Positions 1 through 64,000 of a stretch of DNA of 64,000 bases are shown one piece after another (position 1 is the stretch's first letter; each line of letters begins with the position of its first letter). The notes under the pieces are model-generated. The model did no database searches. It saw only the letters and a program-made list of their open reading frames with translations, and was not told the DNA's origin. Source of the stretch: Roridomyces roridus (lineage: Eukaryota; Basidiomycota; Agaricomycetes; Agaricales; Mycenaceae). The stretch is from the NCBI GenBank assembly GCA_029378245.1, contig JARKIF010000015.1:310001-374000 (forward strand). The letters are read 5' to 3'. The position numbers and the translations under genes were made by a program.

Positions 1-1136
1 AAATATAGTTCTGTCAGAAGGAGATGAAGGAGTCGGGGCATGACATGCGCACCGGGAGGAAGCGCTGGGCCCGTGCAAAATCTTCGATGAACTGAACCTC
101 AGCTATCAAAACTGCTGCGGGGGGCAGGGACACTGTCTGATGTCTTTGGCCGGAGCGGGGATCGTGACGACGCGACATGAGAGAGAGAGAGAGCGATGAA
201 GTTCGAGGCAAGGAGATTTGAAAGGAGTGCAGAACGCTAATGTTGGGTTGCGAGAGAAGACTGGGCTTTTATACTTCTACGAGCGAGTGGTGGCACGCGT
301 GCTTGGTCCCTCTGACTTCCCTAAATGGGTGGGTTCAAGGTTGCATACATACAATATAATTGAATTGAACCTTTTGGCTCGGACCACTCGGCGAGGACAA
401 TACTCGTGGGCAAAGCGTCCCAAAAATGGCACCTGCATGAATGTACCTAATACAGGAACTCTGCGGCGGCTCCGCAATCGAGCACGTTTTCAACTCGGCT
501 TCACGGCATTTTTGATCCGGCATCATCTATGGAGCCAACTGGACGGACGTGACTCTCGGGACTGACTGGGACTGGAACTTCCCCTTGGTTCGGTCGGCTC
601 TCTCAATGAAGATATCGAGGATGCCATCGATATGAAAATACACCAAAAGTTCAAGCATCCAAATATTGGACATTTCTTGCCCGACTCGAACGGAGGACTC
701 GCCCGCCGCAGCGCCCAGTGCGTCGATTGGGATAAGGGCTATTGTGCGTGGTTTTAGCTTTCAGGCAGCCTAAGTTCATAATATCATCCTGCGGGTTGAA
801 ATCGCAGACAAACCGATGAATCGCACCACAAACATGATTTTACAGATGTGTTGGACATTGGTCTCCTACTACATTCGTAGCTCGGGTCCAACAAAGAAAG
901 GTCGTTATTAGATTTATGCAGCCATGAGCATCGGTCGCGCAATGGCTTTGCCGACGCAATTCTGCTTCAAAGAAGAACTGAATTGGGACAGGCATCCGTG
1001 CAGTGGGAGACGGCTAAATGGATTGGTGACAATGAACACTGTTACACACAAGAGACATTCGTACACTGCAAACAAGCGTTAACCCATGTATTCCTCGTTG
1101 ACCATCCACTACTTCCACTCACCTGAAATCTTCAAC
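1..1136. other. Intergenic, no gene seen
   Basis: I see no supportable gene in this stretch. Short open frames occur on both strands but none has a recognisable domain or a plausible intron chain. A short GA-rich run lies near 180-196. The only nearby gene ends at 1137 on the minus strand, so the right part is its 3' flank. Confidence 0.5.
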
Positions 1137-1911
1137 TCAAAACACCCCCGGAACAAGACTCCACGGCACCTCCTCCCTCCAGACCGCCCACTCCCTCCCA
1201 AACCTCGCCGCCAAGATCTCATCCTCCCTCGGCAGGCGCAACACCAAACTAACAACCACCGCCCCGGCAATGAGAGCCCACACTCCCATAACGCTCGTCC
1301 AAACGTTAACTCCACACTGAGTTGGAGCATAGGAACCCGACAACGCAAGCCACGCCCCACCCACCGACAAAATCATCGCACTATAGCTCGGATGCCGTAC
1401 GAAAGCGTACGGGCCGTGTCTGACGAGCTTGTGTGCATGCTGCAGACTCAGGCTGAAGGTGAACTGGGACCCGAGAGTGCGGTAGCACCACAGGCGCAGG
1501 AGCGTAGCGGGGAGGGTGAGTAGAGTGCTGAGGATGCGTGTACGGAGGGAGGCCGGGGAGATGCATGTGATCGTGGTAAAGAAATGCCAGTGGAGGAGGA
1601 GCACCGACGGATTGCTGGCTGGGTACTCCGCGGCGAGGATGAAGAGTATTTCGAGGACGTTGGCGGTATATGAGATGCTCTGCACAGGGCGATTAGTGGG
1701 ATTCCAGGCTGGTCGAAGATATAGGTACCCTGAGGACGACAGAAGGCCAAGCCAAGCTCCGAAGAAACCGCTCCCTCCAATCTGGTACAAAGATAACGCA
1801 GTCCTTTGGGTCCGGAGGCGGATTGGGCGGCGTCGCGATGATGTGCATGCATTGCATGTCGATGAGGATGAACGTGATTTTGCAGAGAGACGATAGAGAT
1901 ATGAAGACCAT
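1137..1911 (-). CDS. Isoprenylcysteine carboxyl methyltransferase (ICMT)-like membrane protein
   Basis: Predicted integral-membrane methyltransferase of the ICMT/PEMT type; the family transfers a methyl group from SAM to the C-terminal prenylcysteine of CaaX proteins in the ER. Two exons are seen: ATG at 1911, an intron of 49 nt (1728-1680, GT-AG, phase 0), then a long exon to the stop at 1137, giving about 240 residues, normal for fungal ICMTs. Visible features are an N-terminal hydrophobic segment followed by TPPNPPP, several hydrophobic helices, the family core LVRHGPYAFVRHPSYSAM (the RHPxY cofactor signature), and a C-terminal LPREDEILAARFGREW motif ending in VPG, as in ICMTs. Basidiomycetes often carry several ICMT-like paralogues, so this may not be the housekeeping Ste14 enzyme. 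The family call is firm; the substrate is inferred. Confidence 0.85.
1680..1728 (-). other. Intron of the ICMT-like gene
   Basis: A 49-nt phase-0 intron with GTACCT donor and TGTGCAG acceptor. Removing it joins two different frames into one continuous ICMT-like protein. Confidence 0.7.
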
Positions 1912-2426
1912 TGTGGGAGGAGCTAAGAGAGGGACAGAGGGGATAATTAATCGGTGCAAGCGGAGCCACGCTTAATTCAGGGACAGGACGGAATGGCAAA
2001 CAGACAGTCGGACAGACGAAATACTAGAAGTGATTCTCATCGTCCCTGTAAGACGAAGAAAAACGCCTATTGGCTCGCTAGCAACCCCTGTGATGCGCTA
2101 GGGAGCATTGAAGCATAGGAAGTGGCAATGAGACCCACGCTGTAGTCTTCTCGCCTGTAGTTTGGGAACGAAATATCGGTTACGGCCGGTGAAATGTCAC
2201 CGGTGCACGCAGTGTCGCAGTTTCGCAGATCCCGAATAGACAAAACTCCATGGTCGAGACTCATTATCCGGGGACATTGAAGTGTAGAAGACAGGAATCG
2301 CCGCCGCCGTGTCCATTAAACGTCTGCGAGCGTGTCAGCACGGTACTCCACAAGACTAGATGAACGCACGAGCCAGAAATCCGAGCCACTCATGCTGCAT
2401 TTGGTTCGTGCCTTACCCACACCAGT
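1912..2426. other. Intergenic between two minus-strand genes
   Basis: This 515-bp stretch is the promoter side of the ICMT-like gene and the 3' flank of MET2. I see no clear TATA box and no further gene. Confidence 0.5.
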
Positions 2427-3737
2427 CTACCAATTGACCACATCCACCTCCGCCTCCCCAAACACACTAGTCTTGGTCGCCTCAAAGCCTCCCTCTTGCT
2501 CCTCCGCCTCCTCGCCCTCGCCTTCATACAACTCCGGAAACTCCCTCCTCAAAAACGCCAGCACACACCGATTAATCTGCGCAAACTCGAGCAAAAACCC
2601 ATCATGCCCATCGGGACTCTCGATAACCGCGAGCTCTGCATCAGGGATGTGCGCCGCGAGCTCACGCTGCTCGGTAGGCGTGAAGAGGCCGTCGGTCGCT
2701 ATGCTGATGACAAGCGCACGGGGTGGGAGGGTGGATAGCACGCGTGCAATGCCGTCATCAGAGGAGGCAGGGGTGACTCGTCCCCGTGCGATGTCGTGGG
2801 TGTCGAGCTTGCGTGTGATGTGGATGTAGCAGTTGGCATCGAAGCGCGCGGTGAACTTCTGGCCTTGATAACGAAGGTAGGACTGAGCAGAGAAAACGGG
2901 TGGCCGAGGGTGTAGTGGGGACTGTGGACGTGAGAGGTGACCGTCGTTGTGGGCGTCTACTGCACGCTCAGCGTCGGTTGGTGGAGGGGAGGCTGGCGGA
3001 ATGAGGCTGCTCGATGCTGCCACGAGTACTTGGACCTGCTGCGCCTTACGGCCGAAACGACTCTCGAAGGAGTCACGGGAGCGATATGTGAGGAGAGCGC
3101 TCATACGTGCGGCGGAGAGGCCGGATACGGGCTGGGTGATGTAGAACCCGTCCTTGTATCCAGGATCGCTGTAGATGCTCTGGCGCTGCGCCTCGCCCCA
3201 AGAGATGCACCACGCCGAATGACGGGCAGATGTAGCGATTGGGATGACGTGTCGGACATATCCTTCAGGCGTGCATAACGGCCATTCCAGCACCGCCATC
3301 CCGCCCATTGACCCTCCGATAACAACTGCGACAGACTTGACGCCGAGATGATCCAGTACGCGTTTGTGTATCCAGACGTCGTCTCTAATCGTCGTCGCAG
3401 GGAATTCGGGCCCGTATCGCTTGCCTGTATCTGGATTCGTGGTAATCGGCGACGCAGAGCCGTAGGGACTACCCAGGACGTTGGCACATACGATGAAGAA
3501 CCTCGTCGCGTCAAAAGCCCTTCCCTTCCCCATGAGCGGGCCCCACCAGTCTTCGACGTCGGCGCTGCCGGTGAATGCGTGGCATATCACCATGACGTTG
3601 TCCTTGGTGCTGTTGAGCGTGCCCCAGGTTTTGTACGCGACAGGAGCATCTTTGAGTTCGGCACCGCATTCAAGCGTGAAGGACGGGACGATGAGGATGG
3701 ACTGGTCGAGGTGGACGAGAGGCTCTGATTGGGACAT
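2427..3737 (-). CDS. MET2: Homoserine O-acetyltransferase
   Basis: Catalyses acetyl-CoA + L-homoserine to O-acetyl-L-homoserine, the committed step into methionine/cysteine synthesis by sulfhydrylation. It is a single uninterrupted exon of 436 codons from the first true ATG at 3737; the frame stays open further upstream but without an ATG. It shows the alpha/beta-hydrolase fold of MetX enzymes: YKTWGTLN near the start, the nucleophile elbow GGSMGGM (Ser nucleophile), an Asp in SIATDGLFTP and the catalytic His in DGHDGFL near the C-terminus. A Pro/Ser-rich loop in the middle (about residues 230-270) is typical of fungal Met2. The C-terminal tail is acidic (Glu-rich). The triad is complete, so it looks functional. 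Being intronless is notable beside its intron-rich neighbours. Confidence 0.93.
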   Translation of the reverse strand: MSQSEPLVHLDQSILIVPSFTLECGAELKDAPVAYKTWGTLNSTKDNVMVICHAFTGSADVEDWWGPLMGKGRAFDATRFFIVCANVLGSPYGSASPITTNPDTGKRYGPEFPATTIRDDVWIHKRVLDHLGVKSVAVVIGGSMGGMAVLEWPLCTPEGYVRHVIPIATSARHSAWCISWGEAQRQSIYSDPGYKDGFYITQPVSGLSAARMSALLTYRSRDSFESRFGRKAQQVQVLVAASSSLIPPASPPPTDAERAVDAHNDGHLSRPQSPLHPRPPVFSAQSYLRYQGQKFTARFDANCYIHITRKLDTHDIARGRVTPASSDDGIARVLSTLPPRALVISIATDGLFTPTEQRELAAHIPDAELAVIESPDGHDGFLLEFAQINRCVLAFLRREFPELYEGEGEEAEEQEGGFEATKTSVFGEAEVDVVNW

Positions 3738-4539
3738 GGTGGTCGGGACGAAGATTTGTTTGGCGATGCTTCTTTTGATCCGCCCACTGATCTTTGTCAG
3801 CCGTCGCCTTTTGCTTCTGCTCTTTTGGGACGCTGGGAGACTGTCGTGCCTGTGGCGCTGTGTACCTCCCTCTCCAATCCCTCTCCGCGCTCTTGACACT
3901 CCCGTTGGCACGAGGTTCCAGGGGCTAACCAATCCCGATTCCCTGCGCACGGACCATAGCCGTTCTTCCTCCGCAATGCTCCGCCGGTCGAATTCTATAG
4001 CTGCGCGCTTGCAGTCGTAAAACTTGGCAACGGCAAGGAGGTTCCCTGGTCGACTCGTTTCTTACAATATCCTGGATGCCGCATGCTGTGAGAAGGTCTC
4101 ACAGCACCCACGACATATTTCATTATAGCTGGCTGCTGGATGCTTTCTCTCACACAGAGAGAGTCGGAGCACGTTTTTCTCATATGTGACACGCGTGCTG
4201 TGTGGGTACTGTACGGTGAGGTGGGTTCCCGGGACCTTAATGCTGATTGACCCATTCTTAGACGTAGCATTGTATTCTAACCTGGTCCACCGACTAGGCT
4301 GATTCAATCAGTACTCGGGTACTGATTCTGGGCCTGTCGCTGCGTGTGGTGCATTTCGACGGTCTAAGACATTTCGAGGCCCGCTCAATCGCCCAATAGC
4401 AAGAACGGGTCGTAATTTAAGACTTCCACTCACATGTCGGATCGCCGGGTGCAGTCAGGGCGGATATCCCATGACAGGAAGGAATACAAATACCACGGAC
4501 CCCACACCATGTCCCTTTTGTGCCTTTGCCTCCCTCACC
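3738..4539. other. Divergent promoter region between MET2 and the aquaporin
   Basis: About 800 bp between two divergently transcribed genes. It must hold both promoters. I see no convincing gene, repeat or strong TATA box in it. Confidence 0.5.
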
Positions 4540-6205
4540 ATGCCCAACAACATCGTCTACCTGAGCGACATCCGCCAGCGCCCGAGGGCCTTTGCCGCCT
4601 TCGAGAGGCACCGCCATACCAGCATCCACTGGTTTGTCGAGTGCTTCGCTGAATCAGTAAGCCATTGCCCGGGGGGAAAGTTTCGAGACTGACCGTTCTT
4701 CAGCTGGGCGTCTTCCTATAGTGCGTAGCTCTTATCGGATTTGGGCCCTCTTCGATTTACGTCCTGCGAACCACAGCACGTACGCAGGTCAGCCCATTTC
4801 CCTCTACACTCTACCACTCCAGGCTCAGACCTTCCCAAAGGCGTCGGATCCCAAGCTCTATACGTCCTAGGCAACATTCTCCAGATCCCCGGGGCATCCT
4901 GTATGTTTCCTCAAATAACTCGCAATGCATCCATGGTGACAGAATGATGCGCCCGCAACAGCCATCCTGCAAATTGGGCTAGCCTACGCGTGCGGTATTC
5001 TTCTGGCTTTGAGCGTTGCTAGCGCTACATCTGGAGGTGGGAGTCCAGCTACTCCATCGAGTTCGTCCGCTAATAGACCACAGGGCATTTTAACCCCGTA
5101 GGCCTCATCATTTCATGTGGCGAAACGCCGTTATGCAGGTACTGACTGAATTGTAGGCCATCACCGTCACGCAACTCGTCTTCCACCGGTTCCCGCCTCT
5201 CAAAGGTCTTCGGTGAGCGCATATTCTTTCTAGGTCCGCCCGATTCTCAACCCAACAAAGGTACCTCGCAGCCCAGATCTTCGGCGGATACATCGCATGT
5301 CTGCTCATATACGTGCAATACAAGACCTTGATTCTCGACGCCTCGGCGGTATTGGACGCCGCGCCCGGTGGGAGCGGGCCTATATTCTTCACGCCCAACG
5401 GCCCCGGCGGTATCTTTGCCCTGTCTCTCCAACCGGGGTCAACCATGGGGAGAGCGTTTGTAAATGAATTCGTTACGGTAAGTCGAAGCCGCAAACGCCA
5501 GTGTTTTGTCTGATGTCCGCTGTCAGGATTTCATCCTCGGAATCACGATCTTTGCGTGCCTCGACCCTACGAACACGCTGGTCCCGCCATCTCTTGGGCC
5601 TATGATCATTGCCATGGCTTAGTGAGTCTATTGTGAACTCAAAACTCCGCCCGACTAGAACCACCTCCTTAGCGCTGTCGCAATTTGGTCCTTCTCCGCT
5701 AACGGATGTGCGTGAATTTATATTGGAAGTAAACACAACAAGTGACTGACACGACGATGAACAGTGGCTGCCAACGCAGCGCGTGATGTCGGTGGCCGAC
5801 TCGTCGCGCTCACTATCTGGGGTTTACCCGGTATGTAGTACTCTGTGTGTATTCAGCCCAGGTCCGACTAAAACCCTCTCGCAGCTGGAGGAGGATCTTA
5901 CGCCGCCATGGCAGCACTCACCAACATCCCCGCCACGCTCCTCGCGTACCTCACCTATGATCTACTTTTGAGTGATTCTGACCGGGGTGCGTTTTTTCTC
6001 CTCTCCTTCCCTTCTCTTTGCGTCTCTCTCCACTCTTGAATCCCCCATTAACTAAAACACACCCCCAGTCATCCCGGCAGTCCACCTCGAAGTGATTAAC
6101 GCACACAAGAATCACCGTCGGGTGGGGAGCGGACGCTCACTCACGCCCGAGAGCGAGGGGATGGATCACGAGAAGGGCGGTGTAGGTGAGGTGGAGAGGG
6201 TGTGA
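4540..6205 (+). CDS. Aquaporin / aquaglyceroporin (MIP family)
   Basis: Membrane channel for water and possibly small solutes such as glycerol. The model begins at ATG 4540 and ends at TGA 6205 through about a dozen short exons. After splicing it shows the MIP hallmarks: first half with SGGHFNP then AITV (the first NPA box, split by an intron exactly between NP and A), second half with NAARDVGGR (the second box reads NAA instead of NPA), and membrane segments such as LQIGLAYACGILLAL and DFILGITIFACLDP. Spliced length is roughly 300 residues with a short hydrophilic C-terminal tail. Three exons are only 17 nt (4704-4720), 11 nt (4777-4787) and 14 nt (5084-5097). The altered second box is seen in several fungal aquaporins and does not by itself mean loss of function. 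The precise exon chain needs transcript support. Confidence 0.85.
4704..4787 (+). other. Two consecutive micro-exons (17 and 11 nt) of the aquaporin gene
   Basis: The frame across the first membrane segment is only restored if 4704-4720 (17 nt) and 4777-4787 (11 nt) are exons, flanked by GT/AG sites at 4721, 4776, 4788 and 4822. The joined coding gives LGVFLYTYAG, expected for a MIP first helix. This is inference from frame and family. Confidence 0.6.
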
Positions 6206-7104
6206 GATGACTGCCATAATCATATACATATTCGCGCGAAACATTCGTCTCTGTATCGTACGTCTTGGCTGCTAGTAGTGTCACTGAAGGTGTGAAAAAC
6301 ATATTGATCCACGAGTTGAGAACGAGTCTTGTGCTCACTTTCGGTACTGTTGACATTCGAGCGCGGGAGCGCACGCCGATGAACTGCAACCTCACTACTG
6401 GTGATGTCCGTGGATTCGTCGAGTTTATATACTACATGACAAAAGTCAACAGGCAATAATAGTATTCTCTGCTTCTGAAATGAAAGCTCAAATTTCAACC
6501 TCGAAGGTACCCCTGGATCATTTAGCCTCCCCGACGGGGGTTGTTGAATGGATTGGCCGCGGAAAAGCCCAGGTACAGACTTACAGTAGCTGTAAGGACG
6601 CGGAGCGGATCCGGGGCGAACGCGACCGGAGGAGTTGGGTGGGTTCTCTATACTTTGGCGCCACATTCCTGGGGAGATTTCAAACTCAGATTCGATTTAG
6701 ATCACAGGGCATGCCTTCGCTCCGCTCCGGCAAGCAACACCAGATTGGGAATAAGCTCGTCATTGGCACTATACTATGTACGTGGTATTCCATACGGGTC
6801 AGAAGTAACTACATAGAAAACGATTTCAAGTGTGAAGTTGCGTCGATAAGAAGAGCATTGGTCCGTGTACGGCGACAGAGAGTAGAGAAGAAGATTACCC
6901 TGTCAGGCATTTGATGGACGGGTCTAGAGGATCTACGCGAGAAGCGTCGCAGCCAGTAGGAAGCCAGATAGCGTAGAAGATCGAGAGTGACCTGAGAGCA
7001 GTGAGTTCTTGGTTTACGGGCAGGGAATCCCGAGAGTTAGAATATAGCAGATCAAGTCCAGGAGCAGGCAGCAAGCGAAGAGTTGAGGGCAGAGGCTTGG
7101 AATC

Positions 7105-7165
7105 GAGAATTGGATGGATCTGAGAATTGGATGGATCTGAGAATTGGATGGATCTGAGAATTGGA
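7105..7165. repeat. 17-bp minisatellite, about 3.6 copies
   Basis: The unit GAGAATTGGATGGATCT is repeated three times exactly from 7105, followed by a partial fourth copy. Confidence 0.95.
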
Positions 7166-7351
7166 ACGTTCAGGTGACAGAATTAACGCGGGCCCGAAGG
7201 AAGATTCATAGCGGTCAAGCGGGATTGGGGGGCCAAGCTTAGAACTGCAAGTAGAGAGAAAATGTTCAAGAATCATGCCAGAGAGAGCGAGACGCGCTGG
7301 AGAGCTCAGAAGACGAAGGGGAGGAGTTGCGCTGCAGCGCGGGAGCGACGG

Positions 7352-7496
7352 TTCAAAGGGTAGGAGTGTGGGTGAAATAACGGCAATCCATGCAGGGTTC
7401 TTCGATTGTATGCGCATGCCATGATTCAAAGGGTAGGAGTGTGGGTGAAATAACGGCAATCCATGCAGGGTTCTTCGATTGTATGCGCATGCCATG
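7352..7496. repeat. Exact tandem duplication, period 73 bp
   Basis: The 72-bp block at 7352-7423 recurs without change at 7425-7496. Identity of both copies implies a recent duplication. Confidence 0.95.
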
Positions 7497-7856
7497 CCGG
7501 GCGACGCGTCATCTTCCGTCTGGCCGTGCCCCGCGCGGGACCTAAGGCCATTATCATCATTATTATTCCGGCGAAAAGTTGCTCTACTGCTGTTCCGTGC
7601 AAGTTATCAGCTACTGAGCTGTGCCGAGGGGACCCGTGTCGCGGCGTTCGAAGCTGTTGTACTGGCGGAACAGCAATCTGTCAAGTAGCTTCTCACTGCT
7701 CAGATGCCTCATTACTAATTAGCAGGCTCCCGGGAGGCATACGTTGCCTGCAGCCGGTGGCACATGGCCTTGTATCTTATTGAACTCTGGGTTCTCGTGA
7801 GAAAAGCTGTAGAATATCTGGGGTGCTACAATCTTGAAGAACGGATAATCATTTAA

Positions 7857-8477
7857 TAGGGGTTTTCAAAGTTGGATTTTTCACTCGATTTTTCACTTTA
7901 TTTCATTTGCATTTTCACCTTCCAAATTTGGGCAACGAAAGTGAATAAGAAAAAAGAAGTGAAACAAGGTCGAGAGCTGTTTCATTTATTTATTCACTTT
8001 GAAACAAACCCCGTGACATCCATCCTGCACGTGTCTTCAAGCCTCGGGCACGCTCGATCGAATCCTTCGCTGCCCATCCACTCTACCTCTCGTTCTCGAT
8101 GCCCCCTCGCAAGTCTAAAAAAGGACATGTCCATCAAGGGTCTCGAAGCCCAAACCAGCGCGGCCGAGGCCAAAAAAAAAGGATTCCGCGTACGAGTGTA
8201 CATAGCCTTGTAGGCCATATTGCTTCAGGGTACTTGCCTGTCGGTGTTCCGTGGTATCTCCGAGGAGGGCGCGGTTTACGGGAGTGGCGGGTGCACGTGG
8301 TGGGGCGCATGGGTCAGTGTTCGGGATGATTACATCTGTTTGGTGGTTTATTCACTTGGATTTTCAAGAGGGTGTCTTCAAGGTGAAACAAGTGAAAAAT
8401 ACATTTTTTCAACAAATTGAAACAAGTGAATAAACCAGTGAATAAAGAGGTGAAAAATCTAACTTTGAAAACCCCTA
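7857..8477. mobile_element. 621-bp non-autonomous TIR element (MITE-like)
   Basis: Terminal inverted repeats start TAGGGGTTTTCAAAGTT at 7857 and mirror the right end at 8477; 27 of the first 28 positions match. The interior carries further sub-terminal motifs rich in GTGAATAAA and GTGAAACAAGTG in both orientations and has no transposase frame. A clean target duplication is not visible; ATTTAA on the left and ATTTGA on the right may be a decayed one. The TAGGG start resembles hAT-type ends, but the superfamily is uncertain. Confidence 0.8.
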
Positions 8478-8884
8478 ATTTGACAAAGATGGGGATGACA
8501 TCACTAAGCCGCTTTTCTCAATGGAGCCGCGTCTCTACCGTTTGGACGGTTATCTCGGCGGATGGATGGATGCTTCGTGGCTGCGCGTGACCTTCCTTTC
8601 TCTGTCGGACCTTGGATTTCCCAAAGCACCCTCCCCCACATCACCAGGTTATTCATCTGGAAAACACTCTCGTACAATCCCCCGCATTCCGTACTTCAAA
8701 ATACTTGCTGCGCGGCATATTGCATGATACCAATAGTCAAATCAATCACCATTCGCCTCCACGACGCACAAGATCTCGCTTCTTGGACCTTCGTTCCAGA
8801 TATACCACCACGCCGAGCTCGGCCACGGGCCTCTTGACACTCTCTTGCTGACGTGAGACGGTCTTCTCTGTGCACTCCGCCCTT
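8478..8884. other. Upstream region of the P450 gene
   Basis: About 400 bp between the TIR element and the P450 promoter. No gene seen. Confidence 0.4.
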
Positions 8885-8885
8885 C

Positions 8886-8892
8886 ATATAAA
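8886..8892 (+). promoter_or_regulatory. TATA box of the P450 gene
   Basis: TATAAAC lies 41 nt upstream of the start codon at 8933, a usual spacing for a fungal TATA box with a short leader. Confidence 0.55.
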
Positions 8893-8932
8893 CGGGTTTT
8901 CCGCACCCACAGGACCCCACGCATCTCACACC

Positions 8933-11170
8933 ATGCTCCTCTCACTGCTCTTTCAAATCCTGCTTCCGATTCTCCTCACCCTCCTCTGCTATGGGCTGTA
9001 TCACGCGGTGCAATTCATTTACGCGGAGCTCAACTCGCCTTTACACTTCATCGACGGCCCCAAGAATGCGAGTCTCCTGGCTGGGAATTTCGGCGAGATA
9101 TTGGTATGCAGCTCGTCGCGGTTCTGTCCCTGGCTTTGGCTCATGACTTTTGTGAATAAGGCTAATCCGAGGAAGACGTCCGAGTGGCGTCGGGAGTTTG
9201 GCCGGATCTTTCGATTCAAAGGACTTTTCAGCGTGTGTCCCCTTCTCCTTTACCCAGTTGACTAGAAAACTCACGCGAACGCAGGTCACCGAGCTCCACG
9301 TCTGCGATGTCAAGGCTATTGACCACCTCGTGTCCCACCCCGCAGTTTATCAGAGACCGCCTGTGATCCTTGCTAGCACAGCAAAGGTGGTTGGTCACGG
9401 TGAGTCCGAGACGTGACCCTACATTTGAGATGCGTCTTAGGCTGTTGACAGGGATCTTGTCTGTGACTTCGGACGAGCATAAGCGGCAGAGACGCATCTT
9501 GAACCCGGCATTTGGCGTATCCCAAGTCCGGATGCTCACCGAGACATTCGTGGAAAAGTCCGTACAGGTGAGTTGTCAACGGCGGCGTAATTGTACTTCT
9601 TCCAACTGTCTTCAGCTGCGCGACATTTGGAACCATCAAATCACCCCAGGCGAATCTGCCATAATTGACGTGTCTCTCTGGTTGCGAAAAATGACGCTTG
9701 ACGTGATCGGCAGTGCTGGTACGTTGGTCCCCGATCAGCCATTCCATACAGACTGATTGGTCGTCGAGGGTTCAACTACGAGTTCAACGCATTGAACGAA
9801 GAAGGACGGACGAGCGAACTCAATCAAGTCTTTACCCAATTATTCCATTCGCCGAATTCAGAGCGGTACAACGCATTCAGGTTGGCACAAGCCAGGATTC
9901 CCATTCTCCGCTTTTTTGTGAGTGACCCAGCTTCTTTGTTTTCACGGGCGAATGTAATTGAACTGCGAATAGCCGGTCCCAGGCGGGCGGATGCTACGCA
10001 ATGCACGCATGAAGATGCAATCTATTGGAAGACGGATCGTAGCTGAAAGCTTGGAAGCCCTCAGGGCCGCAGAGGGCAGTAAATCGCTCGGCGCCAAGCG
10101 GGACTTGCTCTCCGTCCTCCTTCGAGCGAATGTGTCACCCGTTGTGCCTGAGAGCCAACGGATGACTGAGGAAGAGGCAATCGCACGTACGCGGTCACCA
10201 TCATCATATTCAATTCAAGCTCACCTATTCTGCCTCTCATAGAAATCCCGTCTTTCTTCCTGGCGGGACAAGAGACGACAAGTTCCGCCGTGTCTTGGGC
10301 TTTACACCGCCTGTGTTTGAATCCCGACGTTCAGGCCAAGCTCCGTGACGAACTGCTCACGATGTCAACCGACAATCCGACTATGGAGGAACTCAATTCG
10401 CTGCCCTATCTCGAGAGCGTCGGTGCGTGCTTCGAAGTCCACCCTGCGCCTCACATTCGACTGACTAGATTCAAGTGCGGGAGACTATGCGTGTGCATTC
10501 GCCTGTGCCGGCCTTGCAGCGTATGGCCATGGACGACGATGTTCTTCCGTTGGCTAAACCGTACATCGACAAGGACGGGAAGGAGCATTACAGCCTGCCG
10601 TGAGTCCTCTCGGATCTGGTGTGGTCTTCCATTTGGAACACTCCTCCCAGGATCCCGCAAGGCCAAATTATACATATCCCAATCCTCGCTATCAACACGG
10701 ACAAGGAGATCTGGGGAGATGATGCAGAAGAATTCAGGTGTGTGTTAGAATGACATTCGATATTGCTGAGCGTTATTTTTCATTTGCAGACCGGATCGTT
10801 GGGAGAAAATCCCAGAGGCGGCTAACAGCGTACCGGGCGTCTGGGCGCATCTCCTCACTTTCTTCGCGGGCCCGCATAATTGTGAGTACTTCATAGCATT
10901 GATCAGCTCCTCAACATCCGCAGGTATCGGATTCCGATTCTCTCTCGTCGAGTGCGTACCTCCCCGTTTATCCCAGTGGGTACTGAACTCGCGTCCAGGA
11001 TCAAAGCCCTCCTCTTCGCCCTTATCCGGGCGTTTGAGTTCGAGCCGGCGCTGCCCGAGGGGGACGTCATACCCTCCGCTGTAGGTATCAGTCGGCCTAC
11101 GATCGCCGGGAAGGGGAGTGCTTCCACTTTACCGTTGATTGTGAAGAGGTTTGAAGGGGTTGAGTGTTAA
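8933..11170 (+). CDS. Cytochrome P450 monooxygenase
   Basis: Microsomal haem-thiolate monooxygenase. ATG at 8933, stop at 11170, with about ten short introns. The N-terminus is a hydrophobic membrane anchor ([20 protein letters not shown]). Further on: the C-helix region [13 protein letters not shown], the I-helix oxygen-binding motif [15 protein letters not shown], the K-helix E-x-x-R ([16 protein letters not shown]), the PERF-like [10 protein letters not shown], and the haem-binding loop [13 protein letters not shown], where the ligand Cys codon is split by an intron (T|GT). All signature elements are present, so it looks functional. The arrangement resembles basidiomycete P450s acting on lipids, terpenoids or xenobiotics; the subfamily cannot be set by eye. 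It lies about 300 bp upstream of, and co-oriented with, the MpaB-like oxygenase, suggesting a possible shared pathway. Confidence 0.92.
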
Positions 11171-11476
11171 TTAACTCTGCAATTCGTTTTCGAGTATTCT
11201 TCAAGTACGTTGCTTTGTGTATTGTATAGCAAGAAGGTTCTGTGCCTACAAGGGAGTAACTAAGAGTTTGGAGTCGAGTTTGAAAGCCGGATCGCATCTT
11301 GATCTAACGAGAGACTCATTGGAGCTGAAAAAAATGTATAAGCGGTTCGGCCCAGCCAATGCTAGCTCTGATAGGCCGAACAGTCTTTTCCCGCGATCGC
11401 TCGGAAAGACGTGATGTGAAACAGCCGCGTAGAGCCGCGTATTTTATGGGACTTACCACGCGGCGGCCGACTCCCC

Positions 11477-13355
11477 ATGTCGTTCCCCACCACGCTCGAG
11501 CTCTCATCTTGCGGGACGCTGCCACTGGTCAGCGCCGGCGTGCTGGTCTACCTCTGCGTCGTCCGAGCCCTCCGACGGGGTCGATTCAACGCCGTGCATA
11601 AACGATACGCGGCAAAGTGGGAGGCCAAGACGCGTACGGTGGATGAAGCGCAGGAGATTATGAAGGTGCGTCCTTGTCCCACTTCCGCCAGTACCGAGGT
11701 TGATTCATCAAGTTGGGGACCACATACGATATGCCGTTTTTGCTCGAATACGCCCTGTCTTTTGCACTGTTCAAGACGTATGCGATCGTAAGTCTCCAAG
11801 CCACAAGCCTCACCTGAGGAACGGGGGCTCAATCTGTTGAATCCTAGCCCACGATATCCAAATTGCTGTACGATACCAGACAGCTCGGATCCGATGAGAA
11901 CGTTGCCCGCCGTTTCGCCGATGTAAGCCATGCCTCCGATCCGAGGCTCTTGCGCTGACTCTGCGCGATTCGTAGACCGGATTGCTCATTTGTGCGCCTT
12001 CCTTAGTCTCATGCTCGCAGCATTGAGTTTAAATCAAGCAACGTGGATGGCCTGCCCACTCTCCGGTCAGGCCCTAGGGAAGGAATCTGAAAACGATCCT
12101 CGCGCCTCGCTGGCGCTTGCCCGCGTCAATTGGCTGCATTCTAAATACAATATCGTGGGTCCTCAGAGTTCCTCTTCGATAATTGACAAAAATGAATGGG
12201 TTCTAGTCGAACGGGGATTACCTTTACACCCTCGCATTATTCATCTTGGAGCCAATCGTGCGTCTATTTCCTCAGTCCTATCCCGCTTCGGAGTCGTGAT
12301 CCGTCACTAGACGTGGGCGAAGCGCTACGGATGGCGGGAGCTTTCTCCTTTGGAGCAATATGTAAGTCGGGATTCACTGATTCAGTTTGTTTTGAACCCT
12401 CATAGACTCTTATCTAGGCGACCTTCATATTCTGGGCCGAGGTGGGAAGGAAGATGAACATCAAAGACATCCCGGAATCTCTCGAAGACCTCATGGCTTG
12501 GACCGAGGTGCGCGTCCCTGATCTGCATGTTGTCCCCACTCAAACAGAGATATGAAAGGCGTACGAGAAAGAGTTCATGGTCCCCGCACAGACGAACCAC
12601 GACGTCGCACGGTGCACCACTGGCGAGCTCTTATTTACGGTACCGCATGCATTCGGTCTGCGCCGTTTCCTCGAGGGTTTCAGCAGGGCCCTCCTCGAAG
12701 ACCGCGTTCGTATCGCCATGATGTGAGATTATCGTTCCCTCAACTAATACAATTTCAACTTGAACTGAATGCTGTTTCATTCAAACAGGGAGCCCGAGGC
12801 ACCGCGCTACGCTACCTCGATCGTCCCATTCCTCTTGAACCTCTCCGCATTCATCCAGAAACATCTTCTCCTCCCGCGCTCGAGGCCTAGTGATCTCATT
12901 CAGGTCGACTTACCCAAGGCGTCCCCGATAGCACCGCGCATGTTTCCCACCAAGTGCGATTCGAGTCTTTGAATTGTGTGTCTCATCGACCTTTCTTGGA
13001 TAGGTTCGTATCGAAGCCTTGGTACAAACCCCGCCGCCGGGGCCTGGGCTCGCTGCTGGACCGGGCGTTCGTGTGGATTGGGTGGCATAGCGATGTGCCG
13101 GGGCCGGAGTATCGCTCTGATGGGTATAGGATTCATGAATTGGTGCGTCGGGCTCACTCATCTCATGCATCCAAGCTGAAATTTGATTTAGGGTCCGCTT
13201 CGTTATGAAAAAGGTTCCAAATTGAATCCCCTCTTCTCTTTCGTGTGGTTGTTGATTTATTTGCAGAGGGGCACGAGAAAGTGTTCAGCATGGCTGCTCA
13301 AATGCAGGGATGTCCCGTTGCGGATGCTTGGAAGGCGGAGAAGAAGGAGAAGTAG
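11477..13355 (+). CDS. MpaB / rubber oxygenase-like (DUF2236) membrane protein
   Basis: Probable ER-bound oxygenase of the MpaB/latex-clearing-protein family; characterised members are haem proteins that cleave isoprenoid carbon-carbon double bonds, as MpaB does in mycophenolate synthesis. The start ATG is at 11477 and the stop at 13355, in roughly eight exons. After an N-terminal membrane helix (TLPLVSAGVLVYLCVVRAL) comes TYDMPFLLEYALSFALFKTYAIPTIS, then the family signature RVNWLHSKYNI spliced to SNGDYLYTLALFILEP (the conserved His and the N-x-x-Y-T-L block), then FTVPHAFGLRRFLEGFSRALLEDRVRIAM and a C-terminal segment ending DAWKAEKKEK. The catalytic-domain hallmarks are intact. The substrate is unknown. 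The adjacent P450 in the same orientation fits a two-step oxidation, but that is inference. Confidence 0.82.
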
Positions 13356-14022
13356 AACCGACAGCCGAGTCCGCCATATACATAATACATACATACATAC
13401 TTGAATCCTAAATCGTTTGCCGGTATCATGGTCATACATACCCGTCTGCGTGAAATTCTTGCATCCTAGCGTACTCGTCCTCCATCCAGCGGAGTCCCAA
13501 ATTCCAATAACTTGACATCTAGGTTGAATCCCGGTCTTCCTTGACTGTCAAGCTGGAACAGATTCGAACCTGCAGGCTTGCATTCGATATGTGGACCAAC
13601 TCCGATTATTTAATTAGTTGGGCATGCGCAGCCGTTCGACTCGGCCTTTGACCACTGGCTGGGGATGGTTCATGTTTTTGAAGATACGAAGCAAGTAGAA
13701 GACACGGAGACGTTTCATGTCAGTTTTGAGCTTGGTATGATGTGAAGAACATCCGGATCCAGTCCGCCGTCTCGGGAGGGCACTTGAGGATACAGTGCGC
13801 ATGATAGACCGGTGACCGTCTGTCTATGAGACTATGATATGTCTATCGACATATCATAGACAGGATGGTTACGAACCTATGCGCATGACAACACATACCT
13901 ACAATTCTCGTTGCCGCGCAATCGTCAAAGGCTCGACGTAGCAAATTGAAAGGATCCGAACGAGTGGAAGAGAAAAAAGAAATCGCATCCTATCGTGACG
14001 GCGTACAAGTAACTAAACCCCC
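13356..14022. other. Convergent 3' intergenic region
   Basis: Between the 3' ends of the MpaB-like gene and the peptide transporter. It holds a short ATAC microsatellite near 13385-13401, a tRNA B-box-like motif on the minus strand near 13560-13575 (GGTTCGAATC) and a perfect 12-bp hairpin at 13832-13859. No gene seen. Confidence 0.55.
13832..13859. repeat. Perfect 12-bp inverted repeat (hairpin)
   Basis: CTATGATATGTC, loop TATC, GACATATCATAG. It lies between two convergent 3' ends. Confidence 0.85.
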
Positions 14023-16210
14023 TCAAGCGGGAGACACAATCATCGGTTGCCCCGCCAAATGCCCCTCTGGCAAATTATTCAACTTGTCCTCCTCCTTATC
14101 CAAGTTATGCACATGCAGCCAGAACAGACCACCCGCAATCAACGCCAACACCGCCATACTACCATAATTCCACACCAACAACGGGTCCGTCGACAGCGCG
14201 ACGAACGCCTCACCCAATGCGGAAGCGATAGCTGACATGAAGAGGAATAGAGCCATGACGAGCGAACGCATGTTCTTGGGGGCTTTGGTGAAGGCGTATT
14301 CGAGACCGGTGATGGAGGCCATGATTTCGGAGAATGCGAGGAGGACGTAGGCGCCGGTTTGGATCCAGATGTTGAGAGAGGAGACAACGGTGTTGCCTTC
14401 ACCATCGAGGCAGGTCGCGACGCGGTCGCCGCAAGCGTTGGTCTGAGGAGGGCGTCAGTTCGTGGGAATGCCGGGGGAGAGACAACAAACACACCTTGTA
14501 AATGTAATGTTGAACGACGGCCGCCCAGATCATCGCCGCCGCGCCAAAGAAGAAGCCCGCGCAGATCCTTTTGAGAGCGGTAAAGTTCCAGCCCCAGCGC
14601 TGGAGAGCGGGGTAGAGGATCTGGTCGGTGATGGGGATGAAGATGATGAGCGCGAAGGGGTCGAGGTTGGAGATGACGTCGTTGGGGACGCTGTGCGTCG
14701 TCATCGTCGCTGCCTGCGAGACCAAGTTGTTGTTGAGCTGGTTGTACGTGAGCCCTGCGCGGTTGTCAGTTGTTGGAAAAAGTAAACTCGTCAAAAAGAC
14801 GCACAGTAAATGGGGTACCAGCAGAATACCCAGCACGCGCTCAGACCACGCTTGAGCTCGTCGACCCACAGATCGTCAAAGGTCATCCACGCAGGCCGCT
14901 CGCCCTGGACCCGACTCGGCTTGGCAGCCTCCCAGAAATCGGCGCTGCCAATGTTGCGAACGGTGGTGACGGGGTTCCACGACCACTTGCCCTTGGCTGC
15001 ATAGCCGAACGCGTGCAGAGCCAGGGCGAGGACGGAGCCAGTGGGTGGCGAGCGGATGTACCGCTTACGCGCGGCGAGGAGGACTAGCGGGCAGAAGAGG
15101 AAGACGATCGTGGGAAGGGTGTACGAGAGCCAGAACCCGACGTACTGGACACGACGTCAGTACTTATCGACAAAGGGAATAACGAGTCAACGCACCTTCT
15201 CGGCGTAGGCCATGGAAATCTGCCCAGCGAGCGCACCGATGTTGATGAACAAGTAAAAGTACATGTACACCCGCGAGACGGTCATGGCCGGGTCGACGAT
15301 GACCCGCTCACCGGATCGCGTCGTGCTGATGAACAGCTTGGTGCGGCGATATTGTTCAGCGACGAGAGGGGAGATGTTGGCCTTGAAGAGACCGGTACCG
15401 AATCCCATGATGATCTCGGCGAGGACAAAGACACCAAGCGCCGACTGGCTGTGCTCGATGACGCCGGGGACGGCAGAGATAACGAGGATGATGTGCCCGA
15501 CCAGTGCGATGGCGACGGCAATGCAGACGGTGTTGAAACGACCGAGATGAGCATCGGCGATGTAAGCGCCCAAGAGGGGAGTGACGTAGCACCAGAACTA
15601 GAGAGAGAGAAAAGAAACCCAAAAAGCGTAAGTCGATTTGAATTGGTGGAGAAGTTGGTGACTCGCCTGGTAAAAAGTGCCGAGACCGGTGGAGGTCTGC
15701 TGCCCCCTGCCGAGGGCACCCGATTGGCCGTCGGCGCCGCCAGCACCCGTGTGTGAACCCGCTGGAAGACGTTGTTGGAGGAAGTTGGTCTAGAGGAACG
15801 ATGAGCTGGCGTCGAGGAGTAGAAAGTGTGTTACGCACGAAGACAACGCTGGAGCCGTAGAACTAGTTTCGTGAGCGACCAAAGACAACATAATGAGGGT
15901 AAGGACACACCGAGAACCGCTCTGCTGCTTCGACGGAGGCGATCACTGTGGCAGCCTTCAGTCAACGCACGGATGCATGCACGAGTCGACACTCACAGTA
16001 GGCATTCCAAGGGAGAGCGTCAGACACCCTCCTCAGCGTTGCAATCTCCTCCTCGGTGGGGAACTCCAAGCCATCGTGGATACCGTCGGGCTCGAAGTGC
16101 TCCACTGAGGACTCCGCGTCGTGTTTTTCGTCGAGGTGCTTCTCGCTGGTGTGCTTGAGAACCTCGCTCTCCGCCATGATAGCGTCGATGTCAGTCTGTA
16201 GTCCGGCCAT
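14023..16210 (-). CDS. PTR2: POT-family di/tripeptide transporter (PTR2-like)
   Basis: Proton-coupled oligopeptide transporter at the plasma membrane. ATG at 16210, stop at 14023, with several short introns; about 590 residues spliced. The N-terminus is hydrophilic and acidic, followed by ERFSFYG (the first-helix ExxERFxYYG-type motif), then GAYIADAHLGRF (the conserved helix 2-3 loop), FGTGLFKANISPLVAEQ (PTR2 signature region), INIGALAG, and C-terminal helices with SEIMASITGLEYAFTKAPKNMRSLVMALF, typical of fungal POTs. The family's functional motifs are present. One intron (15598-15666) has a GC donor. It is convergent with the MpaB-like gene. Nitrogen-regulated expression is known for fungal PTR2 genes, but no regulatory site was identified here. 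Confidence 0.9.
15598..15666 (-). other. GC-AG intron in the peptide transporter gene
   Basis: The only splice that keeps GLGTFYQ joined to FWCYVTPLLGAYIAD uses donor CAG|GCGAGT and acceptor CTCTAG, a 69-nt GC-AG intron. Confidence 0.7.
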
Positions 16211-17952
16211 GGAGGGTCAAAGGCGGAGGAGAAGGGCGCGCGGGAAGAGCGGACAGCAAAAAAAGAAGCGTCGAGGAGCACGCGGTTATAAGTTGTGCAT
16301 CGCGTGCCTGGTAGATAGGAAATTCCCACTCTTGCTCCATGTGGCGGCTCCGCTCACCATGTGCAGCGCGGTAACGTAGTTTCCCTCGATGGCCTCCAGT
16401 GCCCCTTCTTGACAATGCATCTCTGGCCCCACATGAGTCTAGACGTGGCTTACTATGGCCCTCCTTGAGGCGCACATATAGTAAGTTCAGAGGCTCTATT
16501 GCAACCGTACTCGACAGGTCCATGCGAGCAATCTTGAACTAAAATAGCTTTTTGATGCCAAGCCGTCGTCATTTTGCTGGCTCCACCGAATGCTGATAGG
16601 GACTGAAAGATTGGAGTATGTTGGTGGACTGTGGTGCATTTGAGCATTCGTTTCTACCAGTGCGACTTCATTTGTCTGCCGGTTTGGTTCAGCACCGCGA
16701 AAACTCGGCTGTAAAAATCCCGCAATTTCAAACGTCGATCCGGTCGGGGTGGCAGTGAACATTCGGACTCAAATGCCTCCCTAATTTGACAACGTGAATC
16801 CGACTTTGTCTTTCGAGCTTTGGATTCTTTTCAACGACTTGCCAGGCAACACTGTCTGCGGGAGCGCAACAGATCACACCACCGGCGCTGCCCAGGTCTA
16901 TATCAGTCTATATCAACTGACACGAAACGATCCGGTGAGCCGAAGGTATCTATTTTTATTTTTAGATGTGGCGGGACCCCGCTTTTTGAATTTTCCGCCA
17001 GGCTCTGGATTCTTCTCAGTGTGGCTCAGATTCATTTCCAAAAGTCCCAGATTTGAAGTCTACATGAAGGGAATCGGAACACGGGCCAGTCCGTTGACAG
17101 TGCGGGATTTTTTCTTGCTAAATCGCGGGCAACAACGGTGAACGGCCCGGGCACGGCTGCAATCGGTTACTCAACTTCAATTGAAATGCACACGCGGATC
17201 TTTGACAGATTGATCGGTTTCCGTGATGTCCGGCGACGTGATTTGATTCCGTGATTTGGTGCATCTGTAAGGCAAAATCGGTGGATAAGTACGTGCATGA
17301 TACAACAGATTTCAATTTTCAACCGTGGTCGTATCTCACAACAGACATGTGCAGAGTGATTCCGACTTCCCGTGCCGATGTCCGACAGTACTCAGCGTAA
17401 ATATTTATCTGATCAATTCGCACCACATCCCTCGAGGTTCAAACTGGGCTCAGGTCAACTCGTCTGGGCTACGTAGACAAATCGGGCGGCTTTACTGGCG
17501 TTTGATCAACTACACTTCGATCCCCAAGATGTGATTCAACCGTGGTTGCCTTTTACAAGTACCACATACCGAGCGCAAGTGGCCAGGTCCAGATTCTCAC
17601 TCAGAGCCCGAATCAAGCAGGAATACCGCAGACACCAGATGCCGGCGGCCGCACACCGGCATCGGCGAACCTATGCTTTGGTTCAACTCCTCGACTCCCG
17701 CGCTCGACAACTGGCCGGCTTCCGTCGTGACGCAGACTACTTGAGTATCGGTAGCCACAAGCAATATTATAGGCCGACCATTCAACAATCAGGTAAAAGA
17801 AAAACATCATCTTCAAACGAATCCTCCGCTCCTGTCGAGTTTACGCAAAAGCTACGCCAACTCGTCGCCAATTTAATTAACACAGGGGAAGGCAGACCCC
17901 ACTTTAGTAGTAAACCAGCGTCAATCCGTGAGTTTGCATAAATCCGAGAGAC
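16211..17952. other. Intergenic, no recognised gene
   Basis: The first part is the promoter of the peptide transporter; a TATAAC-like box lies on the minus strand near 16286-16292. The remainder has open frames without recognisable domains. A short inverted pair (AAAATCCCGCA near 16714 and its complement near 17100) could be decayed element ends but is too weak to call. Confidence 0.4.
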
Positions 17953-18299
17953 TCACAAGGTGGAGATTGGGTGGATGCCGCTGGTGTGCAGGGTGCAGCA
18001 GCCAGTTTCGCCGGGGAGACAGCACACCGTGTTGTATGCACCTTGTGTTTGATGTCAGTGACATTATATAATTGAGGGATGTGAAGGACCACGTACAAGT
18101 AGGGAACTCAACCGGCGACGAGTATCAGGAATCGATGGTCAGAGGGAATGGAATGAACTTACGCCGGGGCCACCTAAGCAGGTCGACTAAGTCAGTCTGG
18201 TGCAGGTTATAGAGACATCCAAATACAGTCTATAGCCAAGGCTCCCTGGGTGAAGAGGAAGGTGGCCAGGAGAGTAAAGGAGAAGACCTTGCTGAACAT
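17953..18299 (-). CDS. Candidate small secreted cysteine-rich protein
   Basis: The minus-strand ATG at 18299 opens a strong signal peptide (MFSKVFSFTLLATFLFTQG then ALA). One or two short introns then lead to a last exon with TVCCLPGETGCCTLHT and a stop at 17953. The mature peptide would be only about 35-45 residues with two CC pairs. A TATA-like TATAAG lies at 18349-18354, about 50 nt upstream, which supports a real gene. The middle exon is ambiguous because two acceptors are possible and only one keeps the frame. I do not recognise the family; the pattern is too short for a hydrophobin. Moderate to low confidence until transcripts are seen. Confidence 0.45.
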
Positions 18300-18348
18300 T
18301 GTCGGTATCGGTGTGGGTTGAATTTTTTGTAGCGGTGAACTGGCAGTA

Positions 18349-18354
18349 CTTATA
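18349..18354 (-). promoter_or_regulatory. TATA-like box of the small secreted protein gene
   Basis: TATAAG on the minus strand, about 50 nt before the ATG at 18299. Confidence 0.4.
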
Positions 18355-19994
18355 CTTTTCGAACGCCAGCAAAAAATAGACCAAATACAGTATCATACAT
18401 ATGTGTTCGGGGCTGCGCAATGAGTGGAACTGTCCTATGTCGGACGGGGCAAGGACGGCTGGTGAAATTCTCAAACACCCGCGCATCCCGGCTGAAATTT
18501 GAAAATATCGATTCAATAGTACCAGTACATCACATCCCCTTAGCCTACGGGCGTCATCCCGCTGAAGGCCATAGTGTGAACTGTACATGGCGCTTCCCGT
18601 CGCCGCAAATGAATGCATGAATTTGAAATGTCCGGTTCAGCGCTCAGCTTCCGTCATCCCGCAATAATACTTGGAAATTCATTCCAACCGATAGAAAGGA
18701 GTCTCCCGAGCGGGGATCGGAGTGCCCGGTGCTGCATCCCGCGATTCAGATGCAACTTTTCCCGCAGGCCGCGGCTTGCAGGGTGAAGTACTTCATACGA
18801 ATAAACTTTGCCTAAACAATGCACCTCTCACTGGTAAATCATGTTTGCATAAGCGGTGATTGGTTCAAGCAAGGCGGAGACCTGCGATTGTTTCCGCCGC
18901 CGAACCTGGTAAGACCCACATTACATCTTCAAACATGTCCTCCGATACTCCACTAGTACTGGGTCCCAATATGACGACGAGGGCACGACGATAGCGTTTC
19001 CATCTCCGAACAGGCCTCAAACGAGATAAACGTTTGAAAAAGTTCGATTTGAAGAACGCAAGACAAACATATGAGGGAAGTCATAATTACTGGTGCTTCT
19101 TCGACGTGGTGTTGTCGGGCGCTCGGTGGGCTGCACAAACAGTGAAACTGTATATCGACTTGCTGACGGAGTCATATACCATTGTCAGGAGATCGATTGC
19201 GAGCGAGGACGTATCGATCGGGGTTTGAATTTAGTTTTTGGGAGCGCGAATGGGAGAGAGGAACACGGTCATCACTTTCGTGGGAGTCGAACAACGGCCG
19301 ACAGCCGACGGCATCAGAGGTTTGTGGATGGCGCTCAGTCGTAGGGATCACAGAGAGAAACCAGTCAGCATGGAATGATGAGAAAAGGATAGGGAATGTG
19401 ACACACAAAAATGGGAGGAGGCCGAGGTCCCCGCACGCCCGGCTGGCAACCCTGGCTTCCCGACGCAACATGGGTTCCCGCGCGCGACTGGGTGGGTGGG
19501 CATATCTCCAAACCCATGTTGGTCACTGGAAACGAAATGCACGATTAGTAGACAATGTGCAGTTAATCATAAGCAGTCAAAAGGGAAGGGGGGTGGGGAA
19601 AAGAAAGCCACCGAGGGCTGCGACATCCAAGAGGAGAGCTGTGAGGTGGCAGGAAGCAAGAGGCAACGTCACGTTGGTGTCATCGCTGATCCGCAAACGC
19701 GCTTTTACGGCACCTTCGTGCCTCGGACACCGTAAAGCTTTGATTTGGACACTACCTCGACGTACCGAGGCCTGACCTAGCGTGATTTCCAATGATGATT
19801 CCGTTCTTAAAACCACCCACTTTCAAAACCGTTGTCTGCTCAGGTGCCGATAGCTTCACACAATTGTCACATGAATGATTGAATTATTCGGAGACAGAGA
19901 ACAGTTGGATGGCAAGAAGAGTGAAGAGACCTGGGGAAGATATCAGATGTACTCGAAAGCAACGATAACATAAGACCGAACGCCGCGGGATATC
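18355..19994. other. Intergenic, no recognised gene
   Basis: A frame of about 200 codons on the plus strand (19182-19775) is open but compositionally uninformative. I see no domain, signal or splice structure and do not call it. Confidence 0.4.
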
Positions 19995-21630
19995 TCAGAA
20001 AGTTTTGTTCGAAACTTGCATCCAAGCCCTGTGCATCGCCCACGCTCGGGCATCGGCCGACGAATCCGGCTGTGTAGCCTCGAGTTTGGACATCTTGGGG
20101 AAAATTAAGCACAGAAAATGAGCCACGCGCCGCCATTCTCTTTTCTTTGTACCGATCGACGAATAAGCAACGTCGAGTGATGTGAGTGTATCCTGAGAGA
20201 CTCGAAGCTGCTTTCCCTCCGACGCGAGTTTCGATTTCGCGGCAGTGGCATCAAATAGGAGGGAAAGCTCTCGAAGCAGAGGACAGTGTTCGGCAAAGGC
20301 GTATAGACCTTCGAGCGTCATACGAGGTGCGATGCACTGAGCCATATCGCAAGGGAACTCTAGCACCTCGATGCGCGGCCACGCACGGGCCATGTCCAGC
20401 GCCACAACGTCGTCCAAGTCGACGGCGATGCGATGTGCGAGCGACACATGGACGAGGTTCCGGAAGCAAAAAAGCTGCCTCAGATCGTCACCCGAAACGG
20501 CGTGGAGGTCTATTTGAGTGTGGTTTATTTGCTGCGCGTGCCATGCCTCGTCCACGGCAATCTCCTGGAGAAGGCTGTGTGTGCAGCTGGATGCGAGCGC
20601 AGCGTAGAGCTCCTGGAAGACCTGTTTTGTAGGAGAGGTAGCCCAGCTGCGCGAGGAAAGACGGAACTCGACCAACGATCTTCCCATTTGCTCGAGGAGG
20701 TTCGGCGCTGCCTCTATGGACTCGCATTCAAAGATCCTGAGCGCAGGAAAACAAGGAAGATCTTTGGGGCGTGGAGAGAGTCGAGGTGGCGTGTTGGACA
20801 TCAGCCAGAGGTAACGAAGCCGTGGGAGGCGAGAGAGGTGCTCAAATGCCTTTAAGTCCAGGTTCCATACGATAAGGGTTTCGAGATCGTGTAATGCGCC
20901 GACGAAGGGTGAAGTGAAAGAGTTGGGGGCAGCGCCGCTGACGTCGACGTTTTTCAACCCGGGCAATTCCCTTGAGAGTGTTTCAAGTATCGTGAAGTTG
21001 GCAGCGTAGTTCGAGTGGATATGGAGACGCGTGATGCCCGGTGACAAAAAGAGGCGGACGTGGTGAAAGAGTTGGGAATCCTTGGAGGCCCAGTCGATGA
21101 TCTCGAGTCTGGGGAAGACGGCACCGTTGGGAAATTTAGTGGCAAGGATGTCATAAACAACCGATGTCTCGCTGTGCACGTGACGATCCTTGAAAGATCT
21201 GACGCGGCGTGCATAGAAAGCGAAGCGACCCCAGTCAGAAGCCCTCACAATGCGCCGGGGACTCTGACAGCTACATTTAGTAAAACTGAACAAGGGTAAG
21301 ACGGCGATCACTCACAATTCCCAGTGACATGTTCTCCTCTCTGGAATTGGCGTCGCTGACGTCGACTCCCCGCGGAACCTGGATTGTGATATCCCAAAGA
21401 TCGCTCGGCATGGTACGGAGTAGATGAAGAATGGTGCCCTGAAAGCTCCACAGGGCATCCAGCGAGGGCTCCGACAAGGTCGTGCACGTTCTGGCGAGAT
21501 TGGAGAGGTCGCAAGAGCCACGCGGATACTGCTGAACGGGAAGTCCATCACACCAATCAGAGGGGCCGGGTCGGGAGATTTGAGCGCATATGCATCGCGC
21601 TATCTCGTCTATTTGAAGTGCGTGGTGCAT
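19995..21630 (-). CDS. F-box/LRR-like protein
   Basis: Belongs to the large basidiomycete class of F-box proteins with weak leucine-rich repeats, likely substrate receptors of SCF ubiquitin ligases or their derivatives. ATG at 21630 (MHHALQIDEIARCICAQI). One phase-0 intron starts at the GTGAGT donor after MSLGI and ends at TGTCAG before SPRRIVRASDWGRF. About 530 residues. The N-terminal segment has the pattern common in these proteins (LSNLARTCTTLSEPSLDALWSF), an F-box-like helix region. The rest alternates Leu-rich units such as FPRLEIIDW, LPGLKNVDVSG, LHDLETLIVWNLDL and LPRLRYLWLMSN. No catalytic residues are expected. Such genes are lineage-expanded and fast evolving, so the target is unknown. 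Confidence 0.75.
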
Positions 21631-22363
21631 TTGGGTCGCTGGAAGGCAGAAAGAAGGTATCGCCACTGGATCAGAGATCTCGCGCTTTATGGAGGGTCAA
21701 GGATCCCGGAGGATGTCAGATACGCACAAAGACTTCACGACGAGGCTTTGGCGCGTAAATATGGCTGGATGGGGCGTGACGACCGACGAAGGAAAGGGAA
21801 GAAAGGAAGCAGGCTGTGCTGACCAATCACGGAGTGTTTGGGATCATTGATGTGAATCGGTGATCCGGCGATCAAGGGGTTTGCGTGGGGTTGCAACTGT
21901 CCGAGCTTTTTATTTTATTTTTATTTTTTAGCTTTGTGACAAGAGGAGGGTTCTTCTATAGGCTATCCGAAGCAAGCAAGCAAAAAGAAACTCCGCTGCG
22001 ATCCCTGCAATCGCGAGATCATGTCCATTGTCGGCGACTGTCTGATGTCACTGTTGCCATCTATGGACATTGGAGGAATTCGAAGTTGGAACATCCGGCA
22101 TTTCTGCAACACCTGGAATAGCTGGTCCGTCCTGCTCTTTTTCGTTTGTGTTCACTCCCAAAACTCGACGAAAACTGGATATTTCCCAGGGGCACCAATT
22201 TTAGCCATGTACCAGGCCCGTATCCAATTACGCTAGTATCATCAGATCATGGCCCGGCCATCACAGGAATCTGAGCATACGCATGCCGCATCCGGCCATA
22301 GCACTCTTCTGTTTGCGTTACCCAGGGAGCAAATCAGCAAATTCCCTGGCCCACCAGGCATAA
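21631..22363. other. Intergenic, no recognised gene
   Basis: Promoter side of the F-box-like gene and 3' flank of the Zn2Cys6 gene. Nothing else recognised. Confidence 0.45.
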
Positions 22364-24109
22364 TCAAGGCGCACCGAATATGGGACCATGGACCGCGAGC
22401 GACGCCAGCGCACTCATCAGCTTTCCCAGACACATCTCGATCTGTCGTAGGGTGGCTTCAGCCTTTGGACCAGTGCATATTTGGTAGAACGCAATGTCGG
22501 AAATGTAGAACGACGCGGTGAAAGCGTAGATTGGCTGTATTTGGGACCTCATTCAATATTCCCGGTGGATGGAACTTGACGGAGACTCGAGTACTCACGC
22601 CAAAGAGGACATCAACGCCGTCCACCCCGTTCAGGAGATCAACATGCGCGAGGCTGGTGACGATGCGGCGGGCGGCAGCGAGACTTTTGGCCCGAGCGGC
22701 TTCGGCGACACGGGCGTAAGGTGAATGGAGGCGTATGACAGCGAGGTTCGTCAGGGCGTCGGTGAGGATCAGGGTGTTGTCAGTGCCGTGTAGTCGAGCT
22801 AGTGGTATGGCACACTGGAGGCTGGAGAGTGTTTTGTCGAGGGATATGAAGCTGTTGGGGTTTGCTGGGTATGCTGATGTCAAGCGTGCGAGAGAGGAGG
22901 AGGTTGCAACGTACCTGTGGCCGAGTCGGATACTGAGACAAGGTTAAAGAGGATGCATGCCTTCGCCAGCAGCTCCTTTGGAGAGAGGGTGTCCGTCGTT
23001 TCCTCCAGTAGCTTCTTCACATCGATGGACTCCTGGACAACTAGTGAGATGGATTCGTCAGGATCAATACCGAATTTCACCTCCAAATCCGATCGCCATG
23101 CACTGGGCGCTGGGGGACCGTATGCCACAATCCAATGCGCGCGAATGATAACCACAGAGAGTAACGCATTGCGATACTCCTGGGCTTGACGCCCTGTAGA
23201 CGGCACTTGGTCCAAATGCGTCCGGATTTGTAGCGCGAGGGACACCGCCGTCGCACAATGGTACCACCCCTCTTGCGGGTCCGCCGCGTACAGGTAGTAC
23301 AGCGAGAGCAGGATTTCCGTCTGTAGAAGCTCGAACAGCGACCCAAAGTCCGGTGGCCCCTCTCCTGGTGCCGCCACCGTTTGAAGTAGACATTCGAGCA
23401 ACGTGTCACTTGTGTACGGGTTGTCGATGAGGACATTGGCGAGGATGCTTCCCAGGAGGAAGATGGCGCTCCGCAGAGCCGGGAGGCGGCAATTTCCCCA
23501 GCCATGATGCTCCAGAAGACATGAGTTGTCCACGGAGTATCGGGGGCGTGTAGCATCGAGGAAGAAGTAGGGTGTTGTGGCGCAACGGCGGAAGAATATA
23601 TCCACGCTGAGAGTCGTGAGATTGTGCGGACGAGGAAGATTAGACACTTACGGGCTAGGGAACGCCTCTGGCATCGCAGGCATCTACAGCAGAGACAGTC
23701 AGTCTGTGTGACTATTAGTCTCCGGGAGATGTGCTACCAACCTCGAGGACCTCAAGCTCTCCCCGCCCGTCACCTGGTAGGGCACACAGAAGATCCAACT
23801 CGGTAGCCGGCATTCCCTCCATCGGCAGTGCAGGGTCTTGTATCCCAGGTTCTGGGGTGTCGAAATGGCATGGCGACCGCATTTTTGCTGGATTCCTGAG
23901 GCATCGCGTGCACACAGGCCGTTGGCCGTCGCATTTCTGTACATCCGTTAGAGTTCTCGAAGGCGTCATTTGCGTTGCCGCACGATTTTCCTTTTTCTGA
24001 AGATATTTAGGCAGGCCTAGGAAACTCGAGATAAGATGGTGACTTACCTGCAATTGATACAGGCCTGCCCACGCTGCAAAGGCACCGCTTTTGTGACAGT
24101 GTTCCACAT
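22364..24109 (-). CDS. Zn2Cys6 fungal transcription factor
   Basis: Gal4-type binuclear zinc-cluster regulator. ATG at 24109, stop at 22364, with several short introns. The DNA-binding domain is only intact after splicing a 13-nt micro-exon (23984-23996): CINCRKRKIKCDGQRPVC then TRC and a final Cys ten residues later, six cysteines in all. Downstream is the helical regulatory region of fungal transcription factors: a hydrophobic block with LLGSILANVLIDNPYTSDTLLE, QTEILLSLYYLYAADPQEGWYHCATA and a final exon PIYAFTASFYISDIAFYQIC. The minimal DNA-binding and regulatory parts are both present. The neighbours are an F-box-like gene and degraded membrane-protein sequence, so no target pathway can be read from context. 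Confidence 0.82.
23984..23996 (-). other. 13-nt micro-exon completing the zinc cluster
   Basis: This exon codes for part of R-K-R-K-I between the second and third cysteines. It is flanked by CTTCAG and GTGCGG. Without it the Cys spacing and frame fail. Confidence 0.65.
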
Positions 24110-26208
24110 TTTTCGGTTAGAGAGAGCGAGAGGAAGAAAGAAAAAACAACCTGAAGTAGCCACAGGACTATACTTATATTGACTACGCCGATTTGCGCGG
24201 TCAGTTGGCTCCTCTTGCTCGCCGGCACGTCATGACTCATCTTCGTGATCTTCCATTTCTTGAATTTGGTTGTCGCCCATCGGACCTATTCTACTTCCGT
24301 GCCAGGTTACGATATGCAGAGTTCTCCGTTCCGCAATCGCAGACCCCAGGAGAATGTGGATTGCGAGCGCTGGATAGGTAAGCAGCCGTAGGTTCAATTT
24401 GAAGCGGAATCGGATTTGGCAGCACAAAAATGCTACCACTGGAAAACTCCATGGTGTCGGTGTTTGAAACGTGGTACGCGGAATCTGTGAAAATAGAATG
24501 AACGCGGAGCTTTGCGCTTCGTGGGACCCCGAAATAGCCACCGAGCCAAGCATTGTACCATTTGTAACGTTTCATGTTCGCGCGCAGTGGCATCGTGTTG
24601 ATGCCGAGGGTGCCGATACCACACTTGGAGCGATTAAGAAATCCAGCTACAGGTGTGCAGAAAAACTGTGAACATTCGCCGCCGAGTTTGAGTAGGATTC
24701 CAGGGCCACTGGTATAATTGACTCACCGCACTTGTTATGGGAGTATGTAGAGCACGGAAATGAAGTACATACATGTCTGAATTATCATCCAAGCTATATA
24801 ATTAGGTGTGTACTCAAGGACGGGGACCCATGTGGCATTCCGCTGATATGACTCTGTATGACTGGTTGCCGATCCTTTTTCCCAGAACAGCCCACGGACG
24901 TTAGGTCGGTCCTTGAATTCGAACGGGATGCTCACGCGGCGAGTAGCCCCCTCACAACTTGGTTACGCGATTTTGAACGAGCGCGAGCCCAGGAAACGGT
25001 CTTCCATGGCCGCGGTGGGGGCGAGGTACGTCGCTGTGAATTTGTGGGCTTTCCAGAAGGCGGTGCTGGAGTTCCACAGGTTTGTGAATGAAATGAGAAC
25101 GAGGACAAGTAAGGGTACGTATTCGTTTCTTCAAATTGAAGATATACGAGACCACGGGCGTGTGAGATCGTTGGCGAGGAGGGGAAATGCGAGATATGGT
25201 CGAAAGGCCCGCGAAACTCGTGTCACAGGGACGTGGTTGAAGCTATACTTGAACAACGACGCGTGCTGAGCAAGCCAACGCGCCGCACTGGTTAATCTCA
25301 AGTATACCAGTCTCGCCTCAATTCCAGGTAGACGGGAAAACGCACGCAGCCAGGACAATATCCCCATTCACCGCCACCACCCTCTTATTCTGCTTCCCCG
25401 GCGGACAACCCTCCGATTTAAAGTTCTGGACATTCCAAAACAGTCAGCGCAAACAGAAGCAAATGAAGTACGACGCGAACGCTGCGCCAGCCAGGAATGC
25501 GGAGGCACCGAGGCGGTAGCCTAGTCGATGAACCAGGGACAGACTCGAGAGTGCACGTATTTGATCCTGACAAAGACGATGGGACCCCCCCGTTTACGAT
25601 GGATGATTCCACGATCCGTGACCCGTTGTAGCGAGGCACTTTTAGCATGTACCAAGGTCGCAGCAAGGTAAGTAGATATCAGGATTCAGATCATAGATGA
25701 CGATGCCAAGTGGCCTCTGCAATCGCGAGAAGCACAGTGATCCGAGAGGGGGGGGCCTTGCTGGCAAGAAGGTGAGAGAAGACCATGCGAAGAGTCTTGT
25801 GGCCATCGCCATCGGAGATGATGGTGCGAAAGAAAGGTGGGTTTCAGACTCCGACGCCAATACATGTACAAGCTGATCGCGAGTGCCGGCTGTGATCCGT
25901 ATTTACCGATCAGCATCCAGCATTCAGCAAGGACTCCGCGTGGCATTTGCCTTTTCGTCGATCGCGTTGAAAGAAGGGGGAAATTGGCACCGGCGATTCG
26001 TGATCATGGCCAAATTATGACCGAGACTCACTCCACCATGCATAGCGCAATCTGATTCCACAAAATCCAATTAATCGTCGCCAGGAAAGAATACATCAAA
26101 CACCCAGTACACAACGACCCAACCCAGTTTGAATAGATATTATCATCAAGAAAGAAAAACCTTTTCACATCCCACCAACAGCGACCCACGAGGCGTGCAA
26201 CCTGGAGT
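24110..26208. other. Intergenic with possible decayed membrane-protein gene
   Basis: On the minus strand, disconnected hydrophobic pieces look like exons of a polytopic membrane protein: MYSFLATINWILWNQIALC near 26050-26100 with a good GTGAGT donor after it, FLAGAAFASYFICFCLR near 25450-25490, VLVLISFTNLWNSSTAFW near 25040-25100. I could not join them into one frame and see stops between them. It may be a fast-evolving multi-exon gene or a pseudogene. No other gene recognised. Confidence 0.3.
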
Positions 26209-27291
26209 CTACGAAGGGGGGCAGAAGGTGACGGTATACGAAGCCTGCTTGCTGCCAGCGCAAGTCCAGAGAGCACTATCGGAGGACTCGTCGTACGCGT
26301 AGGCATAAGCGTTGGGGCAGGCGTTCTCTGTGAGGTGGACATGTTAGCAGCGCTTCTTCAAAAGAGAAAGAGAAAGGATACGCACTGAAGTACCAGTAGT
26401 TCTCGACGCCGTCGCGAGGGCAGGTCTGGGGAGTGCCGAAAGAGCCTGTGCAGCAGTTCGGGTTGTTGTCTGGGATGCGAGGGTCAGAATCTTGTGCACG
26501 GATATTAGAGAAGAATGGATGACATACCGACCCAGCCGGCGAGCGATGTGGTGTAGCAAGCGGACTTGCAACCTACGGGGAAACCGGACGAGTCGAAAGG
26601 CCCCTTGAGGTCGCTGGGGCAGTTGGGGCCGAGGTCGACGGCACAATCGGGGGCGGGGCAGCCGACGTTGTTGGTGACGGAGATGCTGGAACCCAGTTGA
26701 AGACGACGCGGAAAAAACGGGGGGAAGAAAGACACACGGCAAGTTGTACCCATCGACGAACGAGACGTCGTACCAGTCCGTGTTGGTAGCGGCGTCAAAG
26801 TTGAACTCAGCCAGGGAAGCGGGTGGGACGCCGGTACCCGTGCTGCGATCACATTGCAGACCGCCGTTGCAGCCACCGTCAAGGCAAGACGTGGGGCCGT
26901 TGTTGCCGCTGAAGTTGCAGTTGCGGCGTGCCCAGATGCGTCCTGCAAAATTTGATTAGTATATATAACCCAGAGGAAAAGAAAGGAAGGAACATACCGT
27001 CCCAGTGGGTAGGAACATCGAAGGTGACTTTGGTGAAGGCGTCAGCCTGCCATCCGGTGGGCTGGGAAGGGTTGCCGCCGCTGGAAGTAAAGTAGGCGGG
27101 CCAAACTAGGTTTCGTTAGACGTAGGTTCACTGAAACAAAGGAAATGAAAAAACCGGTAAAAGGACATCCGTTGTAGACCTATGGGCAGCGTAAGTGGGG
27201 AGCGAGATGAGGAGGACGAGGGACAAACGGTGATGGAACGTGCGGCGGCGACGGAGGCCATGGCGAGTGCAACAAAAGACTTCATCATCAT
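26209..27291 (-). CDS. Thaumatin-like protein (secreted)
   Basis: Secreted thaumatin-like/PR-5 protein; fungal members include proteins with beta-1,3-glucan binding or hydrolysis and roles in cell wall remodelling. ATG at 27291, stop at 26209, with multiple 45-70 nt introns. The signal peptide is MMMKSFVALAMASVAAARS. Then the family pattern: VYNGCPFTVWPAYF, PTGWQADAF, FDVPTHWDGRIWARRNC (the thaumatin W-x-G-R-x-W-x-R-x-x-C core), CLDGGCNGGLQCD, then NPNCCTGSFGTPQTCPRDG and a C-terminal NACPNAYAYAYDESSDSA block ending in VTFCP. The abundant paired cysteines and the acidic-cleft-type D residues are in place. About 250 residues, the normal length. It looks functional. Confidence 0.9.
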
Positions 27292-28552
27292 GGGTTATCG
27301 AAAGAGGGAGGAAGGGTGAATTCGATGGTCTTGTCGGTCGAATAAGCCCGGCTTTTGTACGACTCACAGTGGTTTTCAGGGGTACTCGCTTGAGCGTCAA
27401 TAAAGCGATCAACCAGCATGGTTCTGTTTCTTGGCAGTTCCCTACCTTGACAGAGGTGTGTGGGGAATCAGCACGCGGACGATGCAACTGATGTCCGACC
27501 CGTAGTTTGATGTAAACTCATCGTCCTTGAAACATCCACCCTGATCAGCAAGGTCTGAATAGGTCTGAATGCGACGAATTGCCCAAGAAGTCCGAGTCTA
27601 CCGTCTCGGAATGTGCGCTTTCGTGCGATTCAGGGGACTAATTTCCTGCTCGGACTCCAACTCCGATGAAAGTCTTGGACTCGATTACACGGACATGTGG
27701 ATCGCCAGTCACCATGTATCATACGGATCTCCGTGGCATGGTATCAATTAGACGAGCCTGAAACGTGCGGAGGACGACGTAAAAGTATTCTGCGGGCTGA
27801 ACCCATGATAAGCTTTCGGATCAGTGATCAACGCCAAGAGTTTCGGGCGATGCGCACCAGGTCCGTGGATTTTTGTAGAATTGTAGACTTGTGGAATTGG
27901 CACAGCAGTGTTTTCATCTGCACGGGCGGACAGGGGCGGAGAGGAATTCGGGATTGGATGAAAGTGTCCGAGGAGGAGAGGCCAAAGGGTGTGGTCGCAA
28001 AATTTCGAGAATTGAGCATGCCACAGACATCTCACTCTGAGGAGTATGGACCCACGGAAGCGGAGATCTCATCCCGACAACCTGTTCCGTAATGCCAGGT
28101 AACGCCGCCAAGCCTGTTATCTGCAGATGGCTTATTTTCGACCACACGGTTGAAACTTCTCCGCTACCGACGCCAACGCCAACTTACTTACACCCTCTTA
28201 CACCGAGCATGAAGGAAGGCTGCTTCTCTCGAGTCTGGTCCCAGAAAGATGCACTCGGGAAGCCATGATCTCGACAAGCACCGGTACTTAGATCTTGCCA
28301 TTCCACGTGGATCAAGAGCACGAGCATCGTCACGGGATCAGAGAGATCAATCAATCATTCCTCGGCGCCGTGATTGTTCCCGACCCGAGGATGCGCAACG
28401 TAAGCATCGGACTTGTTCTCGTTTTTCCGTCCACCACCCACATGGCATTCTTGACGAAGCCAGCTGATGGTCTATAGCATGCAGGCGGCAGCTTTCTATA
28501 CAATAAAGGGATCTTTCCTCGTTCCGTCTCCGTTTCTCCACTACACTCGACG
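27292..28552. other. Divergent promoter region of the thaumatin-like and GH16 genes
   Basis: About 1.26 kb between divergent genes for secreted proteins. I see no gene inside and no strong shared motif. Confidence 0.45.
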
Positions 28553-29245
28553 ATGAAGACTACGGCTCAGCTCAAGCTCGTTTCACTCGCATCCCTCGCA
28601 TCCCTCGTCAGTGCGGGCACCTACTCCCGGACGGAGAACATCATCGGCAGCGGGTTCTTCAACTCCTTCAACTTCGAGGCGATCTCCGACCCCACTCAAG
28701 GCCGCGTGTGAGTTCATTCTACTCTCTTGTTCTTCCTCCTTTGTTCTGGAAATATCATATCCATCGCAGCAACTATGTCGACCGCACGACCGCACAGGCT
28801 CAAAACCTCACCTTCGCATCTGCCAACACGTTCATCCTCCGCGCGGATTTCAAGACGGTGATCAGCGACTCGAGCCCGACGGGGCGCAACTCTGTCCGGA
28901 TACGCAGCAATAATGTGTATACTACACACGCTGCAGTGTAAGATATCTTGCCTTCCTCGCTGAGTCTGCTTTCAGGGTTAAAATGAATTATAGATTCGAC
29001 ATCGCTCACATGCCACAAAGTTGCGGGTGAGTTCCGTGTTGCACACTCTCGTGATTTCAGATTCCAATGATCCAATGACTGACGTCGTCATAGGACTTGG
29101 CCCGCACTGTATGTACACACTCATTTTCTCCGAACGAGGCGATATTCATCCGAGCTATGCAGGTGGGAGACCAACGAGGCGACGTGGCCTGCTGGGGTAA
29201 GTCCAGCACGTTCTCCTTGCTCGTGCTGAGATGATACTTTCCGTT

Positions 29246-31362
29246 CCCCTACTCTGTCAAGAGGAGGGTTCTGTGGGGCTGAAACGTTCTGATCTCCCGC
29301 AAAACTCGTGCGATCAATTTGTTCCGAGTACTTTACGTAATCGGTCATATGATTTGTGGACGTACCAGGTCTTGGTGCCATCATTTTTTCTGTAACAAAA
29401 AACCGATGCGCTTCACGTGACTTAAGGTGTGTTCCTCTCGTTTGATTCTCATTGGTACCTTTTTATTTTTCATTCTGATCTTCATACCTCGTCTATAACC
29501 CCGGCCTGTCCATGGCACTGTCTTGTTTTCTCAACATCACATGATCAGTACCTCATGGATCTGTTGAATGTTCACCGGGCCCTTTTCCAATCACACCGGT
29601 GCGGAATATTTCGGTGGATTGTCCCTGGACCTCTGGACCTCTATCATGCTCCCTGCTGTGCGTTACAGTTTCACTCTCCTTTGTGTTGGGTGGTTGCATA
29701 GTCCGCAGATTATCTGCGGCAGATATTCTTGGTTGCATACCAACTACATATCAACTTCTGTACCCAAAGTTCCTTTCATATATGCTATAGCCCTCCTCCT
29801 GTATGCAACTATATTTCATCTTTTCTGTGCATTTCAGCCATTTCCCGTGATGTCTACCTTGATGGAGAGCTATCAATTTTTGTGATCATTGTTCAAACAC
29901 TGGGAGCTGAGTCAAAGCCCTGTTGTCTCTGTGGTTGTGATTCTTTGACTCGGACTTTGATCAATAGACATGGGCTTGTGGCTGTGTGCACTCAAATTTT
30001 TTAGGATGCATAGCCACGATGTACCGCAACCAACTTGTTGAGCCCATTGAGCCCACTGGTCACCATGTACTCAACATGAACTCATATTTTTTTCGACGTT
30101 TGAGCTTCTAGAATTTGAAGGTGATTTGTCGAACACGGATGATTTTTGGCTTTTGGACAGCCGCCGTGAGCGTTCAATAAGTTGGGCATGCGAGGCTATT
30201 TATAAATGGCTGTAAGCTGTGTACTGGTAGGGACATTTGGTGTGAATTCATTGTTAGGTGTTTACGAACGTCGAAGATCCCTGCGCCTGGTTTTAAAAAT
30301 CAACATTATTCAGCAGTTGACAGTCAATGACAACACTGATTGGTATTTTCACAGACAGTTCACATTGTTAGGATGTCTCAGAAATATTTCCGTATTTTAA
30401 TGCCCACGGAGGGCCAATCCCAGGCTGCTTCTTCGTCTCATTGTGCTGTTGTTTGTGCTTTGATGTATGCGAACGCTGAGCACGACTAAGGCTCCAACCG
30501 TTTGCAACCGTTTGCAAACGGTTTCCGAACGGATAAATTGGTGATACCCCTTCTAGTGTGTTCGGAGCGGCCCCAAGATGCTTTGGTGTGCACATGGAGC
30601 CAATCTGCTGAGTATTAGAGTTGTTTGACGCCAATAGGGAGGGAGATTGGGAACTCATCAAGTAAGATTGGTTTGACTAAGCAGCTGCCGAGAGCACGGG
30701 GCTCAATTTCACTGGTGGTATCAAGGTGTTATGTGGGTTGAATGACCTGGACCAAAGAAACTGTTGGACCACAGGTGTACAGGCCTGCTGGGAGACTGCA
30801 ACTAATAATGATTGAGCTGATTCTAGCCCCTCCAGGTGGGCCACAAGAAACTGTTTCCAAACTGTTTGATAAACCGTTTCCGGGTCATCGCAAACAAAAC
30901 GGAAATAAAAACCGTTTTTTCGGCACAAACAGTTTGCGAACGGAAAAGGTTGGAGCCTTAAGCACGACTTGAGAGGCACTAGTGTGCATTAAGCTTTGAA
31001 GCTAGTAGGAAACAGAAAGAAGTACTCGGTCTGCCGGGCAAAGCCGCGGCCCACCCACCAAGTACTTGTTTGTACAACGGACTAAGCAGTCCATGGTAAT
31101 GGTAATGCATAATGATGCATGATCCGTGTTACGCCTTGAATATTGAATTGTCATCGAACCTCTGCAGCTTCCGTCCATGAACAGTTGCAATTGCTTTCCT
31201 GCTCAAACTTGACCAATGACTTTCCTCCAATCACTTCATTGTTCAGTCACTTGCACCAAATACAAAAATACATTGAAAATACAAGCCATGGTTTGATCAG
31301 TAATGATGGTTATCTTTGCCGGAATAACCTGTGGGGCTGATCCTTAACTATCAGAGTAGGGG
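29246..31362. mobile_element. 2.1-kb insertion with CCCCTACTCTG inverted ends inside the GH16 intron
   Basis: The GH16 intron runs 29197-31393, about 2.2 kb instead of the usual 50-80 nt. The extra DNA is bounded by CCCCTACTCTG at 29246 and its complement CAGAGTAGGGG ending at 31362. CTGTGGGGCTGA also occurs near both ends as a direct repeat (about 29270 and 31329). No clear target duplication and no transposase frame are seen. It carries a nested hAT-like MITE. Confidence 0.6.
30487..30960. mobile_element. hAT-type MITE nested in the GH16-intron insertion
   Basis: The 474-bp element has a perfect 13-bp terminal inverted repeat, TAAGGCTCCAACC. It is flanked by the 8-bp direct repeat AGCACGAC at 30479-30486 and 30961-30968. 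An 8-bp duplication with a TA-starting inverted repeat is the hAT signature. The interior is full of short CCGTTTGCAAACGG-type palindromes and has no coding capacity. Confidence 0.9.
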
Positions 31363-32687
31363 ATCGGCGCTTGCGCCGCTATGGATTCGTTAGGGCGAGG
31401 TGGATATCATCGAGGGGGTTAATGATCAAGGCGCCAATCAGATCACCCTGCACACTTCACCTGGTACGTTAGCCAAGCATATGATCACTGTTGAAAGTAA
31501 GAATCTGACCCAGAGTTCAGGATGCTCAATGCCGGCTACGCGGACCCAGACGGGGTGGGTCTTACCATTCGGTACTTTTCTGAATGCGTAATTTTATTTC
31601 CAGGACATCTCTCCAATTGGATTGCAACACCCAAGTGAACGGCAATGCCGGCTGCGGCGTCAATGCGTCGCGACCAGCTACGGGCCGTCGTTCAACGCAA
31701 ACGGGGGTGGATGGTGAGTGTTCCTTCAATCCCACGCTTCAAGTTATAATAATCCCAACGTCACTACAGGTACGCCATTGAACGCACCAACTCATTCATC
31801 GACGTGTAGTTCTGGCCTCGTAACACCGGCAACGTGCCAGCCAATGTCCGAGCCGGCGGCACGAGCGTCAATACGGCCAACTGGGGCACCCCCACAGCCA
31901 ACTTCCCCAACACCCAATGCAACTTGCCTCAGTTCTTCAGCGGTAACAATATTATTATCAACCTCACCTTCTGTGGACAGTGGGCCGGCGCTGTGTATGG
32001 CAATTCTGGGTGCCCCTCGACTTGCAATAGTGCGTAGCTGCGTTGTTCTTTCCATCCGTGGGGTGTCCAAACATCAAACCTCTTGCCAGGCTTTGTCGAC
32101 CAGAACCCTTCCGCGTTCAACAACGCGTACTTCGAATTTATAAGAGCATTTTTCACAACAAATAAAATGGTTGAGATTCCGAGTGAAGGTATTGACCTTG
32201 TGGGGAATGGTTTGGGATTTTTGCCGTGATTGAGCCCGATGGTTCAAGGTTTGGAGGATGGTTTATCTTTGAGCTTGATGGTCTGGGCCTCTTTGCTCGG
32301 CTTGCTTCAAGGTTTTCAGTTCCAACCAGCTGGTTAGTGGATGTGCTTCCAGCTGCATGGTTCCGAGTTCAGACTCAGTAAGTACTAGTGCCCAATCAAG
32401 GTGCAAGTATGGGTCTTCCCGTGACACTGTCCAACTCACATCGAAATTCGGATCAAACGAAACATTCTGACGTCGGCCCGAGATTCGGCTCAGTGTGATG
32501 TCTCCAGAAATATGACCCAAAGTCCGAAGGGAACTTGTAAACTGACAACTCTAGAGAGAGCATCGAAAAAGTTATTGCTCCGAGTCGAACCACCCAGAGT
32601 CGGATGGGGGATGATTGGTCTCCAGTTGTGTCCCATGGTTCAATGTTTTTGGATGTGCCACCCCGGCTGAGCAAAGGCAGTGATGTG

Positions 32688-32930
32688 CGTCCTGCAATCA
32701 ATTTGATGAGAGTCCGAGCCGAGAAGCCGATCCACCCGGCAGACCAAAAACCTCAACCATCCCCCGGCAACCATCGACTGACATCTGTTTCACATGATCC
32801 TTACACCTCAACCATGCTTCGAGCACTCGTTCTCCCAGCTCAAGCTCTGAAGCATTAAGTAAACTTCAACCAAAACCATCAACCATCCACCATTTATTTT
32901 TTGGCGATAAATAACCTCATACAAATTCAA
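32688..32930. repeat. Copy 1 of a diverged ~240-bp direct repeat
   Basis: Shares an ordered series of blocks with 33263-33500, including variants of CAACCATC, TTTCACATGATCCTT, GAAGCAT, AAACCATCAACCA and GATAAATAA. Similarity was judged by eye. Confidence 0.6.
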
Positions 32931-33262
32931 CTCGATCAATGTGTACGAGTAAGGGATGGGGTGTTGCCTGGGTATTTAAATATTTATTTCATGGTCTCAT
33001 GACGTGGAACGCGTGTAATACTTACTTGGAATCATGGTTTTTGCTTTATGTTGCCACTACGCAGCGCGTTCGGGAACTTGAAACTGATAGTGGCGGGTGA
33101 GGAATACAGAATACACTGGAATGAACTCAGGTTGAACACATTATGAGCCACTCTAGGTACACAGGCAAAAAGAAAATTGCAATGAGCCCTCAGGCTGACT
33201 CGTGAATGCATTGATCTTCAGTTGAGTCCCGGCTTGCGCCGGGCGGATCAGACGCAGTGATG

Positions 33263-33500
33263 TACATCTGACAATCATTCTGATGTCAGTTTCGGCTTGT
33301 GTTAGTGCGAATCCGAACCGATGATCCTGTGGGTAGACCGTCCCTTCAACCATCCTCACAAAGCCATCGAGTGATATTTGTTTCATGTCATCCTTGTATC
33401 CCACCCAACCAGGTTGTTCTCAGCTCGGCGAGCAGTGAAGCATCAACCGAAACCATCAACCAACAAGTATTCAATTTTTTTTTTGTGATAAATAATGTGA
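33263..33500. repeat. Copy 2 of a diverged ~240-bp direct repeat
   Basis: Partner of 32688-32930 in the same orientation and the same order of conserved blocks, ending in GATAAATAA and an A/T-rich tract. Confidence 0.6.
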
Positions 33501-33932
33501 TAGACAAGACCAAGACAAGACACCAATCAAACGAAGGAAAGTCTCTACGCGGGGCCAGATTTGAAACCCTTGGATGCCGGACATTTTCGGCTGCTCGATC
33601 CGCGTGGATGTCGTGTTGAAGTTACAGCCTCACCGCCCTTCTCCCGTCAGAGCGCCCTCGCCGCTTGAGACCGAGTCTCCAGCGTTTCACCCTGATTTGA
33701 GGGAGTTAAAATGCTGCTGGACTCTTCGATCACTTGTGCCCAAGTAGAGAAGCAAGATCAAGTCCGACAAATCGCAACATTTCTGTCAAAAAGGCTGTTG
33801 CACCGGCTTGCACCGGCTGGTGCTCGGGAACAGCTTTTCTCCGACCCCAAATCGCTAATTTAACTTCACAGACACATGACAACTTCCCGTCGTTACTAAT
33901 GCGGCGCGGCGGCGCAGGGCGGCCTCAGTGCA

Positions 33933-33939
33933 TATAAAA
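33933..33939 (+). promoter_or_regulatory. TATA box of the pepsin-like protease gene
   Basis: TATAAAA lies 45 nt upstream of the ATG at 33978. Confidence 0.6.
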
Positions 33940-34185
33940 ATCGGTCCTTCATCTGCGACTCAGGGACGTCGTTTCTCATGATTATGTTTCCCCTGGTTGC
34001 CATCTTGTGTTTCTCCAGGGCCACCGCTCTCCTTACCTCCGAATCTGTTGTGCACATCTCTGGAAGGATACCCCGTCGAGAGTTCAAGCGACACGACGGA
34101 GCCCGCGGCAGGCCCACTCCAAACACGATAACACTGGATGGCGCGTCCTTCGAGGATGAGTACCTCGTAAACATTACCGTTGGCG

Positions 34186-34609
34186 GTAGGGCTGTGTTGA
34201 GAAAGAAATGTTAAATAACCTGTACTACATAACACGTAATTTAACGTGTTATTAACATTTTTCACAAGGGGACCTCCGGGATGGTTGTTAAAATTGTGTT
34301 ACAAACTGAGTGCCACCTCAGAACACGAGCCATCTGTGCAACACACTCCCCACCAACTCCACACCGGACTGTCAGACTCTGGGGCCAGGCAGATTTTGGC
34401 GGCTCAGACCAAGCTCAGACACAACTTGGGGGCCCGGCATGCGGCGTGATGGATGGTCAAAGTGATGGGATCATGGGAAATTGCCATTTAGGGCAATGTT
34501 ATGTCATGTTAGATACAATGTTATTAACCTGCCATTGTTAAATAACCAGCGGCCCTCCTGGACCCCATGTAACATAACCAACCGTGATATCATTTCAACA
34601 CAACCCTAG
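34186..34609 (+). other. Putative transposon-derived intron
   Basis: This 424-nt GT-AG interval coincides with the MITE plus one base of each target duplication. It is phase-compatible with the flanking coding sequence. Actual splicing is not shown by sequence alone. Confidence 0.5.
34187..34608. mobile_element. hAT-type MITE inserted in a protease exon, spliceable as an intron
   Basis: The 422-bp element starts TAGGGCTGTGTTGA and ends with the complement of TAGGGTTGTGTTGA. It is flanked by the exact 8-bp target duplication GTTGGCGG at 34179-34186 and 34609-34616. The last G of the left copy plus TA gives a GTAGGG donor, and TA plus the first G of the right copy gives a CCCTAG acceptor. Splicing 34186-34609 keeps the frame and adds only Val-Gly. 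Confidence 0.9.
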
Positions 34610-35831
34610 TTGGCGGCCAAGGATTTCAGGTCATTTTGGATACCGGCAGGTTCGTGTTCTCTCCATTGGCTGAATGAATCAGGTCTGAGGCATATGTACA
34701 GCTCCGACACTTGGGTGGTCCCCGAAGAATCCCGTCCCAGCCGCAACCTGCGACTTTGGTCCAACCCAATTCAACCCCACAGACTCGCCCACATTCGAGG
34801 TCTTCCCAAATCACACCTTCTTCCTCCGTTACGGCTCGGGTGAATTTCTTCGGGGACCAGCTGGCTTTGACACCGTTTCTGTCGGCTCTATCTCTGTCTC
34901 CGGGCAGGAAATCGGCGTGCCCAACATGAATGTCTTTAAAGGAGACGGTGTCTCGGAGGGTGTATTGGGCCTGGCATTCCCAGGATTGACGAGTATCTAC
35001 TCTGACAACGGCACCGGGCTTGTTCAGGAACAGTACAGCCCCTTCTTCCTATCGGCCATCGCTCAGAAGCAGATTACCAATCCCCGTATGTGCATTCCTT
35101 CTCCCGAAGGCACACCATCTGACACCATTCAGTCCTCTCCATTGCCCTCAACCGGCCAACATTCACGCAACAAGCGCATGATCCGTTTGTACCTGACCTC
35201 GGAACCATCGCATTCGGTGGAATCGTCCCCGTCCCGGTCTCACAACACAAATACATCACCGTCCCTATGCAGCGATACGCTCCCAAAGTCTTCGTCCCTT
35301 CCAACGACCCAACCGCAACACCGTTATGGTACTCGCTCGACGTTGACGGGTACACGTTCTCAGGCAGCTCTTCGGTGGTCACGAAAAGCAACAGCACGAT
35401 CCTCGATTCGGGGTCGACCGTAAACTTCCTCCCCACGGCCGTCGCCGCGGCGTATAACGCACAATTCCGCCCACCGGGCTTCTCTGACCCCGTTGCGGGG
35501 TGGTTCGTCGTCCCGTGCAATGCCACTGCACCTCCGTTTACGGTGCATGTGGGTGGAGTGCCGTTTGAGATTGATACGAGGGACCAGGTGGTGCCGCAGC
35601 CGAATAATACTGCTGGGGCAGAGCCCGGGAGTATATTCTGTATGTCTGGAACCCAGGATGGTGGACCTCCGGATGAGGATGGGGCGATTTTCATCCTGTA
35701 TGTGACTGTTTTCGTTCATTCGTTTTCACTGACGGACGTTGGCTAGTGGGGATGTGTTCTACCACAATGTTGTGGTGACACTCAATCCCGTAGACTCGGA
35801 GATTACACTGTCTCAGAGAGCGCCGTACTAA

Positions 35832-36141
35832 TTTAAGCCGAATGTTGGCCGAATGTACCAAGTAGAAGGGACTCTCTGCTTGCCCGATACAGAAATTTAG
35901 TTTCAACCTGCGACTGCATTTGAGGCTTAATTCCATCGGTGAAACATACCCGTTCCAGAATCCGCGATGCGTCTTGAACGCTGCCGAATCTACTGGGACT
36001 AGCATACCAAATTAAGCCGAGATCACTCGGTGTGTGATGCATCATCACAGTCCCATGATCCCACTGCCTCCAGGCTTTCAAGTCGCAGAGTGGAGGTCCA
36101 CGCACCTGGTAGACGGCCCGGGGCAAGAAGACTTGTGTGAG

Positions 36142-36177
<36 letters not shown>

Positions 36178-36634
36178 GGCCGAAAATTCGTTATGAGCCG
36201 CCTCATGCGTCGAGCCCGAGTCGAACGGGAATCAAACGTGAATTGATGAAAATTGAAAATTGAGTCCTTGTCTGTGGAGAATCGGTCCTTCATCTGCGTA
36301 GATATAGGTCCAGATCGCAAGAGAAATGAACGCTGAAAAGAGGGAGCTGAAGAGTCCGACCGTCTTGTTGTGTCTCGCCCAAGTCTCGCCGTTGATCGGT
36401 GACACGACAGGACGAACGTGATTGGTTGGCAGTGTTTGGTCCGATTTGAAACGCCCTTTGCCTTTAGCCGTCATCCTGTGCCGCCCGCACCTTGTCCTCC
36501 CCTCCTCTCTCTCTGCACAACCTCGCCGTGGAAGGCCTCTAATAGCGTCCACGCCGTTCCTACGAAACTCTGCTCATCTCCTGTCGCCGTGTGTGCCCTG
36601 AAAGCTGTCCAAAAGGGCATCGCCGAGTATTCAC
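35832..36634. other. Intergenic with poly-A tract and SINE-like piece
   Basis: Contains a run of 29 A at 36146-36174. Next to it, on the minus strand, is a tRNA B-box-like CCCGTTCGACTCGGG (36206-36220), so that on that strand a B box precedes a long T-run. The rest is the promoter of the next gene. No coding gene seen. Confidence 0.5.
36146..36174. repeat. Poly-A tract (29 bp)
   Basis: Uninterrupted A-run followed by GGGGG. It reads as a T-run on the minus strand, downstream of the B-box-like motif. Confidence 0.9.
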
Positions 36635-39600
36635 ATGGTCGACACCACGCTCTCTAAGTGGATAGAAGCCGCTCAGCAGCGGGCCCTCGAGAACGCTCCC
36701 ACTCCCACCAACGGGTTGCCGCACCTGTTCGACGTTGACGACCAGACATGGGCTGGCGTCTATCTCTTCGGCCCCGTCGGCCGCGTCTTTGGCGCCTTTA
36801 TCGACCGCCATCGGCATTCCACCAAGAATTCGATTGTGATCGTACCCGGTGGCCAACGTCCCCATTCTCCCGTCGACGTCTGTGAAAGCTTGAAGCGGGC
36901 TGCTATCGACCTCGAGCGGCTGCAACAGGCGGCGACGGCGCCAAATCACACCACTCAGGCAGCGAGCCAATATCTTGACTTCCTCGTGCGTCGTTGTTTC
37001 TCATGACACTAAGGGTACTCATGATACAAAAACAGCTCTGGCTCGAAGCCTTCCTCCACTTCCTCCTATGGAATGGCTTCCCCGCCTTCCTCTCCGCTAA
37101 CCTTGTCTCTGATTTGTACACGCACCACAGAGAAACATACCAACCACCTCCGGGAACAGAGTCACACCAAGTTGACGCATTGCGCGACAAGAATCTCCAT
37201 GACCGTCGTCAGGCACACCAACCCACGGGTCCCGTCGACCCCACCCTTCGAGGCATCACGATCGTCATTCTGCCCGCCGACTGGATTGATCCGCGCACAT
37301 CGGCTGCAGGTGCGAGTGCTCGTGGCGTCATCGACCCGCAGCGCGGCTTGATGTTCCCTTCGTGCTTCCCACCGCCACCACCGCCCACGACTGCTGTGAG
37401 CAAGGAATCGGAGGACACGCGTGCTTCGGAAGGCTCTGATTCCGGGCCTCCGAGTATTGCTCCCGTGTCTGCCCCCGTACCCACTCCCCACTCCCCATCG
37501 TCCCAAAATTCCACGACGACGGCCACTGCAAAGCGGAAGGCTTCACCGGATCCTTTGACGCCAACGGACTCTGACACCAAGCGTCGGCGTACGTCTACTC
37601 CTGAGATGGAGTCGGTTGCCGTGGGAGCGAGCAGCGGTTATCCCCATGCTGAACCCACCGAGCCCGTGGCAGCGACACGAGCCGCGTTGCCGATGGCGAG
37701 ACTTTCGCCACCCCCGGCGTCTTCTCCGACTCCTCCGATCCTATCTTCAGTTGCGACTGCTACTGCGACTGCGAATCCTAATCTGAATCCCGATCTCAAC
37801 CTCCCTCCTCCCACTCCCATTATTACCCTCGACTCTGGCTCCAGTTTCAGCGCCAATCTCAATTCCAGCTCCACTCATAGTACCAGTCACGATGGCCACA
37901 ATAAAAAGTCTCATTATCGTACAGTGTATCCCGAATCAGCTGTTGTTGGTCCTATGCACAACACCTTCGGCACCCAGCGCGAGACCGTTGTGGTTCCTCC
38001 TCCTCCTCCTTCGCAGAACAACGCCGCCGTTGAAGGGCACCGTGATATGAATGGTGCTGGGCTCGAGGTGCGTGGTTGATATTCCTATATCGTTCGACTG
38101 ACTCTCGGCTCGCAGGTACATAAAATTAAAGAGAATCCCGCGGTGGACGGTCCTGAGAAGCATGTCCACACCTCATCTTCTTCCGAGATGGAGATGCCTG
38201 TCTCCGTGGATCCTGTCAAGGATAGCGGAGCCGCGGTCCCGAACGATGCCGATGTCGCAGCTCCTGCGGTACGTACATAATGTGCTAATAATGTGCGGCT
38301 GATGGATAATATCGCAGGCAATCGACGATAAGAGCACCACTGCGGCGCCCGCTCTTCCAGCTGTTGGTGCCAACACGGATGATCAAATGAAGATGGACTT
38401 GGTAGGACCTTCGGTACGTCCCCCGTGTTTGACGAAATATCATGTTACCGTTTCTAACGCTGCGTGCAGACAGCCAGCATGCCGAAGGTCCTCGGTGCAA
38501 GTTCTCAGAACAGCAACGAGGTTCCGGTGCCGATTTCCATGGATGTAGATGCACTCGTTCCTGCGGTAAGCACGCTGTGCTGGAATAATGCGCTGTTCCT
38601 GACATAGTGTCCAGATAAGCAGCGAGGGCTACGGAGTCACTGCTGATGGCCCCTCTACGAACGACACTCAATCGACGGCTGAGATGCAAGTTGACGAGAT
38701 CTTGCCCGCTGTTTCTGATTCACATTCACATTCGCCGACGAGTGGAAGTGAGATGGAGGTCGAAGCGGAGATTAATGGTGGTAATGGCCACGAGGAGCTT
38801 GTGCATTCGCCTTCCCCCGTTTCTCCCCCGCTATCTCATACCGGTGCGCCCCTCGAACCGATGTCGATCGAAGCCACTTCTGCGTCAACGACTGGGTATA
38901 AGTTCACAGCGTTGACCAACTCTTTACCGCTTCCGAATGTCGCCGCGGGTTCGGCAGCCGCCGGCATTCAGCCTGGCATCATTTCCAATGCTTCTGCCAC
39001 ATCCTCGTCGATGCCTCCACCTCCGGTGCCGCCCGTAGCACCGATGAATGAAGGCAAATTTGTTATCCACTCACCGTTGATGTGTCTGATGCGTCTGCGT
39101 CTGCGTCTACAGTTTTCATCCCGGAATTCAATCCCACACCCAGCCCTGCATTAGTGCGGCCGTCGATTTCGGCCTCCAGCAGCATCAGCAGCATGAGTAG
39201 TCTCGACAGCGCTGGCGCACTCTCTGCCAAACACAAAGCCAAGGGCAAAGAAAAATCCGTCGCACAGAAAATGAAACCAAAATCGAAATCGAAACCCAAG
39301 ACGGCCAAGAACAAGAACAAGGCCAAAGCCAAGAGTCCGTTGGGTCCGGATTACGAGCCTCCATCTCGGCAGAGAAGATCTTCCTCGACGTCTTCTGCTG
39401 CGCGTATGCGTGTGCGTATCGAAGAGCTACCACTGGCTTCGGACGTACAGACCGCTGCGGGTGCACCGCGGATCCTCGGTTCGCATCTCCTCATGTCCTT
39501 CGCCTTGGGTCCGAAGCGGGCTTTTGGGAAGAAGGACGAGATGGAGGGTGATGTGGAGGCGCTGGCGATGTGGTTCAAGGTCGGGGAACGGGAGGGTGTG

Positions 39601-39876
39601 GAAGATTTTTTGTGGTACGTTGAGGAGGTGCTTAGGCGTGCTGCGGATGATTTGGGATTGAAGGAGAAAGAGGAGAAAGAGGAAGGCGAATCCGAGTTGG
39701 GGCTTGTGCTTGAACGCGTTTCGGATTTACCGAGGGCGTTTGGAGAGGGGACGGTTGGTGAGGATGGGGATGCTGTCCGTGGGTTTTTAGCTGGGCTGGA
39801 TGGTGGGTCAGATATGGGCGGGAGGTTTGCGGGGTATATACGCAAGGTGCTGGAGCAGGTTCGGGAGGGATTGTAA
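36635..39876 (+). CDS. Unrecognised low-complexity Ser/Pro/Ala-rich protein
   Basis: I do not recognise this protein. ATG at 36635 begins a folded-looking N-terminal region of about 160 residues (LFDVDDQTWAGVYLFGPVGR, then after an intron LWLEAFLHFLLWNGFPAFL). A long disordered Ser/Pro/Thr-rich middle with KRKASPD and TKRRR basic patches suggests nuclear location. The C-terminal part has a Lys-rich stretch (KAKGKEKSVAQKMKPKSKSK) and a helical acidic domain (EGVEDFLWYVEEVLRRAADD) to a stop at 39876. Between 38116 and 38615 there are several small phase-0 exons, two of exactly 96 nt, ending in similar MDxxVxP residues. The frame is not resolved at 39055-39120, where either a one-base shift or an unseen splice is needed inside a TGCGTC repeat. 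Role unknown. Confidence 0.6.
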
Positions 39877-41731
39877 ATGCACAATGGATTTCAGAGGGAA
39901 ACCCACATCCGGACCAGACCCACAACCGGACCCAGGCTCCTCCAGCGTGTTCAACAGCTCTGATGGGGCTGAATCTTTTGTGGGTAATAGTTAGCGTTGT
40001 GTGGTCCCTAACCCCCAGATTATGGATTGGAGTGAAAACTCTGCATCGAGAAATACCCAATTTACTTTCCGCTCACCGAAACACCAAAATCATGGAATCC
40101 ATCAGATTCATTTCGATTATATCCAAACCATCATCGATCCTGCAAGGCCGTAAATATGTGGGGATATAGACCTCCCTTGGGTCTTCCAAGTAATAGTTTA
40201 ACCCGTGAGAAAAATGTCCGTATATGGCCACCAATGATGATTTGGTCCGGATGTAGGTATATCTCATCATGTCATGATCTCAACAACTTTGCTGCTACAC
40301 CAAGAAGGCCACTATTTTATGGCCTGAAAAAATTTCACAATACATATCATATACCTGTCTACCCACCCCCAACAGCTGGCCGCTGTACCTGCCCTCAGTC
40401 TAATGATATTCCATCATATTCGGTGAGTGGTCCGTTTGGGGGTTTCCCTCTGTTATGTTTTCTAATTATACAAACCGCGATAATTGGTCTGTTTGACTTG
40501 TTTGCGTTCGAGAACGGGATCTTCACCCTCAGTTGATCAAAAAGAGGTTCAGCGTGTTTGGCTCATGTCTCCCTCCGAGTACGAGTCGAACTGCGACTTC
40601 ATTTACGCTTAGCATTCACCAGCGACTCGCAGCGAGGACTATAGACAAGCACGACAGTCCAAGTGCTCTCTCTCTCACTTGCACTCAAACCGGGAACCTA
40701 CTGCCATTTTCTATGCACAACTACAGAAGGACTGGGAATTCAAAACGACGACAACGTCGAGATGTTTCTGTTCGAGAAGATACCCAATCCACGGAAGGAC
40801 GTGGCCACTCCCTCTTCTATTTGCAATCGATTGTGAATCAACCACAGGCCTGTACGACTATTATCCGATTCGACACCTGCGATCGTCGACTCTTGCGATT
40901 TTCGGGTTCGAGTGTGAAGCAGGAGAAGTCACAGCGGATTGATACATGTAACATTCCAGGTTTCAGCAAAGGCGACGGCCTCGAGCGGACTCATTCGAAT
41001 CCGCAATCGTAGAGCAGGATACCCTCGTTCGATCCGGGGCTGGGTCGTGGTCCGGAAAATACACATTTTTTGCCCAGAATTGGCCCGGAGAAAGACACTG
41101 CACGTCCGGGCAGAAGTTGCACACAAATAGTAATGTCTTTGACTAGTCGAAATCAAGTCGATTGAGTGCAAGGCTTAGCCCACAAGCTGCAGTCGAAAAC
41201 CAACCCAGTCCGCAATCCGCAAGGTCCGTACCTGCATAACATGTTGATGTTCAAGCCGAGCTCCGCAGAGCACCCTGGTTTGATTCGGGGCTGGGTCATG
41301 CACTGGCGCTACCTGTTTCGCCGCTTTTGATTCTCATTTTTTTTTTGGCCAGAATTAGCCCAAACCCCATTCAATGCTTGCATGAGCACGACCCAGAAGC
41401 GGAAGGTCCGCACCTGCACTCTGCACTAATAGGTTGGCCAACATAGGGCGCGCTCGTTCGAATCGAGACTGGGAAGTACATGTCGCATATGATGTTTGTC
41501 TCCTTTTCCCCCGAGGAGTTGTCCCCAACGTCCGCTTCCCGCAGAAGTTCAACACAACATAATTTTTTTAACCTACTTCTCACCAATTTTCATTCTGCGC
41601 TTGTGAACATCCCGCAGTCTCCGGTTCATGAAAAGGAGTCGGGTTCATGCGAGGCAACAACGATGATCCGAATCGGACGACGTAGACCGACAGCTGGTGT
41701 GCTTGATACTACAGTAATACACACAACGCAC
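39877..41731. other. AT-richer intergenic with SINE-like repeats
   Basis: No gene recognised. Between about 40960 and 41480 there are several degenerate copies of a short repeat: CTCGTTCGATCCGGGGCTGG near 41028, a related copy near 41278 (GGTTTGATTCGGGGCTGGG) and one near 41452 (CTCGTTCGAATCGAG), some followed by T-runs and GCCCAGAATTGGCCC-like blocks. A minus-strand B-box-like motif lies near 40578-40590. Confidence 0.5.
40960..41480. repeat. Cluster of tRNA-B-box-containing (SINE-like) repeats
   Basis: At least three plus-strand motifs close to GGTTCGANTCC occur within about 450 bp, two followed by T6-T10 runs and a shared TTGGCCAGAATTAGCCC-like block. AGGTCCGCACCTGCA-like blocks recur near 41220 and 41405. 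Degenerate; judged by eye. Confidence 0.5.
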
Positions 41732-42856
41732 TCAAAGAGTCCCATACCCATTATTCCCCAACCCCGTACTAGCCTGGTTAGTAATAATCGCTCCACTCGT
41801 CCCAAGACTCTGGACACTGGCCACCACGAACGCATCAACCTGATCTCTCGGCGCCGCCCCCGCACTCGCCAAGACACTCGTAAACGCCGCCTGCGCAGTG
41901 AGCGTAGCCAACCCCTGACTCCCAGAGTTCCACGGTGCACTCAAGACGACGGCGCTCCCGACGGTGTTGGCTGCAGCCCCGTTGAGCACGCCGTCCTTGT
42001 TCGAGTCGAGGAAGTTGCCTGAAGCAAAGACTTTTTGGTTGGCGTTGATTTGGAAGTAGTCGTCTGATGCGCTGGTGGTGGAGGGTCCGGCGATGAAGTA
42101 GTTGCCGATGATGTCGTGGCTGAACAAGCCGGAGGTGTCGGCGACGGTGAACGCTGCCTGGTAGTTGTATACAATCTGACGATATGTCGTGAGGAAATGA
42201 TACGATGAAAACAAGATGAGACGCACGTTGTTGATGTACTGCGTATTCGCCTTGGTCAACGGCTGGCGGTTATGTGCGCTGACCCAGAGGTTCCGATACC
42301 AAGTGGCCGGACCAGTTTCGAGGTGCGCACCAAATTGCTGGCCGATGGGGAGCGCGATGATGGAATTGGAGACGGTCACATTCACCGCACCAACCGCGTC
42401 GATCCCGTCAAACACCCCAAACGCGACTGAGCAATGGTCGAGAATAACGTTGGACGCCGTGCCCATATTGAACGCGCTCTTGCCTGTATCGGGGTCGAGG
42501 TTCCCCTGCCTCATGCGCAAATTCCGGATGATGATATTCGACTTGCCGCTCGCCGAGATTTCACGTCCCATCAGTCCGATCCCGGGCGAAGGTGCCGTCT
42601 GCCCGTTGATCGTGAGGCTGCTGGACAGCGAGACGGGGGAAGCGAGGACGATGTACCCGCTGACGGCGAATGTGATGTTGCGCCCCGAGACGCTGACGGC
42701 GTCCCGGAAGGTGCCAGTACCCGAGTCGGCCAAACTGGTTACGACGAAGGGTGTGGTGCCTCCGGTTGCGATGGAGCCAAACCCCACTGCGCCGGTAAAT
42801 GCGAGGGCAGAGACGGAGGGGATGAGGAAAGCGAGAAGGGCGAGGATGGGCGCCAT
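41732..42856 (-). CDS. Pectate-lyase-like secreted protein (right-handed beta-helix)
   Basis: Secreted polysaccharide lyase-like protein, closest by pattern to PL1/PL9-type pectate lyases. ATG at 42856 with a signal peptide (ILALLAFLIPSVSALA), stop at 41732. The frame is open throughout for 374 codons, but 17 of these are an in-frame 51-nt intron (GTGCGT...CGTCAG) between NTQYINN and IVYNYQ; the mature product would be about 357 residues. Beta-helix features: GAVGFGSIATGG, VTSLADSGTGTFRDAVS, LTINGQTAPSPGIGL, NIIIRNLRMRQG, VILDHCSVAFGV and SNSIIALPIGQQFGAHL, with ladder-like N/S spacing. This matches lyases that begin with AFPGAEGFG-like segments. The enzyme class is inferred; the exact PL family and substrate are uncertain. 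Confidence 0.78.
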   Translation of the reverse strand: MAPILALLAFLIPSVSALAFTGAVGFGSIATGGTTPFVVTSLADSGTGTFRDAVSVSGRNITFAVSGYIVLASPVSLSSSLTINGQTAPSPGIGLMGREISASGKSNIIIRNLRMRQGNLDPDTGKSAFNMGTASNVILDHCSVAFGVFDGIDAVGAVNVTVSNSIIALPIGQQFGAHLETGPATWYRNLWVSAHNRQPLTKANTQYINNVRLILFSSYHFLTTYRQIVYNYQAAFTVADTSGLFSHDIIGNYFIAGPSTTSASDDYFQINANQKVFASGNFLDSNKDGVLNGAAANTVGSAVVLSAPWNSGSQGLATLTAQAAFTSVLASAGAAPRDQVDAFVVASVQSLGTSGAIITNQASTGLGNNGYGTL

Positions 42857-44125
42857 GAGGGATAATTGACATCCCTACATACGCTGGCTTTAAGCACGGA
42901 TGAATACCGGGGTAATGTTGAGCAGTGGATTGGACGTCGGGAGGCCACGAGATCGCAGAGAAATCATGTGAGGAAATAGCCTCCAGTGCAGTGGTGACCG
43001 GACCGGGTCGATGAGGGATTCAAGTACAGCTGACACTGGAGCGACTCGACGAAATTGCACATGGGATCCCGGTGAGAAAGTGTGAGCAAGGATGCGCGTG
43101 GCGGGATGCCAGATCAATGCCAGATGGTGGTGGGAAGAAAGGGACTTATCAATCAATCAATTGATCAATCAATGCGATATCAATCTGATGTCATCTCTTT
43201 CTTCTACTCCACCATCTCAAACTGGCGCTTGACTGCTCTGCCTCGGATCCATCCCCTTGAACGTTTCTCAAACTCGAAAACAGGGAATATAAATGATTGC
43301 GCGAGCCAGGGAGGTCCTCGGGTCGAATGGAACCCCAGCGAGTGGCACTTAGTTATGGCATTGATGGCAGTCATGCCAGGCAGAACCGGCAAGGTCGAGC
43401 CTCTTGGAATCTTCACTCAGGCCTCATGATCTTTCACACTTGGCAGCCCCCCTTCTGCGCTCAGCCAGCCAGCAATCATTCGGATGGCGTTCCTTTCTGT
43501 CTTTCACTCGACCATCTCAAACTGGCTCTACTTCACATATCTCTTCTACAGTGACTGGTGGATCATACAGGCAACCAGAAATCGGATTCAAAAAGCTCGG
43601 AAAGAATTGTTGCACTGAAAATTCAAAAAACGTCGACAGCATGCCATGATGCTATGCACTCAGCCCGGATCGAACGGCAGGGAGTGGGCAGCGTTACAAG
43701 TAACGTTGTGAGACTTGAGATTTGATGCAAGTGTCTCAGAAAGTGCAGTCTCAGCAAGAACCAAATGCCAATGTTTGACAAATCTTCTTCTGCTTGTGGC
43801 CTACAAGCTCTCAAACTGATGGTCCAGCGATGGAGACTAGGTCTCTTTTGCTGAATCCACCAATGTCACACTCACTGGTTCCGGCTCGGATGTATTTCTC
43901 GACTCTTTCAAATTTCCAAAGAGGGAAATCCAGAAAAATATTGATGAGTGGACCTCAAGGCGCTCCGCCCGGATCGAACGGCGGCTGGTGCAAGCGCTGG
44001 GAAGGGTTTGCTTGTAATGTCAGAGCAAGACGAAGGACACGATTTGTTATGCCCTTGGAAACTTCGGATCAAAGTCATTCACGTCTTTGTTCTGGTGGTT
44101 TTGTTCTGGTGGTATTCTACTGGTG
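42857..44125. other. Intergenic with degenerate repeats
   Basis: No gene seen. A TCAATCAATCAATTGATCAA palindrome lies near 43148-43168. Repeated blocks ACCATCTCAAACTGGC occur near 43210 and 43510, a weaker copy near 43810. CCGGATCGAACGGC occurs near 43665 and 43970 (minus-strand B-box-like). Confidence 0.5.
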
Positions 44126-44685
44126 TCAAGCACTCGTCGCGCGCCAAGCCGCATAATGAATCCCCATCCCATCGACCAAGCTCGGTTTCCTCGCCGACCA
44201 TCCCAACAAGGCGCTGCCAAGATACGGACGAACGAGTGCGGTGCTCTGTAACGCCTCTTCAAATGCTGCTCCCAAGTAAGTACCCAATTTGCCGAGTAGC
44301 AAAACAGAAAACGTACCATTTTCCGGAGATTTATACTCATACCCCTTGGCCCCAGAAACCTTGACTACCGTCTGCAATATATCATCCACGCTCTCTGTGC
44401 TTGGATTCGAGGCATCGATTGGGATAACTGTCGCCCGGCGTGGGTCGGTGCTCAGCGAGGGGTGTGCTCAGCAGGTAAGGCAAGAGCAAATTCACCTTCT
44501 TCAGCGGCTAGCGTCTTGGCTTTACTCTCGCTGCGGGCCAGGCCGTAGATCGTGTGTCCCCCGCGGACAAGGGCTTGGGCGATGGGGAACCCGACGGATC
44601 CTGTGGCACTTTTGTGGGACAGTTCAATATACGCAGGCACGGTCCTGAAATGGTACTAGGCCTACCCGAGGATGAGGACTTTCAT
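44126..44685 (-). pseudogene. NAD(P)-binding (NmrA/epimerase-type) protein with the middle deleted
   Basis: ATG at 44685 starts MKVLILG, and an intron leads to ATGSVGFPIAQALVRGGHTI then YGLARSESKAKTLAAEE, the Rossmann nucleotide-binding start (GATGxxG, split by the intron). The next exon jumps straight to a C-terminal part (DDILQTVVKVSGAKGYEYKSPEN), and the last exon (FEEALQSTALVRPYLGSALL) ends at 44126. The full-length fungal family is about 350-370 residues; only about 125 remain. The missing part would hold the rest of the Rossmann fold and the substrate domain. Splice sites around the joint are still good, so a short transcript could be made, but it should lack enzyme activity. Alternatively it is a processed regulatory fragment; I think decay is likelier. 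Confidence 0.75.
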
Positions 44686-46630
44686 TCGTTTGCTTAGGCT
44701 GAGGAGACATGTGGGATGCACACAGTCCTCATAAGTACCCACATTATATCCAAATTTACATGATTTCTTCCCATGTATTGTATCCGAGCGACGGCAGCGA
44801 TGGAGCATCATTGTCTTGCAGCTGAATGAAAAACGTTAGACACAAATCGACATCGCATTCATATTCGGGCCGAGAACCTCAGGCCGAAGAATGAGGGAGA
44901 GGTGATGTCTCGGGGTCGTCATTATGGAGTTGGATGCCACCGGCAGTGCCTGGCAAGGCTTGGAGCATCTTTGGGGTCCTCACATTTTTTGTGTCTAACG
45001 TTGTTCATTCAGCTGTGAAACTCCCAGGGAACAGCGCCGGCTGTCGCAACGGAACGGAGCAGCAATGCTGCACTCATTCGGATTTTCACTTGGCGCGCTG
45101 ATGGTCGAATTCACTTCACGGAGCGCTGGGAGAGCAACTGTCAGAATTGACCTACTATTTGCTATGGGGTTAACTTACTCCCTTTTTTTTTTTGGCTAGA
45201 CTCGAAACACTCGCTGCCGGGACGGCCTATCTCCTATCTTGGTCCGAGCAAGTCCTAAGAGTTCAAAGTGAAATCGTATGGCCTGTGATGCATGTGATGG
45301 TTCAAACTGATCTCATTCTCTCGACTAACGTGCTTGGGCTTGAGCCTCGTGTATGTCAAATTGATGTCAAAGCAAATATTTTCGAGCCATGGCCCCAGGC
45401 CGCAAATGGTGCCGAACCTCCGGCGTCCCACCAGCGACACGAGATGTGAGCGGAGGTCTATAAGACATGGGTCCCGAGTTGTGGTTCCGATACCAAGCCA
45501 TTGGTACTTGGACTCGGCAGCTGGCACTGCTCTCAGAAACGGCCCAGTGGAACGAGATCCAGGAATCGGCTTGATCTCGGCATTGCATCGCACTCCCTTT
45601 TTTTTTTTTGGAGCGTTCGGAATAATACAACTCGGCATTGGCATCGCACTGAGCCATCATTGATCAAAATCAATGACGCGGCCTTCTTCCTTGCTTCTTC
45701 TTCCTCTCTCTCTCCCGCATCCACCTGGCGCGCTGCTACTCCTTTTCTCTGGCATATAATCTCTCTCCACTCATTCTAACCTAGCTCTGAGCCTTGCCTG
45801 AGCCTTCGCCGGCCGGAGCTTTCCATTCATTCGAAATTTTCTCGAGCCTCCTGTGAACCGCCGAGTCCACTTACGACACTGTCTCGCTTCCTCCTTGGCA
45901 ATGGGTCTTCTCGAACTGCGTTCTCAGCCCGTTCTTCCTCAGCTACTCTTTCAGTCTCCCGCTACCCACGGATTACTGATTCCACAATCTGGCCGTGAGC
46001 CCAAACCTTCGGGAACGTAACCCTCGGTCTGGCTACGCGCCAATTCCGTGCGTCTGATATCCAACTCGCAAGACATGCACGACTAAATTCGGCTCCGGCA
46101 CATCAGGTATACTCACGCTGCTTGGGAAAGGTGCCGGCCACATTTCTTGCCGCGAGAAGGAAAAGCTAATGCGATTCATCTTGCTCGCAGGGTTATGGGA
46201 GCGTTCAAGGGCTGTAATCTTAGCAGAGGTCATTAGGTCCAAGCAATTCTTTCAAGTTTCGCATTGATTAGTTTTCAGACTCGGGACGTCTTCACCGGGT
46301 CCATGGAAGGGTATCCCCGACTTTCGGGTGCACTGCGGCCTTCGTTTCCCCGGATCCACCAGCTTGGCGCCCTACCCCTGATTCCCTCGTGCCACCTATT
46401 TTTGCGCTGCATCAGTTATTTTTGCCACTTTTTTGTGGGAATTACCATCACAGACAATAGCCGATGTTTTTCCCAGCTCTAGAGTCGTGGAGTCCAGTGC
46501 ATCGGTAGCGCGCAGCCGACCATTGAATGCTTTACATTTGGCGTTTCCGGGCAACACGCTCCATCCGAACCGAGGGCGTTTTTCTGTGAAAAAATCAGGG
46601 TGCGTTCTCATCTCTGAGCTTGTTTCGAGG
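44686..46630. other. Intergenic with a foldback element
   Basis: About 1.95 kb. It contains the 28-bp foldback repeat at 44819-45015, T-runs near 45183 and 45600 and a C/T-rich tract near 45690. A TATA-like CATATAAT near 45752 precedes a 39-codon frame at 45901, which I do not call a gene. Confidence 0.5.
44819..45015. repeat. Foldback element with 28-bp inverted ends
   Basis: The left arm at 44819-44846 begins CAGCTGAATGAAAAACGTTA. The right arm at 44988-45015 is its complement with one mismatch. The element is 197 bp long. No target duplication or coding capacity seen. Confidence 0.85.
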
Positions 46631-46637
46631 TATAAAA
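46631..46637 (+). promoter_or_regulatory. TATA box of the class II peroxidase gene
   Basis: TATAAAA lies 65 nt upstream of the ATG at 46696. Confidence 0.6.
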
Positions 46638-46695
46638 TGTTGGGTGCAGTCCACCCATATCTCCAGGTTCCTACATCTGGTCCTTCACTGGTAGC

Positions 46696-48338
46696 ATGTT
46701 CTCGACAACTCTTGTCCTGCTCGCGAGTCTTGCGTCTACTTACGGGGGTTTGTCCTCCGTCTCCCAACAATGTTCCCTCGAAACTCACGCGTTCTGTTGC
46801 AGCGGCTCTGAACCGTCGTGTGACGTGCGCGACGGGACAGACGACGGCCAACGCGGCCTGCTGCGCTCTCTTCCCCGTCCTCGAGGACATCCAGGCGAAT
46901 ATGTTTGCTGGCGACACCTGCTCCGATGCCGCGCACACCACTGTATGCATATCCTCTCGCTCGCAGACTATGCAATCTCATATTTGACCCACAGCTCCGT
47001 GTGGCTTTCCACGACGCCATCGGGTTCTCGTTGACCAACCCCAGCTTCGGGTACCTCCCCTCTTCTTTTCCTCGGGATGGGGGCTAATGTTGATGTAGTA
47101 CCGGCGCTGACGGCTCCATCTTCATCTTTGGACAGACTGAACTCGGCTTCGACTCCAACCTCGGCATTGCTGACGCTTTCAACCTCGAGGTTCCGTTCAT
47201 TAACAAGCGTACGTCCTTGGCTCCAAGAGGAAGGATGTCCCACTGAATTTCCGCAGACAACATCTCGGTTGCCGACTTGTATGCCCAGTCCCAGCCGGAC
47301 TCTTTGTTTTCATTGACACCGTTGTAGCATTCAATTCGCTGCCACTGTCGGCCTGACCAAGTGCCCTGGTATCCTTCAACCGCCGTTCATGTTTGGTCGC
47401 AAGGATGCTACTTTTGGTGCACCGGATGGAACTGTTCCCGAACGTGAGTGCTTTTATATCTCGTTGTCTACACGGACTGAATGAGCAATAGCTTTCCAGA
47501 ACGTCGATGTGATCCTTGCCCGCATGGCAGATGCCGGTCTCTCTGCAGCGGAGACCGTCGCTCTCCTTGCCTCGTACGACATCCTTCCCCTACTTGGCCT
47601 AATAGCTGACATCGCCAAAGGCACTCCATCGCTGGCGCTGACGATGTCGACCCGACCAAGTCTGGCTTGCCCTTCGACTCGACTCCCTCTCTCTTCGACA
47701 CCCAATTCTTCGTCGAGACTCAACTCCGCGGGACCTCCTTCCCGGGATCGAGCGGCAACCAGGGCGAAGTCATGTCCGGCATCGCTGGCGAGCTCCGTCT
47801 CCAATCCGACCACCTCCTCGCCCGCGACACGGCCACCAACTGCCTCTGGCAAGCCAACGTGAACAACCAAGCACACATGGCGCAGAGGTTGGACTATTAC
47901 TAAAAACACGGAACATGACTGACGATGTGGTGCAGCTTCCAAGCCGCCTTTGCCAAGATGCAGAACTTGGGACAGAAGGGGCTCATCGACTGCAGTGACG
48001 TCATCCCGAGGGTGATCCCTCTCCCGGCAGCCCAAGCACAGGCGTTCTTCCCTCCTGGGTTGACCCACTCGAATGTCGAGCAGGCGTGTGCGACTTCGGC
48101 GTTCCCGAACCTCCCCACCGCACCTGGCGCGGCGGCGACCCTACCCCAGATGTAAGTTTCTTTTTTCCTCCGGCGTACCATGAAGACAGTGAACTGACCT
48201 TTGATTCAGTGTCCAGAACCCGCTCACCCAGGGTGACTGCGATGACGACGGCACTGGTGAGTACTCACTATTCCACCACGAATACACACCCTGACCGAGT
48301 GATGTTCCACAGGCTGTATCATCGCCGGCTTTACTTGA
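46696..48338 (+). CDS. Class II fungal peroxidase, generic type
   Basis: Secreted haem peroxidase of the lignin/manganese peroxidase superfamily. ATG at 46696 with a signal peptide ([13 protein letters not shown]); stop at 48338; about ten exons that all splice in frame. Seen: [19 protein letters not shown], the distal-haem helix [13 protein letters not shown] (catalytic Arg and distal His), [13 protein letters not shown] (calcium site), [15 protein letters not shown], the proximal His in [18 protein letters not shown], and a C-terminal CDDDGTG. Compared with manganese peroxidases, the Glu of the HE-V/I-R-L segment is Thr here (AHTTLRVAF), so the three-acid Mn site is incomplete. The surface Trp of lignin/versatile peroxidases, which lies in VVWLLASH, is Ala here (TVALLASH). 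It is therefore best read as a generic low-potential peroxidase. Length and cysteines are normal and it looks functional. Confidence 0.9.
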
Positions 48339-48965
48339 GTATTTTAGTATTTATACATCTGGCTACCTCTCTTCATCACGGTGTCATTCATGTTTCTGTT
48401 TTCGGGAATAGCAATAGATTTGAACGTCGAATTCGAACGCCCTGTGTGACGGAATCGACCGATTTACACCTATGAAAATGTAGGCGATCCCAATACACAA
48501 GTGTCTGCAGACGCGAGCCTGATGTGCTCGCAATGGCGGTATGAAGGCGCCGTGGAAAATTGAACGCTGCCGAACCCAGCCGAGCACAGATCACAGATCA
48601 GTTCCATCACTACATAGTCACATGATCCCCCCGCCTGTCATTCGCCACCATGTCGCCAATGCGCCATACGCTTGCACCGACCCTGAGCTTCGTTGCAAGC
48701 GCATTCTCGCCTTCTCTGTGGAATATCCGTCGGAATCTGAGCTTGGTCTTGTCATGCATCCGACGATCCGGCGTCCGCGGATACTTGGCCCGTATGTAGC
48801 TGGCTGGAATCATTTCTTCCTCTCGGACTAGGTGTGTGCACCTAGTGTCTTCATATCATTAGTTCTCCTCATTCCACCTTTTAGCTCCCGCTAAAATGAA
48901 AAATTAGAACCTTCCTCCCGTCCACTTTGCATCTCGTCAAAACATGCGCTCGCCACGAGCCTCGT
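48339..48965. other. Intergenic, no recognised gene
   Basis: 3' flank of the peroxidase and promoter of the MFS gene. A short open frame near 48541-48831 has no recognisable feature. Confidence 0.45.
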
Positions 48966-50914
48966 ATGATATCTACCCTCGAATTCGACCTACTCCCCTC
49001 ATACTCCCCGCCCATGGAAACAGAGGCCTCCTCCGTCACTTGTGCTCCCGCTCCAGAACCCGAGAAGTCTCCGGACAAAGAGGCCAGCGATGCGGTCGAA
49101 TACCCGACTGGAGCGAGATTCGCGTTTATAATCCTCGCTATTTCTCTCGCCCTCTTCCTCGTATCTCTGGCAAGTTTCTCGATATACTATGGTACCCGTA
49201 GGGACTAATCATGGATCCATCCAGGACAGTACCATCATTGCCGTCGCCATCGTGTGTGACCCGTCTGCTCTGAACATTTTGCTCATGCATTCGTTAGCCC
49301 AAAATCACAGATCAGTTTCATAGTCTCGACGACGTGGGCTGGTGCGTTGTCTTTCCCCACTCTCTCATTCCCACTCATCCCCCGCAGGTACGGAAGCGCT
49401 TACCTCCTCGGTACAGCCGCATTTCAGCTGTTCTTCGGCCGCCTCTACTCCTTCCTCTCCGTCAAACGTGTATTCCTCTCCTCGTTATGCATATTTGAAA
49501 TCGGCTCCCTGGTCTGCGCCATCGCGCCTTCATCAAACGCACTCATCGCTGGACGCGCCATTGCGGGACTCGCCAACGCCGGCGTCCTCACCGGAATCTT
49601 CGTCATCATCGCAGACTCGGTACCTCTGGAACGAAGGCCGTTCCATAGTGGTGCGCTTGGGGCCACCTATGGGGTTGCTAGTGTCTCGGGCCCATTGCTC
49701 GGCGGTGTGTTGACCGATAAAGTGTCTTGGAGATGGTACGTCCGTCTAGCGCTGTATTTTGAAATGTACCAATGATGTACAGGTGCTTCTATATCAATCT
49801 GCCGCTGACCGCCGCCGTGATTGCTTGTATCGCTGTGTTGTTCAAAGACCCACAGGTTAGGTGTGTCGAGTCGATGTCTCTGGCTCGACGGGTTACCAAG
49901 TTGGACCCGTGGGGTACGGTGAGCTTGGCCCGATCTGACTGTATATTGGCGTTGAATTCAAGATCAGGCCGTATTTATGCCGGCCATTACATCCCTCCTC
50001 CTCGCGCTCCAGTGGGGAGGTTCGAAGTATCAATGGCAGAACCCCCGCATCATCGTGCTCTTTATTCTCTTCGCACTCCTCACAGTCATGTTCGTCGTAA
50101 TCCAAATTTGGAAGCAAGACGAGGCGACGGTCCCACCGCGTATTATGAAGCAACGCACCATCCTCGCCGCTGCCGCGTTCATCTTTTGTCTCGGAGGATC
50201 GGTGTTTACTACGATCTATTTCGTGCGTCCCCTCCGTCTCTCCGGTCGATACCTAATCCTTTGAAGTTACCGCTGTATTTCCAAGCCATCAAAGGCGTCA
50301 CCGCCGTCCGCTCCGGCGTCGACAACATTCCTTTCGTCGTGGCTCTCAGCGGCGGATGCCTCGTCACCGGCGCGCTCGTCTCGCGGCTAGGATATTACAA
50401 CCCACCTATGCTCCTCTCCGTCCTCCTCACGTCCGTCGGCGGCGGTCTGATATCCACATTCGACAGAGACACGCCTCCGGCACGCTGGGTTTCATATCAG
50501 ATCGTTTATGGGTTGGGCGTGGGGTGCGGTATCCAGCAGGGTATTATGGCTGCGCAGGCTGTGTTGGCGATTGGGGATGTCCCTGTTGGGACGACGATCA
50601 TGTTGTTTATGCAGCTTCTCGGCGGCGCGATCTTCGTCTCTGCGGGACAAACTGTATTCCAGAACCGCCTCCTCATAGGCCTCGCCACACATGTTCCCGG
50701 CGTCGACCCGCAGCTCGTTTTCGACGCCGGTGCGACGAATCTGCGGTCTGTGGTGCCGATGGAGCTGCTGGCGTCGGTGTTGGAGGTGTACAATGACGCG
50801 CTGAGGGCGGTGTACTATCTCATTGTTGCGTTGGCAGGACTTTCGATTTTCGGTGCGCTTGGATGTGAATGGAGGAGTGTGAAGGGGAAAGGGGTGAGTC
50901 ATGCTGCGCTTTAG
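48966..50914 (+). CDS. MFS drug/toxin exporter, DHA (12-14 TM) type
   Basis: Proton-antiport efflux carrier in the plasma membrane. ATG at 48966, a hydrophilic Pro/Glu-rich N-terminus, stop at 50914, several short introns. Transmembrane features in order: FAFIILAISLALFLVSL, joined to DSTIIAVAIPKITDQFHSL (the DHA2 LDxTIVNVALP-like start), GWYGSAYLLGTAAFQLFFGR with LYSFLSVKR (motif A region), AIAGLANAGVLTGIFVIIAD, the antiporter motif C GPLLGGVLTDKVSWRW followed by CFYINLP, and later helices with YGLGVGCGIQQGIMAAQAVL. About 560 residues and 14 helices are expected. It lies about 630 bp downstream of the peroxidase on the same strand. Substrate unknown; likely roles are export of toxic aromatics or metabolites. 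Confidence 0.88.
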
Positions 50915-51132
50915 ATTACGAGATTCAGTTCCGTTGGCTGTGTACTTGATTTTATTATGTCAGAATCCTTGTGGCAGTTAGAGCAAAGGCCGAAAGCGGA
51001 CGGTGGACAAGCCATTGTTCGTCGATCGGATTGACCCGTTTCAACATAAGTGCCATCATCTTTGACCTTGGCCTTGTCCCGTGCACAGCTCGCTTGTGCT
51101 ATTCTGTTGAACACAATGGGCCCGAGACTGAC

Positions 51133-51140
51133 TATATAAA
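51133..51140 (+). promoter_or_regulatory. TATA box of tandem gene 1
   Basis: TATATAAA lies about 70 nt upstream of the ATG at 51207. The second tandem copy has a similarly placed box. Confidence 0.6.
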
Positions 51141-51206
51141 GGGGTGTCAACTCTGTCTCTCTCTCTCTTATTCCTGATTCCTCTACCCATCCCCCCTCTT
51201 CCCAAC

Positions 51207-52093
51207 ATGCCCAAACTCGTCTTCCGGCCTAGTCTTTCCGGATGCTCCGATTCTACGTATCTCGTCGACGATAACGGTGAAGCCGTGCCCGGTTCAGTTC
51301 AGTACATGCCCTGGGCGAACCCAGTGCGTATTTTGCCTCGAACTCCCACCTACATCATCTGATTCCCATATGTGTCTTGAAGAACCCCCATATTTCGACC
51401 CCGGATGGCAGCCTGATCGAACGATTCTACCCACCTCTGCCTGGACCCCCCAGTTGGGTGTACCACGGCGACAAGAACACCAAGACGGATTCTGACGCCG
51501 ATGCTAATATCACATGGACGATTCCCGACTCTTCGTCCAACGCGGACATTCCGTATACCCCAGTACGTGCATTGCCATTCAGCTTCAGCCTTCAGACATG
51601 TTCTGACTCGCGTTTCTTGAAGCCACACGCTGGCACGAGTTCCGCGGACGGTAATGCGGTCGTCTCGCCACCGACTCTATCTGGACTCCCCGATGGCAGC
51701 AGTGTGACGCCGACCGATTTCGAGTCCATGCTGGCGGATTGGATCCCGAGTTCGATAGGCAGCTTCGACGAGCCTGTCAACGACGAGGATGTCAACGACG
51801 AGGATATCACCGACGAGGGTGTACATGTCGACGCGGACACCAATGACGACTTCCCATCGACGACCCCCGGCTATTCGTGGGCCTTCAATTATCCCCTATC
51901 TTGGACCCTCGCGGTGAGTAATCTGTTCTTCCTCTATCCTTGTCGTCTCATCCTGATACACAACGCGCAGTTGGGCCCATTAGAACCCGCCCTCATGCCC
52001 CCGCGCTCACCGACGCCTCCTACGCCTTCCGAATTGCCCCAGCCGGTGGATATGGCCGGCGCAGTCCAAGAGATGACCCTCGAGACGAAGTGA
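51207..52093 (+). CDS. Unrecognised protein, tandem copy 1 (shorter)
   Basis: I do not recognise the family. ATG at 51207, stop at 52093, four exons with GT-AG introns after MPWANP, IPYTP and WTLA. The product is acidic, Ser/Asp/Pro-rich and probably disordered; it has no signal peptide. Features: TIPDSSSNADIPYTP, PTLSGLPDGSSVTPTDFESM, a Val-Asn-Asp-Glu-Asp repeat (NDEDVNDEDITDEG), AFNYPLSW and a C-terminus AVQEMTLETK. Its upstream sequence, start (MPK.V), AFNYP block and 3' flank are clearly paralogous to the gene at 53823-55074. This copy has lost the long C-terminal domain of the other: the joint lies between AVQEMT and the shared terminal ETK. Confidence 0.6.
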
Positions 52094-53769
52094 TGGATTT
52101 AGGATTGGGAATCCGAAGAACACTGTTACGATTACGATGCTCGAATGCACGTATGTTTGTAGACGCCTGAATTGCCAATGAAATGCGGAAGAGAACACAA
52201 AAATAAATATAACGCAGCGTTTATGTAGACTGATCAAGGGATTTTATGGCCTCCACCACAATAATCAGCCGCTGACTCAAGCAGTCACCGTCGTTCAAGC
52301 TTTACATTCCGAGTCTTAAAAATTTATTTTTAAGCTCGGTCTTATCGGCCGTTTTCCCGCCAGAGTGGGGGTCGAACTTTTTCGATGACGTCAGTGTCGG
52401 TGGTGGAATCAGTTCCATTTTTGGTAATTTTTGGGCTGTTCTCGCTCGATTTGGCTGTCTCTTTGTCAATTACCCTTACACGTTGAACATAGATCTAGCT
52501 GCCCAGAGCCAGCTCCGCCGGCGTTCCGTGCTACCATCTCCGCCGCCCAGGACCACAATCAACCAATATTATTCTGCAGTTATCATTTTTACCCAGCATG
52601 TAGTAATTTTCCATGTACATTGTCCCCAGCATCGTCCTGTCCCCCCTCGTTGTCCCCCCTGCAGATTCCGCACCGTTGGTTTACGTTGCTCACGGAAACG
52701 GAACGGAGATGTTTGACAGCTCGGACCGATGCCCGTTCCGTTGACAGCTCGATCGGCACCGGGCATGCCTCTTGCTTCCCACCACCACGCATCGACCACT
52801 CAACACTCATTTCCACTGCACCTCCGGACGACAGCATCTTGTTTTTACTTCCAATACTCTGGCCCACTCCGACTCCCTCGTCTCAGCCAATTTCCTGGCG
52901 TTCATCCCTCAATATACCATCTTCCTGGCACTTTATCGACATCTACTATGTGCGCTGGCCTCGCACGTCTCTCTGTCCCAAGTACTTGGTTTTTGGTTCG
53001 CTTACTACGGCTCCTTGGACAGCGGACAGTTTCTACTTCTGCAAAATGTGTGTAGCTTTCTGTGAATATAGGATACTTTCCCCTCCTCTTCTCGTTGTCT
53101 CCACCGCGCGTGCGATCAAAAATCGTGCATTTCTCGTGTCAGTACGACTCATACATCGTTCTCGACATTGCCCTATCGCCCACGTCATCTCATCGCGCCT
53201 CGCCCACCGTCGCCGAAGCAGCCTACGTCGTTGCTGCTATAACATCCTGAATCCTCCCTTAACTCTCCACATACCCCCCTTTCCCTTGCCGCTTTCGCTG
53301 GAGGGACCTGTCCTCCCATCGACCCTACGTCCTTCTCCACGGGCCTACTTTTTTTTTTCTGTTTTAATTATGTTCGTGGCGGCGCCGTAGTCATATTACC
53401 GTCGCTAAAGGCTGAAGCAGCCTTCCTCGCCCCAAGGGATTCGGTCTCCCATCGTTGTTAAAACATTCTCCATGTGCCTTATCCCCAGCTGCTGCCCCAG
53501 ACTCGGATTGCCATGCGCAAGCAATGGCCCCTAAAAGCAGGTAATTATGAGATTTGCGTTTGCTATGTACTTGATTTCATTATATCAGTTGGAGCGAAAG
53601 TCGAAAGCGCAAGACTGACTAGTCATTGTGCTTTGGCCTCGTCGATTGGATGGAGCCGTTTGAACAATGTACGTTCCGACATTGATGTCAGCGCCTTGAC
53701 CTTTTCTTTGCCACACGGATTCAAGTTTGGCCCATTGTATTCGACCCGATGGCCCCAAGACCGACCACA
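52094..53769. other. Spacer between the tandem paralogues, partly duplicated
   Basis: The 3' flank of copy 1 (to about 52220) resembles the 3' flank of copy 2 (55075-55200). The stretch 53560-53770 resembles the upstream region of copy 1 (50950-51140). Between them is C/T-rich sequence with a 319-codon frame (52431-53390) that starts without ATG and has no domain; I do not call it a gene. Confidence 0.5.
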
Positions 53770-53776
53770 TATAAAA
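53770..53776 (+). promoter_or_regulatory. TATA box of tandem gene 2
   Basis: TATAAAA lies 53 nt upstream of the ATG at 53823, placed like the box of copy 1. Confidence 0.6.
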
Positions 53777-53822
53777 GGCCCACCCAATCCCTCATTCGGC
53801 CATCTGGTTCTCTCCTCTCAAC

Positions 53823-55074
53823 ATGCCCAAAGTCGTCTCCAGTGAGCCCTTGCATGCTTCACATCGGTACATTCTCTATATTCTGCCAGTACGTGTTTGC
53901 CACACAGTCTCTCATATTTTTTTTCATTGGTTACAAAGCCGAACGCGGATGACAATATGGCCTTCCCCCGACGGACTCTATCTGGATTTCCCTACAGCAG
54001 TTGGACGGCGCCCGACCCCATGCCAGCGATTTCGAGCTGGATGGGCAATGTCGACGAGGTCGATATCGGTGCTCACTTGCTGGCTTCCCGACAGGCTCTA
54101 TGCGGACTTCCCCATGGCAGTTGGATGCCGTCCGACCCCATGGCAGCGAGCTCGAGCAATGTCGACTTCACATCGACGATCCCCGACTCTTCGTACGCGG
54201 ATCCCAGTGTGGCTGTCTCCTGGCCCACTCTATCTCTATTCCCTGTTGGCAGTGCGACGCAGGCCAATTCCATGCTCCATAGTTTGATCGCGACCTTGAT
54301 GGGCAACGTCGACGAGACAGCCAACACGTACGCCAATGACAACTTCGCATCGTCGATTCCCTGCTTGGCGTTCGTCTTCAACTATCCGCCATCTCGCAGC
54401 TCTGCGGTGAGTTTCACTTTTTCTCTATCCTCATCGTCTCATATAACGTGCAGTCGGCCCCATTGGAAGTCGCCATCGCCCTTGAACACCTGCGCTCACC
54501 AACGCCTGCTATGTCTTCGTCCCAGCCGGTGGGATTGGCTGCCGCAGTACAAGAAATGACACGCAAGTTCAGCCCACCAGTGTGCCCATGCCGTCCGCGC
54601 CGCCGGCCTCGACCACCGTACATCGAGGCGTCCGTTGAATTCCACCCTATGATTCTGAAGGATGCAGACCGTCCGGGCGTCGCTATATCCGATATAATTG
54701 CCCTGGGTGCCGGTTCGATGCTACGGCCCTACGACGAGCCGCTCCAACCCGAGTTTCCCAAATTCGTGTCGATTCAATATATCGTTGACGTGCGTTTCAT
54801 TCTTCCATTCCTCTTCAATTGATTGCTCACGGTACTACGATATCTTCTTCAGGTCGACGGCGTTGAAGCTCCCGGGGTATACCTCGCAGGGACGTGCGAG
54901 CATGTGCAACTTCTGCGTTCAGATCTCGCTCACCATATTGCACAAGCGTATGTCAAGGCTGTGGGGTATGACGCTCCTGTTGAGGACGCGCGTCTCGTGT
55001 GTTTGAAGACGACGCCCAGATCGCCGCCTTCGAGGGCGTCGGAGCCTTGGAAGGCTTTGATCGAGACGAAGTGA
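53823..55074 (+). CDS. Unrecognised protein, tandem copy 2 (full length)
   Basis: Paralogue of the gene at 51207-52093. ATG at 53823 (MPKVVS), a first intron into NADDNMAF, then an acidic region with three imperfect repeats of about 35 residues: TLSGFPYSSWTAPDPM ending WMGNVDE, ALCGLPHGSWMPSDPM ending SNVDF, and TLSLFPVGS ending LMGNVDE. Then AFVFNYPPSRSS, an intron, AVQEMTRK and a domain absent from copy 1 (ADRPGVAISDIIALGAGSML, LQPEFPKFVSIQYIVD, GVEAPGVYLAGTCEHVQLLR), closing with KALIETK at 55074. The terminal domain has a compact alpha/beta look but I do not recognise it. No signal peptide or membrane segment. Function unknown. Confidence 0.6.
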
Positions 55075-55217
55075 TGAATTTAGGAATCGGGAGTGCGAAG
55101 GTTACTGTTACGATTTGATTACGATTACGATGCTTGGATTTCTATGTTTCTAGACGCCTGAATTGCTTATGAAATGACGGAGAACGAACATAAATATTGC
55201 GCACCTCATATTCTGAT

Positions 55218-56353
55218 TCAAGGGCTTTCAGAAAACCGCCAATCAGGCTCCTCCACCAACCACGTCACACTCCGCAGAACCGGCGGCAGTTCGGAGACGA
55301 TCCATTCTTCAAAACGTCCCCGTACCGTTGAATCCCAATAATTCCTCCAAATCCCCTGAAGTACGAGAAGTTCAAGTCGGCTGTAGTTAGGGTCCTGGAG
55401 CGCTTCGACGAACGCGGGCAGCGGATCTTGTGCGAGCTTGCGGAACCCACCGCCCACGTCGACATGGATAATCAAGCAACGAAGGTTGGGACAGTTGAGC
55501 TGCTGCAACATGTCGATGAGATCTTGGGAGATGTAGGCGCCCCATTCCAGCGTCGAGCCATTGAAGTCGAGACGGAATGAAAACGAGTCGGTGATTTCGA
55601 GGCTCTGGAGTACTGTGCACCACTCGAACATGAGGCCCGGGGAAAGTGGTTCTAAGACACAGGTTAATTTGGTCATGTCACTGTGATATGCGACTAACCT
55701 CTGTTCCGTCCAAAGTCAATGTGAAGGTGTTCGAGGACTCTGCCGAAGGAGAGCAGGAACCCGGATACCCCCGCAACAATTCTGGGCGGTGGGTCGGAAA
55801 TATACAACTTCAGACGCCGCATCGAGGAAAGCTGCGTATCAACAAGCCAGTCAATGAGCACCGTGTGCTCAAAACACTCCTGGGCGAGTGATAGCGTCTC
55901 AATGGAAGCGATTGGCAGCGGGGTGGCGGCGAATGAGTCACCATCATTGCACCAAGGCAACCCTGCGATTTCCAGCTGCTTCATATTCGGGAATCGAGAC
56001 AGTAGACGGACGAGCCAGCCAAAGTCCACGCCCGTGGTGAAGTTGAAGCTGACTGAAACGGGAAGGGGTAGTACGGGGAATGTATCCAATGGAAGAGTGT
56101 CGACCACGAGTTTGAGGACCCGGAGCCCCGAGAACGACGGAAGATGTTTGAGCAGCTCTGGGGCCGCCAAATGCGGGTTGTACAGGAAGTGCACTTTGAC
56201 CCCCAGCTTCTGGACGGCGGAGTAGAGAGTGTTGTTGGAGGATGACACGCATTTCCGGAATTGGGGCAGATCTCTGTCTGTGATGGTGACATCAGGAAAA
56301 CTGGGAGACACTGTATAGTGCTCTACAGTGCTGCATAGCGCCATAGGAGCCAT
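55218..56353 (-). pseudogene. F-box-class LRR-like protein, probably N-terminally truncated
   Basis: Minus strand, ATG at 56353, one intron (donor after GRNR, GTTAGT...CTTAG), stop at 55218; about 370 residues. The body matches the leucine-rich half of basidiomycete F-box proteins: LPSFSGLRVLKLVVDTL, FPNMKQLEIAGLPW, ASIETLSLAQECFE, SMRRLKLYISDPPP, CTVLQSLEITDSF and a final VLRSVTWLVEEPDWRF. No F-box is visible. The first residues are encoded by a local ATGCAGCACT-type repeat (56305-56440), as if the true 5' exons were replaced. It could still be expressed, but lacking the F-box it would not bind Skp1. Pseudogene status is inferred. Confidence 0.6.
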
Positions 56354-56440
56354 AGATACATCCCCTCTATGCAGCACTATGCAGAGGGCAACCAAGACTA
56401 TGCAGCACTATGCAGCACTATACAGTGCTTGGCTATTTTC
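56305..56440. repeat. Repeated CTATGCAGCACTATGCAG blocks, direct and inverted
   Basis: CTATGCAGCACTATGCAG-type units recur at about 56369-56385 and 56398-56417, and the complement (AGTGCTGCATAG) occurs near 56328. ATACAGTGC follows at about 56420. The block overlaps the start of the LRR-like remnant. Confidence 0.7.
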
Positions 56441-56654
56441 ATATTTTCTCCGTTTTCGTCATGCCATTTCTATTTTCCGCTCGACCTCAAGCCATTATTA
56501 GAACCAAAAAAGAAACTGTCGTTTCCGGTAGGGGTATGCAGGCAGTACATCTCTAGTAGTATTGAATACGGTATCAAGAGCGTCTCGTCAATCCAAATCC
56601 AGGCTTATCTCATCGCAGGGAGCAACTGTGTTCTCACTGGGTCTGGCACGAGGA

Positions 56655-59329
56655 TTAATGCTTAATCTCCACGAGCAAACTTTGCACGACGTACCCCGAG
56701 TCACCAGTCGCCCATTCCTCCAGTTGCCTTTGATAAACTGGCCCCTTCTCCTCGTGCTTCAGCACCCGGTCGATGGCGGTCACAATACTGGCGTAGATGG
56801 TGGAGTACTTGTCGGCCTCAAACTTGTTGGCTACAGACTTGCCCGTCTCCATTTCTTTGAGGCAACAACGAATCTAGCAGGCAAGATGAGAGATTGCGAA
56901 TGCCGGACAGGAGCGTTAGGAATCACCGTGGTTCCCACCAATGCCACAGCGTTGGCAGGGACTGAGTCGTCGAAAACACCGGGAAACTCCTTCGCCAGGC
57001 CAGACTTGTCGTAGATAAAACCTCCAACGCCCTGAAGCAGTGCAATATGATTGATGTTTCCGTCTTGCTTGCCGTCCTGGATAAAACATCAGTCATTTGA
57101 ATGTGAGCTCATGAGGACAGCGACCTTCTCCATATGGAGGTATCGACCTTTTTCCACAAGCCAACGAACACGGTCGATGCAATACTGCTCCCTTTCGCGA
57201 ATGGTATATGGTTTGTTGGTGGCCGGGTTGAGTTCGGCTGAGGCGGGATAAAGGGAGTACGTGTTCGCAATGAATGTCCGGACAAATTTCTTCAGCTCGC
57301 CTCGGAAGTTTGACGCCACATCGGTGACCTGGAAGTCTAGTTAGCCTGAGCAAGCAAAGGAGATACGGCCACACCAGCTTGATCATGCCTGGGTCGATTT
57401 CGCATTCTGAAAGACATGATAGTGAGAATGTCGCCCTCGGAAGAATTGGAACTCACCGGACTCGGGTTCATCGTCATCATTTTCTTCCCTGAACTGGGAT
57501 ATTGCCTCGGTGATCGCGTCTCTTGCCTCCTTCTTGCTCTTGGCTGGACTTGGGAAAGCTTGCTCCGTGACAAGCGACAGAATGTAGCACCGTTTGGCCC
57601 GCTCAAGTATCTGGTGCCATTTGGGGTGGTGCTCTTTGTAGTATCGGAGTTGGTGAGTTGACGCATTATCCGAGGTAGGCGTGCGGACGGAGTTGCGTGG
57701 AGCACGGGATGTCTTGCTTTTTTGCGAAGTCCCCGCGGCCGATGAGGTTGATTCCGGCGCGCTGGATGCAGCTCGTGAGTTCGTGGCAGAAATCTGCAGC
57801 AACTCTTGAGGATTGGGGGGTCGAGGCTGTCGGTTGCGATCCCAATGATCCTGAAGGACATCCGTGGCTGTCGAATTCTGTACAGTATCAGAGTCGACTC
57901 ATTGTATGCTGGCCTACATACCGCCACGGGCTCCGCAATCTGAGCACCAATTGAACTTGTCGTGTCGTTCTACAAACTCTCAGCGACACGAAGAGCTCAG
58001 GGCATACACATACAGTCATGGCCATGGGCGCAGGGTGCGAAGGCATGGCGGTGCCGGCGTTTTCTCTCGATGTAAAGATGGCCTGGACGATTTGAGAAGC
58101 TGGGAAAGCTCCGGAAAGCTCCGTACCTGCTCTGGTCCCAGGTTGAATGCGGTTGGATTGGACGGACCCGAAGCCCACTGGTTTTGCATCCAGGGGGAAT
58201 TCTACGTTGTTGAATCATTAGAGATCGAATTCGGAACAGAACAGTGCGGCTTACTTGCTCAGGTACCCTAGGCCGAGTCTTCTCCAGAAAGGACGTCAAC
58301 ACATCTGGTTCGAAATCATGGAAGCCCCCTGTCGACAGAAGTTGCCGTTGGCGTTGCAGAAGAATGATGCGAGACTCCGGACCTTGTTCCCCATGTTCTT
58401 CCTCTTCTTGCTCTTCAAACAGGTTGCCCCAGTTGTTCGCGGCTGTGACTGTCGAGAAGATGAAATGCGGAACAACATGACCAAATGGATAATCACCTTC
58501 TTCAAGTTCCCCGCCACGATCGTCATCCTCTTCCTCTAAATCCTGTCCCCGTCCGCCCTGAGAATCCGAGGTGTTCCAGTGCGTTAGTCCTTGGCCCTGA
58601 TTCAGATGAGATTGGAGCCCTGGAGAATCTGTGCGCCGCCACTGTTCGCTCACATCTTCCTCCTCCATGCCAAACGTGGCCCCGCCCTGGCCGCCATGTT
58701 GAATTTGCCGATACTGTTGGGCGTGGTTTGGATTATGGTAACCTTGATGCTGGTAGCCTTCGTGCGCCTGACTCGACAGTTGCTGGGGATGGTATCCTGG
58801 TGCCGGCCAAGGAGCTTGCTGAACGCTGGGGGTTTGTGTAAATGTCTCAAGGGAAAGAGTTCCAGAGTTTGCGCTGGGCACCCGAGGAGCATATACATTA
58901 TCCTGAGGTTCGTTCGGGTTCTTCTTTCTTTTCTGTGTATTTGCTGAGTGCTCGCGAATTGATGAAGATACATGTGGATTTACCTTCCGTTGTACAGCGG
59001 GCGGCGGCGCAAGTGAATTGCGTTGCGCCTCGGCCGGTCCCGAGTACGGGTCTTTACGCTTCGAGGAGGTTGCTGCTGCTATCACGCCCGCCCTTTCAAG
59101 CCTCTCCGTGTACCCATTCTGACCTTGGGTTTCCCGATGGGGCCTTGAGCTTGCTAAACTTTGGGTTTGGGCTATGCAATGTCTTTTCAGCTCGAAAAAA
59201 CTCGGCAGATCTAGAAGAGTGGGACAGACCTTGGCCATTCAGAACGCCTCCACGGCCGCGTCCGCGTCCGCCTCCCCGCCCGCCTCCGCCTCCGCGGCCG
59301 CCTCCACGGCCAGCATTCTGGCCACTCAT
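56655..59329 (-). CDS. DUF6532-like protein with RGG/acidic N-terminal region
   Basis: Large multi-exon minus-strand gene ending at 56655. The C-terminal half matches the basidiomycete DUF6532 type: WHQILERAKRCYILSLVTEQ, KSKKEARDAITEAISQF, FRGELKKFVRTFIANTYSLY, INHIALLQGVGGFIYDKSG and ASIVTAIDRVLKHEEKGPVY. The middle is Gln/Pro-rich and acidic. Two starts are possible: ATG at 59329 begins with a Gly/Arg-rich (RGG-box-like) stretch, GRGGGRGGGGGRGGGRGRG, while ATG at 59238 (MAKVCPTLL) is in the frame that continues into the Gln-rich region; a splice or frameshift between them was not resolved. The domain has no known activity; the family is expanded in Agaricomycetes, often beside mobile elements. 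It shares a promoter region with the coiled-coil gene at 59473. Confidence 0.65.
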
Positions 59330-59472
59330 GGTCGGAAGAAAGAACAAAGGTCGCTTGGTTTCATGAAAAATATCAACATCACGTACGGAAAAGCTTAAAC
59401 CACAGGCTTGATCCCACGGACCCACCTTCCCTTTACGACGGTCATTTAGCATTCCCCCGGCCTCAAATATCC

Positions 59473-60031
59473 ATGTCGAGCCAGCCATTAGGTCCCAGCT
59501 CAGAGCCCGACTTCGGAGACCTTTTGCTACCCTCCTCAGAAGCTGGACCAGATTATCTTCAGCTTGACTCCCAACCACAGGAGAGCCAGCGCACCTATCT
59601 GCGACGAAAGAACCGTTGGCTGGACCTGCGCGGTCCCCATAACAACTCCTCTTTCATCCAGTATATCGTTGGCGAAATCCAGGGAGAGCCTGAAGGTTCG
59701 TTGACGAGTTATCTCAGGCTTTTATTCAATCTCTCATCGCTTTGTAGGCTGTTACAGTGACCTCAATTTTGATGAGCTCTTGGAACGGTGCATCAAGGCA
59801 GAGGCCGACCGCCACCAGCTCCTTGACTATTGTCTTTGTTTTGAGGCCGCCCGAAATCAAGCGCAGATGGATCTGTCGCAAACGAAAAAGGCGCTCAGAG
59901 ATGCGCGGAAAGAGCTGCAGTACTTACATTCCGTCGTAGATTCTTCATCGGAGGCCTTGAAGAGTGCCGCTGCTCTGATTCACTCCACACAGAAGAACTT
60001 AGCCACAATTGATACACACTCTGAAATGTAA
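59473..60031 (+). CDS. Small coiled-coil protein of unknown function
   Basis: ATG at 59473, one intron of 52 nt (GTTCGT...TTGTAG, phase 1), stop at 60031; about 168 residues. The N-terminal part is acidic and Ser/Pro-rich (LGPSSEPDFGDLLLPSSEAG), followed by RKNRWLDLRGPHNN and, after the intron, NFDELLERCIKAEADRHQLL and a heptad-like helix (DLSQTKKALRDARKELQYLH). Transcribed divergently from the DUF6532-like gene with only 143 bp between the start codons, so they probably share a promoter. No family recognised. Confidence 0.65.
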
Positions 60032-60094
60032 TGAAATCATTTGCCTTGTTCAAAGCTCTTTAAAGATTTGTTGACTGTACATACACGACAATGT

Positions 60095-60462
60095 CTAATC
60101 GAAAAGACCGAAACCCATGTCCTCGTCAGACTCCTCGGCCTCCTCCTCCTTCTCTTCAGCCTTGCTCTCAGCAGGGTCAGCCGCAGCCGCAGCGGGCGCA
60201 GCCTCAACCACCGCAAACACATCAGGGTTGGCAAGGTACTCCTTGACCTGAGAAAACAGTCAGCATCGAAGAACAACAGCAAAATTGCAAAGATCCATCA
60301 TGAAAAAATATTCAGCAAGGCGTCAAGACGCTCAGGATTTTCAGTGTGTAGTTATTAAAGATAGTCTTGTGAAAAAGAGGCGAAGAAATGGGTGGAAACT
60401 GACCTTCTCGTGACCTCGAGTTTCTCAAAGTAGATTTCCTTGTCTGCGCAAGTAGCACCCAT
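60095..60462 (-). pseudogene. 60S ribosomal stalk protein P0, middle missing
   Basis: ATG at 60462 gives MGATCADKEIYFEKLE, the canonical start of P0. After about 200 nt of non-coding sequence, an acceptor leads directly to the C-terminal end ([13 protein letters not shown], an Ala/Glu-rich hinge, and the conserved [11 protein letters not shown]) and stop at 60095. The roughly 250 residues between, including the 28S rRNA- and P1/P2-binding parts, are absent. The GTCACG donor and the CTCAG acceptor are in the same phase, so a 64-residue product with a P-stalk tail is conceivable but unproven. P0 is essential, so an intact copy must exist elsewhere. Confidence 0.8.
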
Positions 60463-60539
60463 TTTAGATTTTCAGTAAATAGTGGTGAGTGGGTTAAACT
60501 AGTCTGTGGCGGATGTGAGGGAGGAAAAGACAGGAAGGG

Positions 60540-60930
60540 AAAACAATGTGCCTTGATGGTATGTGGTCGCCAAGACCGAGATGAGAGTCTCCTTCGCGAT
60601 GGCGAGCTGTGGGACGGAGAGCGTCGTTCAATGGTGGCGCCGTGATGAGAATATCATAGCTGGTCACCAGTAGCCATCTTGACCATGACACCGATTGCAA
60701 GCGCATCATGTCTGCTTAGTGTCCGAATGAGGCGGGTCGTAGATGGAAAGAAGACCAATGAGCTCGAAACTGTTGCCCTCAGCCTTTCAAGTACGCAGTC
60801 AGTAACGACCAAAAAAGCTGCAGATGAAAAAGAATCACCTCAAAGTCATCCCCTCCAAGTCGTACGCAACAGCAAGCGACCGCAAACCAGTTCTCCACAT
60901 AAGCCTCGAGCTCCTCAGTCATGATGGGGA
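60540..60930 (-). pseudogene. Fragment of plasma-membrane H+-ATPase (PMA1-like)
   Basis: Broken minus-strand frames match the cytoplasmic N/P-domain region of P-type proton pumps: TEELEAYVENWFAVACC, FELIGLLSIYDPPHSDTK (the DPPR-type motif, with Arg replaced by His), GVMVKMATGDQL (the TGDQ motif) and LGLGDHI. Stops and frame changes separate the blocks. No membrane segments or phosphorylation-site exon are nearby. A dead fragment. Confidence 0.75.
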
Positions 60931-61796
60931 GGTACACTCTAAGAGACTCGGAGCTGGTCCGAGTCAAAGTTGACACGCCCACGCATGGTGTTAACCGTGA
61001 GTCTCCTTCTGTATCAACAAGTCGAATTTGCCCTTCATGATCGCAGGAATCTCGAGCTCGAGCTCGAGCGTCTTGATGCTACGCGTTGCGGCAACCTGGC
61101 TGGGGTCTCGTCACCGGTCTTGCAGCGCAGGCGGTGGATGTACAGCTCGCCCTAGGCAATGTGCGCAATGTTGTCATCCTCGAGGTACATCATGCGCTTG
61201 GTGTGCTCGACAATTGCCGTCACATCGGACACAATGTAGAATGTGATCAGCGGGGAAGGCCGTCCTCGGACATGAAGGCGCGCGATTGGGTACGAAGGAC
61301 CTTGGGGTTGGTGGTCGGAGGCGCAAGGAGAGAGCTAGGGGAGGTGGGGACTGCATGAGAATGTTAGCCAAGCCGATGGAGGGCCAAGGACATACCGCCA
61401 GCGTTGCCAATCACATCAGGAAACACCTCCCCAGGTATTTTTGGCACATTTTGCCAAAATTTGCCAAAAATATTGAGAATAGCTGAATATCCGAAGAATG
61501 AGCAAGAATATGTTAGTCCCAACAAAAATACCAAAACTTTTGGCACTTTTGGAGTGGATATTGGCATTGGTTGAACCTTGCCAACAGAGCAGAAATGAAG
61601 AATGAAGCAGAGGGGGAACATTGCATCTCAGTGGGAGCAAAACATTCACCATCAGCTCTGCCCACTGATTGTTGATCAGGGACAGTCAGGCACAGCTGAT
61701 AATCAATGACTGACAGGAACTTACAGAAGTGATTGGGATCTCAGTAGCTAAGGCTATTTTATTTAAATGACAAGGATAATTAAATGATGTTTCAAA

Positions 61797-61870
61797 GGGG
61801 AGTCGAACGAGGGACCTCCTGTAAAAGGTACAGACAACACAAAGGGGGAAGCTTACTACTACACTACAAT
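61797..61870 (-). other. tRNA-like (Pol III promoter-like) segment
   Basis: On the minus strand an A-box-like TAGTGTAGTAGTAAGC is followed about 40 nt later by a B-box-like CTCGTTCGACTCC. The acceptor and T stems do not pair, so it is a tRNA-derived remnant, not a tRNA gene. Confidence 0.4.
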
Positions 61871-62122
61871 AGAGACGTGAGTCTGGCAATGTTAGCTCCC
61901 ATGATGTGACCCCATGAGTCCAACAGTATTATGCACCAACAGAAGAGCACTCAGGGATGGGCTTAGTGAGAGATGAAAGCCAATCAAGGGCAGATGTGCC
62001 TCCACTTCATAGTCCAAAGAGACTGATCTTGTTTGAGGTGCACCACAGACTCTATACCAGAAGACTGAGGTGAGTTGGTGACCTGGAATACAAGACTTCC
62101 TGGCTGTGGATGGATGACTAGA

Positions 62123-62226
62123 AAGTTTGGCAAATTTGCTGAAACATACCTCAAAATATCTGGCCCACCAAAAAAAGTTTGGCCAGTTTGCTGAGAAATA
62201 CCTCGAAATTTCTGGCTCCCCAACAA
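62123..62226. repeat. 52-bp imperfect tandem repeat
   Basis: AAGTTTGGCAAATTTGCTGA... at 62123 recurs as AAGTTTGGCCAGTTTGCTGA... at 62175, with about 8 mismatches over 52 bp. Confidence 0.85.
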
Positions 62227-63659
62227 AAGTTGTGATATTTTTGCAAAGCTTTCAGAAATTTTGGTGGACAAGCTCTGGTCAGTTGGAATTGGTACTTTAT
62301 ACAGGTGTACAGCAGCTACCTTTAATGTACTGCATTTTGATCAGGTTCCCAATGTCATACTGATGAAAAGCAAAATCTCCATTTTGGAAACTTTGTCAAC
62401 ATTGGGCAAAAGTTTCGAGAATGACTGCAAAATATTTGAGCTGCGAGATATTTTTGAAAGATTTGCGATAAAATATCCAGGGAGGTTTTTCCTGATGCAT
62501 GGCGTCCTGACCAGCAAACTCAACATCGACAGAGTCGACCTTGAGTTTCTTGTCTGTCTTGACACCGATCAAGAGGCGAACCGCGACTGGTGGTGACGAC
62601 CTCGTTGGGGTAGTGGGATAACTTGAGTCTTGAAGACAAAGGCGAAAGAGCCCCCGAGTTCCTTGAAGACCATCTTGACGAGTTCGGTGAAGGTGATGTG
62701 CTTGTCCGGGCGCGACCCGTCGACATACTTGATGAGTTTGGCGACGGGGTGACGGCTTCGGTGTCGGTATCGGTCTCGAAATCGTAACTGCGGTTCTGGA
62801 GGATGGCATGGAGAGCGCTGTTGGTGACGATGCCCTTTGAACGACGCAGAATTCAGCCTTTTCATCAGAGCGGATGGGATGACAGTTGCGATCGGAGGAA
62901 GGGCCGAGTGGTCCAGCGGGTGTGGGTAATGGAGACCTGAGAAATGAAGGTCTTGCTGACATTGATGGAGGATGCAGCGATCGTCTTGCAGAGGCTGGTG
63001 AGCTCCTCTGCAATTCCATATATTTGCCACGCAAAAGGAAGGGAGGAGAGGAACGCAATGCACCTCAAACGACATAGTTTCAAAGGAGTGCCGTGGCACG
63101 CACCAGCATACACCCGTCGATAGCTGGTCACAGTTCTTCTCTCCGACAGAGAGCACAATAGCTCGTCGTATTCTAGCATCGGGCGTGAGTTCGCAGCCGC
63201 GGCCTGGGGATGGACGGTATAGGGCAAAGAGGCAGCCCGGCTTGAACGACGAGATGAGTTGTTCGCGCGTCCAAATACGGCGGCCAGAATGAAAAGGAGA
63301 TGGAGGAGGAAGCGAAGAAGCACTTGTTTTGTCTATCAACAAACACGTCTCTCCTCAACGTCAACAGCCACCTCCAAAGGACGTGTCCCTGGCCTCGTCA
63401 CACCTCTATGGCTGTGACTGGACGCGTCGAAAAAATACGGACGTCCGCGAAATCCCAGCCTGAGCCTCCAACACCTCTTCTTCCCTCAATTTGGTCGAAT
63501 TCAGTCCAGGACTCGGTGCATCCCGCAGGCAGTGGCCCCTTCCAAGTTCCAGGGGTTGTAGCAACTCTGCATCCACTCGTCCCGACGCCGACAACAATCA
63601 CCCGCTCGTCTACCAGGCAATTCACGCCAGCATTACATCTTCGGCTACTCCTTGTTTTG

Positions 63660-63905
63660 CCCAACACCAATGGCTGGAGTCCTCCGAGGCCGTGTGCTTC
63701 GTTTCCACTTTCGATGACCTTGGACTGAAGGGGGATCTCGTTCCCTGTCGCACATCATCGTCAGGCGAGAGAAGTTAACGCTGGACAGCATCAAGCAATT
63801 ATTTGTGGCCACTGACAAAGAAGACTGCGAATTCAACACTCGCTACGATCTCTACGACGCCCTCACGATCTGTTATTTCGGATGCAGAGTGTCACTGTCG
63901 AAGTA
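63660..63905 (+). pseudogene. eIF4A/FAL1-type DEAD-box helicase fragment, core deleted
   Basis: The plus strand reads VSTFDDLGLKGDL, like the Q-motif-side start of eIF4A-family helicases, and within about 15 nt jumps to IIVRREKLTLDSIKQLFVAT then FNTRYDLYDALTI, which in the family lies about 200 residues later at the start of the second RecA domain. The ATP-binding motif, DEAD and SAT boxes are absent and the frame changes at the joint. After SLSK a GTATG donor is possible and the remaining bases to the window end are unresolved. A hollowed-out fragment. Confidence 0.7.
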
Positions 63906-64000
63906 TGTATCCCTTCCTGGTCCCCCATCTCCCTGCGTGTCTGACTGCGACTTCGCCGTACCCCGGTTTCACCCCTCATCCTTCCCTTCCATGATTCCGA

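Follow-up and report, generated by a model that had tools for sequence, protein, structure and literature searches.

A hAT-like MITE with GT...AG junctions in a protease exon of the basidiomycete Roridomyces roridus, probably in a gene on its way out

Spliced hAT elements, with maize Ds1 as the example, and introners are already known in print. A 1988 report of Ds1 acting as an intron in Adh1-Fm335 is listed among the references of PMC3260210, where Ds1 of the Ac/Ds (hAT) system resembles the element described below in being non-autonomous and ~400 bp long, with TAGGG ends (Ac/Ds TIR C/TAGGGATGAAA) and an 8-bp duplication. Introners of Aureococcus, Micromonas and others, as far as the excerpted text of PMC9860276 goes, are similar: they are short, have TIRs and TSDs and sit in exons. 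Their splice sites can be drawn wholly or in part from the duplication, and some introners add codons. Of fungi with introners, the same excerpt names ascomycetes alone, and the families of these fungi are without TIRs and TSDs. hAT-derived MITEs such as Mar in Drosophila (PMC3517528) are likewise short and non-coding, carry TIRs and are assigned to hAT; Mar belongs to a different host and is likened here by description, not by sequence. Among the matches listed in a literature search with little coverage of subscription journals, no title dealt with a hAT-derived intron in a basidiomycete. If spliced, the element described below would be a rare glimpse of how a DNA transposon gives rise to an intron in a basidiomycete.

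We analyzed a stretch of 64,000 nt of Roridomyces roridus (the window; positions 310,001 to 374,000 of JARKIF010000015.1, contig C57, 1,507,652 bp) and searched the 90.8-Mb, 501-contig assembly with its DNA. A 422-bp element occupies 34187-34608 (this and all features of the host gene are on the plus strand) and is flanked by two identical copies of GTTGGCGG at 34179-34186 and 34609-34616, which on direct reading is an exact 8-bp duplication. Its ends, TAGGGCTGTGTTGA on the left and TAGGGTTGTGTTGA on the right (reverse complement), are 14-bp inverted repeats with one mismatch, and the junctions are G/TAGGG (left) and CCCTA/G (right), i.e., GT...AG. A mechanical scan for exact 8-bp duplications around 14-bp inverted ends (≤2 mismatches) found two TIR/TSD structures in the window and a single one in ten block-shuffled windows (0,0,0,0,0,0,1,0,0,0); structures of this type are rare by chance. 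The first-pass annotation had described a 422-bp element with an exact 8-bp duplication inside a protease exon, GT...AG borders to which the element and the duplication each contribute half, and a hAT-type MITE in coding sequence. The first two descriptions are borne out by direct reading and by the junctions, and the third by the TIRs, the TSD and the uninterrupted paralogues described below.

The 8-bp target site duplication is found at the window and at related sites, and the short C/TAGGG TIR is present as well, TAGGGCTGTGTTGA being the left end in the window and in the other full copies. The first five bases are identical to the Ac/Ds ends. Our filing of the element as hAT-like is based on two features that it has in common with Ac/Ds, an 8-bp duplication and ends in TAGGG, and not on a transposase. 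It is short and non-coding in the manner of a MITE, with only one stop-to-stop frame above 70 aa, of 98 aa. Compared with maize Ds1, however, the TIR diverges after TAGGG, the host is a fungus, the intron is predicted from sequence, and the host gene carries a second disabling lesion. The hAT dimerisation domain occurs at 32 places in the genome, the nearest one to a listed TIR match on a common contig lying ~85 kb away, and a comparison of these places, the TIR matches and the larger relatives of the element found no autonomous partner with a hAT transposase and the same ends. The larger relatives (761, 1757 and 2289 bp) have a common frame of ~100 aa, which is without Pfam match, and the TIR end on C494, where only one end was seen, adjoins a frame resembling a Copia-type polyprotein by eye.

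Eight further copies of the MITE, 97.9-99.5% identical to the window copy and in two cases 416 bp long, are located at five other insertion sites. Allele pairs with identical flanks were counted once; the pairs C271/C212, C79/C27 and C146/C47 have common flanks and count as three sites, and with the window, C401 and C135 the 422-bp family thus has six sites. Every further site has its own 8-bp duplication, and the two duplication copies are identical at the window as well as at four of the further sites with 422- or 416-bp copies. The C135 copy shows 98.7% identity over 385 bp and has GCCAGGAA at both outer ends. Two substitutions, both G to A, are private to the window copy (element positions 129 and 417, the latter in the right TIR). 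We regard the MITE as young. One extra copy in the assembly matches the MITE over the first 179 bp only, and diverged matches (73.6-76.6% over the first 82-121 bp) are found at eight places. In the wider family, relatives of 442, 558, 761, 1757 and 2289 bp have the common TIR TAGGGCTGTGTT, and their 8-bp duplications are exact except at C35/C164 (7/8) and C473 (not in register). The TIR pattern has 41 matches in the assembly vs 10 for a reversed control pattern; the copy at C401:222970 (right end unrecognised), the C112/C494 end and five other unpaired TIR matches were left out of the site counts. As a side observation, the C135 copy (L018 4450-4491, L016 4057-4441) is split by a nested insertion of roughly 10.6 kb, with element positions 38-42 on both sides as a 5-bp duplication. 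Target duplications of 5 bp are typical of LTR retrotransposons.

The host gene encodes a pepsin-like protease. Its first exon runs up to the insertion (33978-34186; ATG at 33978 or 33984) with an open frame and aligns with copy a of a paralogue pair on C459. Paralogue alignment and frame enumeration place the remainder of the interrupted exon, VGGQGFQVILDTG, at 34609-34649, and this part contains the catalytic DTG. Native intron 1 (34650-34701, 52 nt, GTTCGT...TACAG) is at the same position in the paralogues; it is followed by native exon 2 (34702-35085, by paralogue alignment), native intron 2 (35086-35132, 47 nt, by alignment and the deposited model P0002) and, according to P0002, native exon 3 (35133-35697), native intron 3 (35698-35746, 49 nt) and the last exon (35747-35831), which ends at the stop codon. 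The remaining introns are ordinary and short, as had been remarked on first inspection. There are two paralogous copies on C459 and two on C458, with 74-76% DNA identity, and C459 copy a, which has three short introns, encodes an intact protease of 433 aa. The proposed comparison with an empty site could be made with them: the insertion point is uninterrupted in three of the four copies, and C458 copy a is unaligned upstream of its exon 2. An allelic empty site was not found in the assembly search, where the left flank (33500-34186) is single-copy and the right flank matches paralogues only, so that the empty-site evidence comes from paralogues only. No whole-length second copy of stretches 30000-33500 and 36300-39300 was found in the assembly, nor was an allelic site found for the C401 MITE copy with its left flank. 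Relative to the C459 copies, each of the two C458 protease copies shows a 1-bp gap, to which copy b adds an insertion of 10 bp and copy a a TAA in frame.

About 110 bp downstream of the MITE and next to the catalytic loop, 26 nt that are present in all four paralogue copies are absent from the window gene (between 34727 and 34728). This deletion shifts the frame between SSDTWVVPE and NPVPAATCDFG, although the gap may be an assembly error. When single introns with GT or GC donors at 34617-34799 were enumerated, 11 pairs kept the frame around the deletion (4 GT-AG, 7 GC-AG) and none of them used the native donor 34650. The GT-AG pairs are 34630-34727, 34630-34799, 34654-34727 and 34654-34799, the last two of which retain DTG, as do the GC-AG pairs 34646-34689, 34669-34727 and 34669-34799; DTG is thus retained in five of the 11 pairs, and the downstream SSDTWV in none. 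A functional A1 protease has both catalytic Asp motifs in frame, and here no single-intron pair joins DTG and SSDTWV to the rest. The 334 codons after the deletion are otherwise an open frame with the second catalytic motif DSGS. Over these codons the NG86 estimates are dN 0.18 and dS 0.68 for the comparison with C459 copy a, and dN 0.17 and dS 0.65 for that with copy b; YN00 gives dN 0.19 and dS 0.60 for copy a, and dN 0.17 and dS 0.59 for copy b. The resulting dN/dS of 0.26-0.31 against the two paralogues suggests past purifying selection and a recent loss. Because of the frameshift near the catalytic loop, the window gene has probably become a pseudogene recently or is in the course of being lost. 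Since it is open apart from the deletion, the protease could have been functional when the MITE landed, and splicing could then have mattered.

The deposited protein P0002 (acid protease, Roridomyces roridus) was reproduced letter for letter from the window with exons 33984-34195, 34630-34714, 34728-35085, 35133-35697 and 35747-35831. Its first intron (34196-34629) spans all but nine bases of the MITE, from a donor within the left TIR to the acceptor TTTCAG, which ends at 34629 in the native exon downstream of the MITE, and a 13-nt "intron" joins 34714 to 34728. The DTG stretch is read out of frame, and the catalytic DTG is absent; D[TS]GS is present in the first 180 residues of 109 of the 115 other fetched homologues (≥380 aa) and absent from P0002, and the Pfam Asp match begins at profile position 23. 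No relatives of P0002 were found in bacterial and archaeal genomes. Because of the 13-nt intron and the out-of-frame DTG, we infer that the model probably reflects a prediction forced onto a broken gene and not transcript evidence.

We consider it very probable that the locus is an ordinary insertion of a young hAT-like MITE into a decaying protease paralogue, and that the GT...AG junctions arose by chance, because the element reads TA...TA and the target octamer has, fortuitously, a G at either end. In the sequence of events that we propose, a non-autonomous element would have been mobilised recently by a transposase encoded elsewhere and would have entered, by cut-and-paste, exon 1 of a gene from a group of pepsin-like protease paralogues, where an 8-bp staggered cut would explain the exact duplication seen beside the TIRs; splicing of the MITE, if any, would not yield a complete protease. 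Excision of a TA...TA element with an 8-bp duplication from a G......G octamer leaves 14 of the 16 duplicated bases, which is the empty site plus 6. The two-codon gain at such octamers is fixed, and the fit of the local frame is therefore geometric. In the stretches examined, 7.2% of background octamers are G..G (about 1 in 14) and 7.3% are C..C. GT...AG borders with a kept local frame thus arise geometrically at about that rate in random octamers, which calls for caution, and the whole gene needs checking before a new intron is called.

A rather unlikely alternative is partial or imprecise removal of the MITE, in which transcripts would be spliced, for instance, between a left-TIR donor (34194 or 34196) and the acceptor TTTCAG in the exon, at 34629. 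Leaky maize Ds alleles show imprecise splicing of this kind. The borders of P0002 are exactly 34196-34629, and with the pair 34194-34629 DTG would stay in frame, in the sequence VGGRAVILDTG. On the other hand, the use of these borders in P0002 comes with the 13-nt intron and the displaced DTG and is more likely a product of gene prediction.

Efficient splicing at 34186-34609, with sites formed half by the MITE and half by the duplication, would make the element a nascent intron that adds Val-Gly; this is improbable. The borders are of the right type: the donor GTAGGG has the common G at +5 and is acceptable, not strong, against the donor consensus, and the acceptor is CCCTAG. A splice-site profile built from mechanically predicted introns performed hardly better than a length-shifted control, and we therefore claim no donor score. 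Excising 34186-34609 gives ...NITVGVGGQGFQVILDTG, with two extra residues locally. The original claim that this excision restores the frame with Val-Gly added holds locally but not for the whole gene: the 26-bp deletion shifts the frame, so the excision cannot restore the protease, and the host frame is lost at the deletion when native intron 1 is used. The fit is also not peculiar to these borders. An enumeration of GT-AG pairs across the insertion (donors 34151 to 34420, acceptors up to 34631) found six that keep the frame into DTG, 34186-34609 among them, so that five others do equally well and three of these end at TTTCAG 34629. The would-be intron is 424 nt long, in contrast to the native introns, and the introns of mushrooms are for the most part short and defined as whole units. 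CTRAY is absent from its last 80 nt, which offer just TAAC, 40 and 35 nt before the end, and TGAT, 25 nt before it. The earlier proposal that the MITE makes its own intron is unsupported in view of the frameshift, the borders of P0002 and the alternative GT-AG pairs, and its premise, a protease that works, is at odds with the frameshift. The precedents for a nascent intron are Ds1 in Adh1-Fm335 (listed in PMC3260210) and introners with splice sites derived in part from the duplication (PMC9860276). We likewise see only a slim chance that the window would capture a basidiomycete hAT intron just after its birth, before or during decay of the host gene, and it seems hardly likely that TA...TA hAT elements with 8-bp duplications would in general act as ready-made introns at G......G octamers, adding two codons in any phase.

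The other insertion sites bear on whether the family behaves as introners do. In the wider family, 13 sites have both ends seen, and the ends of five could give GT-AG: G..G or C..C duplications are found at the window, C149, C35/C164, C423 and C469:2652184, i.e., at 5/12 in-register sites (C473 was dropped because its duplication is out of register; C35/C164, with copies differing at one base, was kept), where about 14.5% would be expected (post hoc P of about 0.02). C13, C473, C401, C271, C79, C146, C135 and C469:2349726 have no fitting ends, and in the 422-bp family the window is the only fitting site of six. Crossing frames were listed at 12 of the 13 sites (not C135). Pfam was searched with eight frames from six sites, leaving out the frames of C401, C271, C79, C146, C135 and C469:2349726, and a protein search was done with two frames; the C423 158-aa plus frame and the C469:2652184 93-aa minus frame were left out of the searches. 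The C149 site is crossed by an open frame of 183 aa and the C35 site by one of 138 aa, both in the orientation giving GT-AG. Their length is ordinary: of random positions on one strand, 17% and 32%, respectively, lie in a frame at least as long; two frames at each site are without Pfam match, and one frame each is without homologue among proteins 0.55-1.75 times the query length. The F-box-like frame at C423 (E 0.00012, below the Pfam cut-off) is on the opposite strand, with borders CT...AC. At C469:2652184 the fitting strand has a 93-aa frame only, as at 52% of random positions. C13 has a weaker F-box-like frame, and its octamer TACCGAGT gives no GT-AG. Among the five fitting sites, only the window proved to have its insertion in a recognisable exon and in the GT-AG sense (Pfam with eight frames, protein search with two), so that a look for other copies in coding exons with GT/AG borders, suggested at first pass, found no recognisable sense exon at the other four; this also speaks against a nascent intron. 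The G..G/C..C excess was rejected as introner evidence because it is post hoc and the other four sites lack a recognisable sense exon. Introners in the PMC9860276 excerpt form families of many genic copies, in contrast to the few copies and one exon insertion here, and many copies coinciding with gene introns were not seen. That the family is a true fungal introner, preferentially creating GT...AG borders, is extremely improbable in spite of the 5/12 fitting duplications and the C149 and C35 frames crossing in the fitting sense, given the 1/6 in the 422-bp family, the unremarkable nature of those two frames, the opposite strand at C423 and the octamer at C13.

Other repeats are found near the protease gene in the window. 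A second hAT-like structure of 474 bp at 30487-30960 has ends TAAGGCTCCAACC and an exact 8-bp duplication, AGCACGAC, and positions 30496-30960 match, in whole or in part, at least 18 places elsewhere in the assembly with 75-85% identity. The repeat at 32139-32921 has many matches in the assembly, whole or in parts, with 80-100% identity. About 315 bp past the protease stop codon, 36146-36179 consists of 29 A and then GGGGG, which may be a retro-element tail.
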